A DNA stretch of 64,000 nucleotides, from positions 1 through 64,000 of the forward strand of contig SUSZ01000005.1 of NCBI GenBank assembly GCA_015063165.1, given 5' to 3'. The stretch is from Thermoplasmata archaeon (lineage in GTDB: Archaea; Thermoplasmatota; Thermoplasmata; Methanomassiliicoccales; Methanomethylophilaceae). Made by a program: the position numbers and the translations under genes. Shown piece by piece: positions 1 to 64,000 of the stretch. How positions within the stretch are numbered: the stretch's first letter is position 1; the number at the start of each line of letters is the position of its first letter. Below the pieces are notes generated by a model. It was given only the letters and a program-made list of their open reading frames with translations. It did no database searches and was not told the origin of the DNA.

Positions 1-126
1 TTTTCCGCCGATGCTCAAGATGTATGAGGACACACATGTCAGACTGACGAACCGCCGTATACGAGAAGTACGTACGGTGGTGTGAGAGGGCAACCGATGA
101 GCCATGCTCATCGGACCCTACTCGAT
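1..126 (+). mobile_element. 3' end of a group II intron (domains V and VI); rest of the element lies outside the window
   Basis: Domain V-like hairpin ACCGCCGTA-TAC-GAGAA-GTA-(CG bulge)-TACGGTGGT at 51-81, linker GTGAGAGG, domain VI-like stem CCGATGAGC-CAT-GCTCATCGG at 94-114 followed by an unpaired A (115) and the typical 3' terminus CCCTACTCGAT ending at 126. Confidence 0.82.
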
Positions 127-543
127 CATCTTTCAGGCTTCGACAGTGGACGCTCGATGTTGGAGCTGTCGCCCTCGTTCACGACGCAGCTTCCGTACAG
201 AGGGCATCCCACGGTCTTGGCTGGATCCTTGCTGAGACCGATGTCTGGCGACAGGAAATAGACGGTCTCGTTCTCGGCGTAGCTATTCCTCTCTTCGATT
301 ACTATGGAGGCAGGGGTGCCCAGCATGATTGTGCGGCATCCTCTGTAATCTACGACCTTGCTGATGGATCACACCTCGGTTCCGTTCTCGGGTTCTGGTA
401 CTCGACGGATGTCACGATACCCTTGTCCGCTTGGCTGGAGGAGGGACATCGGAGGTCGGGACGTCCGTGGCAGAGTCGTCGCCTTCGTCGTCGACCAAGA
501 ATGGGGCAGCCAGGATTATCGCGGCTACCACCGTTATTATCAT
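127..543 (-). pseudogene. Decayed small secreted/membrane-anchored protein gene interrupted by the group II intron
   Basis: Minus strand reads MIITVVAAIILAAPFLVDDEGDDSATDVPTSDVPPP, then ADKGIVTSVEYQ in a second frame, then ..ENGTEV(TGA)SISKVVDYRGCRTIMLGTPASIVIEERNSYAENETVYF..SKPER in a third. The final stop is formed across the intron boundary. Confidence 0.45.
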
Positions 544-639
544 GTTTTCTTTTGGACGTCATTGCTTCGAATTGAGCTGATGCTGCACATTGGATTGCTA
601 TGAAAGATGATGGCTGCCTTTTATGGTTCGAGTGTTGGC

Positions 640-1194
640 TCACTCAGGGCCGTCCATGTAGTGCCAGAAGAACTCGACCACTTCTTCGGGCGAATACTTC
701 TCCACCCTGTTGGCTTCCATCCACCAGCGAACCGTCTCCGCGAACCAGCATACGCTGTGCTCCACGGCGTAGTCCGGGGGGATCCCGTACGAGCAGGGAT
801 GCTTCTCCCTGGCGAAGACCTCGCGGAGATGGTCTTTGAAGTAGCGCATGAATACGTCCCCGCTCTCGCTGGCCATTATCCCTTTCACGTACCCTTGGCT
901 GTCGCTCAGGTGGTAGAGGATGTGGGCGAGCTCTCCTTTGAGGTCCATCCTTCCGGTGAAGTCGTGGGTGTTCTCCTTCTCGTGGTTCCTGGAGAAGGCA
1001 TGGTCGAAGATGTTCTCGCATAGAACGTTCAGAAGGTCGTCCTTCGTCTCGAAGTGGGAGTAGAACGTGCTTCTGCCGATGTCCGCCCGGTCTATGATGT
1101 CCTGGATGGTGATGGCGGGGTAGCCCTTCTCCTCCAGGAGCTCTACGAAAGCTTGGAAAACAGCTTTTCTGGTTTTCGTCTGACGGCGGTCCAC
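640..1194 (-). CDS. TetR/AcrR family transcriptional regulator
   Basis: N-terminal HTH TRKAVFQAFVELLEEKGYPAITIQDIIDRADIGRSTFYSHFETKDDLL is a classic TetR_N signature. Confidence 0.93.
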   Translation of the reverse strand: MDRRQTKTRKAVFQAFVELLEEKGYPAITIQDIIDRADIGRSTFYSHFETKDDLLNVLCENIFDHAFSRNHEKENTHDFTGRMDLKGELAHILYHLSDSQGYVKGIMASESGDVFMRYFKDHLREVFAREKHPCSYGIPPDYAVEHSVCWFAETVRWWMEANRVEKYSPEEVVEFFWHYMDGPE

Positions 1195-1286
1195 ATGACA
1201 GGTATCGGGTGGATGATATTACACTTTTCTCTTTTTCAGCACGTGGTTGCGGAATCTACGGCATGCATACGGATAATTGGTGGAGA

Positions 1287-1323
1287 TATTGAATTCAATA
1301 TAAGTTACTGAACATAGTGTTCA
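1287..1323. promoter_or_regulatory. Candidate TetR operator region with two palindromes upstream of the P-type ATPase
   Basis: Perfect 14-bp palindrome TATTGAATTCAATA (1287-1300) and TGAACA-TAG-TGTTCA (1309-1323) in the divergent tetR/ATPase intergenic region, next to TTTATA. Confidence 0.5.
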
Positions 1324-1354
1324 TTATTTATACGTCTAATGACATGTGTCCATT

Positions 1355-3304
1355 ATGTCGGCGATAAAACGCTTCAACGACCTGTTGGCAGGTCTTCCGA
1401 TGACCATCATCGGGGGAATCTTCCTGGTCGCTTCGTTCGTGCTTCCGCGCATCGGGTATCCCGAAGGGGAGCTGCTAGCCTGGGTGTGCGTGTTCATCTG
1501 CGGAATACCTCTGCTGTACCTATCGGTGTGGCGTATCATCTACAACAAGGGGATAAGCAAGATCTCCTCGGCGCTTCTCATCACCATAGCGATGTTCGCG
1601 GCCATCTTCATTGGTGACCTGTTCGCTGCCGGAGAGGTCGCTTTCATCATGGAGATCGGAGCGATCCTCGAGGATATGACCACCGAGAGGGCCAAGAAAG
1701 GCCTCAAGAACCTCATCGCGCTGGTTCCCGAGACCGCAAGAAGGATAGAGGACGGAAAGGAGAACGTGATCCCGGTGACGGAGGTCCGCATCGGGGACAT
1801 CATACGCATCGTTCCTGGAGAGACTGTCCCTGTTGACGGAAAGGTTCTCTCAGGAGAGACCACCATGGACCAGTCCGTCATGACCGGCGAGAGCCTTCCT
1901 GTCGACAAGGCTCCCGGAGACCAGGTGTTCAGCGGGACCGTCAACCGCTTTGGATCGGTGGACATCGAAGCCACCAAGGAAGGGGAGGACAGCTCTCTGC
2001 AGAAGCTCATCCGCATGGTCGAGGACGCCGACAAGAACCAGGCCCACACCCAGCGCATCGCCGACAAGTGGGCCAGCTGGCTGGTGCCTGTGGCCGCGCT
2101 GATAGCCGTTGCCGCGTATTTCGTGACCGGCGAGATAGTCCGTGCGGTCACCGTTCTGGTCGTGTTCTGTCCCTGCGCTCTGATCCTGGCCACTCCGACC
2201 GCTATAATGGCTGCGATAGGCCAGGCGACCAAGCATGGTGTCATCATAAAGTCGGGAGTGGCCCTGGAGAACATGGGTGCGGTCGACACGATAGCCTTCG
2301 ATAAGACCGGAACCCTGACCTACGGGCGTCTGGAGGTCAGCGACATCGTCCCTATGGGCGGAGTCGCCGAGGACGAGCTTCTGACTATCGCCGCTTCCGT
2401 CGAGCGCAGGAGCGAGCACCCGATGGGAAAGGCCATAGTCGCGGAGGCCGAGAAGCGCGGAAAGACGATCCCCGATTGCGAGGGCTTCAAGATGTCCGCC
2501 GGAAAGGGCGTGGAAGCCGTCGTGAACGGGTCCAAGTGCGTCGTGGGCAACCCCGCGTTCGTGTACGGGGACAAGGTTCCCGCAGAGGTCGAGTCGGTCT
2601 TCTCTACCATGAGGTCGGAGGGGAAGGCTTCGGTCGTGGTGCAATCCGAAGGCAGGACTGTAGGGGTCCTGGGTCTTTCGGATGTCCTTCGTCCCGAAGC
2701 CAAGGAGGTCATCTCCGAGCTCAACGGAATGGGCGTCAAGACGGTCCTCCTCACCGGAGACCACCGCGAGGCCGCCGACTATTTCGCTTCGAAGGCAGGA
2801 GTGACGGAGGTGAGGGCGGAGCTTCTCCCCGAGGACAAGCTCTCCAGCATCTCCGAGATGAAGTCCGGATCCAAGGTGTGCATGATTGGAGACGGAGTGA
2901 ACGATGCTCCTGCCCTGAAGGCGGCGGATGTCGGGGTGGCCATGGGAGCCATGGGAAGCGACATCGCGGTCGAGGCTGCGGATGTGGCATTGATGACGGA
3001 TGACATCACCAAGGTCCCGTACCTGAAGTGGCTCTCCAACGCCGCCGTGAAGACGATAAGGGTCGCAATCACCATCTCGATGACGATCAACTTCTTCGCC
3101 ATCATAGCCTCTGTGACGGGGGTCCTCAACCCGACCACCGGCGCTCTGGTGCACAACGCAGGCTCGTGCTTCGTCGTGCTCCTGGCCGCTCTCCTGTACG
3201 ACAGGAAGTATCCCGGGGATAAGAAGGCGAAGGCCCCTTCCGCGCCTCGCGGCAAGGACCTAGTCGGCGAGAAGAGCATCAAACCCGTTCCTGAAACAGA
3301 TTGA
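1355..3304 (+). CDS. Heavy-metal translocating P1B-type ATPase without an N-terminal HMA domain
   Basis: Motifs CPC (VVFCPCALILATPTA), DKTGTLT, SEHPMGK, MTGES, GDGVNDAPALKAADVGVAMG. ORF may start at GTG 1346 or ATG 1355. Confidence 0.95.
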   Translation: MSAIKRFNDLLAGLPMTIIGGIFLVASFVLPRIGYPEGELLAWVCVFICGIPLLYLSVWRIIYNKGISKISSALLITIAMFAAIFIGDLFAAGEVAFIMEIGAILEDMTTERAKKGLKNLIALVPETARRIEDGKENVIPVTEVRIGDIIRIVPGETVPVDGKVLSGETTMDQSVMTGESLPVDKAPGDQVFSGTVNRFGSVDIEATKEGEDSSLQKLIRMVEDADKNQAHTQRIADKWASWLVPVAALIAVAAYFVTGEIVRAVTVLVVFCPCALILATPTAIMAAIGQATKHGVIIKSGVALENMGAVDTIAFDKTGTLTYGRLEVSDIVPMGGVAEDELLTIAASVERRSEHPMGKAIVAEAEKRGKTIPDCEGFKMSAGKGVEAVVNGSKCVVGNPAFVYGDKVPAEVESVFSTMRSEGKASVVVQSEGRTVGVLGLSDVLRPEAKEVISELNGMGVKTVLLTGDHREAADYFASKAGVTEVRAELLPEDKLSSISEMKSGSKVCMIGDGVNDAPALKAADVGVAMGAMGSDIAVEAADVALMTDDITKVPYLKWLSNAAVKTIRVAITISMTINFFAIIASVTGVLNPTTGALVHNAGSCFVVLLAALLYDRKYPGDKKAKAPSAPRGKDLVGEKSIKPVPETD

Positions 3305-3305
3305 A

Positions 3306-3344
3306 GGGAATCCGGGGCAGAAGCACGCCCCGGGATCCCGTTTT
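3306..3344 (+). terminator. Rho-independent-like hairpin after the P-type ATPase
   Basis: CGGGGC...GCCCCG hairpin within GGGAATCCGGGGCAGAAGCACGCCCCGGGATCCC followed by TTTT. Confidence 0.5.
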
Positions 3345-3349
3345 AAGAA

Positions 3350-4510
3350 TCACTTGATGATGACCCTGTAGCATCCGTTGTTGCTGGATGTTATCTTGAT
3401 GGAGGCGTTCCTCCTGAGGCCGCTCTGGATGGCTTTTCCGATCATCTGAGGGTCGGCTGCGCTGTCGAGCATGAACTCGAAGGTCTTGGGGGCGTTCGCC
3501 GCGTTGTCGCGGAGGAATCCCGCAGCGTCGTTGAGGCTGGAGAAGTTCGCTCCGTTGACGCTGTAGTAGTTCATGTCCATGGAGCGGCAGTTGCTGTTCT
3601 TCTCGAAGGAGTGGGTCTGGCGGATCTTGGCGTCGTTGCAGTTGAAGAACGCATGCATGCCGCTGAGGTCGGACGTCACGTCGAGGTGGTACTTCTTGCC
3701 GCCTATTTCCACGAGATTCCAGCGGTGCCTCTCCTTGTTCATCATCCCGGAGATCATCGAGGTCTTTATCCCGCAGGCGCAGGCTATGAAGCAGAACGCC
3801 TCGGAGATCCCTTCGCATACGCCTTTGTTGGTCAGGAGGGGTCCGACAGGGCTGTGGGCTCCGACGTCGTCCGAGTTGTCGTAGGTCACATTCTCGGTGA
3901 GGTAGTCGTGGATGGCCAGCTCGGCTTCGTATACCGTGGAGCATCTCTTGACCCTGGACTCGTATACCTTCCTGGCCACGTTCTTCATCTGCTCGTAGTA
4001 CCTGTCCTTCTGGTCCAGGTAGCGGTTGTACTTGAACTGGATCTCGGCGAGGTCGCCCTGGGTCCTGACGGTTATCCCGGAGTCTATGTAGAACAGGGAG
4101 GGGTCGTCCTCTATGAGGGCCAGGGTCACCTGCATGAGGTGGTTCGGGTCGGGGGTGCTGCTGCACCTGATCCTGACGGAGGGGATGCAGTTCGTGGTCG
4201 CCGCCTGGATGGCGTCGTAGAGGCTCTGGTCCTGCTTGGACAGAAGGGTGCGGTTGAAGCGCCAGACCCTGTTGAAGTCCAGGCTGGGCGTGTACCTGAC
4301 GCCGGTGTTGAAATCCGACGAGTCCACCTTGGACGCCGCCGGCTGCGAGCTGGCGGTCTTCTTCGCGGAGCTCGATTCCGGCGCCATGTGCTTGGGCAGC
4401 TCTTCCTCCGCTTCCTGGGCTTGTCTCTGCTTCTGCAGGTTCTGCTGTTTCTGCACCTCGTTGGCGACGGTGTTTATCGCATCGAATATGGCTTTGCCGA
4501 GATCGAACAT
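3350..4510 (-). CDS. Transglutaminase-like domain protein
   Basis: Transglutaminase core signature: GVCEGISEAFCFIACACGIKTSMISG ... HRWNLVEIGGKKYHLDVTSD (Cys/His/Asp triad). Confidence 0.8.
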   Translation of the reverse strand: MFDLGKAIFDAINTVANEVQKQQNLQKQRQAQEAEEELPKHMAPESSSAKKTASSQPAASKVDSSDFNTGVRYTPSLDFNRVWRFNRTLLSKQDQSLYDAIQAATTNCIPSVRIRCSSTPDPNHLMQVTLALIEDDPSLFYIDSGITVRTQGDLAEIQFKYNRYLDQKDRYYEQMKNVARKVYESRVKRCSTVYEAELAIHDYLTENVTYDNSDDVGAHSPVGPLLTNKGVCEGISEAFCFIACACGIKTSMISGMMNKERHRWNLVEIGGKKYHLDVTSDLSGMHAFFNCNDAKIRQTHSFEKNSNCRSMDMNYYSVNGANFSSLNDAAGFLRDNAANAPKTFEFMLDSAADPQMIGKAIQSGLRRNASIKITSSNNGCYRVIIK

Positions 4511-4613
4511 TCTCTCCCCTCTTTTGAACTCTCAAGGTCTGATGAAGACGCGCATGTATCTTCGGGTGTGTATTTCGTTCTAGCGTTGTCAGTCAAGCTA
4601 TCCGGAATATCGG

Positions 4614-5300
4614 TCAGTCCTCGATCTCCCACTCGAGGGTTATCCCCTCTTCGAAGTCGATGTCCTCGGGGTCGAACTCGATACTCGCGCAATCCTTCGC
4701 TTTTCTTTCGAACATGACCTCGTTCCTGAAGCCGTGATCGAACGAAGGTTCTCCGACTTGGGCGTTGATGAGCCTCCCTAGCTTGGTCCCTGCGGCCTCC
4801 ATGACGATCTCAGCTTCCCTGCGGGCATCGGCGGTGGCCTTGGCGAGGGCCTTGTTCTTCATCTCTTCCTCGCTGCTGCTCTTGAAATAGAACACCACCT
4901 TCGGCTCGACATCGGTGGCCATTATGTTCTCGATGGCTGCTGAGAGCTTGTCGTTATCGTTGGGGAACTCGAACTTGATGTTCTGCCTGTACAGGAAGCC
5001 GTCCGGGACCCTTCTGAACTTGTCGTTCCCATGCTTGTCCTCGCCGATCTTCTCTTCCCTGTAGTTCTGTTCGATGGACAGCTGGGAGGATCTGAGGTCC
5101 TCTCTGGGGATCCCGGCCTTCTGGATGGCGTCCCTCACCTGCTTGGTGCATCTCGCGAGGGCTTTCATGGCTCCTTCGAAGGTCGCGTTGACTCCGCTTA
5201 TGTCGGCGTTGACGACGGTGATGTCGGCAGGGGCGCTCACCGTGGACCTCTTCTGGATCCTGATGGTTCTGTAGGGCTTCTTCTCGTCTTCGGTGTACAT
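4614..5300 (-). CDS. SIMPL (DUF541) domain protein
   Basis: Protein pattern STVSAPADITVVNADISGVNATFEGAMKALARCTKQVRDAIQKAGIPREDLRSSQLSIEQNY is typical of SIMPL domains. Confidence 0.75.
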   Translation of the reverse strand: MYTEDEKKPYRTIRIQKRSTVSAPADITVVNADISGVNATFEGAMKALARCTKQVRDAIQKAGIPREDLRSSQLSIEQNYREEKIGEDKHGNDKFRRVPDGFLYRQNIKFEFPNDNDKLSAAIENIMATDVEPKVVFYFKSSSEEEMKNKALAKATADARREAEIVMEAAGTKLGRLINAQVGEPSFDHGFRNEVMFERKAKDCASIEFDPEDIDFEEGITLEWEIED

Positions 5301-5341
5301 ATGAGAAGAGGAAGCGCGATTTCTCACTATGAAATCTGCGG

Positions 5342-5920
5342 TCAGATGTAAGGGAAATCCCTTATTTCCACCACGGAGAGCTTCTCGAAGAACATCCTGC
5401 TCTCGCCGATGACCCTGTAGTCGTATTGGTCCAGGAGCTCGTGGAGTGCGGCCCCATCCATGAGGGAGGAGACCACCACTACCACTCTTCCGCCCTCGTT
5501 CAGATGCTCAGGAGCCCCCTCCAGGAGCTTTGGAAGGGGTCCAAGGCCGTCGGGACCTCCGGACCACGCCTTCGCCAGCAGGCCTTCCTCGTCGACCGGG
5601 AGGTAGGGGAGGTTGAAGACGATGGTGTCGAATCTTCCCTCTATGGCGCTGTAGACGTCCGTCTCGACCACGTCGGAGGACAGGCGGTTGGCCTCGAAGT
5701 TCCTCCTGGTGAGCTCCACAGCCTTGGGATTTATGTCGCCGGATGTGACGGCGCATCCGTTCAGGGCGCAATGGATCGACACGATGCCGGAGCCGCATCC
5801 CACCTCCAGGACCTTCTCCCCTTGCTTGACGTCCAGCGACTCTATCAGGAGTATGCTGTCGTCGGAGGGAGGATAGACGTCAGGGTCTTCCTGGATGCAT
5901 ATGTCGGGCCGGTATTCCAT
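5342..5920 (-). CDS. HemK2/PrmC-like class I SAM-dependent methyltransferase
   Basis: SAM motif VLEVGCGSGIVSIHCALNG and an N-L-P-Y (NPPY variant) motif VFNLPYLPVDEEG. Confidence 0.85.
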   Translation of the reverse strand: MEYRPDICIQEDPDVYPPSDDSILLIESLDVKQGEKVLEVGCGSGIVSIHCALNGCAVTSGDINPKAVELTRRNFEANRLSSDVVETDVYSAIEGRFDTIVFNLPYLPVDEEGLLAKAWSGGPDGLGPLPKLLEGAPEHLNEGGRVVVVVSSLMDGAALHELLDQYDYRVIGESRMFFEKLSVVEIRDFPYI

Positions 5921-5956
5921 GCTGGAGCCACGTAGAGAGCGGTTATAACCGTATCG

Positions 5957-7318
5957 TCAGGCTCTGCGCCGAAGCCTTCCCGCCCTCTTGTACTCCTCGA
6001 ACAGGAGCCAGGCGGGGACGAACATCAGGGCCGCTCCGAGGAGCTCCGATACCGCGAGGGTGTAGAACACCGCATGGACGGACACTCCGGCGCATATAGC
6101 CAGCAGGACGATGATTATTACGTTCCTGACGAACGACGACGTCAGGGAGATGTTCGGCTTGCCCATCGCCTGGAGCAGCGAAGAGCCTGTGTCGATCAGC
6201 CCGATGACCGGGATGAACGTGCAGTACACCCTCAGCGCCCAGGCGAACTCCGGACGGAGAGGGGCCATGGACTCGGAGTAGGTGAACGGCATCACGGCGT
6301 ACTCGGCACCGACGAACAGGGCTATCCCGATCACGGCCATCGATATGACGCATATCCTGCTGGCATAGCGGAATGCCACGTCGGCCTTGGCGGTGTCCTT
6401 CCGAGCCAATGCTGCTGAGCAGATCGGCACGAGGGCGGCCCCCACGGCCATCGAGATGACCTGCGCCAGGCTGACGTACATCCATGTCATGGAGTAGTAC
6501 GCGACCGTGGTGGTGTCGGTGCCGGCGATGATCAGGACCCTCTGGATCATTGCCATGAGGTAGACCATGAAGTACTCCGCTGAACGCGGGGCTCCGGCGA
6601 GCATGACCTCGTAGGCGTCCGCCTTGGAGAACCCGGTGCGTCTGGGGCGGAGGACGAGGCTTCCGCGGAGGTACCAGAAGGCGCACATGGCGCAGGACAC
6701 CCCCGAGGAAACAGCGGTGGCCAGTCCGGCTCCGAAGAGGCCCATGTCCAGGGTGTAGATGAGGATCGGGTCCATAACCATGTTGGTGATGGCCGCGGCG
6801 GACGTCATCAGCATGGTCTTCTTGGCCGCCCCCTCGCCCCTAAGCGTTCCGGCCAGGGTCCCGCAGAGGACGTTGAACGGGCAGAGGAGTATCACCGGCA
6901 GGATGTAGTCCTGGCATTCCGCGCGTATGTCGTCCGCTCCCAGCCACGAGATGCACGGATCCAACAGCAGGAGCATTATCGGCAGGCTGACCAGGGAGAT
7001 GAGGATGGAGAGCAGGATGGCATGCATCGCCGCGCTCTCCGCCCGCCCTTTCATGTCCAGAGCCAGACGTCTCGATATGACCGCGGACGCCCCCACTCCG
7101 ATGCCGGTCCCGAACCCGTTCAGGATCCAGTAGATGGGGCATATGGCCGCCACCGCTGAGCTGGCGTCTATCCCCAGCCCGGAGCACCAGGACGCGTCGG
7201 CGAAGCTGTTGGCCTGTACCACTATGTACGAGACTATCAGGGGCACGGACATCGCCCGCACTGCCTTCCTCGGATCGCCGAGCATGGTTCCGAGGTCCTT
7301 CTCAGCCGAGGCGCCCAT
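5957..7318 (-). CDS. MATE family efflux transporter
   Basis: Polytopic protein with MATE-type pattern IGVGASAVISRRLALDMKGRAE ... LRGEGAAKKTMLMTSAAAITNMVMDPILIY. Start assumed at MGASAEKD. Confidence 0.92.
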   Translation of the reverse strand: MGASAEKDLGTMLGDPRKAVRAMSVPLIVSYIVVQANSFADASWCSGLGIDASSAVAAICPIYWILNGFGTGIGVGASAVISRRLALDMKGRAESAAMHAILLSILISLVSLPIMLLLLDPCISWLGADDIRAECQDYILPVILLCPFNVLCGTLAGTLRGEGAAKKTMLMTSAAAITNMVMDPILIYTLDMGLFGAGLATAVSSGVSCAMCAFWYLRGSLVLRPRRTGFSKADAYEVMLAGAPRSAEYFMVYLMAMIQRVLIIAGTDTTTVAYYSMTWMYVSLAQVISMAVGAALVPICSAALARKDTAKADVAFRYASRICVISMAVIGIALFVGAEYAVMPFTYSESMAPLRPEFAWALRVYCTFIPVIGLIDTGSSLLQAMGKPNISLTSSFVRNVIIIVLLAICAGVSVHAVFYTLAVSELLGAALMFVPAWLLFEEYKRAGRLRRRA

Positions 7319-7403
7319 GGGTTCTGGATGGCGTTGCGTGGATGTATAATGTTCTGGTTTCCTTCGGGCTCCCTCATAATAATAGGTAAATATCCCGTTC
7401 GGG

Positions 7404-7994
7404 ATGGTTTTCATCATGATTCAGCTGGACATCCTCGCGGTCGGAGACCTGATCCGCAACGACGGAGGCAACATCCTGAAAGCCGATTCGACCTCGGTCC
7501 TCATCCGTTCCGGGAGCCGCACGATCGTAGTGGATCCCAGCACGAAGTACATGAGGCCCGCGGTGAGGACCTCCTTCAAGCAGATCGGCGTCTTCCCCAA
7601 GGACGTGGACACCGTGATCCTCACCCATGCCCATCGCGACCATATCGAGAACCTCGACCTCTACCAGAAGGCCAGGGTGTACATCCATTCCGGCGCCGAT
7701 GTCGAGATCCCGGGAGCGATCATCGTCGAGGGGGAGGAGAAGAAGATCTGCGACGGGGTCCGCATGGTCCACACCCCCGGGCACTGCCCCGAGCACTGCT
7801 CCGTGTTCGTCGACGCGGACAGGCGCTACGTCGTCGCCGGCGATGCGATACCCCTGGAGGACAATTTCAGGAAGATGGTCCCGCCCAGGCTCAACACCGA
7901 TCCCGTCCTCGCTCTGCAAAGTATTAAGAACATCTCGCAATACGCTCAGGTAGTCATTCCGGGGCATGGGTTCCCGTTTATGACGGACAGGTGA
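7404..7994 (+). CDS. MBL-fold metallo-hydrolase
   Basis: Metal-binding motif ILTHAHRDHIEN and downstream HTPGHCPEHCSVFV, VIPGHG. Confidence 0.9.
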   Translation: MVFIMIQLDILAVGDLIRNDGGNILKADSTSVLIRSGSRTIVVDPSTKYMRPAVRTSFKQIGVFPKDVDTVILTHAHRDHIENLDLYQKARVYIHSGADVEIPGAIIVEGEEKKICDGVRMVHTPGHCPEHCSVFVDADRRYVVAGDAIPLEDNFRKMVPPRLNTDPVLALQSIKNISQYAQVVIPGHGFPFMTDR

Positions 7995-7999
7995 TTAGC

Positions 8000-8665
8000 A
8001 TGATTCAGAGACCTATGCCTGACACGTTGTACTACGAATGCCCGGTATGCGACGACTATACCGAGCACCAGATACTCAAAGGCAAGATGGGGAAGGCCAC
8101 CATAGAGGGGACCTTCAGATGCAACGAATGCGGACGTGTGACCTCGGAGACCGTGAGGATCCCCGAGCTCCTCGAGGTTCCCGTCATATTCAGCGACGGA
8201 GAGGAATCCGAGCACACCACGACCACTCTCGAGAGCAACGAGGTCATCGCCATCGACGACGAGTTCTTTCTCGACGACGGAAGAAGGGCCTGCGTCACCC
8301 ACATGGACGTCGAGGACGGATCCAACGTTAGGAAGGCCCAGGCGACCAAGATCAAGAGGCTCTGGGTGAAGCAGTTCGACATCCTGAGCGTCAAGGTTTC
8401 TGTCAACGACGACAAGAAGACCTATTCCCTCAGGGTGGAGGCTGAACCTGACGACGAGTTCGTTGTCGGGACCCAGATCGAGTTCGAGGACTTCGACTGC
8501 CTCATCCACGCCATCAAGACCAAGGACAGTCTGGTGAAGAGGGGATCCGCTGAGGCTCGCGACATCACCAGGATCTACGGAAAGATCCGCAAGAAGAGAT
8601 ATGACGTGCTCGACCTCTCCGAGGACTTCGACGAGAGCGAGTACGATATCGACGACGAGGAGTGA
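8000..8665 (+). CDS. HVO_0476 family zinc finger protein
   Basis: N-terminal YYECPVCDDYTEHQILKGK...FRCNECGRVTSETVRIPE typical of this archaeal family; overlaps the MBL gene. Confidence 0.85.
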   Translation: MIQRPMPDTLYYECPVCDDYTEHQILKGKMGKATIEGTFRCNECGRVTSETVRIPELLEVPVIFSDGEESEHTTTTLESNEVIAIDDEFFLDDGRRACVTHMDVEDGSNVRKAQATKIKRLWVKQFDILSVKVSVNDDKKTYSLRVEAEPDDEFVVGTQIEFEDFDCLIHAIKTKDSLVKRGSAEARDITRIYGKIRKKRYDVLDLSEDFDESEYDIDDEE

Positions 8666-8684
8666 GAAAGGAGGGGGAGACCCC

Positions 8685-9341
8685 TCAATCCTCGTCCTCC
8701 AGAATATAATCCAGGACGTCCGCTATATTCTCGGACCTCACCACGTACGTCGCGGCTTCCTCTGTGTAGGGGTCGCTGGGGTTGAACGCGATTGACGCTC
8801 CTGTCGATTCGAACATCTTGATGTCGGTGAAGGAGTTCCCGATGGAGATCGTCCTCTCCTTCTTGACTCCGTATCTCTCTATGAGGGGTTTCACGACGAG
8901 GCCTTTGTCCGCGAGATCTACGACCTTGACCCCTTCTCCGGTGAGGCTGCCGTCGTCGTTGGTGCAGATGTGGTCCGCGATGTATCCGGTGAACCCGAAC
9001 TCCTTGGCCAGCATCTCCGCGGCCAGGTCGATTCCTCCGCTGACTATGTGGCTCTTGATACCGCAGTCGTTGAGGCACGCGACGGTCTCCTGGATGCCGT
9101 CTATGAGGGGCATGTCGCGGAAGAGGACGGCTATGTCCCTGATCCTGATGTCGGGCTTGGCTCCTTTCCAGAGCGCGATGTCCCTCCTCATGAACTCGTC
9201 CTCGTCGATCTCGCCGTTGCAGAAGGCCTTGTAGTTGGGCTCGCTGTCCACTCCCAGGCACTCGTGGACCCATGCCCATGAGCTCCTTACCCTGGTCAGG
9301 ACGCCGTCCATGTCGAAGCAGACAAGGTCGTATTTCCTCAT
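8685..9341 (-). CDS. HAD superfamily phosphatase (SerB-like)
   Basis: Motifs DMDGV, IVSGGIDLAAE, KKERTISIGNSFTDIKMFE. Confidence 0.85.
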   Translation of the reverse strand: MRKYDLVCFDMDGVLTRVRSSWAWVHECLGVDSEPNYKAFCNGEIDEDEFMRRDIALWKGAKPDIRIRDIAVLFRDMPLIDGIQETVACLNDCGIKSHIVSGGIDLAAEMLAKEFGFTGYIADHICTNDDGSLTGEGVKVVDLADKGLVVKPLIERYGVKKERTISIGNSFTDIKMFESTGASIAFNPSDPYTEEAATYVVRSENIADVLDYILEDED

Positions 9342-9544
9342 GCTCGGGTGATTGCGTCCATCTTATATGGTTTCCCTTCATGGGAAGGCGTTCATTTCGT
9401 ACATTATAGCCGAGTTCCTCTCGTCCGTTCTCGAACGATCGGAGCAATCGTCGGACATCCCGGCATCTTGTCTCCTTTTTCTTCCTCTATCGACGTGCAC
9501 GTCCGTGGAAGCCCTGTCTCTCTTTTCTGCTGTCCAGAGGAATA

Positions 9545-9562
9545 TTTTCGGATATCCGAAAA
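9545..9562. repeat. 18-bp perfect palindrome in an AT-rich intergenic region
   Basis: TTTTCGGATATCCGAAAA read directly. Confidence 0.6.
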
Positions 9563-9937
9563 ATAATGCCATGTATTATATCTGATTGCCCGATCGTTGC
9601 CGTAGCACTTTTTGTAATCTGAACGATTGAAAATTCATTCAATTGTCAAATCAGATTCCTTGGGAATTATAGGTGCTTTCGAAATCTTCGGATACGTGCA
9701 TGCTTATGGGATAATACCCGGAGCATCGTTCGGTTGCCTGTTGCAAAAGTCTATTTTGACGATAAGTAGCCGTACGGCCACGTTTGGTAAATCTTCACTA
9801 TTTTAGATATCGATTTGAAATATTATCTATTAAATTATATAACAAACATGATGATAATAACTTTTTTAGTCACTCCTTAACATTTTTTGATAACTATTAA
9901 ATACAGTACCATTGTTGGTCATTCAGAGGTAATCAAA

Positions 9938-10099
9938 ATGGTTACAGTAAAAGAGTCTGAGTGTGTCGGATGCGGAGCCTGCGCTGACGTCTGCCCCAAC
10001 GACGCCATCACTGTTGACGACATCGCCGTCATCGACGCTTCCAAATGCGTTGACTGCGGCGCCTGCGTCGACGAGTGCCCCTCGTCCGCTCTCGAGTGA
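9938..10099 (+). CDS. 2[4Fe-4S] ferredoxin (copy 1)
   Basis: 53-aa protein with two CxxCxxCxxxCP motifs: [12 protein letters not shown] and [12 protein letters not shown]; preceded by AGAGGT. Confidence 0.95.
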
Positions 10100-10108
10100 A
10101 ACTATCAA

Positions 10109-10136
10109 GCCGGGATTTCCCGGCACCTTTCCGTTT
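10109..10136 (+). terminator. Terminator after ferredoxin copy 1
   Basis: GCCGGG-attt-CCCGGC hairpin then a T-run. Confidence 0.65.
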
Positions 10137-10200
10137 TTTGCTTTCTCTTCTCGTTTGATTTAAATACACGCTCTGTGTAGAATTAATCAGAGGTGAACCA

Positions 10201-10362
10201 ATGGTAACCATCAAAGAGTCTGAGTGTGTCGGATGCGGAGCCTGCGCGGACGTCTGTCCCGCCGGTGCGATCACCATCGATGACGTGGCCACCGTCGACC
10301 AGTCCAAATGCGTCGACTGCGGAACCTGCATCGACGAGTGCCCTTCCGAAGCCATCGAGTGA
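10201..10362 (+). CDS. 2[4Fe-4S] ferredoxin (copy 2)
   Basis: ATG at 10201 gives [53 protein letters not shown]. Too short for the ORF track; read by hand. Confidence 0.95.
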   Translation: MVTIKESECVGCGACADVCPAGAITIDDVATVDQSKCVDCGTCIDECPSEAIE

Positions 10363-10373
10363 TCGGTGCAAAC

Positions 10374-10395
10374 GCCGGGACTCCGGCAACCTTCT
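10374..10395 (+). terminator. Terminator after ferredoxin copy 2
   Basis: GCCGG-gact-CCGGC hairpin followed by a pyrimidine-rich tract. Confidence 0.5.
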
Positions 10396-10620
10396 TTCAA
10401 ACAGCTTCTTCTTTCTGATTATTCGACCCAAGTGCTACCAATATTTTTGTTCAAATTGTTTTTCTGATAAACCGATTTTATTTTAATTGATGATTTAATA
10501 CAATATCTATAAAATTTAAGGGCATTATAGAATAATAAATTATTTTTTAGTTATTCCTTAACATTTCCTAGAAAATGTTATATACTCAGCTATGGTTAGT
10601 AATATCCAGAGGTAATCAAA

Positions 10621-10785
10621 ATGGTTACAGTAAAAGAGTCCGAGTGTGTTGGATGCGGCGCCTGTGCCGATGCCTGCCCTAACGATGCGATCACCGTCGA
10701 CGACATCGCCGTCATCGATGCCTCCAAGTGCGTCGACTGCGGCGCCTGCGTCGACGAGTGCCCCTCTTCGGCCATCGCAGAGTGA
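10621..10785 (+). CDS. 2[4Fe-4S] ferredoxin (copy 3)
   Basis: ATG at 10621 gives [54 protein letters not shown]. Not in the ORF track. Confidence 0.95.
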
Positions 10786-10793
10786 AACCTGAA

Positions 10794-10818
10794 GCCGGGT
10801 CTCCCGGCATATTTTTTC
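10794..10818 (+). terminator. Terminator after ferredoxin copy 3
   Basis: GCCGGG-tct-CCCGGC hairpin then ATTTTTT. Confidence 0.65.
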
Positions 10819-10841
10819 TATTTTGTTTCATATGCCCGTTC

Positions 10842-11558
10842 ATGATCACGATAATAGGCACTGGACACGTGTTCAACCTCGCGGAGCCTGTGGCCTTCAT
10901 CGTGCAGCATACATGGCCCGATGCCGTTCTGATAGAGCTGGATATGGGCCGTTACAACTACCTGATGAACGCCCAGGAGGGCAAGGAGGACGAGGCCTCG
11001 GTCAAGAAAGCCTCCGCGATCTACAAGCAGACCTCGAAGTATCAGGCCAAGATGTCCAAGCAGTATGGGAACCAGGTCGGCGGAGAGTTTCTGGCGGCTG
11101 TCAACATGGGGAAGCTCCGCGGAGCCGACATCGTCCCGATAGACACCAACGCCCAGGAGGTCATGGACGAGATGTGGGAGGAGATGAGCATGTCGGAGAA
11201 GATGCGCTACAAATTGTCCGGGATCCGCGACTCCTTCGGAGGCAAGCGTAAGGTCGAGGAGACCCAGGCGAGGTTCGCCATGGACGAGGAAAGGTACATG
11301 GAGGACATGCGCCGCAGGTATCCCACTCTGGTCAGGAAGCTCATAGACGAGCGCAACGTCTACATGGCCGAGCAGATCAACAAGGCTTCGGAGAAGTATT
11401 CTAATATGGTAGTCGTTGTGGGAGACGGCCACGTGGAGGGCATATGCGCCCTTCTGAAGGACCCTGTCATCAGGAAGATCCGTCTGGCCGATCTGTTGGA
11501 CAAGGAGCGCATGGACTCAGTCCGCAACATGGTATACAAGGGAGATGAGACGAGATGA
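10842..11558 (+). CDS. TraB-like domain protein
   Basis: N-terminus MITIIGTGHVFNLAEPVAFIVQHTWPDAVLIELDMGRYNYL and C-terminal VVVVGDGHVEGI resemble the TraB family; track ORF starts too early, over ferredoxin 3. Confidence 0.65.
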   Translation: MITIIGTGHVFNLAEPVAFIVQHTWPDAVLIELDMGRYNYLMNAQEGKEDEASVKKASAIYKQTSKYQAKMSKQYGNQVGGEFLAAVNMGKLRGADIVPIDTNAQEVMDEMWEEMSMSEKMRYKLSGIRDSFGGKRKVEETQARFAMDEERYMEDMRRRYPTLVRKLIDERNVYMAEQINKASEKYSNMVVVVGDGHVEGICALLKDPVIRKIRLADLLDKERMDSVRNMVYKGDETR

Positions 11559-12214
11559 AGGTCATGCTGCTGGCATGCACACAGAACGCGGATTCGATTT
11601 GCGCGGCTGCAGGCAACTCCTGCTACTCCAACAAGCCCGCCTCCGAGATAGTCGAGGACATCGATTCGGAGAAGGTCCTGTCCAGGATAGTCGGCATGGG
11701 GCATCACTCCGTCATTGAGCATGCGGTGTTCACCTTCTCTGTGGAAGGCGTCTCCCGTGCGCTGACCCATCAGCTCGTGAGGCACAGGATGGCTTCATTC
11801 TCGCAGCAGAGCCAGAGGTATGCGTCCCTAACCGAGCCCACATACGTCACCCCTCACACGATCGAGGGCGATCCCGAAGCCGAGAAGAGGTTCGAGGAGA
11901 CCATGGATTCGATCTGGAAAGCGTATCGCGACCTGGAGGAGATGGGGATCCCCGCGGAGGATGCCAGATACCTCCTTCCGAACGGATGCACCACCAACAT
12001 CACGATCACGATGAACGCCCGCGAGCTCCTGCACTTCTTCTCGCTGAGGTGCTGCAACCGCGCCCAGTGGGAGATCCGCGAGATGGCGGACCGCATGCTC
12101 GAGCTGTGCATGGAGGTCTCGCCGGTGATCTTCAAGGACGCCGGCCCGCCTTGTGTCAGAGGGCCGTGTCCAGAGGGGAAGCTATCCTGCGGAAAGCCTC
12201 GCAGAAGGGACTGA
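11555..12214 (+). CDS. thyX: Flavin-dependent thymidylate synthase ThyX
   Basis: ThyX motif RHRMASFSQQSQRY plus MGHHSVIEHAVFTF. Confidence 0.95.
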   Translation: MKVMLLACTQNADSICAAAGNSCYSNKPASEIVEDIDSEKVLSRIVGMGHHSVIEHAVFTFSVEGVSRALTHQLVRHRMASFSQQSQRYASLTEPTYVTPHTIEGDPEAEKRFEETMDSIWKAYRDLEEMGIPAEDARYLLPNGCTTNITITMNARELLHFFSLRCCNRAQWEIREMADRMLELCMEVSPVIFKDAGPPCVRGPCPEGKLSCGKPRRRD

Positions 12215-12273
12215 CCTCATAGGATTACATTTAAATATGGAACGTTCATACGACCTTTTACTCGGTGAAAGAT

Positions 12274-12465
12274 ATGGGAAGAATAAGACCCACATACATC
12301 AAGAGAGTTGCCATTGAGCTTGTCAACAAGTATCCTCAGGCGTTCAGCAAGGATTTTGAGGGCAACAAAGAGATGGTCAACGCCCTGACTGATGTCTCAT
12401 CGGTTACTATGAGGAACAGGATCGCAGGATACATCACCCGCTACCTGTCTCACCCTGAGGCATAA
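12274..12465 (+). CDS. rps17e: 30S ribosomal protein S17e
   Basis: MGRIRPTYIKRVAIELVNKYPQAFSKDFEGNKEMVNALTDVSSVTMRNRIAGYITRY is archaeal S17e. Confidence 0.95.
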   Translation: MGRIRPTYIKRVAIELVNKYPQAFSKDFEGNKEMVNALTDVSSVTMRNRIAGYITRYLSHPEA

Positions 12466-12500
12466 GCTAAACGCCTTAAACCCTTGTGGTTTCCGCATTT

Positions 12501-12577
12501 GCCCGCGTGGGGTAGCTTGGATATCCTGTGAGATTGCGGATCTTTTGACCCGGGTTCGAATCCCGGCGCGGGCACCA
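12501..12577 (+). tRNA. tRNA-Arg (anticodon GCG), CCA encoded
   Basis: Acceptor GCCCGCG/CGCGGGC, T-arm CCGGGTTCGAATCCCGG, anticodon loop TTGCGGA, A73 then CCA. Confidence 0.85.
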
Positions 12578-12918
12578 TCATTCTCATCCAGAATCTGCTT
12601 TCGGGCCGGTTCTGCGTTCCGATTATCAATGTGGTTGTATCCATTCTATCCCGGTCGTCTGTCAGGATCGGATTGTTCTAGCCAACTGACATCGTGCATC
12701 CCAGTCGTCGGCAATCTGTACGTTTGTTGATTAAACAACTTATACCTATAATAGTAAAGTATGCGTGCAAGGGTAAATTAAATCGTATTTTGGATGGGTA
12801 AACGATTCTTTGGAATAATATCTTAATCTCATATAACAATATCAGAACCATGCTGTGCTACGTCTCACAGCGAGGTGTTAAGGATGAACGAAATGAAAGC
12901 TGAATGGAGGGCGGGGCT

Positions 12919-15900
12919 ATGAACAGGCTCCTCCTTGTTCTGGCATTGGCGATCGCCCTGTTCTCATCGGGTCTCGTCCTGCTTGAGGCGGACGATTCGG
13001 ATGCTTATGAGGACTTCTGGGACGATGACGAACTGATCCATTACGTCCATGAGGACGAGTACCCGGATGGGTGGGTCGCCGCCAAGAATGTCAAAGACGG
13101 GGTGTCGGATCTGACCGTCCCGTCGACTGTGACGTATGAAGGGACGACATACCTTGTCAAGATAATCGAGCTGGGAAGCCAACATGACCTGGTGAATGTG
13201 ACGCTGTCCGACGGGATAGAGGTCATAGGGATAGGCTACGGGTTCTGGCATTGCGAGAATCTGAAGAGTGTCAGCATACCCGATTCGGTGACGACCATAG
13301 GGTATGATGCATTCGACGGCTGTCACTCCTTGTACAGCCTGTACCTTCCGGATTCCGTTACGACCATAGAGGGAAGTGCTCTGGAGGATTCCGGCTTGAC
13401 TTACGTCAGGTTACCCGAGAATGAAAGCTTCACGGAGCTGCCTGAAAGACTTTTCGAGGACTGTAAGTACTTATCCTATGTGGCGATACCGAGCAACATA
13501 ACCTCGATAGGCAAGAGCTGCTTCGTCGGATGTGACCGTCTGCAGCAGATCGTCATACCAGAGAACGTCAAGCACATAGGCGAATATGCCTTTAACAATT
13601 GTAAGTCCTTGACCTTCATAGACCTGCGCTGCGACGAGACCACCGTCTTTGAGCATCTTTCGTTATACGGCTCGAGTGTGCTGAGCGGCAGCATGGTGAA
13701 GGTGAGGACCTCTCTGTCCAGGGACCTGCTCTATAACGATGACATCTGGGCGATTCGCGAAAACGCGCAGATCGGACCCAATCTGGAGTTCGGATACCAT
13801 CTACATGGGAACACTATGGGTAGAGAGCAGTCCAACCATGAATGGGACCTCGTCAACGGGCATCTGAAGGTGTGGGCGGTCTCCCAGGACAATACTGTGC
13901 TTCCTGATAGAGGGGATCTGTTCTATGTGGTCGATCCAGACGGCTATTCCGGTGATGTCAATGACCTTGTGACGTACGTAGAATTCGTCAACGATCCTTC
14001 GAACGGCAAATATCTCATCACCACCACCGGGGAGAGCTCCTTCTACAATTGGAACAACCCGTATTATGTGCTGCCTGAGGGGATGATCCAATTCGACTGG
14101 GACAGCATAGACCATCCGTTCATGGTGAAGGTACCCGACACGGCTGTATCGGCTCCGGATGCCTGGGAGTCGGGAAACACCATCATCGTTTCAGACAGCC
14201 ATGTGACCGAGTCCCTGTGGATCGACGCGCCTTCTGTGATAATGGGCGTAGGGACCAGTATCAAGAACGGGCTGCTTAGGAACTTCTCGAGCTATCACGA
14301 AAGCGGCGGCGTCCTGTTCCTATCTGGTTCCACCGCTATGGTGGGAAATATTAATACGGCGGGGCTGACAGGAGACGACATCAACGTCACATACCTCTCC
14401 GACACCAACGGAAAGGTCTACAGGTACGACTGGGACCAGGGGAAGTGGGTCCCGGTCTCTGGGCTTCGCACCGTGGAGTTCAACCTGAATGACGGCTCTG
14501 GGCTCCTGACAAGGAAGATAGTCACGGATACCATCGGGGAAGCCGGAGTGTCCTTCGTGCCCGACAGGACCTTCGCAGGCTGGTTCAATGCTGCGAGCGG
14601 AGGGAGCTTCGTGCCTCCGGACACCAGCGCCAGCAGCTATCTCACGAGGCTCTACGCCCACTGGGACGGGGCTCTCGTCATGCTCGGAAACGGGGTCACC
14701 CTCACAGTCAACGGCGTGGACTACACCGGACTGGCTACCGTGCCTCTGAACGGCACCGCAACCGTGTCCTTCGACGATGGCTATGCCCTCTACTATGCTC
14801 CTGGATTCACCGTCAGCGGCAACGTCCTGACGCCCGTGGCCAAGTGTTCGACCTATGCCGTCATGGCCAAGCCTGTGGGCAGCACCTATGTCACCCTCGA
14901 TCTGGCTGGCGGAGAGGGCGAGTTCAACAGCTACCGCGCCTATGTCGGCTCCGCGATGGATTCCGATTTCCAGGCCCCCATCAGGACAGGATACACCTTC
15001 GACGGATATACGAACGCTGCTGGCAAGCTCGTGATTACGAAGGCAGGAATCTACGCGCGCTCCGTTTCCGGATACACCGACGCGAGCCGCCTTTGGATAA
15101 ACGAGAACTCCTCGGTCACGCTGACCGCGAAGTGGGTGGCCCACACGACCCAGGTGACGTTCCACAACATGGGGGTCGTCGATGACGTAACTAGAACGGC
15201 GACCTATGGCCAGGACTTCCCGTTCGTGGCCTCGCCCACCAGCCCTGACGCCAGGTTCGATGGATACTACGACGCTGTCACCGCGGACGGTAAGGCCGCA
15301 GGGAACCTGGTCATACAGAGGGGCAACAACAGCGCGGAGAGCGGTAGCCAGTACTTCTCCGACATATACACCTGGGCGGGCGACATAGCCACGTACGATC
15401 TCTACGCCAAGTGGGTTCCCAAGTACTCTCTCGTCAACGACGACGACGGTAGGACTTACGACATGTCTGGAGACGAGCCCAGCTTCTTCTATAACCCGAC
15501 CAGGACCGGCTACACCTTCAGCGGATGGCTGTTGTCTGGGGATGTCGACTACAGCACCGCTGTGTACGGCATCACCACCGACAGCATGTCCCCTATAATC
15601 GAAGGCACTCCCTTCTCAGTCGACGGCACTGGCCTGAACGTAGCCTCTCTCAGCTCCACTGTTGGAGGCGTCGTGCACATGGTCCCCCAGTGGACCGCCT
15701 CAAGTACAAGGTGGGCTTCGACCTCGCCGGAGGGACCGGAAGCTCTGCCGACAGGAACATGACGTTCGACACCAAGTACAGCGTAGCTGAGCCTACCAGG
15801 GCCGGATACATATTCCTCGGATGGACCCTGTCCGGAGACGCTATAAGCTTCGCGGAGTGCTCGGACACCAAGAACGGGACATACGTCGGGATGTCCGAGA

Positions 15901-18900
15901 CTACGCCCATGAAGAACTCTAACGCCGGCAGCGCTCTGTTCGTGAGGAACCTGTCCACGGATGCCACCAAAAAGACCACGATGGTGGCCAACTGGGCTCC
16001 TGGCACCTACACCATCCGCTACGATCCCAATTCCGCGGAGGCCACCGGGTACATGGACCTCCAGACTGTCTACGTCGGCACAACGGTCAATCTGGTTCAG
16101 AACGGCTATTCGAGGACCGGATACTCCTACATCGGATGGTCCACGACCCCGACCGGGAGCGTGGAGTACACGAACGCTCAGAGCGTGACCGATATCGCCG
16201 AGATGGACAAGACCATCACGCTCTACGCCGTATGGCAGATCAACCAGTACACCATACACTTTGCTAGCACCGGCGCCAGCGTCATTCCCGACATCACCCA
16301 GGACTATGGAACTCCGATCACCGCTCCGGCGAACCCCACCCTCCCGAGGTACGATTTCGCAGGATGGAACCCGCAGATCCCGTCCACGATGCCTGCTCAG
16401 GACATGACCATAACCGCCCAGTGGGTGGTTGGCACATACGTCGTGGTTTTCAACGCCAACGGCGGATCCGGCACCATGAGCGCACAGTCCATTGTCTACG
16501 GCCAGAGCACCATGCTCGCCTCCAACCTGTTCACCAAGACGGGATACCTGTTCTCGTCGTGGAACACGAAGGCGGACGGCTCCGGCACCAGCTATGGCGA
16601 CAAGGAGGCGGTCCTGGATCTGGACGACATAACCCTCTATGCCCAGTGGACCCCGATAAAGTACACCGTGAGGTTCCACAACAACAACGGTTCGGCCGAC
16701 ACGACGGTGAACCAGACGATGACATACGGCAAGAGCGCCTCCCTGAAGGCCAACACCTTCACCAACGCTCCGTATTCGTTCGATTCCTGGAACACCAAGG
16801 CGAACGGCACCGGCACCAGCTATGCTGACAAGCAGACCGTGAAGAACCTCGCGAAGACCAGCGGTGCCGTAGTCCACCTGTACGCCCAGTGGGACGCGCC
16901 CGTGACAGCGATAACCCTCGCCAAGGGCGAAGGCACATCCGACGGATCCGCCACCGCCAAGTACGGAGGGAGCTCCGCCGTGATAGTCACCCCTGCCACA
17001 GGCGACCTCCGCCTGGCAGGATATTACAGCGGCAACGTTCTCGTCATCAACCCTGACGGCACCTATCCCGCGGACGCATCCTCATACGTGTCCAACGGCG
17101 TCTGGGTCTGCACCGATAGCACCCTGGTCCTGACCGCGAAGTGGAGAGCCCCTTACGAGGTCGGTGACGTGTTCGAGGACTCGGGGATAATGTTCCGCAT
17201 AACATCTGTGTCACCCGATCAGGTGGAGGCGTTCGACGTCAGCGAGCCCATGGACACCATCAGAATCCCCGATGTCGCAGGATACATGGGCACCGATTTC
17301 GCCGTCGTATCGATAGCGGAAGGCGGGTTCAACGGGTGCGAGACCGCGGTCTTCATTAGCATTCCCGACAGCGTGAGGGCGATCGGCCCTGGCGCGTTCT
17401 ACGGCATAGTCTTCTACGAGGCCAACGGAACCACCGTTCTCCAGAAGACCGCCGAAGCCCTCAGCGGATACCAGTACATGGGATCCGACGGAAAGCTCGT
17501 CCGCGAAGGGATCTCCGTGGGCGACCAGTTCGTGTACCAGGGTCTGAAGTACGAGGTCACCAGCGTGGAGCCATACACCGCCACCGTCATAGGCTACGAG
17601 GGCACTCTGAAGAACCTCGACATCCCGCTCTACGCTGTCCACAAGGGCATCAACCTCAGCGTCACGGCCATCGGGACCCAGGCGTTCTACAAGTGCAAGA
17701 CCCTGGTGACCGCTTCCCTCGGCGGCGTCGCTAAGGTCGGCGTGAAGGCCTTCGCGGGCTGCACCAAGCTCACGACCGTTGACGTCGGCGAGAAGCTCTC
17801 CACCATCAGCGCCTACGGGTTATGGGGATGCACCAGCCTGGTCGATATCGACCTCCGCGACTCCGCCAAGACCATGAGGAGCATCGGGTCCTATGCGTTC
17901 TACAACGACACCAAGCTGTCGTCGATCACCATACCGTCCTACATGACCCTGGTCAGCGATGCGGAGGGAACGTTCAGTCTGCCGTTCCAGGATGCGGACG
18001 GCAAGCCCCTGGAGGTCAGCGCAGATGCCCTGAAGGGCTACAGGTACGACAACGTCAACGGGGTATTCGTCCGCAACGAAGGGGTCCAGATCGGCAAGGA
18101 GTACAGCGACGGCGTCCTGAACTACAAGGTCATTGCCACCCTGCCCTACGAGCTCGAGGTCATCGGATACAACGGGACCATCAGGGCCCTCGACGTCCCC
18201 GACACGATCGTGTTCGACGACTACGAGTTCGTGGTGTCGTCCATCGGGGTCAACGCGTTCAACGGCTGCAAGACCATGAAGACCGCGAACCTCGGCCATG
18301 TCGACACCATCAAGTCCCAGGCGTTCTACGGCTGCACGGGCCTCAAGACGATCGACATGCCGTACGTTGTCTCCATAGGCACCAAGGCCTTCGCCCGCTG
18401 CACGTCCCTGACGGATCCAGTGTTCGGCGAGCGCCTGGCCACCATCAGCGCCTACGGGTTCTGGGGATGCACCGCTCTGAAGGACGTCGATCTGCCCGAC
18501 ACCGTGACATCGATCGGAACGTACGCATTCCAGAGATGCTCGTCCTTGTCCTCGATAGACCTCGGGAAGTCCCTCCGCCTGATAGGCACCAAGGCCTTCG
18601 ACGGCACCGCGATCGAGTCCCTGGAGATCCCGTCGTCCATCGTAAGGCTCAAGGAAGGCTCTCTCGCCGGATGCTCCGAGCTCAGGACCGTATCCATGGC
18701 AGGAGGCCAGAAGGTCATCCTCCATATGGGCCTGTTCGAAGGGACGCCGGGCATCCAGACGATCGTCATGCCGGACAGCTTCAAGAAGATCTACGCCGGA
18801 GCCTTCGATGGCGTCGCCTTCCACAAGGCCAACGGAGCGGACCTTCCTGTCAAGGCGGCGAATCTGGCCGGCCACGTGTTCATAGGGGCCGACTGCGACC

Positions 18901-19139
18901 TGACCCTGGACGATTACTGCACGGTCGGGTTCGGAGTCCAGCCCAACGGGAGCGGAACCGTCTCCGAGACGTCCTTGGAGGTCAGGTACGGAGCGCCGAT
19001 GTTCGTCGTCGACGGTGTCCTGTACGTGGACAACACGCCTGTGTACGCCACTCCGGCGCCCGGATACGAGCTCACCGGATGGCTGTACTCCCAAGCAGTC
19101 GAGGACATCACCGTGTACGCGATGTTCGCCGAGATCTGA
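12919..19139 (+). CDS. Giant secreted adhesin-like protein: BspA-type LRR_5 repeats plus InlB/Listeria-Bacteroides repeats; interrupted by one frameshift near 15694-15706
   Basis: ORFs 12904-15762 and 15525-19139 are two frames of one protein: MNRLLLVLALAIALFSSGLVLL signal peptide, IPDSVTTIGYDAFDGCHSL-type LRR_5 repeats, many GYTFxGW...LYAxW repeats on both sides of the frame change. Confidence 0.85.
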
Positions 19140-19153
19140 TTAACCTCAAAAAC

Positions 19154-19186
19154 AAGGGCTTCGGCCCTTCCTTTCCATATTTTTTA
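19154..19186 (+). terminator. Terminator after the adhesin-like gene
   Basis: AAGGGC-TTCG-GCCCTT hairpin followed by TTTTTT. Confidence 0.65.
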
Positions 19187-19292
19187 CCGGTCGCATGGCC
19201 GAATGACGATCCCGGTGTCCTGGAACGCAGGATGCGGGATCATTGTAAAAAAAGACCCCTCATCGTCCTGCCGACGAGGGGTGGGATTCCGA

Positions 19293-21230
19293 TCAGGATT
19301 CTTCCTGGTCGTCCTTCGGGAAGACCCTGTCGACGATCTCCACGTCTCCGGGCGGAAGGATTCTTGATATCTCCTCCTCGGGGACGTTGAACAGCTTGGC
19401 CATCTCGTTGGACCTGCGTCCGGACTTCCCTCTTCCGGGGACTATGGTGACGTATCTGTCGCATCCCGGGAAGCATTCCGGCGGGGCGCACATGACCTTC
19501 CTGGCTCCCTGGTAGTAGATCTCGCCTATGGTCAGCTTCATCGGGAGGTGGTACTCGTAGTTCCTCTTTCCGCGGACTATGAAGGCCCCTCTGGGCACGA
19601 ACTCTCCGGGGTTGGGGGTCTTGCTCACCTGGTCGGGATAGACCCAGAAAGCGCCTCCTTCGGCCATAGCAGCGACCCATGCCTTGGACTGGGCTATGGC
19701 GAAGTGGCATGCCGCCCTGAGCTCCTCCTCGGTCGCTGAAGCCCCTTCCTTGAGGATGACGGAAGGCGCTCCGTGGACGTCCGCGTGGGCGTAGACGTCG
19801 TTCTCCTTCAGGTGCTTCTTGACGATGCTGTCGTTGGTGTGGGTGTCCCTACCCGCGATGACGAGCTTGCCTGCAGGAGTGACGAACCACTTGTACCTCT
19901 CGAACCAGAACTGCTTGGTCGGCTCCGCTCTTCCGGCAGCCAGCGCTCTGGCCTTGTCTATGTTCTTCTGGGTCTTCGCGAGGAGCGCCCTGCTCTCGTC
20001 CAGGGCCTCCTGGGCGTGCTTGGCCTTCTCGCCGATGTCCTTGCCCTTCTGGTACATGTCCGAGGCGTTGGAGTCCAGATTCTTGGTATAGTCCAAGACC
20101 ACGGTCTCCCCGCCGAGCTTGGCGGTGACAAGGTTCTTGGCAGGGTCGATGGACTCCACGAAGGGGATCTTCATCGCGCCCTCCTTCAGCTTCTCCCAGG
20201 TGATCTTCTTCGACTGGTCTTCGAGGACGGCCAGCAGCTCGCTGGTCTTCTGGTAGTCGGTGTAGAGGGCCTCGGCCTTCTTCCTGAGCTCCTCCTCGGC
20301 CTCCTTGTAGCCTTCCAGGGTCTCCTCCTGCTTGGCTATCCTCCTGTTGAGCTTCTCCACCTCCGGGTCGACGAAGGCTTCCTCCTCGGCGTCGGCTATC
20401 TCCAGCATGAAGGCGTGGACCATCTCGGACATCGTGGAGTAGCTCTTGCTCTCCAGGTCGGAGCGGGACTCCAGACGCATGGGCGCGAAGTCCTCTATCT
20501 TCCCGTCCTTGAGGTATGCGGTGGGCTCGGGGGACTCTATGGCGTACTTCACGATGCTCTTCATCGCGGCGTACATCTCCGAGACGACGGAATCGGGGAT
20601 GTCCTTCGCAGGCGTGGACTTGTCTATGCCTATGCGCTTGCAGACCTCCTCGGCGTACTGGCCCCCTAGGTTCACGGATGTCGCCAAGGTCCTCACGGCA
20701 TCGGAGTCCGACGAGCGGAAGGAGGCGATGAAGTCCTCTTCCGAGGATTCCGTGGGGTCGAACCTGGACTTGGGGACTACGTATTCGGACCCAGGACGGA
20801 CGGAACGGTCCTTCCAGGTCTTCTGGATGAGGCAGTTCAGGATGATCCCGTCTTTGATCAGGAGGACGTTGCCTCCGCCGAACAACTCGAAGATAAGCTT
20901 GTAGTCACCGTCGGACTTGGCCAGTTCGACCTCCACCGCCCTGTCGAACCCTATCTGCCTGACCTTCCCCACGCGGGCGTTGTCGATGTATTTCCTCAGG
21001 AACGAGGCGAACGACGTCGGCATGGTGGGGGTCTCTGGCTTGGTGGCGGGGCTGTAAAGCCATTTCCCGTCCCTGAAGAAGAGCTTCTTCTTTCCAGTTC
21101 CCTGAACGTTGAGGCGGAAGAGGACGTTCTTAGCGCCCCAATGGTAAATCTTGTCCATGTGCGCCCCTTCGACACCGGAGATCTCCGTGACGATGGAACG
21201 GACATCGAAGGAACTCATCTCTTTCTTCAT
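19293..21230 (-). CDS. rqcH: NFACT/NEMF (RqcH/Rqc2) family ribosome quality control protein
   Basis: N-terminal NFACT-N MSSFDVRSIVTEISGVEGAHMDKIYH, central coiled coil, NFACT-R WFVTPAGKLVIAGRDTHTNDSIVKKHLKENDVYAHADVHGAPSVILK. Confidence 0.92.
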   Translation of the reverse strand: MKKEMSSFDVRSIVTEISGVEGAHMDKIYHWGAKNVLFRLNVQGTGKKKLFFRDGKWLYSPATKPETPTMPTSFASFLRKYIDNARVGKVRQIGFDRAVEVELAKSDGDYKLIFELFGGGNVLLIKDGIILNCLIQKTWKDRSVRPGSEYVVPKSRFDPTESSEEDFIASFRSSDSDAVRTLATSVNLGGQYAEEVCKRIGIDKSTPAKDIPDSVVSEMYAAMKSIVKYAIESPEPTAYLKDGKIEDFAPMRLESRSDLESKSYSTMSEMVHAFMLEIADAEEEAFVDPEVEKLNRRIAKQEETLEGYKEAEEELRKKAEALYTDYQKTSELLAVLEDQSKKITWEKLKEGAMKIPFVESIDPAKNLVTAKLGGETVVLDYTKNLDSNASDMYQKGKDIGEKAKHAQEALDESRALLAKTQKNIDKARALAAGRAEPTKQFWFERYKWFVTPAGKLVIAGRDTHTNDSIVKKHLKENDVYAHADVHGAPSVILKEGASATEEELRAACHFAIAQSKAWVAAMAEGGAFWVYPDQVSKTPNPGEFVPRGAFIVRGKRNYEYHLPMKLTIGEIYYQGARKVMCAPPECFPGCDRYVTIVPGRGKSGRRSNEMAKLFNVPEEEISRILPPGDVEIVDRVFPKDDQEES

Positions 21231-21492
21231 GCGACCGCTTAGAGCGATTAATATCATAAGACTGTTGGACGGATTCGCGGAGATGTCGTGTCCAGAGCTT
21301 CAGAAATGTTCCCGGAAAGGCTTTCTCGACGGGTTTTCTGATGTTTGAAAATTCGTGTGTTCTCGAAGGAGATCCGTCGGGTGTCATCGTTCCATTCGCT
21401 GCGATGCTGGACAGGGTGCTCCCAGCATGGGTTGCTGCGTGACCTCGATAGATAATTTTATAAACTATCTGTCTATAGCCCATTTCACACAT

Positions 21493-21567
21493 GCCGCTGT
21501 GGCTAAGGGGTATAGCGACGCCTTGGTAAGGCGTAGGTCATGGGTCCAATTCCCATCAGCGGCTCCA
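21493..21567 (+). tRNA. tRNA-Thr (anticodon GGT), CCA encoded
   Basis: Acceptor GCCGCTG/CAGCGGC, anticodon arm ACGCC-TTGGTAA-GGCGT, T73 then CCA. Confidence 0.9.
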
Positions 21568-21628
21568 CTTCTTCTCATTTCGTTCATTCTCCGCATAGTT
21601 TATTCACTTTGCATTGCGTTACCCTTTC

Positions 21629-22102
21629 GTGAACAAGCTTATCCTGTATGTCGCCATCGCAGCCGCCATGGTTGTCGCAGTCTGTGCGCTGGTCGTCCTT
21701 CTGAACGACGAGCAGGGCAGCCAATCGAAGCACCAGGAGACGGACGACAGCGGGGTTCTGACGCTCACAGTCGACGGGAAGGCATTGGATGTCGAGTGGG
21801 AGCAGAACGCTTCCGTGAGGACTCTGAAGGCCCTTGCGAGAGGCGTCGTGGACGTCCGTGGCGTCAGGTACGGCGACTTCGAGCAGGTCGCAGAGATAGG
21901 CTCCACGCTTCCTCGCAGCGACTCGGTCATGACGTCGGAGCCAGGAGACATATTCCTGTACATGGGGAACAAGATCGTCCTGTTCTACGGCTCCAACGAG
22001 TACAGCTACACCCCATTGGGAAAAATAACGGGAATGAGCCAGGAGGACCTGGAGGACCTTCTCGGCAAGAGGTCCGTCCAGATCACTCTGACGGTGGTTT
22101 GA
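21629..22102 (+). CDS. Membrane-anchored cyclophilin-like fold protein
   Basis: TM/lipoprotein-like N-terminus followed by LTLTVDGKALDVEWEQNASVRTLKAL...GDIFLYMGNKIVLFYGSNEYSYTPLGKI, characteristic of the cyclophilin-like fold family. Confidence 0.7.
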   Translation: MNKLILYVAIAAAMVVAVCALVVLLNDEQGSQSKHQETDDSGVLTLTVDGKALDVEWEQNASVRTLKALARGVVDVRGVRYGDFEQVAEIGSTLPRSDSVMTSEPGDIFLYMGNKIVLFYGSNEYSYTPLGKITGMSQEDLEDLLGKRSVQITLTVV

Positions 22103-22103
22103 A

Positions 22104-23150
22104 TCAGCAGATCCTGGGGACAGGGTCGCCTGCGGGGGCCTCGAGAACCCTCTTTCCGCCTATCTCGGTCCTCAGAACGACCCTCTCCACGCCTTCGACC
22201 GCCTTGCCTATGATGGCGGCGTTCTTTCCTTCGGGCGTTCTCCTGAGGGCTTTCAGGACCTCCTCCGCCATCTCCGGAACGACTCCGACGATGGCTTTCC
22301 CCTCGTTTCCGATGCTGAGGGGGTCGATTCCCAGGAGGTCGCATGCGCTGACCACTCCCTCCCTCAGGGGGATGTCGGTGTAGTTTATCTCCATCCCCAC
22401 GTGGGACTTCTCGCACCACTCGTTGAGGGTGTTGGCGATGCCTCCGCGGGTGGGGTCCTTCATGGCCACGATCCCTCCGACCTTGAGGCCTTCCGCGATC
22501 ATCTTGTTCAGGGGAGCGACATCGCTCTGGACGTCGCTGTCGAACCCGTATCCCTCGCGGAAGGAGAGCAGGGCGATCCCGTGGTCTCCCATGTATCCGG
22601 ACGCGATGATGGCGTCTCCTGGCCTGATGGAGGAGTCGGTGCACCACCTGTTCTCGACAGGCCTGTACTCCGCGGCCTTGGCGAGGTTCGAGTCCAGGTA
22701 GGGGGACCTCTTCCCGATGGCCGACGTGGCCATGACCATCTGGTCGACAGCCCCGGCCTCGACGACCTTCGTGTCTCCGGTGGCTATGGGCACTCCGCAT
22801 CCAGCGGCGGTGTTCCCCATGCTCTCCATGACCTTGTCGACTATCTCGATGTCGAGTCCCTCCTCTATGATCACGGAGCATCCCAAGGCTATGGGAGAGG
22901 CTCCCATGACGGAGATGTCGTTGACGGTTCCCGCCACGGAGATCTTCCCGATGTCCCCTCCGGGGAAGAACAGGGGCTTGACGGTGTGGCCGTCTATGGT
23001 GAAGACAACGTCGTCGATGACGGCGGAGTCGTCCATGGAATCCAGTGGGACATCCGCCTTCATCTTAGGGAAATGATTGGTGACGTGCTTGGTAAGGAAC
23101 TCCTGCATGAGTTCCCCTCCGGCACCATGGTTCATGATCACTTTCGGCAT
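22104..23150 (-). CDS. hypE: Hydrogenase expression/formation protein HypE
   Basis: AIR-synthase-type protein beginning MPKVIMNHGAGGELMQEFL and ending with the HypE C-terminal PRIC. Confidence 0.93.
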   Translation of the reverse strand: MPKVIMNHGAGGELMQEFLTKHVTNHFPKMKADVPLDSMDDSAVIDDVVFTIDGHTVKPLFFPGGDIGKISVAGTVNDISVMGASPIALGCSVIIEEGLDIEIVDKVMESMGNTAAGCGVPIATGDTKVVEAGAVDQMVMATSAIGKRSPYLDSNLAKAAEYRPVENRWCTDSSIRPGDAIIASGYMGDHGIALLSFREGYGFDSDVQSDVAPLNKMIAEGLKVGGIVAMKDPTRGGIANTLNEWCEKSHVGMEINYTDIPLREGVVSACDLLGIDPLSIGNEGKAIVGVVPEMAEEVLKALRRTPEGKNAAIIGKAVEGVERVVLRTEIGGKRVLEAPAGDPVPRIC

Positions 23151-23260
23151 GAGGCGGTAATGATGGCATCCGAATAAAGGACTTGCTACTGTACAGGAGA
23201 GGATGAGGCTTCTTAAGGAAGAAGCCATGTTTTATATCGGGCATCTGGTAATGTGGAACG

Positions 23261-23332
23261 GGCCCCATGGGGTAGGGGATATCCTGTTGGACTTCGGAAC
23301 CAACAACTCGGGTTCAAATCCCGGTGGGGCCG
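23261..23332 (+). tRNA. tRNA-Arg (anticodon TCG), no encoded CCA
   Basis: Acceptor GGCCCCA/TGGGGCC, anticodon loop CTTCGGA, T-arm TCGGGTTCAAATCCCGG. Confidence 0.85.
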
Positions 23333-23339
23333 CTCCGAT

Positions 23340-23843
23340 TCATCTTTTCGCTGGCCCGTATTTTCCGATGATCATCGAGCGGGCCAGGACATGTCCCCTC
23401 ATCGCGAAGATCAGGTCGTTGAGCCCGAATCCCTTCTCCAGGCCGAGCTCGCAGTCCAGGGCATACACCTTGAGGGTGTACCTGTGGATCTTGTCCGGAG
23501 GGGACATGCCTCCGTATCCGGTGGCCTTCTCGGCGGGGAACCTGTCGAACTTTCCGCTCCAGCTGTTGCGTCCCTCGACGAATTCCTTGTTATTGCGGGA
23601 CTCCCCCTCCTTCACCTCGGTCTTCTTGAGGTCGGCGACGATCCAGTGTATCCAGTCGAATCCGCAAACTGGGACGGCGTCGTAGTCGTCCAGGATGACC
23701 GCGAAGCTCATCGTCCCTGCGGGAGCGTCCTCGATACTGAAAGGTATGGACAGGGAGGGCATCCCGTCGATGAACGAGCTGCCCTTTCCGCCGTATTTGT
23801 CAAGGAAGTATCCGTCTACTATGCCCTCGCTTGTTACCTTCAT
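23340..23843 (-). CDS. YbhB/YbcL family Raf kinase inhibitor-like (PEBP) protein
   Basis: PEBP signature AGTMSFAVILDDYDAVP..FDWIHWIVADL and YGGMSPPDKIHRYTLKVYAL. Confidence 0.9.
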   Translation of the reverse strand: MKVTSEGIVDGYFLDKYGGKGSSFIDGMPSLSIPFSIEDAPAGTMSFAVILDDYDAVPVCGFDWIHWIVADLKKTEVKEGESRNNKEFVEGRNSWSGKFDRFPAEKATGYGGMSPPDKIHRYTLKVYALDCELGLEKGFGLNDLIFAMRGHVLARSMIIGKYGPAKR

Positions 23844-23844
23844 C

Positions 23845-24366
23845 TCACTTCCCCTCATATCTTATCAGCGAAGTGACATCGTAACCATTCAGCCTGTCGC
23901 GTCCGCCCAGGCCTGCCAGCTCCATGACGAAGCAGATCTTGACGACCTTCCCGCCGAGGCGCTCGATCATCTTGATCATGGCTTCCGTGGTTCCTCCGGT
24001 GGCTATAAGGTCGTCGACGATGACCACCTTGTCTCCGGGCTTAATGGCGTCCTTGTGCATCTCCAGCGTGGCGGTGCCGTATTCCAGGTCGTATTCCTGG
24101 GAGATGGTCTCTCTCGGGAGCTTCCCTTTCTTGCGGACGAGGACGAATCCTTTGCCGAGCGCGTAGGCGACAGGGGTTCCGAACACGAATCCGCGGGACT
24201 CCGATCCTGCGACAAGGTCGAAATCTATGTTCTTGAGCTGGTCCACCATCTGGTCGATGGACATCTTCAGCCCTTCGGCGCTGCTGACGACCGTGGTGAT
24301 GTCCCTGAACATGATCCCGGGCTTGGGGAAGTCCGGAATGGTGGTCACGTAGTCTTTGAGTTCCAT
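23845..24366 (-). CDS. apt: Adenine phosphoribosyltransferase
   Basis: PRPP-binding motif VVIVDDLIATGGT plus FPKPGIMFRDIT and GSESRGFVFGTPVA. Confidence 0.92.
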   Translation of the reverse strand: MELKDYVTTIPDFPKPGIMFRDITTVVSSAEGLKMSIDQMVDQLKNIDFDLVAGSESRGFVFGTPVAYALGKGFVLVRKKGKLPRETISQEYDLEYGTATLEMHKDAIKPGDKVVIVDDLIATGGTTEAMIKMIERLGGKVVKICFVMELAGLGGRDRLNGYDVTSLIRYEGK

Positions 24367-24905
24367 GCGAGTATATTGCACGGCAACAACTTAAACGATT
24401 CAGTGTCAACGACCTGAAAGGACTGGATAGAAGAAGACCAGTCCTGACTTTCCCGGCCCCTTTTCGGGTAAGCGCGTTTGTTGCGGTCATCCGTCGAGTC
24501 TTGCGAACGGATCAGGCAGCTTGAACGCCCGAAGGACAAGTGTCGATCGACCATTCTTTCCCATGGGCTTCGTACCGCCCCGGTGATCCGAACTCGCCGC
24601 AGATCCTAGTTACTTGCCGTTTACTGATCTTTCCTTGCCTCCTTGAGTAATGATACGCTATGCTACTATTTATAGAAATCTATCGACGGATTTCGGAAGA
24701 TTATATCCATCTTAATATTATTCTCGTGAGAATACTACGATATTCGTAAAAGAATAACATTATCTATATATTCTCGCGGCGACATTCGGACTTTGTAGGA
24801 AGCGGGTTCTGCTCCGATTATCGTTGTTTTCAGAAGGATTCCTTCAGAGCGGAAGCGAACGAAAGAAGAAGGGGAAGATTCCCGGCCGAAGCCGGGGTTT
24901 TGGGA

Positions 24906-26168
24906 TCAGTACATCTGCTCGGAGCAGAACGGGCAGTACTTGGGGGTCTTGGGAAGTCCCGACAGGTCCTTTCCGCAGTACGGGCAGGTCTTGTAGGTGG
25001 GTGCCTCTCCGGGCGCCGCGGTCGCGGGTCCTCCCTGAGGCTGTGCTCCCGAAGGTGCAGCTCCCCCCTGGGGCTGCGCGCCACCCTGAGGTGCTCCCTG
25101 GGGATATCCGCCCTGAGGAGGGTAGCCACCCTGCGGCGGGTATCCGCCCTGATAGTAGCCCTGCGGGGGATATCCGCCCTGAGGAGGGTAGCCTCCCTGG
25201 TAGTACCCTCCCTGCGGGGGCTGCATTCCGGGTGCGGGCCTGCCGCACATGGAGCAGTACATGTAGGGATACGTGTTGGGCCTGCCGCAGTACGGGCAGA
25301 GCATCTGCTGCTGCTGGGGCTGCTGAGGCTGTTGCTGCTGGCCGCCTCCCTGCTGTCCCTGGAGCTGCTGGAACATCTGGGGGAACAGGAGCATTCCGGT
25401 TCCGACCGCCGCTCCTCCTTCGGAGTTTCCGATCGCGTCTGCCATTCTGTCCATGACTTCATACCTCTTGAACGCCTCTCCGTTTGCGCTGCTGAACTGG
25501 AGATACTCGAAGATCTTCTTCTGGTCCTCCTCGGTGGTCCTCAGGTCGGCGATCTTCAGAGCGAGGAGCTCGATACCCCTCTGGGTGAAGTACTGCTCGA
25601 TCTTGACCTTGGTCTTGGTCGAGGCCTCCTCCAGCTTTCCATAGATGTCCATGTAGTGCTGGGACGTGAGCTGCTGGGTGATCTGCTCGTTTATGAAGCT
25701 CTTCATGAAGGCGTTGACGTCTCCGGTGGTGTACGCCTTGAGCCCTCCGAGGACCTGGGTGAAGAACACGGGGACATCGCTGACGCGGAACTGGTAGTCT
25801 CCGTTCGCCATCAGAGTGATGGGGACCTCGTATCCCTCGGCGGCCTTGACCATTCCGCGGATTCCCCATTTTCCGTTGAACATCTTCAGGGAGACGTAGA
25901 TGACCTGGATCTTGAACGGGGTCTCCTTGTATCCCAGAGCGAGGTTGTAGAGTTTGGTGAGCCAGGGGATGTTCATCGAGGTGATGAGGTGCCTTCCGGG
26001 TTCCAGGACTCCCTGAAGCTGTCCGTCCCTGACGAAGATGGCCACAGCGTGCTCGGGGACGGTGACGGAGGACAGGGTCCTCAGGTCGTCGTGCTCGAAG
26101 CAGTAGACGATGTCGTCGGGCCCCTGGGAGGACCATGTGATGACGTTGGTGTTCGTCGCCATGCTCAC
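24906..26168 (-). CDS. SPFH/Band 7-type protein with C-terminal zinc ribbons and PQGGY-rich linker
   Basis: SPFH-like N-terminal region (VPEHAVAIFVRDGQLQGVLEPGRHLITSMNIPWLTKLYN), two zinc ribbons (CPYCGRPNTYPYMYCSMCGRP; CPYCGKDLSGLPKTPKYCPFCSEQ). Confidence 0.8.
   Translation of the reverse strand: MSMATNTNVITWSSQGPDDIVYCFEHDDLRTLSSVTVPEHAVAIFVRDGQLQGVLEPGRHLITSMNIPWLTKLYNLALGYKETPFKIQVIYVSLKMFNGKWGIRGMVKAAEGYEVPITLMANGDYQFRVSDVPVFFTQVLGGLKAYTTGDVNAFMKSFINEQITQQLTSQHYMDIYGKLEEASTKTKVKIEQYFTQRGIELLALKIADLRTTEEDQKKIFEYLQFSSANGEAFKRYEVMDRMADAIGNSEGGAAVGTGMLLFPQMFQQLQGQQGGGQQQQPQQPQQQQMLCPYCGRPNTYPYMYCSMCGRPAPGMQPPQGGYYQGGYPPQGGYPPQGYYQGGYPPQGGYPPQGGYPQGAPQGGAQPQGGAAPSGAQPQGGPATAAPGEAPTYKTCPYCGKDLSGLPKTPKYCPFCSEQMY
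25040..25240 (-). repeat. Low-complexity tandem PPQGGY-encoding repeats
   Basis: Translated QGGYYQGGYPPQGGYPPQGYYQGGYPPQGGYPPQGGYPQGAPQGGAQPQGG. Confidence 0.8.
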
Positions 26169-26707
26169 TCAGCCCCCTCGGTCTGGAAGCCTTTCATGAT
26201 GGCCTCCCTCTGGTTGTAGTCCTCGAGCATGTCGTCGATACACCTCTCGTACTTGCGGAGGTCCTTCCTCGCGAGGGTGCCCTCGTCGACCATGTCCAGG
26301 ATCTTCTCGGTGGCCTCCCTCATGGCCTGGATGTCGTCGAGGATCTTGGCGTCCCACGACATGACCCTGTCCAGGTCGTCCTCGAGTATCTTGACGGAGT
26401 CGTGGAACGCGGAGTACCCGTTCACGGCTTTCTTGATGTCGATGTCGTACTTGTCCACCTTGGTCCTTATCCTCTCTATATCCATCATCAGGTCGAAGTC
26501 GTCGATCAGGCCCCTCTGTATCTCGGCCAGGTCGGCTTTCGCTCCCTGTATGGTGCGGGACAGCTCCTGCCTCACGGCCCTGTCAGCGTCCCTGCGCAGG
26601 TTCTTCTCTTTATATCCCTTGTATCCGGGGATATACATCTTGATCTTCTCGAAGAGCCCCATGTCGCTCTTCATCTTCGATTTCACAGTTGTATCCAATT
26701 CCGACAT
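26165..26707 (-). CDS. Coiled-coil protein of unknown function, SPFH operon
   Basis: Helical, charged protein; stop overlaps the start of the SPFH gene. Confidence 0.75.
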   Translation of the reverse strand: MSELDTTVKSKMKSDMGLFEKIKMYIPGYKGYKEKNLRRDADRAVRQELSRTIQGAKADLAEIQRGLIDDFDLMMDIERIRTKVDKYDIDIKKAVNGYSAFHDSVKILEDDLDRVMSWDAKILDDIQAMREATEKILDMVDEGTLARKDLRKYERCIDDMLEDYNQREAIMKGFQTEGAE

Positions 26708-26711
26708 GTTA

Positions 26712-27074
26712 TCACGCATTCCTGTTCTTTACCGCCATCACTATTCCGGTGATCGCTATTATCGCTATGAAGACAGCCACGGTGATGAGGACGTTGCCGG
26801 TGTAGCTCTGGACGAGCCCGGCTATTCCGATTCCCGCGAGTATTATACCTCCGACCATCGTCGAGTCGCCGTACGAGGCCCCAAAGTTCTTGTTCTCCTT
26901 TCCAGCCCCCCTGATCACGGAGGATATCGCTAGGAACAGGCCGAACACTATCAGTATAGCCCATACGACGTCGAGCACTTGGCCCGTGGTCAGGAAGATT
27001 ATTATTCCGAGCACTATCGACAGCAGGAATGCTCCTGCGGTGATGGCGCCCCAAGTATTGCCGTTCATGGCCAT
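26712..27074 (-). CDS. Small multi-pass membrane protein
   Basis: Four hydrophobic stretches (AITAGAFLLSIVLGIIIFLTT, VVWAILIVFGLFLAISSVI, VGGIILAGIGIAGLV, VLITVAVFIAIIAITGIVMAV); overlaps the next gene. Confidence 0.75.
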   Translation of the reverse strand: MAMNGNTWGAITAGAFLLSIVLGIIIFLTTGQVLDVVWAILIVFGLFLAISSVIRGAGKENKNFGASYGDSTMVGGIILAGIGIAGLVQSYTGNVLITVAVFIAIIAITGIVMAVKNRNA

Positions 27075-27086
27075 TCTATCACTCTC

Positions 27087-28628
27087 TCAGATTATGACTA
27101 TTCCTTTGGCCCCAAGCGCGCTGACGACCTTAGGGGTGAGGTTCCCGAACGCTTTGGGAAGCGATATCGAGTCCCCGTTGAGGTTGCACGGTATGTAGAC
27201 CAGCTTCTTGACTAACGGTTTGCTAAGCTTCAGTTTGGAGTGGGATGACGAGCACTGTTTGAGGTACTCTTCGACCAGCTTCGTGGCCTCTGTCTTCGTG
27301 CTGAGCGGGATCACAATCTTTCTAGTCCCTGGGGAATTGTTGGCGGCGGAATCGGCGAGGGTTCCGATCCCCGCTCCTCCGCTGATGCTGTTCTCCTGTC
27401 CTTTGATCTTGGTCAGTATGGATGCTTCCGGGGCGGCGGCGAAGATGTCCGTGAGCCCCGTGCGGGGGTTGGAAAGCGCGGTCTCGGAAACCGTGAACGT
27501 CGCGGGGATGAGGAGGTCCTCCGTCACCTCGACGCTCTTCTTCGAGAACAGGGCGCCAGTGGTGAAGCTGTACTTCAGGTCGACGTCCCAGAACGGATAG
27601 AGGAGGTTCCCGTCCCCTGCGCATACGGGCAGGGTGCCGGAGCTCCTGGCGTCCATTATGCTCTCTATCCAGGAGAACATCTCGACGTCCCTCTCCTTCT
27701 TGTCCAGAAGGTAGTCCCATTTGGGGTTCTTCGGATACTTGAGGCTGCTGACGTCGTTCAGGATGTTCAGCAGCTGCAGGGGGTCTGAAGACGTCTGCTG
27801 CGCCATCTCGGCGATGTGCAGGAGGGTCTTGGACTGGGAGATCTCGACGTCCACGGCGCGTATCATGACCGCCATGGTGGGGCTCTTGAAGAGCTCCTTC
27901 TTCGCTTCCTCGAGGGCTTTCACCCCTCTCTCGGCCTTGACTATGCAGTCCACGGCGTTGCCGTTCAGGACGTAGTCGGATGCGAAGCACACCTCGACGA
28001 GGGCGTTCAGCCTCTTGACGAAGGGCTCGTACCCTTGGCATTTGGACATGTTGTTGGCCGCTTCGGTGAAGTTGTTGGCCATGAGGGCGAACCTTCCCGG
28101 AGTGGTGTCCGTGAGGAGCTTGGAGTTGTTGGCTATGAGCGCGTAAGCCGCGGAGATGCTCTCCGCCTCGGCGATCTTGGGCTTGTTCTCCTGGTCCATC
28201 GCCAGGGCCTCGATGCTCTTCAGCTTGGCGTTGAACTCGAAAGCCTGCTTGGAGCTGCGTTTCGCCCTCAGGGGATCCCCTTTGTTGAAGGGCAGCACTA
28301 TGAGCGGCGAGCTGATGAGCGAGTTCATGTCCAGGCGGAACTCCCTGATCTCGGGCTCCACCATCGGCTTCACGTTCGTCATGTAGATGTTGTACCTGGC
28401 GATGGGGTCCACGTTGTCCATCGAGGCCCCGGCGTAACCCATAGGCATGGCCTTGCTCATCCAGGACTTTATCTCGCCCATCATCTGATCCATGTAAGCC
28501 TTGGCGTCTATGCGCTGCTGGCTGGTTCCGCAGTACTGGCAGGTGACGAACTTCGCGTCAGACTGGACATCCTTGGCGTCCAGCGGGGCTCCGCAGTTCT
28601 TGCACCTGAGCTCGACCATATCGTCCAT
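27087..28628 (-). CDS. Zinc-ribbon protein of unknown function (513 aa)
   Basis: N-terminal ribbon LRCKNCGAPLDAKDVQSDAKFVTCQYCGTSQ; operonic position. Confidence 0.8.
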   Translation of the reverse strand: MDDMVELRCKNCGAPLDAKDVQSDAKFVTCQYCGTSQQRIDAKAYMDQMMGEIKSWMSKAMPMGYAGASMDNVDPIARYNIYMTNVKPMVEPEIREFRLDMNSLISSPLIVLPFNKGDPLRAKRSSKQAFEFNAKLKSIEALAMDQENKPKIAEAESISAAYALIANNSKLLTDTTPGRFALMANNFTEAANNMSKCQGYEPFVKRLNALVEVCFASDYVLNGNAVDCIVKAERGVKALEEAKKELFKSPTMAVMIRAVDVEISQSKTLLHIAEMAQQTSSDPLQLLNILNDVSSLKYPKNPKWDYLLDKKERDVEMFSWIESIMDARSSGTLPVCAGDGNLLYPFWDVDLKYSFTTGALFSKKSVEVTEDLLIPATFTVSETALSNPRTGLTDIFAAAPEASILTKIKGQENSISGGAGIGTLADSAANNSPGTRKIVIPLSTKTEATKLVEEYLKQCSSSHSKLKLSKPLVKKLVYIPCNLNGDSISLPKAFGNLTPKVVSALGAKGIVII

Positions 28629-28629
28629 A

Positions 28630-29574
28630 TCAGTTCGACCTCATCATCCTGAGCGTGCTGATCTCTCTCTGGAGAGCAGCGATCTCGGCCTGGAGCCTGG
28701 CCTCGGTGGCGCGCAGCTCGGCCATAGCCTTCTGGTGGTATCCCAGGGCTATCTCGTTCGCACGGTTGGACACTCCGGAGTAGCAGGCGCGGCAGATGTA
28801 GATGTGCTTGTTGTCCGGGGCCCTGTTCTTGTTGGTGCCCTCGTCCTCGCTCTCCAAAGCGAGAGCAGGGGAGATGTCCGCGGGGGCGGAATAGAAGTGG
28901 ATTCCCTCTCCGGACGCGATCCTGTTGCAAATCCAGCATCTGCAGGTGTTTCCGTACGCCCTGACCCTGGCCTCGTTCGCGCTTCCGCTCTGGCCGTTCT
29001 GCTGGCGGTAGCCCATCGCGATCTGCTCGTACTCGGCCGCCTGCGAAGGGCTCTCCCACACGACCGAATCGGACAGCGCCTCGTACGACACCGCCATCAG
29101 GTTGAAGAACTCGGTGGTTCCGGTCACGGTGGTGTCGTTGTTGAAAATCTCCTGGATGACCAGGTGCTCGTTTCCGATCTTCTCCTGGAAGTCCTGGGCA
29201 AGGGTCTGCAGGTTGGAAGAGACCGCTTCGAGGTCCTTCTTCTGGGCCCTCTGGTTGAGGAGCCCAACCTTCCTGTAGGTGAGCTCGGCTTCTGTAAGGA
29301 GCGGATCGCGCATGATGTGGGTCAGACCGAAATCCAGCTCGTCCGCCTTCAGCGCTTTCAGCTTGTTCACCAGGTTAGCGTATACCTGGGGATCGTCCAG
29401 CCTCCCCATCATGTCTATGAGCGCGACCTGTACCGCAGCTATGTCGTCCTCTCCTCCTTCCTTGTCTATCGACTTCTGGAGCACGTTGCGTGCTTTGGAG
29501 AACTCTCCACGTTTTATGAGCTCGTTGCCTTGCTCGTATAGGTCGTCTCCGTTCTTGAACAGCTTGAAAGCCAT
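28630..29574 (-). CDS. Helical-repeat protein with a CxxC...CxxC zinc finger and C-terminal coiled coil
   Basis: TPR-like N-terminus, RCWICNRI...YICRACY, C-terminal heptad region ATEARLQAEIAALQREISTL. Confidence 0.75.
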   Translation of the reverse strand: MAFKLFKNGDDLYEQGNELIKRGEFSKARNVLQKSIDKEGGEDDIAAVQVALIDMMGRLDDPQVYANLVNKLKALKADELDFGLTHIMRDPLLTEAELTYRKVGLLNQRAQKKDLEAVSSNLQTLAQDFQEKIGNEHLVIQEIFNNDTTVTGTTEFFNLMAVSYEALSDSVVWESPSQAAEYEQIAMGYRQQNGQSGSANEARVRAYGNTCRCWICNRIASGEGIHFYSAPADISPALALESEDEGTNKNRAPDNKHIYICRACYSGVSNRANEIALGYHQKAMAELRATEARLQAEIAALQREISTLRMMRSN

Positions 29575-29795
29575 TACTCTTCACCCGGCCGTATATATCG
29601 TCGTGCAATAAAAAAACAATCTCTCTTACAGTTATAATATGACAAGGGGATTTCCCCTGTTTTTCATCATCAGTGTCTTAAAGTATCCTTGATTCGCAGA
29701 TATTCATTTTCTATTTTTGAAATAAGTAGACAAATGTCTAATCAACGAACTAACAACCAATTATTTCATCTTCTAACACGAAAGATTTATAATGA

Positions 29796-29811
29796 TGCAT
29801 AGTACAATGCA
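29796..29811. promoter_or_regulatory. Candidate operator between the TATA box and start of the type III glutamine synthetase
   Basis: TGCAT-AGTACA-ATGCA palindrome directly downstream of TTTATAA and 5 bp before the ATG at 29817. Confidence 0.5.
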
Positions 29812-29816
29812 CCATC

Positions 29817-32000
29817 ATGGTAAACAGCAGGTTCAGAGCGGTCGAGGAGGCATTCGCCAAAGAAGCTGTCGTAGCGGAGCCCCCTGCCCCGGCAACCTCG
29901 GACTATTACGGATGCAACGTCTTCAACAGGAAGAACATGAGGAAGTACCTCTCCTCCGAGATCAGGCAGAAGGTGTACGAGTCCATAGAAAAGGGCGTCA
30001 CCCTGGAGAGGGACGTGGCCGAGCAGGTCGCGGTCGGCATGAAGCGCTGGGCCCAGGACATGGGGGCCACGCATTACACCCACTGGTTCCAGCCTCTCAC
30101 CGGAGGCACCGCCGAGAAGCACGACTCCTTCGCCGACCCTTACGGGAAGGGCGAGTCTATAGAGGTCTTCTCCGGGAAGATCCTTTGCCAGCAGGAGTCC
30201 GACGCGTCCTCTTTCCCGAACGGAGGGCTGAGGAACACCTTCGAGGCCAGAGGGTACACCGCCTGGGACCCGTCGTCGCCTGCTTTCGTCATGGGGGACC
30301 GCCTGTGCATCCCCACCGTATTCATCTCATACACCAGGGAGGCTCTCGACTACAAGACCCCTCTTCTGAAGTCGGAGGTCGCTATAGCGGACGCTGTGAC
30401 GGACGTCCTGAAGTATTTCGGCATAGAGAACGACCGCGTGTTCTCCTATCTCGGATGGGAGCAGGAGTACTTCCTCGTGGATTCGTCCCTGTACGCGGAG
30501 CGCCCGGACCTGATAATGGCCGAGAGGACGCTCATAGGTCACAGCTCGGCCAGGAACCAGCAGCTTGAGGACCACTACTTCGGGTCGATCCCCGCCAGGG
30601 TCCTGGAGTTCATGAAGGACCTGGAGTTCGAGTGCTATAAGCTCGGGATCCCGGTCAAGACCAGGCACAACGAGGTCGCTCCGAACCAGTTCGAGATCGC
30701 TCCGGTCTACGAGCAGGCGAACATAGCGATAGATCACAACCTCCTGCTGATGTCCCTGATGAGGACCGTCGCCGACAAGCACGGGTTCAGGGTCCTTCTG
30801 CACGAGAAGCCCTTCGCCGGAGTGAACGGTTCTGGGAAGCACTGCAACTGGTCTATCGGGACGGAGTCCGGCATAGGGTTGCTGTCCCCCGGCAAGACCG
30901 ACCTGGAGAACCTCAGGTTCCTGACGTTCATGGCGAACGTGCTGAAGGCGGTCTACGACAACAACGCGCTGCTCAAGGCCAGCATCCTCACGGCTTCCAA
31001 CGCCCACAGGCTGGGAGCGAACGAGGCCCCTCCCGCGATCATCTCGTCCTTCCTCGGGACCCAGGTCACGGAGGCGTTCAACGAGCTCCTGAGCTCCAGG
31101 GACATGGTCAAGCTCAAGGGGAAGGTCGGATACAGCCTCGGAATCCCCCAGATCCCGGGGCTGTTCATGGACAACACCGACAGGAACAGGACCTCTCCGT
31201 TCGCGTTCACCGGGAACAGGTTCGAGCTCAGGGCAGTGGGCTCGTCCGCGAACTGCTCCAGCGCGGTATGCGTGCTGAACACCATCACCGCCTACCAGCT
31301 CAAGAGGTACAAGGAGAACGTCGACAGGAGGGTCGCCAACGGCACCCCCGTGATGAAGGCCCTCCTGGACGAGACCCGCGAGACCTACAGGGCATGCCAG
31401 AAGATCTGCTTCGACGGGAACGGGTACTCCGAGGAGTGGAAGGCCGAGGCGGCGAAGCGCGGCCTGGACTGCGAGACCAGCCCCCCGCTCGCCTACGACG
31501 TGCTCGCTTCGCCCCGCACCATCGAGGTCTACAAGGACACCGGCGTCATGACCGAGGTCGAGCTCAAGGCCAGGAGCGAGATAGACTGGGAGATCTACAG
31601 CAAGAAGATCGAGATCGAGGCCAGGGTCCTCGCCGACCTGACCGCGAACCACATCCTCCCTGTAGCCACCAGGTACCAGTCGGTGCTGCTGGACAACGTA
31701 TCCAAGATGAAGGAGATCTTCGACGGGGAGGAGTACAGCGTTGTAGCGGCGGGAGAGATCCAGATCATCAAGGACATCGCGATGCACATCAGCAAGGCCA
31801 GGAACCTCGCCGACGGCATGGAGGCCGATGTGGACGAGATCTGCGAGATCGAGGAGGAGCGCGCCAAGGCCATAGCCTTCCACGACAGGGTGGTCCCCTA
31901 CATGGAGAAGGTAAGGGTCCACGTGGACGCCCTCGAGATGATAGTGGACGACCAGATGTGGCCCCTGCCCAAGTACAGGGAGCTCCTGTTCATCCGCTGA
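29817..32000 (+). CDS. glnN: Glutamine synthetase type III (GlnN)
   Basis: 727 aa with the GSIII N-terminal region (FNRKNMRKYLSSE...THWFQPLTGGTAEKHDSF), EKPFAGVNGSGKHCNWS, and the GSIII-type C-terminal extension. Confidence 0.95.
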   Translation: MVNSRFRAVEEAFAKEAVVAEPPAPATSDYYGCNVFNRKNMRKYLSSEIRQKVYESIEKGVTLERDVAEQVAVGMKRWAQDMGATHYTHWFQPLTGGTAEKHDSFADPYGKGESIEVFSGKILCQQESDASSFPNGGLRNTFEARGYTAWDPSSPAFVMGDRLCIPTVFISYTREALDYKTPLLKSEVAIADAVTDVLKYFGIENDRVFSYLGWEQEYFLVDSSLYAERPDLIMAERTLIGHSSARNQQLEDHYFGSIPARVLEFMKDLEFECYKLGIPVKTRHNEVAPNQFEIAPVYEQANIAIDHNLLLMSLMRTVADKHGFRVLLHEKPFAGVNGSGKHCNWSIGTESGIGLLSPGKTDLENLRFLTFMANVLKAVYDNNALLKASILTASNAHRLGANEAPPAIISSFLGTQVTEAFNELLSSRDMVKLKGKVGYSLGIPQIPGLFMDNTDRNRTSPFAFTGNRFELRAVGSSANCSSAVCVLNTITAYQLKRYKENVDRRVANGTPVMKALLDETRETYRACQKICFDGNGYSEEWKAEAAKRGLDCETSPPLAYDVLASPRTIEVYKDTGVMTEVELKARSEIDWEIYSKKIEIEARVLADLTANHILPVATRYQSVLLDNVSKMKEIFDGEEYSVVAAGEIQIIKDIAMHISKARNLADGMEADVDEICEIEEERAKAIAFHDRVVPYMEKVRVHVDALEMIVDDQMWPLPKYRELLFIR

Positions 32001-32010
32001 TAAACACATT

Positions 32011-32043
32011 CCTGCGAGGATCTCTGTCCCCGCAGGTTTTTTT
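32011..32043 (+). terminator. Terminator after glnN
   Basis: CCTGCG...CGCAGG hairpin followed by TTTTTTT. Confidence 0.65.
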
Positions 32044-32098
32044 ATAGTTTGAAGAAAAGGCGGCTGCGGTTCATCCGTTCCCCGCAGTCGTTTCGCGA

Positions 32099-34006
32099 TC
32101 ATACGAACTTGCAGTACAGCGTCGTGTCCTTGGTCACGTTGTCGAGCTCGATCTCGGTCCAGAACAGGCTGGTCCTCTCCAGGCTCAGCTTGCCGTCGTC
32201 GTAAGGCGCGTAGTAGTAGGTTCCGTTCTTGGAGTAGGACACTCCGAGGGTCCTCATCATGTCCCTTCCGAAGTGGGTAACGTAGTGCTTGAAGCTGTCC
32301 CCGTTGTCCACCGTGTACTCCTCCTTGTATCCGTCGCTGTCCACGATGGTCACGGTGTACTGCTTCTCCTTCGTGACGGTCCAGTGGGCGTACAGCGTGA
32401 GGTCGCCCTTGATCGTCGTGTTGAAGTTGAACTCGCTTCCTCCGGTCTTCTTCGTGAACCATCCGTCGAACTTGTATCCGTACCTGGACGGGTCGGAGGG
32501 CTTGGAGACCTTGGAGCCGGACTCCACGGTCTCGGTGTGGCTGGGGTATCCCCCGTTGGCGTCGAAGGTGACGGTGTAGCTCTTGTAGACGTCGGAGTAC
32601 CAGTGGGCGTACAGCGTGAAGCTCGCGGTCACAGGGGTGGTGAAGTCGAACTTCTCCCCGCCGGATGCCATTGTGTACCATCCGAGGAACCTGTACCCGG
32701 CCCTTGTGGGGTCTGCCGGCGCGACGGCGCAGTCTCCGGACTTGACGACCTCGGAGGTGTTGGGCGTTCCTCTGTTGGCATCGAAGGTGACCCTGTAGCT
32801 TTGGGTCTGGATGGCCCATTGGGCGTACAGCGTGACGTTGGAGGTCACGGGGCTGTCGAAGACGAACCTGCTTCCGCCCTCGGCGGCGGTGTACCATCCG
32901 ATGAACTTGTATCCGGATCTGGTGGGGGACGTGGGCACGGGCGCGTACTCGCCGGGGTTGACGGTAGCGGTCGTGCTTGGAGACCCTCCGTTGGCGTTGT
33001 AGGTGATCGTGCATATCTTGCTGGGGCTGCTGGAGGCCCAGTGGGCGTACAGGGTCAGATCGCCGGTGACCGCGCTGTTGAAGTTGTACTCGTCGCCGCC
33101 GGCCGCCGCGGTGTACCATCCCTGGAACTTGTATCCGGACCTGGTGGGCTCGGCAGGGACGGTCGCCTTCTCTCCGCTCTTGACGGTCTGGGTGCTGTCG
33201 GGGACTCCTCCGTTGGCGACGAACATCACGGTGTAGGTCTGTTCGGAAGGAACGGCCGTCCAGCGGGCGTACAGGGTGATGTCGGAGGTGATCGTGTTGT
33301 TGAAGCTGAACTCGGTTCCTCCGGTGGCAGCGGTGTACCATCCGTCGAATGTGTAGCCGGGCCTGACGGGGGTCGTCGGCACGGACACATGCTCGCCGGA
33401 GCTGACCTTGTATGTGGTGCTGGGGGACCCTCCGTTGGCGTTGAACGTCACGGTGCAGGTCTTGACATCGGAGTTCTTTATCCAGTGGGCGTACAGGGTG
33501 AATCCCGAGGTCACAGGCGTAGAGAAGCTGTACTGCTCCCCTCCGGCTGCCGCGGTGTACCATCCGAGGAACTTGTATCCTGTCTTCGTGGGATCCCCGG
33601 GGGGAGTGAGGAGGCTGCCCGAGCTCACCATCTGGTAGAAGTTGTTGGATCCTCCGTTGGTGTTGAAATCCACCCTGTAGCTGATGGACGAGTCGGGGGA
33701 CCAATGGGCGTACAGCGTCCTGTTGCTGGTTATCCCCGTATTGAAGTCGAACTTCTCTCCTCCGGTCGCCGCGGTGTACCATCCGAGGAACTTGTATCCG
33801 TTCTTCGTGGTCGTGGGCTCGGCGAGCTTCGCGCCCTTCTTGACGGTCTGGCTGGGTACGTAGGAGCCGTTATCGGTGTCGAACGACACAGTAAACGTCT
33901 CGTCACTCCCGTTGTCGTTGGACCCGCCTGCGAGCAGGAGAGCCGCGGCGATGACGACGATCACGGCAGCGATGGCGATGATCGCCGCGATGTAGGTGTT
34001 TTTCAT
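32099..34006 (-). CDS. Membrane-anchored protein with seven InlB/Listeria-Bacteroides repeats
   Basis: N-terminal TM segment then seven ~72-aa units of the form (Y)xVTFxANGGxPS..V..G..V..P..P.R.GY.F.GWYTAA.GG..F.F...VT...TLYAHW. Confidence 0.9.
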   Translation of the reverse strand: MKNTYIAAIIAIAAVIVVIAAALLLAGGSNDNGSDETFTVSFDTDNGSYVPSQTVKKGAKLAEPTTTKNGYKFLGWYTAATGGEKFDFNTGITSNRTLYAHWSPDSSISYRVDFNTNGGSNNFYQMVSSGSLLTPPGDPTKTGYKFLGWYTAAAGGEQYSFSTPVTSGFTLYAHWIKNSDVKTCTVTFNANGGSPSTTYKVSSGEHVSVPTTPVRPGYTFDGWYTAATGGTEFSFNNTITSDITLYARWTAVPSEQTYTVMFVANGGVPDSTQTVKSGEKATVPAEPTRSGYKFQGWYTAAAGGDEYNFNSAVTGDLTLYAHWASSSPSKICTITYNANGGSPSTTATVNPGEYAPVPTSPTRSGYKFIGWYTAAEGGSRFVFDSPVTSNVTLYAQWAIQTQSYRVTFDANRGTPNTSEVVKSGDCAVAPADPTRAGYRFLGWYTMASGGEKFDFTTPVTASFTLYAHWYSDVYKSYTVTFDANGGYPSHTETVESGSKVSKPSDPSRYGYKFDGWFTKKTGGSEFNFNTTIKGDLTLYAHWTVTKEKQYTVTIVDSDGYKEEYTVDNGDSFKHYVTHFGRDMMRTLGVSYSKNGTYYYAPYDDGKLSLERTSLFWTEIELDNVTKDTTLYCKFV

Positions 34007-34195
34007 GATAATCACTTCTTGAAGAGACCTGGAACGTACGGTCTCGGGCCTGTTCTCTTGGGCGAGCAGGCCTCTACGCGTGCGGTATCTTGGTTGCGGT
34101 TTTAACCATTGTCGGAATTAAGAACGGTTTTCCGACAGGGAAAGGGTCGGCCCGGGAGTACGTTCCCGAGCCGTTTTAGAGTTTGGGGATATGCT

Positions 34196-35924
34196 TCAGA
34201 CGAGCTGGTACCATACCACGAGAGGATCGTTGATGTCGTCGTGGACGTTGAGCCCGCCATCGATGACGATCTCGACCGCGTCGTAGGTCTTGCCGTCCTT
34301 GACGAGCCTGGGCAGCTGGTTCACGGAGTAGGTATATCCGTTGTAGGTGGCGGATTCGCCTGCTCCGATGAAGTTTCCGGTGACAGAAATTCCGGTGGTG
34401 GGGTCGGTGATCAGAACCTGGATGGCCTTTCCTGCATCGGACTCCTGGGCCGCCTGGAGGGTAGCGTAGTGAGTTTCGCCGTAGGGTTCAGGGGTCTCGT
34501 AGACGGGGTTCGCGACAGGTTGAACGACCCTATGTATCCCGGTTCAAGAACTCCTCCAGAGCCAGTGAAAACAGAATGGCGCAGGCCCTCTGCGGTAGGT
34601 TCTATATCATCTCCTTCGCTGTCCACGAATCTGAGCCCCAGGAAAGTGTCGGTTCCGATGTATTGGATAGATCCCGGGATCGATATGCGCTCGATGTTCT
34701 CGCAGTGGGCGAAAGCATACGAGCTCACCTTCTTCACCGAGTTGCCAAGATGGACCGATTCCAGGGCGAAGCATCTGCAGAAGGCCTTGGATCCAATAGT
34801 CTCGGTCGAGCCGGGGACGGAGATGGAATCGAGCGCATAGCAGTTGTAGAACGCGTATGCTCCAACGGTCTTCAGAGAATTTCCGAAATCGATCATCCTC
34901 AAAGCAGAGCAGTTCGCTAAAGCCCTGGAGCCGATGGAGTCGGTCGATCCAAGATCGGCATCTCCGAGGGCAGTGCAGCCGTAGAACGCTCTGGCCCCGA
35001 TCTTCTCGACGCTTCCGAGATCCACATGCCTGAGGGTCTTGCACTCTTTGAACGCGTTATCGGCGATATCCGTGATGTCGAACGTGTAGTTCCCCACGGT
35101 CCTCGTTTCCGGCACCGTAAGTCTCTTCAGGACTCCGGAGTAGCCTGTGATGCTGGCTTCAGCAGGCATGGTCGCCGTCACCTTGTACGTCAGTCCCTCG
35201 GACTGGAATATCGTGCCTACCTCCGCGTTGGGCTGGCGCACCAGGGCCCCGTTCACGTTCCCGTACATGTAGCCGCGGAGGTTCTTAGCGGTGGATTCGA
35301 CAGGATTTCCGAACATGTCGGCGAACTCCATGCTGAACGCCTTCGATTCGATGGTGCTCACGAATGACGGAACGCACATCTCCGACAGGAGGGTGCAGCC
35401 GTAGAAGGCATAGGGGCCTATCGATCTGAGGCTTTTGGTCGAGCTCTCGATGCTCACAGTATGGAGCTTGTCGCAGTCGAAGAAGGCATATGCGCCGATG
35501 GATGCGAGGGAGCACCCACATCGACGTTCTGAAGACTGCTGCATCTGGCGAAAGATTTGATGCCTATGGATGAGACGTCTCCGAGATCGGCTCCTACGAT
35601 CTTCGAGCATCCGTAGAATGCGTTGTCGCCGATGCTCGCCGCTCCATCCACGATCAGGGTCTTGATGGAACCGCGAACGGAGTACCAGGGCGCTTTTCCT
35701 TTGCTGTAATCGTTCATGTCTCCGGTTCCGGAAACAGTCAGCTGTCCTTTGCTGTCCAACTCCCATGCAAGGTCCTCTCCGCAGGTTCCGGATTTCGCGG
35801 CATCCGATTCCTCTGAGAGAGTTATTGCCAGCATGGCTGCAATCACGGCAACGGCGATCATCAGGACCGCCATCGCATCGTGAAGCCTGTTGGAACCAAG
35901 GAATCTCTCCGAATCGTTGGTCAT
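34196..35924 (-). CDS. BspA-type LRR_5 cell-surface protein, broken by two frameshifts (near 35511-35520 and 34520-34532)
   Basis: Starts MTNDSERFLGSNRLHDAMAVLMIAVAVIAAMLAITL in frame 1, continues LASIGAYAFFDCDKLHTV... in frame 2 and VVQPVANPVYETPEPYGETHYATLQAAQES...DINDPLVVWYQLV* in frame 3 (stop at 34196). Confidence 0.8.
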
Positions 35925-36045
35925 GAAAGAACTTTTGAGTATAGAATAAAGAATCTTTGCAGTTGGAGCCGGATGTGATATGACCCACGTATACTTTGTT
36001 TTATTGGACGTTATATTGAAATAATCGATATTGGATGGTTCATCC

Positions 36046-36369
36046 ATGGACGAAGTGCACTTCGATACATGCAAGGCTTACTTGTCGGCTTCCCAGTACA
36101 GGTGCAGGATGGAGCGTAAGCTGAAGGTCATCCTGGGCGAGGACAGGATCGTCGGTCCGCTGGATCCGTTCATTCAGAAAGGGATAGACAAGGGCCTGAT
36201 CGACCCCGAGAAGGGGGAGTCCCTCATCATGATCTCGAAGTACTGCGACAGCGTCTTCATGGCGACGGACAGGGAGGATTTCCCCACCTTCAAGGAGCTC
36301 AAGTCCTGGTCCGACGTCATCGAAGCGCTCCGAGGGGATCGAACCTTCAGCGGATTCCGACATTGGTAG
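36046..36369 (+). CDS. Hypothetical protein ending in TAG
   Basis: ORF MDEVHFDTCKAYLSASQYRCRMERKLKVILGEDRIVGPLD..., archaeal codon bias. Confidence 0.65.
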   Translation: MDEVHFDTCKAYLSASQYRCRMERKLKVILGEDRIVGPLDPFIQKGIDKGLIDPEKGESLIMISKYCDSVFMATDREDFPTFKELKSWSDVIEALRGDRTFSGFRHW

Positions 36370-36404
36370 AAAATCATTATAACCAGGTACCAGCAGTAGC
36401 GCGC

Positions 36405-36908
36405 ATGGAAGACGAGACCACGACAGACTCCGACATCTCGGAGTTCAGGATGCTGAATCCTGTCTCGAAGAAGGCGATGTACCTGAGCGGCGCCATCACC
36501 ATAGCAGTCGCTGTGGCGTTCGTGGCGTTCGGGCTCTATGTGTCGGACGCCGTCGCGGCATTCCCATGGGTCCTGCCTCTGGCCGTTGTCGTTGTCGTGC
36601 TGATAGCGGCTTACGAGCTGATTAGCCCCTCGATCTTCTACAAGCATTACCGCTACCGCATGGACGAGGACTGCATCGAGGTCCGCAGAGGGGTCATCTT
36701 CCATTCTCACACCCTCGTCCCCGTGGAGAGGATCCACCAGGTGAACGTCAGCAAAGGGCCCATCCTCAGGAAGTACGGCCTCGCCGACGTGACCATCACC
36801 ACAGCCGGAGGCGTCGCGACCCTCCAGTTCCTCGACGAGGAGATCGCGGAGTACATCGCGTCCAACCTCAACGACAAGATCGTGGCGATGCTGAGGGCGA
36901 GGGAATGA
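36405..36908 (+). CDS. PH domain (DUF304/YdbS-like) membrane protein
   Basis: Two TM segments followed by YKHYRYRMDEDCIEVRRGVIFHSHTLVPVERIHQVNVSKGPILRKYGLADVTITTAGG, a typical bPH2 signature. Confidence 0.85.
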   Translation: MEDETTTDSDISEFRMLNPVSKKAMYLSGAITIAVAVAFVAFGLYVSDAVAAFPWVLPLAVVVVVLIAAYELISPSIFYKHYRYRMDEDCIEVRRGVIFHSHTLVPVERIHQVNVSKGPILRKYGLADVTITTAGGVATLQFLDEEIAEYIASNLNDKIVAMLRARE

Positions 36909-38344
36909 ACGACGAGCCCTTCCTACGCAACCACTGGTCCGTGGTGGCCTCCAACACCCTCACGACGGTGGTGGCGATGGCTTTCGGAATCCTGGTCTTC
37001 GCGACCTCCGGCGGATTCCAGCAGGGGGAGATCTACCTGGGGATCTTCGCCGCGATGTTCGCCGTCGCCCTGGTCGTGAACGTGATTATCTGGAAGAAGA
37101 CCAAGTTCTACTTCCTGAAGGACGAGATCGTCGTCGAGAAGACCACCATATTTCGTTCCGAGACTCGCATCCAGTACGACAGGCTGGCTTCCGTCAACGT
37201 GGAGAGGGACGTCATCTGCCGCCTCCTCGGAGCGACGAAGCTGTCCTTCAACCTGAACTCCAGCGTAAACGTGGGCTCCGCCGAGGCGTACATCGTGCTG
37301 AAGGCGGACGAGGCCGAGAAGCTGCGCAAGGAGATGGACTCCCGCATATTCGACGCCCCATCCGTCGCGGAGGACGAAATCGAGCCTGTCGAGGAAGCCG
37401 TGTCCCTTGTGGACGTCAGCGTGCTGGACATATTCCTTCACTCGTTCTTCAGCATGCCCACGACCCAGTTCGCGTTCGGTATCCTGATGCTGATCTATTC
37501 CGTGTACTCTTTCGTCTACGGCAGCAGTATCTCCCTCGTGTCGACGATCCTGTTCGTGGTGGAGTTCTTCCTTCCTGCAGTCTCCAGCTTCTTCAAGCTC
37601 TACGGATACCGCATCACCCGCTCGGGGGACGCCGTATCGGTGTCGTCGGGGTTCTTCAGCACCAGGAAAGACTCGTTCTTGCTGTCCAAGGTCAATTTCG
37701 TCAAGGTACGGGAGCCCTTGATCTGCCGTCTGATGGGCAGGGTCGTCCTCGAGGTGGAGGTCGTCGGCACCGCCAACAGCAAGGGGGCCCCTCTCCTGTG
37801 CCCTCTGAAGTCCAAAAAGGTGGCCTTGCCCCTCCTCCATGAGCTGCTTCCGGAGTTCGAATGCACCGGGAATGAGATGGGCCAGCCCCGCGTATCCCTC
37901 GTCGGGATCGCCATGGCCGTAGCCGTCGTCCTGGCGGCAACGTTCGCGATGCTGTTCGTCCTTTCCGGATACGTCCCGTCCGAGTACCATGTGTATCTCA
38001 ACATGGCCGCGGTCGTCGTGGCGGTCCTGTGCGCTCTGTGGGCCCCCATGGCGTACAGGACCCGCAGGTTCGCGTGCGACGGGAACATAGTCCTGCTGGT
38101 CACCGGCGCCTTCGACCGCGTCTTCAACTACATCCTGATAGACAAGATCCAGTTCGCGGATGTGAAATCCACTCCGATCCAGAGGAGGATGGGCGCGGCC
38201 AGGTGCGACCTCAACCTCCTGTCCACCGTGGGCGCGTCCAAGGTCACGTCCGGAGTGTTCCCAGCGGAGGAGCTGGAGGAGATCTCCTCGACCGTCATGG
38301 CGAGGATAAGGGACGGGCGCTACGATTTCCGTCGTTTCCAGTGA
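36905..38344 (+). CDS. PH domain (DUF304/YdbT-like) membrane protein
   Basis: Repeated bPH2 units (FYFLKDEIVVEKTTIFRSETRIQYDRLASVNVERDVICRLLGATKLSFNL; YRITRSGDAVSVSSGFFSTRKDSFLLSKVNFVKVREPLICRLMG); start overlaps previous stop. Confidence 0.85.
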   Translation: MNDEPFLRNHWSVVASNTLTTVVAMAFGILVFATSGGFQQGEIYLGIFAAMFAVALVVNVIIWKKTKFYFLKDEIVVEKTTIFRSETRIQYDRLASVNVERDVICRLLGATKLSFNLNSSVNVGSAEAYIVLKADEAEKLRKEMDSRIFDAPSVAEDEIEPVEEAVSLVDVSVLDIFLHSFFSMPTTQFAFGILMLIYSVYSFVYGSSISLVSTILFVVEFFLPAVSSFFKLYGYRITRSGDAVSVSSGFFSTRKDSFLLSKVNFVKVREPLICRLMGRVVLEVEVVGTANSKGAPLLCPLKSKKVALPLLHELLPEFECTGNEMGQPRVSLVGIAMAVAVVLAATFAMLFVLSGYVPSEYHVYLNMAAVVVAVLCALWAPMAYRTRRFACDGNIVLLVTGAFDRVFNYILIDKIQFADVKSTPIQRRMGAARCDLNLLSTVGASKVTSGVFPAEELEEISSTVMARIRDGRYDFRRFQ

Positions 38345-38408
38345 ACGGGCGTTTCTGTCGTCACCTATCCATGGAATCGGTTATCATGCGAGCGTGCGAT
38401 TCTTTCCC

Positions 38409-38915
38409 ATGCAACCCAAGATGAGAGACAACTGCATGTCGGCGGAGGAGATATCCGCTTTCCTCGCGGAGAAGGTCCACGGCGTCATCTGCCTGAACGG
38501 AGAGGACGGGTTCCCCTACGGGGTTCCGGTGAACTACGTGTTCATGGACGGTTCCATCTATTTCCACGGCTCCAAGAGGGGCGAGAAGGTGGACGCCATC
38601 GCCCGCGACCCCCGCTGCTGCTTCACCGTCGTCGAGGACGGAGGCTTCGAGATAACCGGGGAGGACGCCTGCAACACCACAACGGTGTATCGTTCCGCTA
38701 TAGTCAAAGGGAACGCGGTCGCGGTCCTGGACGAGGAGGCGAAGGCCAAGGTCCTGAGGAGGATCGTGGATGTCCTGGTCCCGGAGAGGAAGGATGTCCC
38801 GATGAACATGGCCAGGGTCCCTCCTACAGCCGTCTACAGGATAGACGCGGTCTCCTCCACAGGCAAATACCACCGTCCGATGGGCGGCCACAAGATAGTC
38901 AGGAACGTCCGCTGA
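38409..38915 (+). CDS. Pyridoxamine 5'-phosphate oxidase-like (NimA-type) flavoprotein
   Basis: MQPKMRDN...VHGVICLNGEDGFPYGVPVNYVFMDGSIYFHGSKRGEKVDAIARDPRCCFTVV typical of the family. Confidence 0.85.
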   Translation: MQPKMRDNCMSAEEISAFLAEKVHGVICLNGEDGFPYGVPVNYVFMDGSIYFHGSKRGEKVDAIARDPRCCFTVVEDGGFEITGEDACNTTTVYRSAIVKGNAVAVLDEEAKAKVLRRIVDVLVPERKDVPMNMARVPPTAVYRIDAVSSTGKYHRPMGGHKIVRNVR

Positions 38916-39012
38916 AACTTCTTACAAGGTGTGTTTCCATCAATCATGTTTATATAGAAGAACAAACTTTAACCACCCATAGTCCAAGTTTAGGAACTTT
39001 GGAGGAAGAAAA

Positions 39013-40644
39013 ATGGGAATGGGAAACACACCTGTTATCATCCTTAGGGAAGGAACCAAAAGGGAGAGGGGCAAAGACGCCCAGTTCAACAACATCACCG
39101 CTGCGAAGGCTATCTCCGACGCCGTCAGGAGCAGCCTCGGACCCAGGGGAATGGACAAGATGCTCGTCGATTCCATGGGAGACGTCGTCATCACCAACGA
39201 CGGAGTCACCATCCTCAAGGAGATGGATGTCCAGCACCCTGCGGCGAAGATGCTCGTGGAGGTCGCCAAGACCCAGGACGCCGAGGTCGGAGACGGAACC
39301 ACCACCTCCGTCATCCTCGCTGGAGAGCTCCTCAAGAAGGCTACCGACCTGATCGATGCTAACGTTCACCCCACCATCATCACCAACGGATACAGGCTTG
39401 CCAACGACAAGGCCCAGGAAGTCCTGAAGAACATCGCCAAGAAGGTCACCATCGATGACGAGGAGAACCTCAAGCTCATCGCCCAGACCGCGATGATCTC
39501 CAAATCCGTCAGCGGCTCCAAAGAGCAGTTCGCAGACATGGTCGTCGATGCCGTGAAGACCGTCGTCGACAAGGACGAGAACGGAAACTACACCGTCGAC
39601 CTCAAGAACATCCAGACCGTCAAGAAGGCCGGAGCCAAGATGGACGAGTCCTACATCGTCAAGGGACTCATCATCGACAAGGAGCCCGTCCAGCCCACCA
39701 TGCCCAAGGTCGTCGAGAACGCCAAGATCGCTCTGGTCGACGCATCCTTCGAGGTCAAGAAGACCGAGATCGACGCCAAGATCCAGATCACCGACCCCAA
39801 CCAGATCGCCGCCTTCGTCGCAGAGGAGGAGAACATGCTCAGGTCCATGGTCGAGAAGGTCAAGGCCTCCGGAGCCAACGTCGTCTTCTGCCAGAAGGGA
39901 ATCGACGACCTCGCCCAGCACTTCTTCGCCAAGGCCGGAATCTACGCCTGCAGGCGTGTCAAGAAGTCCGACATGGAGAGGCTCGGAAGGTCCACCGGCG
40001 CCAACATCGTCAACAAGATCATGGAGCTCGACGCGTCCGACCTCGGATACGCCGACAAGGTCGAGCTGAAGAAGGTCGAGGACGAGGAGATGACGTTCAT
40101 CATGGGAGTCAAGGACCCCAAGACCGTCTCCGTGCTCGTCAGGGGAGGAACCAACCACGTCGCAGACGAGGTCGAGAGGTCCCTGGTCGACGCCTGGTCC
40201 GTCGTCAAGGTCGCCATCGAGGACGGAATGATGGTCACCGGCGGAGGGTCCACCGCCATGGAGATCGCCATGCAGCTCCGCGACTACGCCGCTTCCGTCG
40301 GAGGAAGGGCCCAGATCGCCATCGAGGCTTTCGCTTCCGCCATGGAGGTCATCCCCTCGACCCTCGCCGAGAACGCAGGACAGGACCCCATCGACACTGT
40401 CATCGAGATGAGGAAGCAGCACAAGGCCGGAAAGATCTACGCAGGATTCAACCCCTACACCGGAAAGGTCGAGGACATGGCCGCCCTCAACGTCATCGAG
40501 CCCTACAGGATCGGAAAGCAGGCCATCAACTCCGCCACCGACGCAGCCGTCATGATCCTCAGGATCGACGACGTCATCGCTTCCCGCGGAGGAAACCAGC
40601 TCCAGACCGGCGACGGAATGCCGTCCGGAATGGACGACGACTGA
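39013..40644 (+). CDS. ths: Thermosome subunit (group II chaperonin)
   Basis: [95 protein letters not shown]. Confidence 0.98.
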
Positions 40645-40664
40645 ACTGGTCAAAACCCATAACG

Positions 40665-40690
40665 AGAGGGGCTCTGGCCCCTCTATCCGT
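40665..40690 (+). terminator. Terminator-like hairpin after the thermosome gene
   Basis: AGAGGGGC-TCTG-GCCCCTCT hairpin. Confidence 0.5.
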
Positions 40691-40718
40691 TTATCACACC
40701 ACTAAGAAGGCAGGACCG

Positions 40719-41255
40719 ATGACTGATAAGTCTAGAAAAAAGGATGGCAGCCCCAAGGCCGAAGAGGCAGAGAAGCCTCAGACCGAGGCCGAAGAGGTTG
40801 TCGAGGAGCCCAAGGTCGACCCCCTGGCGGAGGCCGAAGCCAAGGCGGAGAAGTATCTGGACATGGCCAGGAGACTCCAGGCCGATTTCGACAACTACCG
40901 CAAGAGGACCGAGCGCGACAACGCCGAGTTCAAGAAATACGCATGCTCCTCGATCATCACGGACCTACTCGCAGTGGTGGACGACCTGGACCGCGCCCTC
41001 GGGTACGTCAAGGAGGAGAACGACTTCGTGACCGGCATCAGAGGGGTCAGGACGAACCTGATGAAGGTCCTCGAGGCGAACGGCCTCAAGGAGATCCCTG
41101 CCGACGGGGACTTCGATCCCAACTACCACGAAGCGCTGTGCACGGTCGAAGGAGAAGAGGACGACAAAGTGGCCGAGGTGTTCCAGAAAGGATACACCCT
41201 CAACGGCAAGGTGATCAGGTACAGCAAAGTCAAGGTCACCAGAAAAACAGCTTAA
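40719..41255 (+). CDS. grpE: Nucleotide exchange factor GrpE
   Basis: ARRLQADFDNYRKRTERDN... and FDPNYHEALCTVEGEEDDKVAEVFQKGYTLNGKVIRYSKVKV; directly upstream of dnaK. Confidence 0.95.
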   Translation: MTDKSRKKDGSPKAEEAEKPQTEAEEVVEEPKVDPLAEAEAKAEKYLDMARRLQADFDNYRKRTERDNAEFKKYACSSIITDLLAVVDDLDRALGYVKEENDFVTGIRGVRTNLMKVLEANGLKEIPADGDFDPNYHEALCTVEGEEDDKVAEVFQKGYTLNGKVIRYSKVKVTRKTA

Positions 41256-41275
41256 AAGAAGAAAGGTGAGCAGAA

Positions 41276-43141
41276 ATGTCAAGAATAATAGGAATTGATC
41301 TTGGAACAAGCAACTCGGCCGCCTCTATCATGGAAGGCGGAAGGCCTACAATGATTCCCAGCGCCGAGGGTACCAGCGTCGGCGGGAAGTCGTTCCCATC
41401 ATACGTAGCATTCACTAAGGACGGACAGCTCCTCGTCGGAGAGCCCGCGAGAAGGCAGGCCGTCAGCAACCCCGACGGAACCATCAAGAACGTCAAGAGG
41501 AAGATGGGGTCCAACGAGAAGGTCACCGCTCTCGGAAAAGAGTACACCCCTCAGCAGATCTCCGCTTTCATCCTGCAGAAGATCAAGAGGGACGCGGAGT
41601 CCTTCCTCGCCGACACCGTCGACAAAGCGGTCATCACCGTCCCCGCATACTTCAACGACAACCAGAGGCAGGCCACCAAGGACGCCGGAGCCATCGCAGG
41701 GCTGGACGTCGTCCGTATCATCAACGAGCCCACCGCCGCCGCTCTCGCCTACGGACTGGACAAGTCCGACGTCGAGCAGAAGATCCTCGTGTTCGACCTC
41801 GGAGGAGGAACCCTCGATGTCACCATCATGGACTTCAGCGACGGAGTGTTCGAGGTCCTGTCCACCTCCGGAGACACCCAGCTGGGAGGATCCGACATGG
41901 ACGAGGCCATCACCAAGTACGTCATCGGAGAGTTCCAGAAGGAGACCGGAATCGACCTCTACAAGGACAACATGGCGTTCTGGAGGGTCAGAGAGGCCTG
42001 CGAGAAGGCCAAGATCGAGCTGTCCAACACGATGCAGACCGAGATCAACCTCCCCTACATCTCCGCGGACGCTTCCGGACCCAAGCACCTGATCCAGACC
42101 CTGACCCGCGCCAAGCTCGAGGAGCTCGTGGAGCCCATCGTCTCCAGGTGCAAGCAGTCCATCGTCCAGGCAATCAACGACGCCCATCTGACCAACGACA
42201 AGATCGACAAGATCATCATGGTCGGCGGACCCACCAGGATGCCTATCGTCCAGAACTTCGTCGAGAGCATCGTCGGACCCAAGATCCAGCGCGGAATCGA
42301 CCCTATGGAGTGCGTCTCCATGGGAGCCGCGGTCCAGGGAGCCGTTCTCGCAGGAGAGGTCAAGGACGTCCTTCTGCTGGATGTCACCCCGCTGTCCCTC
42401 GGAATCGAGACCCTCGGAGGAGTCTCCACCAAGCTGATCGAGAGGAACACCACGATCCCCACCAAGAAATCCCAGGTGTTCTCCACCGCGGTCGACAACC
42501 AGCCCTCGGTCGAGATCAACGTCGTCCAGGGAGAGAGGCCCATGGCGGCTGACAACACCTCCCTCGGAAGATTCATCCTCGACGGAATACCCCCGGCACG
42601 CCGCGGAATCCCTCAGATCGAGGTCACCTTCGACATCGACGCCAACGGTATCATCAACGTCTCCGCGAAGGACAAGGGAACCGGAAAGGAGCAGAAGATC
42701 ACCATCGCATCCTCCAACAAGCTCAGCCAGGACGAGATCGACGCCATGGTCAAGCAGGCCGAGCAGTTCGCCGACGCGGACAAGAAGAAGATGGAGCTCG
42801 TCGAGGTCCACAACCAGGCCGAGACCAGTGTCTACACCGTCCGCAAGACCCTCGACGAGCTCGGAGAGAAGGTCACCCAGCAGGAGAGGGCTTCCATCGA
42901 GGCCGCCGTCAGCGACCTGGAGGCCGCCAACAAGACCGACAGCGTCGACGACATCAAGGCGAAGATCGACGCTCTGATGAAGGCCATGGAGCCCGTCAGC
43001 CAGAGGATTTACGCCGAGGCGTCCAAGCAGCAGCAGGAGCCCCCCAAGGGAGCCGGCGGAGCGGGAAGCACCGGACAGGCCTCCCAGGAATCCGCGAAGG
43101 GCGACTACGTCGATGCAGACTACAAGATCGTCGACGACTGA
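41276..43141 (+). CDS. dnaK: Molecular chaperone DnaK
   Basis: [19 protein letters not shown], full NBD/SBD with C-terminal lid. Confidence 0.98.
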
Positions 43142-43155
43142 AGGAGGAATCCGAA

Positions 43156-44304
43156 ATGCCGAGAGACTACTATGAGGTGCTCGGGGTCGACAAGAACGCC
43201 GACGCCGACACCATCAAGAAGGCCTACAGGAGCCTGGCGAAGAAGTACCACCCTGACGTCTCCACCGAGCCCAAGGACGTGGCCGAAGCCAAGTTCAAGG
43301 AGATCTCCGAGGCCTACGAGGTTCTCTCGGACCCGGAGAAAAGGAGCCTGTACGACCAGTACGGTTTCGACGGAGTGAAGCAGCAGTTCGGACAGGACGG
43401 CTTCACCTGGGACAACTTCACCCGTGCGGACGACATCAGCGACATATTCGGTGATATCTTCGGGGACATCTTCGGAGGAGGCAGGCGCTCCAGGAGTAGC
43501 GGCCGCTCCTCCGCGTCCCAGGGGGAGTCCCTCAGGTACGACCTGGAGGTCACCCTCAAGGACGTGCTCAACGGCAAGAAGGTCAGCATAGACGTGCCCC
43601 ACACCGTCCTCTGCGATCCCTGCAAAGGGACCGGAGGGAAGGACGGGAAGGTCACCACCTGCAAGACCTGCGGCGGACAGGGACAGGTCCAGAGCGTCTC
43701 CAGGACCCCGTTCGGGAACATGGTCTCGGTCAGGGAATGCCCCGACTGCCGCGGAACCGGAAAGAGCTCCGCAGAGAAGTGCCCCCACTGCCGCGGAACC
43801 GGAAGGGTGGAGAAGGAGTCCCATATCGACCTGAACCTCCCCAAGGGAATGGAGGACGGCATGAAGCTCAGGGTCTCCGGAGAGGGAAACGCCGGATACA
43901 ACGGCGGGCCTTCGGGAGACCTGTTCGTGGTCATCCATGTCAAGCAGGACAAGAAGTTCGACCGCGACGGCACGAACCTCTGGACGGGCATCGTCACCAC
44001 CTATCCCAAGCTCGTGCTGGGAGGGGAGGAGACCGTCGAGACCCTCGAAGGGGAGAAGGCGGTGCTCACCATCCCGCCTGGAACCCAGGTCGGGACCGTG
44101 CTCAGGATCTCCAACAAGGGGCTTCCCAGGCTCAACTCTTCCAGCAGGGGCGACCTTCTGGTCAGGGTCACCATCGAGGTGCCCAAGAAGGTCTCCGAGG
44201 AGGAGCGCGAGATGCTCGTGAAGCTCGACAAGACCGCTGGAAGCGGCACCAAATCCAAGAAGAAGTCCGGCATCCGCAAGAAGCTGGACGAGATCATAAA
44301 CTGA
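43156..44304 (+). CDS. dnaJ: Molecular chaperone DnaJ
   Basis: J-domain with HPD ([12 protein letters not shown]), G-rich region and four CxxCxGxG zinc motifs. Confidence 0.98.
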
Positions 44305-44313
44305 TCCGGAGCC

Positions 44314-44350
44314 AGGGCGGCAGAGCGCGTGCCGTCCCTCCGTTTTTTTT
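44314..44350 (+). terminator. Terminator after dnaJ
   Basis: AGGGCGGC...GCCGTCCCT hairpin followed by TTTTTTTT. Confidence 0.65.
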
Positions 44351-44368
44351 CATTCCGAGAGGTCTTAC

Positions 44369-44902
44369 ATGCTCGACAGGGCTCTCGTCGTAGTCGATAT
44401 GCAGAACGACTTCGTCTACGGTCCTCTCGGGAACGAGGACTGCCGTTCCGCCGTGAAGGATGTCGTGGACGTCATAACGAACGGAGGCTTCGGCCTTATC
44501 GTGGTCACCATGGACACCCATGACGAGGACTATCTCTCCACACAGGAGGGCATCAGGCTCCCCGTGGAGCACTGCATAGAGGGCACAGAGGGCTGGGAGC
44601 TCGTCCCGGACGTGGAAGTCGTCCTCGAAGAGTCCGGCGCCGAGGTGGTCACGGTCAGGAAGGGCGTGTTCGGAAGCGTGGACCTCCCCGGGATAATCGC
44701 ATCCCGCTGCAAGGAGGACGCCGAGGTGTATTTCGTCGGCGTCTGCACCGACATCTGCGTGGTGAGCAACGCCGTGATGCTGAGGTCCGTCTGCCCGGAG
44801 ATGAGGATCTCCGTGATATCCCGCGCATGCGCAGGGTCGTCCAGACAGCGCCACGAGGCCGCCCTGGACACGATGAGGTCCTGCCAGATAGACGTGGTCT
44901 GA
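44369..44902 (+). CDS. Isochorismatase/nicotinamidase family cysteine hydrolase
   Basis: ALVVVDMQNDFV..., VTMDTHDEDY, YFVGVCTDICVVSNAVMLRS (catalytic Cys). Confidence 0.9.
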   Translation: MLDRALVVVDMQNDFVYGPLGNEDCRSAVKDVVDVITNGGFGLIVVTMDTHDEDYLSTQEGIRLPVEHCIEGTEGWELVPDVEVVLEESGAEVVTVRKGVFGSVDLPGIIASRCKEDAEVYFVGVCTDICVVSNAVMLRSVCPEMRISVISRACAGSSRQRHEAALDTMRSCQIDVV

Positions 44903-44921
44903 GTCGTCACGAATTGAGAAA

Positions 44922-45006
44922 TGGCGCCGAGGGAGAGATTCGAACTCCCGAGGATTGCTCCAGCGGTTTTCGAGACCGCCGCCATACCGGGCTTGGCTAC
45001 CTCGGC
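44922..45006 (-). tRNA. tRNA-Ser (anticodon CGA), CCA encoded
   Basis: Reverse complement GCCGAGGTAGCCAAGCCCGGTATGGCGGCGGTCTCGAAAACCGCTGGAGCAATCCTCGGGAGTTCGAATCTCTCCCTCGGCGCCA; long variable arm, anticodon loop CTCGAAA. Confidence 0.92.
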
Positions 45007-45059
45007 CTGTTCGCGCCTATAGGATTAGATTATTTAATGTCTTTGTCAATCGCCAGTTT

Positions 45060-46376
45060 ATGCCCGATGTGGTCTCAGAGATTAAAGGTGCGAAGGAGGC
45101 GTCCATCGCGATGTCCGTCCTGTCCACCGAAACGAAGGATTCCGCCCTGGAAGCCATGGCGAAGGCCTTGGATTTCAACAGGAAAGCCATCCTGGAAGCC
45201 AATTCCAAAGACATGGCGGCAGCCCAGGCTATGCTCGACAGCGGCGAGATCTCCAAGTCGATGTACAAGAGGGTGAAGATAGACGACACCAAGATCGACG
45301 GCATGATCGCTGGAATCAGGGACGTCATCGGCCTGAAGGACCCGGTCGGAGAGACCATGTCCGCTCTGGACCTGGACGACGGGCTGACCTTGTACCAGAT
45401 CCGCTGCCCCATAGGGATGCTCGGGGTCATCTTCGAGTCCCGTCCCGACGTGGTGCCCCAGATCATGTCTCTGTGCCTCAAATCGGGCAACTCCGTGGCA
45501 TTCAAAGGCGGCAGGGAGGCTCTGGAGTCCATACGCTCGCTGTTCAACATCCTGAGGGATGCGGCCGCAGGCGCGGGAGTCCCCAAGGAGGCGTTCGTCC
45601 TGATGGAGTCCAGGTCCGACATCGATTCGATCCTGGGCCTCCACGATTACATCGATCTCCTCATCCCCAGGGGATCTAACGCTTTCGTACAGTACATCCA
45701 GACGCACACCAAGATCCCCGTGCTCGGGCATGCCGCGGGAATCTGCCATGTGTACGTCGATTCCGACTGCGACATCGAGATGGCATCTCAGGTGGTCCTC
45801 GACTCCAAGATTCAGTATCCTGCCGTCTGCAACGCCACGGAGACGCTTCTTGTGGATTCCGCTGTCGCAGACAGGTTCCTTCCCAAGATGCTGAAGATGT
45901 TCGCCGACAACGGCGTGGAGGTCAGAGGGGACGAAAGGGTCTGCAAGACCTGTCCTTCCGCGATCCCCGCCTCCGAAGAGGACTGGAACACCGAGTACGG
46001 CGACCTCATCATATCCGTGAAGGTTGTCGATTCCCTGCAGGAAGCCATCGCTTTCATCAACTCTCACAGCTCCCATCACACCGACGCCATCATGACCTCC
46101 GACATGAAGAAGGCCGCGGCATTCGCCAAGATGGTGGACTCGGCAGACGTCTTCGTCAACGCGTCCACCCGCTTCGCTGACGGTTACAGGTTCGGAAAAG
46201 GGGCCGAGGTCGGCATAAGCACCAACAAGATCCATTCCCGTGGTCCTGTGGGCATGGAGGGGCTGATGATCTACAAGTACGTCCTGATCGGGAACGGACA
46301 GGTCGTCAAGGAATACGTCGGAAAGGACGCTAAGCCTTTCAAGCACACGCCTTCGGAGAAGGAGTATCCGTTCTGA
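45060..46376 (+). CDS. proA: Glutamate-5-semialdehyde dehydrogenase
   Basis: IRCPIGMLGVIFESRPDVVPQIMSLCLKSGNSVAFKGGREA and VNASTRFADGYRFGKGAEVGISTNKIHSRGPVGMEGL. Confidence 0.95.
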   Translation: MPDVVSEIKGAKEASIAMSVLSTETKDSALEAMAKALDFNRKAILEANSKDMAAAQAMLDSGEISKSMYKRVKIDDTKIDGMIAGIRDVIGLKDPVGETMSALDLDDGLTLYQIRCPIGMLGVIFESRPDVVPQIMSLCLKSGNSVAFKGGREALESIRSLFNILRDAAAGAGVPKEAFVLMESRSDIDSILGLHDYIDLLIPRGSNAFVQYIQTHTKIPVLGHAAGICHVYVDSDCDIEMASQVVLDSKIQYPAVCNATETLLVDSAVADRFLPKMLKMFADNGVEVRGDERVCKTCPSAIPASEEDWNTEYGDLIISVKVVDSLQEAIAFINSHSSHHTDAIMTSDMKKAAAFAKMVDSADVFVNASTRFADGYRFGKGAEVGISTNKIHSRGPVGMEGLMIYKYVLIGNGQVVKEYVGKDAKPFKHTPSEKEYPF

Positions 46377-46384
46377 GGGATGGC

Positions 46385-47503
46385 ATGTCGGAGAGGAAGG
46401 AGCTTCTGGGAGACGTCAGGCGCGTCGTCGTCAAGATAGGCACCACGTCCCTGATCAAGGACGGGGCGGTGTCGAAGGATTTCATGGACTCGGTGGCGGA
46501 TCAGGTCTCCCGTCTGAGGGAGGAGGGCCGCCAGGTCCTTATCGTGACGTCCGGAGCCGTAGGCATCGGGTTGAAGGCCATGGGGGTGAAGCCCAAGCCC
46601 AAGGAGATGCCTATAAGGCAGGCCGCGGCCTCCGTAGGCCAGAGCATCCTGATGCAGAAGTGGTCCGAGAGCTTCCAGAAGCATGGGATACTGGTGGCCC
46701 AGATCCTCATGACATTCGACGTCTACTCCGACAGGGACAGCGCCAACAACCTCAACAACACGGTCGAGTCCCTTCTGGACAACTCGGTGGTTCCCATAAT
46801 CAACGAGAACGACGCCGTGTGCATCAACGAGATCAAGTTCGGAGACAACGACACCCTGTCGGCCATCGTCGCCAGCAGGACCGATTCCGATCTCCTGGTG
46901 ATACTCTCGGACATCGACGGCCTCTATGACAGCAACCCCCGCGAGAACAAGGACGCCAAGTTCATCCCTGTGGTGACCAAGATAGACGAAACCGTCAAGG
47001 CCATGGCAGGCGGGACCGGCTCCGGCTTCGGGACCGGAGGCATGAAGACCAAGATCGAAGCCGCCATGATCTGCAGGGATGCCGGATGCAATATGATAAT
47101 CGCCTCCAGCAGCGTCTACGGGGCCGTCTACCGTACCGTGGCGGGAGACGACGTGGGAACTCTGTTCGTCTCCGGAGACGAGGTCCCCAAGAAGCGCAGA
47201 TGGATAAAATCGGCTCACGCCGGCGGTCGCATAACAATCGACAAGGGCGCCGAGAAGGCCGTCCTCGATCATAAGTCGCTCCTGCCCGTTGGGATACGCA
47301 AGGTCGAAGGCGAGTTCAAGAAGGGCGAGGTGGTTGACATAGTGTGCGACGGAGCGGTCATAGCCAAAGGCTCCCCCAGCTACAGCTCCAAGGAGCTCTC
47401 GGCCATCGCAGGGAAGCATAGCGAGGAGATCGAGAAGATCCTCGGCTACAGGCTGCACGCCGATGCAATCCTCTCGGAGAACATCGCGCTTCTGATAATC
47501 TGA
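46385..47503 (+). CDS. proB: Glutamate 5-kinase
   Basis: RRVVVKIGTTSLIKDGAV..., IVTSGAVGIGLKAMG, NENDAVCINEIKFGDNDTLSA; C-terminal PUA-like region. Confidence 0.95.
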   Translation: MSERKELLGDVRRVVVKIGTTSLIKDGAVSKDFMDSVADQVSRLREEGRQVLIVTSGAVGIGLKAMGVKPKPKEMPIRQAAASVGQSILMQKWSESFQKHGILVAQILMTFDVYSDRDSANNLNNTVESLLDNSVVPIINENDAVCINEIKFGDNDTLSAIVASRTDSDLLVILSDIDGLYDSNPRENKDAKFIPVVTKIDETVKAMAGGTGSGFGTGGMKTKIEAAMICRDAGCNMIIASSSVYGAVYRTVAGDDVGTLFVSGDEVPKKRRWIKSAHAGGRITIDKGAEKAVLDHKSLLPVGIRKVEGEFKKGEVVDIVCDGAVIAKGSPSYSSKELSAIAGKHSEEIEKILGYRLHADAILSENIALLII

Positions 47504-47511
47504 ATAAAAAG

Positions 47512-47530
47512 ACGGGGGGTTCGCCCCCGT
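47512..47530 (+). terminator. Hairpin after proB
   Basis: ACGGGGG-GTTCG-CCCCCGT. Confidence 0.5.
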
Positions 47531-47538
47531 AAATCGTT

Positions 47539-47763
47539 TCATTGCTTCTTCTGGGAATAGTCCTTCTCGTGGATCTTCCCGTACTCGTCGTTGTCCCTCT
47601 TCGTGATGAGCTGGTAGAAGATAGCTATCACGACGAACCCTATCAACAGAGGGATGAACGCCAGGTTCACGTCGTCGGTGTGCCTCTCGATGTATGCCAT
47701 GGAGATTCCGAGCGCGACGGCGATCAGGCCTACTACGGCGATTGCGTTGCTTATCGGCTTCAT
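47539..47763 (-). CDS. Small two-TM protein next to the AGCS symporter
   Basis: MKPISNAIAVVGLIAVALGISMAYIERHTDDVNLAFIPLLIGFVVIAIFYQLITKRDNDEYGKIHEKDYSQKKQ; 4 bp downstream of the symporter. Confidence 0.75.
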   Translation of the reverse strand: MKPISNAIAVVGLIAVALGISMAYIERHTDDVNLAFIPLLIGFVVIAIFYQLITKRDNDEYGKIHEKDYSQKKQ

Positions 47764-47767
47764 GATA

Positions 47768-49237
47768 TCATCTCCACTCCGTGACTCCGCTCGAGTCCGA
47801 AAGGATGTCCTTGTGGAACTCGGGCTCTTCGATTCCGGCCTTCTTCTGGTTGCGCCAGTCCGCATAGGCTTCGAACACCTGCCTGCTGAGCAGCGCGACG
47901 ATGACCATGTTGACCGAAGCCATCGCCGCCATGAACGTGTCGCTGATGTCGTCCACGACGGTGACGTCCGCGATGATCGCGGCGACGAGCGCCGAGACGA
48001 TGACGATGATGCGCACGAGGTTGATGGTGACCTTGCTGTCCTTGATGAACCTGGCGTTGGACTCGCTCATGGTGTAGTATCCGATCATGCTGGTGAAAGC
48101 GAAGATGAACATGAACACCGCGATGATGTAGTTGGCGGCCTCTCCCATGGGAGTGCTGCTGATGACATCCTGGACGAGGACCGATCCCTTGTCTCCGAAG
48201 GCCATGATGGAGTCGAAGCTGCCGTAGGACAGGATGACGAGGGCAGTGACGGTACAGACCAAGAGGGTATCGACGAGGACACCGAAGGACTGGATCTTTC
48301 CTTGCTTGACGGGGTGCTTGATGTCGGAGGTCGCAGCGACGTTGGCGATGGAACCCAGACCAGCCTCGTTGGAGAACACTCCTCTCTTCAGACCGGTGAT
48401 GATGATCGTACCGATTCCACCACCGATTATGCTGGGGATGTCGAACGCGTTGGCGAAGATCATTCCGATGGCGTTTCCGAGGTTCTCTACGTTGAAAGCC
48501 ATGGCGATGATGGCGAAGATGATCCAGAGGACCGCCATGATGGGGACGACGGTGGAAGAGAACTTTCCAATCAGCTTGAATCCGCCGAACACCAGGACCG
48601 AGGCGATGGCCGCGATGATGACCGCGAAGATCATGTGGTTGTTCTCGAAGTCGAACGCTCCGCAGAGCGCGTTGGATGCGTTGCAGGACTGGACCATGAC
48701 GAACCCGACTCCGAAAGTCAGGACGAGCAGCATGGCGACGAAGATTCCGAGCTTTCTGCTCTTGAGTCCCTTCGTCGCATAATATGCGGGCCCTCCGTGA
48801 TAGCCGCCGTCGGTCTTCTGCTCCTTGTAGATCTGCGCCAGGACGGATTCCATGAAGCTGCTCGCGGAACCGATGATGGCGAAGATCCACATCCAGAACA
48901 CAGCACCGGGTCCTCCGGTGACTATAGCTGTGGCCACTCCGGCGATGTTTCCTACACCGATACGAGCGCCCATGCTGATGCAGAACGCTTCGAACGACGA
49001 CAGCTTCTTCTTTCCTTTCCCTTCGCTGACACCTGACAGCGCCAGCTTGGCGTTGCGCCCCAGGTGTGTGATCTGGATGCCCTTCAGCTTGATGGTGAAG
49101 ACGATGCCCAGACCGATGAGGAAGACGAATGCGATGCGCCAGAAGTAAGCGTTCCAGACGCAGACCATTCCGTCTATTGCCGTGATTAGGTCGACCATTT
49201 TATCTCTCCCCATGCTCAGCATGAGTGATTGCTCCAT
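47768..49237 (-). CDS. Alanine/glycine:cation symporter (AGCS family)
   Basis: GARIGVGNIAGVATAIVTGGPGAVFWMW..., VLAQIYKEQKTDGGYHGGPAYYATKGLKSRKLG, FSNEAGLGSIANVAAT. Confidence 0.93.
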   Translation of the reverse strand: MEQSLMLSMGRDKMVDLITAIDGMVCVWNAYFWRIAFVFLIGLGIVFTIKLKGIQITHLGRNAKLALSGVSEGKGKKKLSSFEAFCISMGARIGVGNIAGVATAIVTGGPGAVFWMWIFAIIGSASSFMESVLAQIYKEQKTDGGYHGGPAYYATKGLKSRKLGIFVAMLLVLTFGVGFVMVQSCNASNALCGAFDFENNHMIFAVIIAAIASVLVFGGFKLIGKFSSTVVPIMAVLWIIFAIIAMAFNVENLGNAIGMIFANAFDIPSIIGGGIGTIIITGLKRGVFSNEAGLGSIANVAATSDIKHPVKQGKIQSFGVLVDTLLVCTVTALVILSYGSFDSIMAFGDKGSVLVQDVISSTPMGEAANYIIAVFMFIFAFTSMIGYYTMSESNARFIKDSKVTINLVRIIVIVSALVAAIIADVTVVDDISDTFMAAMASVNMVIVALLSRQVFEAYADWRNQKKAGIEEPEFHKDILSDSSGVTEWR

Positions 49238-49321
49238 GCTCGCCCATACGAAAGACGGACCAGACGCAGCAATTTATGGCTTTACCGTATCTTGACTATC
49301 CTTATAATGATTTTTCACCAG

Positions 49322-49386
49322 TCTACGAATTTCGTAGAAATCAAGTCTAATTTCTAAGATAAAATATGTTTTTTACGAATTTCGTA
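49322..49386. promoter_or_regulatory. Paired palindromic sites upstream of the AGCS symporter
   Basis: TCTACGAATTTCGTAGA (49322-49338) and TACGAATTTCGTA (49374-49386), centres 50 bp apart. Confidence 0.55.
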
Positions 49387-49851
49387 GCAGTTTTCATTTT
49401 GGTACCTTCTATTCATCAATAATTGTCGATTATGCATCCAATCAGAATCCAAACTCGTTCTGTCGAACTGTCGAGGCTTCAGTTTGGACTGCATAGGGGA
49501 TCAAAAGTGCTGCCGACGTTTCGCGTCATCCCGGGCGCAATCCCGATCACGAATCACCGAAGCGATATTGTCTACCATCGGAGGGAACGACCTTTGCCAT
49601 TGGGATCGAAGTCCGGTACGCATAGCGTTCTCGGGAAATGGAATCTAAAAGAGGTGGTCGTCGGCCAGACCTTGTGGGTCGAAGCCTCAGACCGTCCATG
49701 TTATCCTAGTATTGATATTTAAAAATATACACGGAAAACCTGGAATCTTTGCTTGAAACGATGGGTTCCCCCACACCAACGCATCGGAGAACGACTTGAT
49801 TGAGACACAGAAACAAGCAGAAATGACAAGAGTTGGAAGAGAAGAGATGAG

Positions 49852-49925
49852 TGGACCCGGCCGGATTTGAACCGGCGACCTCCGCCATGTCAAGGCGACG
49901 TCATAACCATCTAGACCACGAGTCC
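49852..49925 (-). tRNA. tRNA-Val (anticodon GAC)
   Basis: Reverse complement GGACTCGTGGTCTAGATGGTTATGACGTCGCCTTGACATGGCGGAGGTCGCCGGTTCAAATCCGGCCGGGTCCA; anticodon loop TTGACAT. Confidence 0.9.
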
Positions 49926-49983
49926 GATAAGTGCAGTATAGAGCTGCATTATATAAGGTTTTCCCACAGCCAGCCTTGGCATA

Positions 49984-50289
49984 TCATACCCTGACGACTA
50001 TCTTTCCGTTGGCTTTTCCGCCGTCCAGAACGGTGGGGGTCCTCCCCACGATGTTGTCTGGTCTCGTGAACATGTTCCTGATCCTCTTGGCCACCCGCAC
50101 GGTTTCCTTGGAGGATTCCAACCTGCTGTCCCATGGGATGATGAACGTCGGTTTGAGGACAGTCCTTCGCGACAACTTCGGGATATACATCGGATTCGTG
50201 TCGATGAAGCCGCTGGACCACACGTGAACGGTTCCGACAGGTATTAAGGACGGTTCGCGGTACAGCAGGGCGATGATAACGCTGGGCAT
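49984..50289 (-). CDS. Hypothetical small protein, possibly shorter; overlaps start of kae1
   Basis: ORF ...FIDTNPMYIPKLSRRTVLKPTFIIPWDSRLESSKETVRVAKRIRNMFTRPDNIVGRTPTVLDGGKANGKIVVRV fills an otherwise empty gap; no family recognised. Confidence 0.4.
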   Translation of the reverse strand: MPSVIIALLYREPSLIPVGTVHVWSSGFIDTNPMYIPKLSRRTVLKPTFIIPWDSRLESSKETVRVAKRIRNMFTRPDNIVGRTPTVLDGGKANGKIVVRV

Positions 50290-51256
50290 CGAGGGAACTG
50301 CTCACACGCTGGGCGTAGGGATTGTCGATTCGGACTGCAAGGTCTATGCTAACGAGATCGACATGTTCAAGCCCCCGACCGGAGGCCTCCATCCGAGGGA
50401 GGTGGCCAACCACCATGCGGATGTCGTCGCCCGCGTCATATCGGAAGCCCTCGACAAGGCGGGGATGACGCCCAAGGACATCGATCTGGTGTCTTTCTCC
50501 ATGGGTCCAGGCCTCGGGCCGTGCCTTCGCATAGCGGCTACAGCAGCCCGCGCCTTGTCCGGATACCTGAAAGTCCCCATCGTCGGCGTGAACCATTGCA
50601 TAGCGCACATCGAGATCGGACGCGCCCAGACCGGATGCACCGATCCGGCTCTTCTGTACGCATCGGGAGGCAACACCCAGGTGATAGCCTACTCCGAAGG
50701 CCGCTACCGGATCTTCGGCGAGACCCAGGACATCGGGATAGGCAACATGCTGGACAAGCTCGGGAGGGACCTCGGGATGGGGTTCTACGCCGGCCCCGTC
50801 TTCGAGAAGCTCGCCAAGGAGGGGGACAAGTACTACGAGCTCCCGTACTCCGTCAAAGGCATGGATGTGGCTTTCTCGGGCCTCATGACCGCCGCCCTGG
50901 CGCTTCACAAGAAGGGCGTCCGTCTGGAGGACATCGCGCTCTCCGTGCAGGAGACAGCGTATGCGATGCTCACGGAGGTCACCGAGCGCGCCATGGCCCA
51001 CATAGGCAAGGACGAGGTCCTTCTGGGAGGAGGAGTCGTCCAGAACATGCGTCTGAGGGAGATGGTGGCCGACATGGCCCACGAGAGGGGAGCCGAGATG
51101 TTCGTTCCCGACCGCAGGTTCTGCATGGACAACGGCGCCATGATAGCCTGGCTCGGCAGCGAGATGTATTCTTCGGGGGTCAGGATGGACGTCTCAGACA
51201 CGGCGGTGATGCAGAGGTTCAGGACCGACGAGGTCGAGGTAACCTGGAGAAGCTGA
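50273..51256 (+). CDS. kae1: tRNA N6-adenosine threonylcarbamoyltransferase Kae1 (stand-alone)
   Basis: MITLGIEGTAHTLGVGIVDSD..., HPREVANHHADVV, NHCIAHIEIGR, LYASGGNTQVIAY, MCMDNGAMIAW-type end; no Bud32 kinase fusion. Confidence 0.95.
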   Translation: MITLGIEGTAHTLGVGIVDSDCKVYANEIDMFKPPTGGLHPREVANHHADVVARVISEALDKAGMTPKDIDLVSFSMGPGLGPCLRIAATAARALSGYLKVPIVGVNHCIAHIEIGRAQTGCTDPALLYASGGNTQVIAYSEGRYRIFGETQDIGIGNMLDKLGRDLGMGFYAGPVFEKLAKEGDKYYELPYSVKGMDVAFSGLMTAALALHKKGVRLEDIALSVQETAYAMLTEVTERAMAHIGKDEVLLGGGVVQNMRLREMVADMAHERGAEMFVPDRRFCMDNGAMIAWLGSEMYSSGVRMDVSDTAVMQRFRTDEVEVTWRS

Positions 51257-51258
51257 GC

Positions 51259-52605
51259 TCACTGGGAGGAAGCCAGCTGCTCGCCGATCTTCGCGTCGAG
51301 GTTCTTGAGGAACTGCTCGATCTTGTCCAGAGGAACCGATCCACCGGAAGCGATCTTGTGCCCTCCGCCGGACCCTCCGACGGATGCGCAGGACTCCCTC
51401 ATGGCGATGGACAGGTCCACGCCCTTCTCGAGCTGGCACCACATCCCTCTGGACGACAGGTTCACAGGGTCGTTGGACATGTTCAGGCCGATGGTAGGCT
51501 TGTCGGGGTCACCGATGGACTGCATGGCGATTCCGCAGAGCATCCCAGTGAATCCGGAGTCGCTGGTGTCGAACCACTGGATGTGCTCCATCTGGTTGAG
51601 GCCCTTGTTGTCGAGCTCGACCATGCTGGCCACAATCTGCGCGGCGGACTCCTTGGTGACCTCCTCTCCCTGAGCGAGGCTCTTCTGGTCTCCCATTCCG
51701 GCCGCAATCCCGACTCCTCCGATCCCGGCGCGTCCGCAACTGTTGAGGACGGACGAGAGCACCTCCGCATCTATGTTAAGGCCTTTGAGGCGGTACCTGT
51801 TGCGGGCGACCTCGTTCATGGAGGACACCTGCATCCCCTGAGCGGTCAGCTTGACGGCTATCAAGGATGAAAGCTTCCTCTTCTCCTCCTCGTCTAGGCT
51901 CTCGTACGACCTTCCGCTGGAGATTCCCGCGTCCTTCATCAGGGCGGCCACTCCATCGGTGTTCCCGCTGACCCCGCGTATGTACGGGTCGGTCATCAGG
52001 TACAGGCCGGTCATGATGTCCCCGGACGGGATGAGCGAGCCAGGCATCTCCTCGATGTATCCGCGCTTGACCCCTTCGGAAAGGAGGTAGGTGTTCAGGC
52101 CGGACAGGCCGTTGATGTGCTGCCTGTCTCCCGCAATTCCGGCGAAGGCGACCTGCACGAGGTCCCAGTTCCTCTCGTCGACGGTGACCGAGAACAGGAG
52201 AGACATGGTGGCTCCGCATCCCGAGGTCATCCCGTCGATGCCGTAGAGGTGGGGGTTGGCGTAGCAGACGCGCTTGGCTTCTGATATGATCGTGTGGTGG
52301 TCCAGGACGACGACGTCGAAAGGCATCTCGTCCAGCTGGGAGATATAAGACGCTCCCAGGTCGGTGATTATGACGCACTCGGACTTGCAGCCGCGTATGA
52401 TGTCGATCCCGCGGTCGTTCAGCGTCGTGAAGAGGGTGACGCGGAACTCCTTTCCCAGGCGGAGAAGGGTCTTCGCGATGATGGCCGCGGAAGATACCCC
52501 GTCGGCGTCGTAATGAGAATAGACTTGGATGAAATCATGGCCGCGGACGATATCCGCAGCCTTGGATAAGGTGGTAAGGAGTTTAGGTGGGACCTGGTTG
52601 TCCAT
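51259..52605 (-). CDS. DHH family phosphoesterase / archaeal RecJ-like (GAN-type) nuclease
   Basis: SHYDADGVSSAAI, VVVLDHHTI, GGSGGGHKIASGG (DHHA1). Confidence 0.9.
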   Translation of the reverse strand: MDNQVPPKLLTTLSKAADIVRGHDFIQVYSHYDADGVSSAAIIAKTLLRLGKEFRVTLFTTLNDRGIDIIRGCKSECVIITDLGASYISQLDEMPFDVVVLDHHTIISEAKRVCYANPHLYGIDGMTSGCGATMSLLFSVTVDERNWDLVQVAFAGIAGDRQHINGLSGLNTYLLSEGVKRGYIEEMPGSLIPSGDIMTGLYLMTDPYIRGVSGNTDGVAALMKDAGISSGRSYESLDEEEKRKLSSLIAVKLTAQGMQVSSMNEVARNRYRLKGLNIDAEVLSSVLNSCGRAGIGGVGIAAGMGDQKSLAQGEEVTKESAAQIVASMVELDNKGLNQMEHIQWFDTSDSGFTGMLCGIAMQSIGDPDKPTIGLNMSNDPVNLSSRGMWCQLEKGVDLSIAMRESCASVGGSGGGHKIASGGSVPLDKIEQFLKNLDAKIGEQLASSQ

Positions 52606-52610
52606 TTGTC

Positions 52611-53066
52611 TCACTTGAGCATGAGCTCCGCGTTCTTGAGAGAATATTTCCAATTAGCGGAAAGGACGCCATTCTTCTTGTAGTAGCGCTCGAGCCTTCT
52701 GATCTTTGCTTCGATCATGTTGAGGCCCCTCTTGTTGGAGACGTCTCCCTTGTTCTCCTTAAGGTGAACGTTGAGGGAGATGGCGCGCTTCATGAGGTTG
52801 GAAAGGTCCTCGGGAAGGGAAGGCTTGACTCCCTTCTCGTCCATGATCTGGGTGATGGTCTTGCCAGTGGCGAGCTTGACGCTGGGGACACCGTACTGGT
52901 CTCTGAGAACAAGCCCGATCTTGGCGGAGACGAGTCCATCCTTCGCGAGCTTCACGATGAGGTCCTCAATTTCGGTGGCGTTGAGAGGAACCCATTCGGG
53001 ATTCTCGGAAATCATGGGGCGTTTCGAACAGGATTTACCTTTCCTTCTAGTGTGCATTCTTGCCAT
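52611..53066 (-). CDS. rps15: 30S ribosomal protein S15
   Basis: MARMHTRRKGKSCSKRP..., LRDQYGVPSVKLATGKTITQIM..., archaeal/eukaryal S15 (S13e-type). Confidence 0.95.
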   Translation of the reverse strand: MARMHTRRKGKSCSKRPMISENPEWVPLNATEIEDLIVKLAKDGLVSAKIGLVLRDQYGVPSVKLATGKTITQIMDEKGVKPSLPEDLSNLMKRAISLNVHLKENKGDVSNKRGLNMIEAKIRRLERYYKKNGVLSANWKYSLKNAELMLK

Positions 53067-53237
53067 AGTGTGATCCTCCGAATCATCTATATGGGGCGAG
53101 GCTGAACGAACCAATGACGACCCCTTATAATTAATTAACTGAACGGGCCGAGGCAAGGGCGCATATAAAAGGCTCGAGCATCCGTAGTGTTTTGCATAAT
53201 ATAAATTAGTAAACAACCTATACGAGCCCGGGTTGGA

Positions 53238-54620
53238 ATGAAGCGGCTCAATCAGATCGTCTGGTACCTGGGGTATTTGATATCGATCATTCCGGTGTGC
53301 ATGATAGTCATCTACAGCTTCGGCGCCGATATCCTGGTGTACATCCCTCTTGTGATAGGCATCGTAGGGACCCTGGTCCTGGTGGCTGTCGGCAACGGAG
53401 GCGACCTGAACATGGCCCCTCCGCCTGTCACGGACTATCCTGTGCCGTTCATCGGTCTGAGCAAGATCGGCGGGAGCCAGGTGTACTATCTGGCCAAGAA
53501 CGGGTTCATGATGTTCGTGGTGCCATTCGGCGCTGTCAGCGCTCCGATCCTCGCGGTCCTCATAGCGCTCATCACCATTCCGATCGGGCTGGTCATGTTC
53601 ATAATGGCCGCCTGCCTGATACCATATCTCGCCGTCGTGGACGCGCTGTACCTTGCGACGCTGTTCCTTGCCAAGGTTATCGACAGGCACCAGTACAGCG
53701 TCAACACCTCCAGGTTCGTCTGTCCGGAGTGCGGGAAGAAGTCCTACCGTCCTGTGTACGATGTCGAGGGCAGGATGATCCAAGGCTTATGCCCCACAAA
53801 CAAGGGGATATTCAGCCAGGAGATGGAGGTCCGCAGCGTCCCGTGCTTCGGATCCAAGGGCGGAAGGAAGAAGCTCAATCAGTACTGTCCCGACTGCAAG
53901 GCCACCGTGGAGACCGAGGAAGGAAGGTCGTTCGTCGTGAGCATGGCAGGAGCCAAGTCCTCCGGCAAGACCAGCTTCTCTTTCTCCGTCCTGGGCGAGT
54001 TCATGTCCACCAACGGGAACCACAAGGCCTCCAGCGAGAATTTCTACTTCTCCAGGGACGACGGCCTGCTCGACGACTACCGCAGAGGCATCTGCAATCC
54101 TACTCCGCTGAGCTACAACACGCCCCACATCCTGACATTCGAGGCCGGCCGTTTCGTCACCAAGAGGCACATCTTCATGTGCGACGTGAGCGGAGGCTTC
54201 TTCTCCAGCGACTACAGCACCGACATCCAGCCTCAGTACGAGTACAACGACGCGATAGTGTTCACCCTGGACCCTACATGCTACAACGCCCAGGACGTCG
54301 CGTACGCGGCCTATGTGGGATTCATGGAGAAGTACCGCCTCTACAACAAGATGGACGCCTCCAAGAAGATCACCGTCCCTATCGCCGTGGTAGCAACCCG
54401 CGCAGACAAGCCGGGATCCTTCGGGAACCTGGTCGGAGCCGAGCTCAGGGAGAAGATGGTCGAGGAGGGCTACTTCCCTCTGATAAACATGATCGAGAAG
54501 GACTTCCTGGCGGTGACGTTCTATTCCTGCGACGTGTCCAAGGAGGGAACGGCCTCGGAGATAATGAAGCATCTCAGTGATGCCACGGCCTACAAGATCG
54601 GGCCTCTCTTCAAAGAATGA
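53238..54620 (+). CDS. Membrane-associated P-loop GTPase-like protein with zinc ribbon (GTPase/Hsp70 module)
   Basis: N-terminal TMs, CPECGKKSYRP ... YCPDCKATVE ribbon, Walker A GAKSSGKTSF, ICDVSGGFF (switch-like), VATRADKPG (NKxD-like). Confidence 0.75.
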   Translation: MKRLNQIVWYLGYLISIIPVCMIVIYSFGADILVYIPLVIGIVGTLVLVAVGNGGDLNMAPPPVTDYPVPFIGLSKIGGSQVYYLAKNGFMMFVVPFGAVSAPILAVLIALITIPIGLVMFIMAACLIPYLAVVDALYLATLFLAKVIDRHQYSVNTSRFVCPECGKKSYRPVYDVEGRMIQGLCPTNKGIFSQEMEVRSVPCFGSKGGRKKLNQYCPDCKATVETEEGRSFVVSMAGAKSSGKTSFSFSVLGEFMSTNGNHKASSENFYFSRDDGLLDDYRRGICNPTPLSYNTPHILTFEAGRFVTKRHIFMCDVSGGFFSSDYSTDIQPQYEYNDAIVFTLDPTCYNAQDVAYAAYVGFMEKYRLYNKMDASKKITVPIAVVATRADKPGSFGNLVGAELREKMVEEGYFPLINMIEKDFLAVTFYSCDVSKEGTASEIMKHLSDATAYKIGPLFKE

Positions 54621-54624
54621 ATGG

Positions 54625-54653
54625 GGCCGGAGGGGGCAGATTCCCCCTCGGCC
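54625..54653. terminator. Convergent terminator hairpin
   Basis: GGCCGGAGGGGG-CAGATT-CCCCCTCGGCC between convergent genes. Confidence 0.5.
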
Positions 54654-54661
54654 AGAAGTTT

Positions 54662-56242
54662 TCATCCGACCAGATATCTTCTGGCGTTGCGGATCTGGTC
54701 GTCGTTCAGCAGACCCTTGGCGGAGAGCGTGTGGCTCTTCGTGATGTCCCTGAACGTGCAGGTGCATATGATGTCGGCCTTGTCGTTGGCCTCGATGGAG
54801 ACCTGGACGGGCTCCCCTGCGCGGCTGTCCGAGGGGATGTCCACGATGAAGGACCCGACCTCCTCGCACTCCTCCTCGGCGACCTCGAGGTTCTCGTCGC
54901 TCTCCTCGAACTCGCTCTGGAAGATCACCACTCCGAGGGCGGTCTGTCCGTCCTTGTGGACGTAGTACTCCCCCTTGTTGGCGATCGGCAGGGTGCGGTT
55001 CTTGAAGATGATGTTGGAGATGAGGTACTTTTGCTGGCTCTCGTCCCAGACTTTGACCCCCATGGTGTGGGAGAGGACCTTCTCGATCTCGATGTCCCCG
55101 ATCTTGGGGGCGAACTTGGACAGCTTCGCGTCGGCCTCTCCGACAGGCTGGCCGTCGGTTCCGGTCTCGACGACGACGTCGCGGGTGTTCTGATAGATGG
55201 CGGCTCCGGTGGCGATGGCCAGATCGGGGTCGTGGAGAAGGATCTTGGACTCGCAGGAAGGGTACGTGGCGATGAGCCCGGCCTTGACCTGGGGCATGCG
55301 GGAGGACCCTCCGACCATGACGAAGTCGTCGATGTCGTCGATGGTGAGCTTGGCGCTCTCGAGGGCGCTGTCGATCTTCATCATGGTGGCCTGGAGCTCA
55401 CCGGCGGTGGCCGCTTCGAACTCCTCGCGGGTGACCGTGTATCTGACGGTGGAGGTTCCGATGCGGATTCCTCCCTTGACCTCCTTCAGGGTGCTCAGGG
55501 AGATCTTCTGGCCCTCCGCCTTGGACTTGATGTCGGCGATGACGTCCTTGTCGGCCTCGAGCTCCTCCATGGTGATGTTGGCCTGCTCGCATATCTTGTC
55601 CTTGATGATCTGGATGAGGGCCGCGTCCCAGTCCTTTCCTCCCAGGTTGCAGTCTCCGTCCGTGGAGAGCACTTTGAACCTGTTGTTGTCGATGCTCATG
55701 ATGGTGACGTCGAAGGTTCCTCCTCCGAGGTCGTAGACAAGGATGTTCTTCTTTCCGGTGCTCTTGAGGCCGTAGGAGATCGCTGCCGCGGTGGGTTCCT
55801 CGATGATGTTGACCTCCTCGAACCCGGCGATGAGTCCAGCCTGGCGGGTGGCCTCCCTCTCTTTTGGTCCGAAGTAGGCGGGACAGGTGATGGTGGCGCT
55901 TTTCAGCTCCGCGTCGGGGTATTTCTCGATGAAGTCGTCGACCAGCTTGCGGACGATCCTGGCGGACAGCTCGATAGGCCCGTATTCCACTCCGCCGATG
56001 TTTATGCGCCAGGTGTCTGCCTCGCTCATGTTCCTCTTGACCGCTTCCACGGTGATCTCCGCGAAAGGGGCCTGGTCCTTGGCGGTCTCTCCGACGCAGA
56101 ACTCTCCGTTGTCGTAGGTGATGACCGATGGAGTGGTGTCATGCTCCTGGTTGTTCTTCACCACGATCGGAGTGCCGGTCGCGTTCATGATCGAAAGGCA
56201 GGAATACGTAGTTCCCAGATCGATGCCTATGTCGTATATCAT
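54662..56242 (-). CDS. Hsp70 family protein lacking an obvious C-terminal lid
   Basis: MIYDIGIDLGTTYSCLSIMNATGTPIVV, ILVYDLGGGTFDVTIMSID, MVGGSSRMPQV; ends after SBD-beta-like region. Distinct from dnaK at 41276. Confidence 0.92.
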   Translation of the reverse strand: MIYDIGIDLGTTYSCLSIMNATGTPIVVKNNQEHDTTPSVITYDNGEFCVGETAKDQAPFAEITVEAVKRNMSEADTWRINIGGVEYGPIELSARIVRKLVDDFIEKYPDAELKSATITCPAYFGPKEREATRQAGLIAGFEEVNIIEEPTAAAISYGLKSTGKKNILVYDLGGGTFDVTIMSIDNNRFKVLSTDGDCNLGGKDWDAALIQIIKDKICEQANITMEELEADKDVIADIKSKAEGQKISLSTLKEVKGGIRIGTSTVRYTVTREEFEAATAGELQATMMKIDSALESAKLTIDDIDDFVMVGGSSRMPQVKAGLIATYPSCESKILLHDPDLAIATGAAIYQNTRDVVVETGTDGQPVGEADAKLSKFAPKIGDIEIEKVLSHTMGVKVWDESQQKYLISNIIFKNRTLPIANKGEYYVHKDGQTALGVVIFQSEFEESDENLEVAEEECEEVGSFIVDIPSDSRAGEPVQVSIEANDKADIICTCTFRDITKSHTLSAKGLLNDDQIRNARRYLVG

Positions 56243-56427
56243 GTCGAATCCCCTGGTTCATTTGAGTAAAACGACCCGATTCCGCATGATTTACTTATCA
56301 TAAAGCGGTTTCGGAACGCTATCATGTTCGTAATGTGGGCATGTCCTGCCACCTGTCTGTTGCTCTTGTCCTATGGTGTTTTTCCTTGACAACATTAGTA
56401 AAATAATCGGAAAATGATAAGGGGTGC

Positions 56428-57636
56428 ATGGCCTTCATCTGTCCGTACTGTTTCGAGTCGATAGGAAGGATAGACGACGTGCATTACATGTGCACGGACG
56501 TCGGGCATAACAGCAGGTCAATCCTCGAGGAAGATCCCGAATACGCGAGCTACCGCGGTCTCGAGACGTACACTCGCACCACCCATGTCGTCAGGGATTA
56601 CAACAGGAGGGACCCCAGATGCGACGTGTGCGGTTCCCGTCTCTCGAGGATGCTGTGCCCGGTGTGCCACAACACGCTCCCGTACGGGATAGACAAGTGG
56701 GACCTGAACTTCTTCGCGATATTAGGGCCTCGTGCCGTCGGAAAATCGCATTACATAGGCGTGCTGATCAAGGTGCTTGAACGTATGAGCAAGGAGTTCC
56801 AGTGGTCGATCAGCCCTATAGACTCCAAGGTCAACGACCTGTACAACAAGAAGTACGCCAATTCGTTGTTCAACAAGAAGAAGGGCATAGACCCTACCCG
56901 CCGTGTGACGCTGGACATCTACGAGCCCCTGGCGTACACGATCAAGGCCTACAACGGGAAGGTGGCGGGCCTGTTCTTCGTGGACACGGCAGGAGAGGAC
57001 GTCTCCGCCGACGATTACGCCTACACGATCCAGAAGTACATCGCGAACTCGTCCGGAATCATATTCCTGGTGGATCCGCTGCAGTTCGACTACGTCAAGG
57101 ACAGGATAGGGGCCAGGGACAGCAACAGGGCGAACTACACCCATACTCTTTCGGTCATAAGCCAGGTCTACCGCGCTGGGAAGGGGATGAGCATCAACAA
57201 GAAGATCGGAATCCCCCTGGCAGTCGTGGTCACCAAGTGCGACGTCCTCATCAAGGAGCCCACCAACGAGATGGAGGAGGAGGTCTTCCTCGGGTCGGAC
57301 TCAGCGATCAACAACCCCCGCAAGTACGGCGTGTTCGACGAGGAGAACAGCCAGCAGATAAGCGCGGAGATAGAGGCCTTCCTGGACCGCGTGAGCGAGG
57401 GGCAGTTCCCCCAGGCCGTCAAGAACGATTTCAAGGATTACAGGTACTTCGCCGTGTCCGCTTTGGGATCCGAGCCGGACGCCAGCGGGAGCATCAGCGG
57501 AGTGTCCCCGATAAGGGTCGAGGACCCGATGCTCTGGCTGATGGAGAGGGAGACCGCGGTTATCAAGGCTCAGAACACCCAGGAGTCGGTAAAGAAATCC
57601 TTCGGCGGATTCTTCAGGAGGCGTTTCGGTGTCTGA
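56428..57636 (+). CDS. Zinc-ribbon TRAFAC-like GTPase (DO-GTPase-like)
   Basis: N-terminal ribbons (CPYCFESIG; CDVCGSRLSRMLCPVCHNTLP), Walker A LGPRAVGKSHYIG, GLFFVDTAGED (DxAG), VVTKCDVL (TKxD). Confidence 0.8.
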   Translation: MAFICPYCFESIGRIDDVHYMCTDVGHNSRSILEEDPEYASYRGLETYTRTTHVVRDYNRRDPRCDVCGSRLSRMLCPVCHNTLPYGIDKWDLNFFAILGPRAVGKSHYIGVLIKVLERMSKEFQWSISPIDSKVNDLYNKKYANSLFNKKKGIDPTRRVTLDIYEPLAYTIKAYNGKVAGLFFVDTAGEDVSADDYAYTIQKYIANSSGIIFLVDPLQFDYVKDRIGARDSNRANYTHTLSVISQVYRAGKGMSINKKIGIPLAVVVTKCDVLIKEPTNEMEEEVFLGSDSAINNPRKYGVFDEENSQQISAEIEAFLDRVSEGQFPQAVKNDFKDYRYFAVSALGSEPDASGSISGVSPIRVEDPMLWLMERETAVIKAQNTQESVKKSFGGFFRRRFGV

Positions 57637-60010
57637 GCAGCTCGTCTACACCCTCTGCAGGAGCGGGGTCGGGGTGGTGGCCGGATACGGGGTGTATTCC
57701 GCCTCCGCAGGCATGGCGACCTCGGACAGGACAGAGATAGAGTCCAGGTACAGCACATACATCGCCCCCGAATCCATACCGGTCTCCGGAGGCGACGACC
57801 CAAACATCGCGAAGATGCCCCGCAGCCTCGGGTTCTCCAAGCTCGCTTCGGGTCACGAATGCATCACCCACCAGCTGTACACCGGAGCCGACTACGACAA
57901 TCCTTCCAGGATGGGCAACTACATCTCGCATTCGATAGTCGACCCTTGCTTCGGCTTCTATCCTATCGAGGCCCAGGGATTCGACGGATTCTGCCTGGAC
58001 ATGCGCTACGACGAGATGGACTGCGATGTGGCTCCTCCGGTCTAGCCGGCTGTGGAGGTCGCCTGTCCTCCAATTATGGGCCGCGTCAAGGCGTTCGTAG
58101 GAAGCCACGACAAGATCTTCCTCCGCGAGCTGGCCTACAGGATTCTCGATTCAATGGACGACAAGCTGAAGAAGGTGTTCGTCGCGGAGAAGTACGACAA
58201 CGCCGACTGGATGGCCGCAGCGACACTCCTGTTCCCGCTGGAGATGTCCAAGCAGGTGTCGTTCGTGACGTACACCGGAAGCCCGGACAGATGCTTCCAG
58301 AAGCTCGCAGGGCTGTTCGATACTGACGACCTCACGCCGACGGTCTCGCTGTTCGCCATATCCGTCAGGGATCCCAAGGAGTCCGCCAGGGACGAGCTGT
58401 TCGACTCCTATGTGGACAACGCCTATTCCGAAGGCTCCGACAGACAGGCGTTCTTCGACTTCCTGTCAAGGGTCGGATGGAAGGATATCGGGAAAGGGGT
58501 CATCGACGCGTACCACATGTTCGCTGTATGCGAGAAAGGTGTCGTCCCTCCGGAATCGGCCCGTCTGAGATGTCTGGACGCTCTGAAGCAGACTATGGTC
58601 TCCGCAAAGGACGATGACATCGCATCGGTGTATAATGTCGTCAAAGACCGCATGGACCCCGCCATGGCCGACTTTTTCGGCAGCGTGGCCGTGCCCAGGA
58701 TGAAGGACAGGACGACCGCCGAAAGGATACTGGCGGAGGTGACGGCATACACGCTGGAACCGTCACGCAGCCTCGGCGTGGGATCCGAGGTCGTCGAGAA
58801 TTACAGCAGATACAAGGATCCCGTTCTGAGATGCGTGGACCTGGGCGCCTTGGACCTCATCGACTATCCGGCAGCTAGGTATTACTGTTACAAGGCGTGG
58901 TCCGAGTCCAAGGATTCCAAGATGGCGGACATCATCTCGGGATACGGCCCTCTGGATGACCTGTTCATAGACGCTTCCTGCAGCGACGGCAGATCCTGCA
59001 TAGAGGCTCTGGACAAGCTATGCCCGCTATCGGATGCCGCCAAGGGAAGCATCAAGGACGGCATAGTGTCGCGTGCCGGAAGCCTTCCCAGCGCTCTTCT
59101 GAACGACGTGTACGGATTCGGATTGACCGAAGACAAGGAACTGGCCGATCGTCTTTCCGAGGCGGTCTCGCAGAGGGACGACCGCCAGGCGATGGAGAGG
59201 TCGTTCGTGGACGTCGCGATAGAGAAGGGCGACAACACCGCCGCCACATCGCTGGCCAAGAAGATCGCGGACTCGTGCATGGAGAGCAACGGGGACATAG
59301 CCTCGACCATACGCTTCATAGGCCAGAGGGCCTCCTCTCTCGATTGGAAGTGCTCGGCCAGCCTGATCACCGCTCTTTCCAAATCCATCGATTTCACCGG
59401 GTTCGGCCCGCTGCCCGCTGTCAGGGAAGCTCTGGCCGCTTTCCCCGACATGGAGGGAATGGTCACCTCCGAAGAGGCTTCCCGCATACGCCTTCTCGAC
59501 ATGGCTGACAGGGTGACCAAGGATAGCACCATGGTCGACCCTATGGACGTATCGTCTTTGAGTGCCGAAGACAGGGAAGCGTTCGTGAAGCTCTGCATGG
59601 GAAAGACGATTCCAAGGAAGGGAGGGGACAAGTGGGTCTCCGACCGCTTGAAGCTGTTCTCCGGATGTCCGGAAGAGGCCGCCAGACGTATGGGGACTAT
59701 AGTCTCCCAATCGGTGCTGGACAAGCTGGACGCCGAGATGGTCGCCGCGTTCATCGTCTCCGCGAAAGAGAACGGGGCGTCGGACGAATCCGTCTACGCC
59801 AATCTCAAGCTGGACGGCAAGCAGGCTTCCAAGGTGAGGAAGCTCTTGAAGGACGACATCTTGGAAGCGTTCAACAGCCACTTCAAGGAGGGGGACGCTG
59901 GCTCCCACAAGGGCCTGTTCTCCAAGCCGTCGGAGGAATCGGAAAAGAAAGATGACAAGCCCGAGAGCAAGCCCAAGAAAGGAGGGCTTCTTGGGCTCTT
60001 CAGGAGGTGA
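57629..60010 (+). CDS. GAP1-like GTPase-associated protein, one reading frame interrupted by an in-frame amber TAG at 58043-58045
   Basis: ORFs 57629-58045 and 58052-60010 are in the same frame, separated only by TAG. The first part resembles a GAP1 N-terminal domain (QLVYTLCRSGVGVVAGYGVYSAS..GADYDNPSRMGNYISHSIV), the second its middle region (WMAAATLLFPLEMSKQVSFVTYTGSPDR). GTG start overlaps the upstream TGA. Confidence 0.75.
58043..58045 (+). other. In-frame UAG (candidate pyrrolysine codon or nonsense/stop codon)
   Basis: ...GAT GTG GCT CCT CCG GTC TAG CCG GCT GTG GAG GTC GCC TGT CCT CCA ATT ATG GGC... Confidence 0.55.
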
Positions 60011-60014
60011 CGCC

Positions 60015-62042
60015 ATGAAGGTAGGGATAGACCTGGGTACGACATATTCGGCCGTCGCATACGTCAACAAGGACGGCCAGCCCGAGATAATCGAGAACGA
60101 GTTCGACGAGGAGACCACCCCCTCCATTGTGGCGTTCTGCGACGGCGATATCGTGGTGGGACGCGAGGCCAGGGAGCTCCAGGCCGCCGGGCTCAGCTCC
60201 GTCGTCTCCTCCTTCAAGAGGAACATGGGGGACCCCGAGTACTTCTACGAGTACGACGGCAAGAAGTACAGCGCCACCGACCTCTCCGCGATACTCCTCA
60301 AGCATATGAAGGAGGTGGCGGAGCAGCGCATGGGACAGACGGTCGATTCCGCGGTCATCACCGTTCCCGCCTACTTCAACGATCTCCAGAAGATAGCGAC
60401 CATGGAAGCCGGACGCGCCGCCGGGCTGAACGTGGAGATGCTGGTGCACGAGCCTACCGCCGCATCCGTGTGCTACGGGATGAAGAACTCCAAGAACAGT
60501 ACCATGATGACATACGACCTGGGCGGAGGGACCTTCGACATCACCATCCTCCGCATCACGGACGGATCCATAGAGGTCGTAGGAACCCTAGGCGACCCCA
60601 ACCTGGGAGGAAAGGACTGGGACGAGGTCGTCAAGGAGATCCTGGCCGACCAGTTCATGGACGAGTTCTCGATAGACCTTCACAACGACGACGAGTTCGT
60701 CACGAAGTTCTCCGTCGAGGCAGAGAAGATCAAGAAGATGCTGTCGTTCAACTCCCCCATCCGCGTTCCGCTCAGGTTCTCCGGGAAGAGCATGGTCGCC
60801 GTCGTGACCAGGGAGGACTTCGAGTTCAGGTCCTCCGGTCTGGTGGATTCCACCGTCCAGATGTGCGAGCAGCTCCTGAGCGACCTGTCGATGACCTGGA
60901 GCGACCTCTCCGACGTGATCCTGGTGGGCGGTTCCACCCGCCTTCCTGCTATCAGAGAAGCCCTGAAAGCCTCCGGAGTCAACCTGATAATCAACGAGGA
61001 CACCGACACCGCCGTGGCCAAGGGAGCGGCTCTGCTGGCGACCTCGGACGAGGGACGCATATCCAAGAGGAAGCCCGGGGAGGTGGACACCCGCATCATG
61101 AAGGTCAGCGACGCGATAGCGCACAGCCTGGGCGCCCTCGCCGAGGATTCCTCCGGGACCCGTTACATCAACGACGTCATCATCCCCCGCTCGTCCAAGA
61201 TCCCGGCGGTCGAGAAGCGCCCGTTCGAGATCAGGAAGGGGAACTTCACCGAGAAGATAGACATCTACACGCTTCAGGGGGAGAGCAAGCATCCCCTGGA
61301 ATGCACCGTCTTGAAGATGGTCACCGCCGAAGGGATAGAGAACGACGGCAGAGGGGTCAAGATCGAGATCGAGTACTCCTACGACAGGAGCGGCATGGTC
61401 AACGTCCAGGCCTTCCAGGACGGAAAGCCGCTGACCATGGTCAAGGGGGAGGTCCCCGAGGACGTCTCGTGGATGGGGAAGCCGATAGAGAGGCAGAAGA
61501 TGGAGTCAGTCCCGGTGTATGTCATCCTGTCCATGGACCTCTCCGGCAGCATGTGCGGCAAGCCTATCAAGAACGCCACCAAGGCCGCCCACGACTTCGT
61601 GAGCATGCTCCCCAACGCGAGGTTCGCGGTCATAGGCTACGCCAACAAGACCAAGGTCCTCTGCACCGACAAGAGCGCCAAGGAGGTCGGACGCTACATC
61701 GACGCCCTCCAGGACACCGAGGTCGGAGGAGGGAACACCGCCCATCCGTTCGACGAGATCCTCCGCATAAGCCCTCGCGGAAAGTTCAAGGTGTTCGAGA
61801 TAACGCTCACCGACGGGATGTGGAGCTGCTGTCCCGCCGCCATTGAATCGGCCAGCAAATGCATGGATGTCGGCATCGGATGCATCGCGGTGGGATTCGG
61901 GTCCGCCGACTACAAGTTCCTGAAGAAGATCTCCTCCATGGACGAAGGCGCCCTCATGAGCAGCGTGGACGGACTGTCGGCGACGTTCTCGACCATCGCA
62001 TCCACGATCAGCACCGGCGGATTCAACAGGTTCATCAGGTGA
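60015..62042 (+). CDS. Hsp70 fused to C-terminal von Willebrand factor A domain
   Basis: MKVGIDLGTTYSAVAYVNKDG, MTYDLGGGTFDITIL, ILVGGSTRLPAI, then VPVYVILSMDLSGSMCGKPI...ALQDTEVGGGNTAHPF...LTDGMW (MIDAS DxSGS/T/D). Confidence 0.92.
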   Translation: MKVGIDLGTTYSAVAYVNKDGQPEIIENEFDEETTPSIVAFCDGDIVVGREARELQAAGLSSVVSSFKRNMGDPEYFYEYDGKKYSATDLSAILLKHMKEVAEQRMGQTVDSAVITVPAYFNDLQKIATMEAGRAAGLNVEMLVHEPTAASVCYGMKNSKNSTMMTYDLGGGTFDITILRITDGSIEVVGTLGDPNLGGKDWDEVVKEILADQFMDEFSIDLHNDDEFVTKFSVEAEKIKKMLSFNSPIRVPLRFSGKSMVAVVTREDFEFRSSGLVDSTVQMCEQLLSDLSMTWSDLSDVILVGGSTRLPAIREALKASGVNLIINEDTDTAVAKGAALLATSDEGRISKRKPGEVDTRIMKVSDAIAHSLGALAEDSSGTRYINDVIIPRSSKIPAVEKRPFEIRKGNFTEKIDIYTLQGESKHPLECTVLKMVTAEGIENDGRGVKIEIEYSYDRSGMVNVQAFQDGKPLTMVKGEVPEDVSWMGKPIERQKMESVPVYVILSMDLSGSMCGKPIKNATKAAHDFVSMLPNARFAVIGYANKTKVLCTDKSAKEVGRYIDALQDTEVGGGNTAHPFDEILRISPRGKFKVFEITLTDGMWSCCPAAIESASKCMDVGIGCIAVGFGSADYKFLKKISSMDEGALMSSVDGLSATFSTIASTISTGGFNRFIR

Positions 62043-62046
62043 TCGG

Positions 62047-64000
62047 GTGGGCACGGAATGCTTCAGGGAGCTCGGCGTGGATCCCTTCAAGACATACACG
62101 CCCTCGGAGCTGGACCGCATCGTCAGCGAGAAGAGGAGCGAGTACGAGGTCCTGAAGTCGAAGGCCCAGACCGTTCCCGAGAAGAACAAGATAGGGAGGG
62201 AGCTGGACGCCCTTCCCGGGTACCGCAAGGACCTGGCCGACGCCGGGTGCCGTTCCAAGGCTCAGGAAGAGGTCCTGGCCATAGTCACGAAGGACCTGGA
62301 GCGCCATCTCTTCCACCGCATCGACGGATCCTCCGTGTTCTTCGAGAAGCAGATAGACGACATACTGGAGCCGGCTAGGAAGAAGAACTGGAACGTCGGA
62401 CCGGAAGTCGTGGGCCACATCAAGGGAGCGTCCCTGGTCAGCGAGAGCGACTTCAAGGACATCCCCGCGGACAACGCGTTCAACATCCTGAAGCTCCTCG
62501 GAACCGACGATATCGTGTCTTGGACCAACGGGGCCATCAGCAAGCTGTACTCCGAAGGAAGCGACAAGGTCCCCGCGAAGGTGTCCGCCGAGACCTCTTT
62601 CCCGACGTTCAAGTCGACCATCATGACCCTGGCCGCCAGGGCGCAGAAGTTCCAGAAGAACTCGCACTATCCGGATGCCGAGAAATACTCCGCCCTTCTG
62701 AAGAAGGTCACCCCGATGTTCATGAACGAGGCCTCCTACACGAAGTTCAGGACCGCCATGGTCATGTACTCCGTCGAGGAGGAGCTCCAGTCCAGCACCA
62801 CGTCCATGGACTTCCAGTCGATCTCCTCCCTGATCAACACCAAGGTCGCCGGCAGGGGCGTGGATGTCAACGACGCCCTCCGCGAGCTTGAGAGGTTCTG
62901 CCTGTCCAAGGGTATAGTCGCCGACTTCTCCAAGGTGACCAAGGAATGCACCGTGTGCGGTTTCTGCGGGTGCAGGTTCGAGGCCGACAAGGAGACCAAC
63001 TTCTGCCCTTACTGCAACAAGCCGATAGCGATAGACTGCCCTCGCTGCGGGGTCCGCAACCCCTCTTCCAATCTTCACTGCAAGGGGTGCGGCATCGATT
63101 TCTCTCTGATCTCCAACCTTCCGTTCATCGAGAAAGGCCTGAAAGAGGACATAAGGAACGGGAACCTGCTCTCCGTGAAGGAGACCCTGGCCAAGTTCGA
63201 AGGCTACGAGGATTTCGTGGACAAGTCCCTGCTCAAGGAGGCGGACGGATTCCTGAAGGACACCAAGGCCCTGTTCGAGGAGCTGGATTCGATGGAGGCC
63301 GCCAAGAGGTACTGCGCCGCCTTGGAGAGGTGCGACGAATACCTCCGCGGACACTCCGCTTTCGACGAGATCAGCGACAGGAGGGCCGAGTACGCCGCCA
63401 TAGTGGACGACATAGGCAAGAGGTTCAGAGCCGTCCCGGCGGGCTCCAGCGACCGCTACATAGCCCTCGTAGGGGAGTGCTCCGACCATCCCGACCTGAT
63501 CAGATACTTCAACAGTAACCGTCCGCCCTCTCCCGCCAGCGTCACGGTGTCCCAGAACGAGGACGGCCATGTCCTCGTCTCGATGGACTCCCTTCCCCCG
63601 AAAGACGCCAGCTACCTCCTGGTCCGCAAGGAGGGCTCGTCCCCTCTGAACGAGAACGACGGGGTGCAGGTGGCGGAGACCAAGGACAAGGCGTACGTGG
63701 ACCGCTCCATCTCGTTCGGAGTGGAGTACCGCTACGCCGTCTACGCCAAGCGCTGGGGGGTCACTTCCACTTCCGCCGCCCTTTCCAAGCCCATAGCGGT
63801 CTTCGCAGACGTCATAGACGCGTCCGCATCGCCTTCGGAGACAGGCATCCGTCTGGACTACAAGGTCCCGAAAGGATGCTCCAAGGTGCTGGTATACAGG
63901 TCGGAAGGGTCCGAGCCCTCCGCATCCGGGGTGCCTTACGCCGACAACGGGACGAAAAGCTTCTTCGTGGACAAGGACGCCCAGGACGACTCGACGACAT
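62047..64000 (+). CDS. Zinc-ribbon / FnIII-like protein, partial (runs off window end)
   Basis: Open frame from GTG 62047 to the last base (not in the ORF track): GTECFRELGVDPFKTYTPSELDRIVSEKRSEYEVLKSK..., CTVCGFCGCRFEADKETNFCPYCNKPIAIDCPRCGVRNPSSNLHCKGCGIDF, then FnIII-like SPASVTVSQNEDGHVLVSMDSLPPKDASYLLVRKEGS...VEYRYAVYAKRWG. Confidence 0.8.
   Translation, partial: MGTECFRELGVDPFKTYTPSELDRIVSEKRSEYEVLKSKAQTVPEKNKIGRELDALPGYRKDLADAGCRSKAQEEVLAIVTKDLERHLFHRIDGSSVFFEKQIDDILEPARKKNWNVGPEVVGHIKGASLVSESDFKDIPADNAFNILKLLGTDDIVSWTNGAISKLYSEGSDKVPAKVSAETSFPTFKSTIMTLAARAQKFQKNSHYPDAEKYSALLKKVTPMFMNEASYTKFRTAMVMYSVEEELQSSTTSMDFQSISSLINTKVAGRGVDVNDALRELERFCLSKGIVADFSKVTKECTVCGFCGCRFEADKETNFCPYCNKPIAIDCPRCGVRNPSSNLHCKGCGIDFSLISNLPFIEKGLKEDIRNGNLLSVKETLAKFEGYEDFVDKSLLKEADGFLKDTKALFEELDSMEAAKRYCAALERCDEYLRGHSAFDEISDRRAEYAAIVDDIGKRFRAVPAGSSDRYIALVGECSDHPDLIRYFNSNRPPSPASVTVSQNEDGHVLVSMDSLPPKDASYLLVRKEGSSPLNENDGVQVAETKDKAYVDRSISFGVEYRYAVYAKRWGVTSTSAALSKPIAVFADVIDASASPSETGIRLDYKVPKGCSKVLVYRSEGSEPSASGVPYADNGTKSFFVDKDAQDDSTT

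Follow-up and report, generated by a model that had tools for sequence, protein, structure and literature searches.

Which function might be served by an operon that joins an SPFH protein to a presumed membrane protein, a helical protein and two further putative zinc-binding proteins in a gut methanogen? This question is raised by a locus in the window, the whole stretch of 64,000 nucleotides analysed here, which originates from a rumen Methanomethylophilaceae archaeon.

Layout, flanks and conservation of the operon

Five minus-strand ORFs lie head to tail at 29574-24906, confirming the location given by an earlier note on this DNA, and form a single transcription unit running from 29574 to 24906 on this strand. 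We refer to them as E, D, C, B and A in this order. The genes are spaced by +1 nt (E/D) and +12 nt (D/C) and overlap by 8 nt (C/B) and 4 nt (B/A); thus, the earlier description as an overlapping same-strand operon of five genes stands for the operon itself, and the overlap is restricted to 2/4 junctions.

29817-32000, plus strand: glutamine synthetase III (GSIII), divergent neighbour upstream of E
29575-29816: intergenic region between E and the divergent GSIII gene (from the sequence)
29574-28630, minus strand: gene E, ORF of 314 aa
28628-27087, minus strand: gene D, ORF of 513 aa
27074-26712, minus strand: gene C, ORF of 120 aa
26719-26165, minus strand: gene B, ORF of 184 aa
26168-24906, minus strand: gene A, ORF of 420 aa
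25111-25209, minus strand: low-complexity PQGGY repeat encoding the linker of A (tandem repeat finder and orthologue comparison)
24881-24896, minus strand: terminator-like hairpin CCCGGC-UUCG-GCCGGG (folding, z -2.5)

Ahead of E, the intergenic region contains a GGGTGA Shine-Dalgarno-like site and a TATA-like element, and possibly provides a promoter region common to GSIII and the operon. On the 3' side of A, the 6-bp UUCG-capped hairpin is followed by a pyrimidine-rich run, and the downstream neighbour is a phosphoribosyltransferase gene. Both this gene and GSIII are conserved neighbours of the operon, with GSIII in its divergent position in most Methanomethylophilaceae loci. No regulator or stress-linked gene was found within the operon.

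The earlier note had proposed synteny as a check, and the genes are indeed co-conserved: the order E-D-C-B-A is kept across Methanomethylophilaceae, in relatives down to 31-45% identity, and the B-A pair is retained far beyond. Order and homology together exceed chance by far, and the nearest homologous loci belong to rumen MAGs of the same family. The conserved order and the GSIII neighbour place the operon in a stable chromosomal region rather than on a mobile island. In addition, some genomes contain a divergent paralogous set, E'-D'-A'-F (L052-L055), in which F looks like a fusion of C and B: it joins four TM segments to a helical tail. The closest relative (G026) carries both this set and the main operon; where B and C are absent, the paralogous set pairs the SPFH protein with the fused 4-TM and helical protein. 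Another genome (G005) contains two copies of the operon (L045, L051), one of them without C. In genomes of the genus that have no D, the Band_7_1 SPFH protein is still present, and in a genome without E-D-C-B-A (L220) the SPFH gene adjoins a gene for a C-like 4-TM protein. Among 293 genomes of the phylum, B occurs in 99 and PspA_IM30 exceeds the cut-off in 3; D-type proteins are present in far fewer of these genomes than B, the many weak D matches being to zinc ribbons only.

Two further loci of the window were noted. On the minus strand, 32099-34015 encodes a 638-aa tandem-repeat protein with GWYTAATGGEKF-type motifs, which we take to be of InlB B-repeat style; it is probably a surface protein. 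On the plus strand, the products of 53238-62042 include one with a DO-GTPase2 match (3.1e-6, just over the cut-off), one of GAP1-M type (2.9e-10) and an HSP70-VWA protein. The earlier note had regarded this GTPase module and the operon as sharing one zinc-ribbon style. Such a likeness does not unite them in one system: by sequence, the GTPase genes match a separate type of predicted conflict system, DO-GTPase/GAP1, here in an archaeon. Systems of this type are described mainly from bacteria (PMC7159879).

The five proteins

Judged by its sequence, A is a soluble SPFH protein of the YdjI/Band_7_1 type with zinc ribbons, which agrees with the SPFH-like, zinc-ribbon protein predicted earlier. Its Pfam Band_7_1 match (residues 29-221) reaches 6.7e-25 and 88.4 bits (cut-off 24), and two zinc ribbons follow at ~291-308 and ~395-415, separated by a PQGGY-rich linker. 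The protein has four CxxC motifs, weak zinc-ribbon matches under the cut-off (DZR/Zn_Ribbon_1) and no TM segment, combining a C-terminal zinc ribbon with the absence of a membrane span as in YdjI. It is the only Band_7_1 protein of the source genome, and a phmmer search among solved structures gave no significant relative. A was rejected as a flotillin, which would have a membrane hairpin or TM segment along with a long flotillin domain of heptad repeats, given that it lacks a TM segment and that Pfam reports just Band_7_1/Band_7 and zinc ribbons. The linker, previously called prion-like, is present, with 3-8 PQGG-type repeats in close relatives (L033-L035) and 0-2 in most orthologues. Because it varies between species and is conserved in the closest relatives only, it was dropped as a functional core.

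Four segments of C are hydrophobic (at 10, 36, 70 and 95), which bears out the four-TM protein noted before; C is presumed to be a membrane anchor, and its position between D and B is conserved. The two further zinc-binding proteins of the earlier note are recognizable as D and E. In D, the CxxC pairs C9/C12/C30/C33 are invariant in 22 homologues, as is a PxW motif; in E, C213/C216/C261/C264 (CWxC/CxxC) are invariant in 21 homologues and mark a putative zinc site. The N-terminal region of E is TPR-like, its profile positions 9-43 aligning with consensus TPR proteins. The AF2 model of D (mean pLDDT 84) predicts a TFIIB-like N-terminal zinc ribbon, a helical solenoid (~39-330) and a C-terminal beta domain opened by a PFW motif (345-347). 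The ribbon resembles that of archaeal 'G' zinc-ribbon proteins (hhalign probability 96% over 34 columns). With the PFW proteins of other archaea (see below), D aligns in the zinc ribbon and an 11-column PFW motif, and the hhalign probability falls to 12% without the zinc ribbon. We therefore rejected D as a full homologue of PFW proteins, the likeness being secure for the zinc ribbon only.

B belongs to a widespread family without known function, defined here by an alignment of 37 members with the motif PGYxGYKEKxLRRxxD. The family has no Pfam model, and no Pfam family matches B above chance level. Among the families listed for the 37 members (best 25 of 61), each was found in at most 6 members and PspA_IM30 was absent, and B was rejected as PspA by sequence. 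All members (37/37) match the NCBIfam family LIMLP_15305 (NF047596, from Leptospira) over nearly their full length, with a best value of 7.2e-18. The B of the window scores 28.6 bits (1.2e-6) against a cut-off of 210 bits and is thus a distant relative of this family, for which, to our knowledge, no function is known. The AF2 model (mean pLDDT 87) has short N-terminal helices followed by a four-helix bundle. Accordingly, B keeps the helical character of the coiled-coil protein described earlier, but a single long coiled coil gives way to a predicted four-helix bundle. The 50 listed Foldseek matches are non-significant, with IncA first, and include no PspA, Vipp1 or CHMP, so that a PspA/ESCRT-III fold, with its long helical hairpin, was rejected as well. 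Solved structures gave no significant relative, the matches with E<0.05 being designed or generic coiled-coil proteins. The N-terminus was not accepted as strongly amphipathic either: the hydrophobic moment of residues 19-30 is just moderate, and lipid contact by B is therefore proposed conditionally below.

The B-A pair in other archaea and Chloroflexota

When 84,980 genomes were scanned with the B alignment, relatives were detected in Thermoplasmatota, Bathyarchaeota, Caldarchaeum, Calditenuaceae, Nezhaarchaeota, Thermofilum, Thaumarchaeota-type MAGs and Chloroflexota. An SPFH gene directly adjoins B in 84/92 loci and lies one gene (~1.2 kb) away in 4 more. Since the loci were chosen by B alone, the adjoining SPFH gene is an independent result. 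The pairing is found in 40/41 B loci with D (the exception being cut by a contig end) and in 48/51 loci without D, four of which have one gene in between; it extends to loci of Bathyarchaeota, Calditenuaceae, Thermofilum and Chloroflexota. The pairwise distances measured for A track those for B, with r = 0.94 over 84 loci (0/2000 permutations as high), a value which partly reflects shared species history, and 0.88 within the distant set. Altogether, B-A is a two-gene core kept together over distant archaea and some bacteria. We found no description of this pair in those parts of the literature that our search covered.

In other archaea, the pair is accompanied by a 4-TM protein of ~110-126 aa, together with at least one zinc-ribbon PFW protein; several of the PFW proteins have C-terminal TM segments. 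In Methanomethylophilaceae, as well as in one distant family (L207), their place is taken by D and E; a D-E pair without B was seen at three loci (L208, L212, L213). In Chloroflexota, for example at L104 (5486-7946), B-A is preceded by a DUF2207 membrane protein with a Gly/Ser-rich tail and by a small zinc-ribbon protein, which hold the places of the 4-TM and PFW proteins. A plasmid collection yielded SPFH matches only, with less than 60% identity, and no match to the PFW protein.

Proposed function and comparison with known systems

We infer the function of the operon from its architecture and neighbourhood. By analogy, we see an even chance that it encodes a sub-membrane SPFH scaffold working like the PspA-YdjGHI stress complex of B. 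subtilis, with a helical partner of its own. In such a complex, A would oligomerise into a ring or cage at the cytoplasmic face, and C would hold this scaffold in the membrane. The N-terminal helices of B may contact lipid or C, with the bundle capping or linking A, and the zinc ribbons of A, D and E could act as protein-protein adaptors that recruit clients or sense damage. The complex as a whole would stabilise or organise the membrane under stress. Thus, the membrane scaffold suggested earlier remains the best reading, with A being no flotillin and the likeness to PspA an analogy only. More tentatively, and somewhat short of an even chance, B and A might be an ancient unit of two components that remodels or scaffolds the membrane, and in which the PGYxGY bundle takes the role of PspA and the adaptors (PFW or D/E) are swapped by lineage.

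One other explanation could be membrane protein quality control, in which the SPFH protein forms a cage or scaffold that holds membrane-protein clients or a protease, in the way HflK/C serves FtsH, and in which B, D and E are adaptors for the clients. This role is common among SPFH proteins (PMC2636767), and the TPR-like E and the solenoid of D resemble peptide-binding adaptors. However, neither a protease gene nor one of NfeD type was observed in the conserved neighbourhood, and HflK/C has a TM segment that is missing from the Band_7_1 type, which makes quality control rather unlikely in our view. A second proposal is an ESCRT-like device for membrane remodelling or sorting, with B forming polymers on the membrane and D acting as a Bro1-like adaptor. 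Foldseek gives HD-PTP Bro1 domains the highest probability among the matches of the D model (up to 0.97) and lists BROX and ALIX as well; in addition, some archaeal ESCRT loci include SPFH genes (PMC10936438). However, the Bro1 matches are not significant (E ~0.7, TM <=0.35), and D was rejected as a Bro1 domain. B, moreover, is modelled as a compact bundle with neither an ESCRT-III nor a PspA match among its 50 listed Foldseek matches. An ESCRT-III/Vps4 context was likewise rejected: none of the ten genomes examined contains Snf7, and Vps4_C matches occur just in AAA proteins of ~740 aa, in 2/10 genomes. Altogether, we consider an ESCRT-like device improbable.

It is highly improbable that the operon serves signalling in the cytoplasm or a process linked to transcription, acting via the TFIIB-like zinc ribbons and with no more than a loose tie to the membrane. 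The N-terminal ribbon of D does resemble those of transcription factors, but the near-constant SPFH partner, the conserved 4-TM protein and the C-terminal TM segments in relatives of the D ribbon argue against this.

For the preferred reading, a scaffold comparable to PspA-YdjGHI, the closest point of reference is B. subtilis. According to PMC8581546 and PMC11237479, YdjI is a soluble SPFH/zinc-ribbon protein, which needs the membrane proteins YdjG and YdjH to reach the membrane and is itself required for the localisation of PspA. In Ravi et al. (PMC11237479), YdjG is a zinc-ribbon/NTF2-like/TM protein and YdjH a TPM protein; a primer listed in PMC8581546 gives the start of YdjG as MIISYKCPNC. 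As in pspA-ydjGHI, one operon here combines a Band_7_1 SPFH protein that has a C-terminal zinc ribbon and no TM segment with a membrane protein partner, a helical partner and a protein with an N-terminal zinc ribbon (YdjG there, D here). The two differ in that the helical partner is B and not PspA, that the soluble D and E stand in for YdjG, and that C is a 120-aa 4-TM protein, whereas YdjH has a TPM domain, which was not found at the operon. The source genome has no match to PspA_IM30 or Snf7. With the same kinds of parts present and B failing the sequence and fold comparisons with PspA, the operon probably works like pspA-ydjGHI and is not a Psp system.

If B and A do form the ancient unit suggested above, it would be a hitherto undescribed, PspA-independent SPFH membrane-maintenance system common to archaea and Chloroflexota. 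Several 'hypothetical protein' annotations would be joined into one system, which bears on how archaea without PspA or ESCRT-III maintain their membranes. Kept from Bathyarchaeota to Chloroflexota and with one partner outside Pfam, B-A is a small, testable candidate. Archaeal Meth_adaptin ESCRT loci likewise place an SPFH/zinc-ribbon protein in a membrane-linked cluster (PMC10936438), but the operon described here is without Vps4 or ESCRT-III. Compared with COG4260/YdjI-type SPFH proteins (Band_7_1), A is a member by its Pfam score, shares the C-terminal zinc ribbons and differs by the long, variable Pro/Gln/Gly linker between its two ribbons. These comparisons suggest that the design of an SPFH protein with a helical partner is broader than its PspA version.
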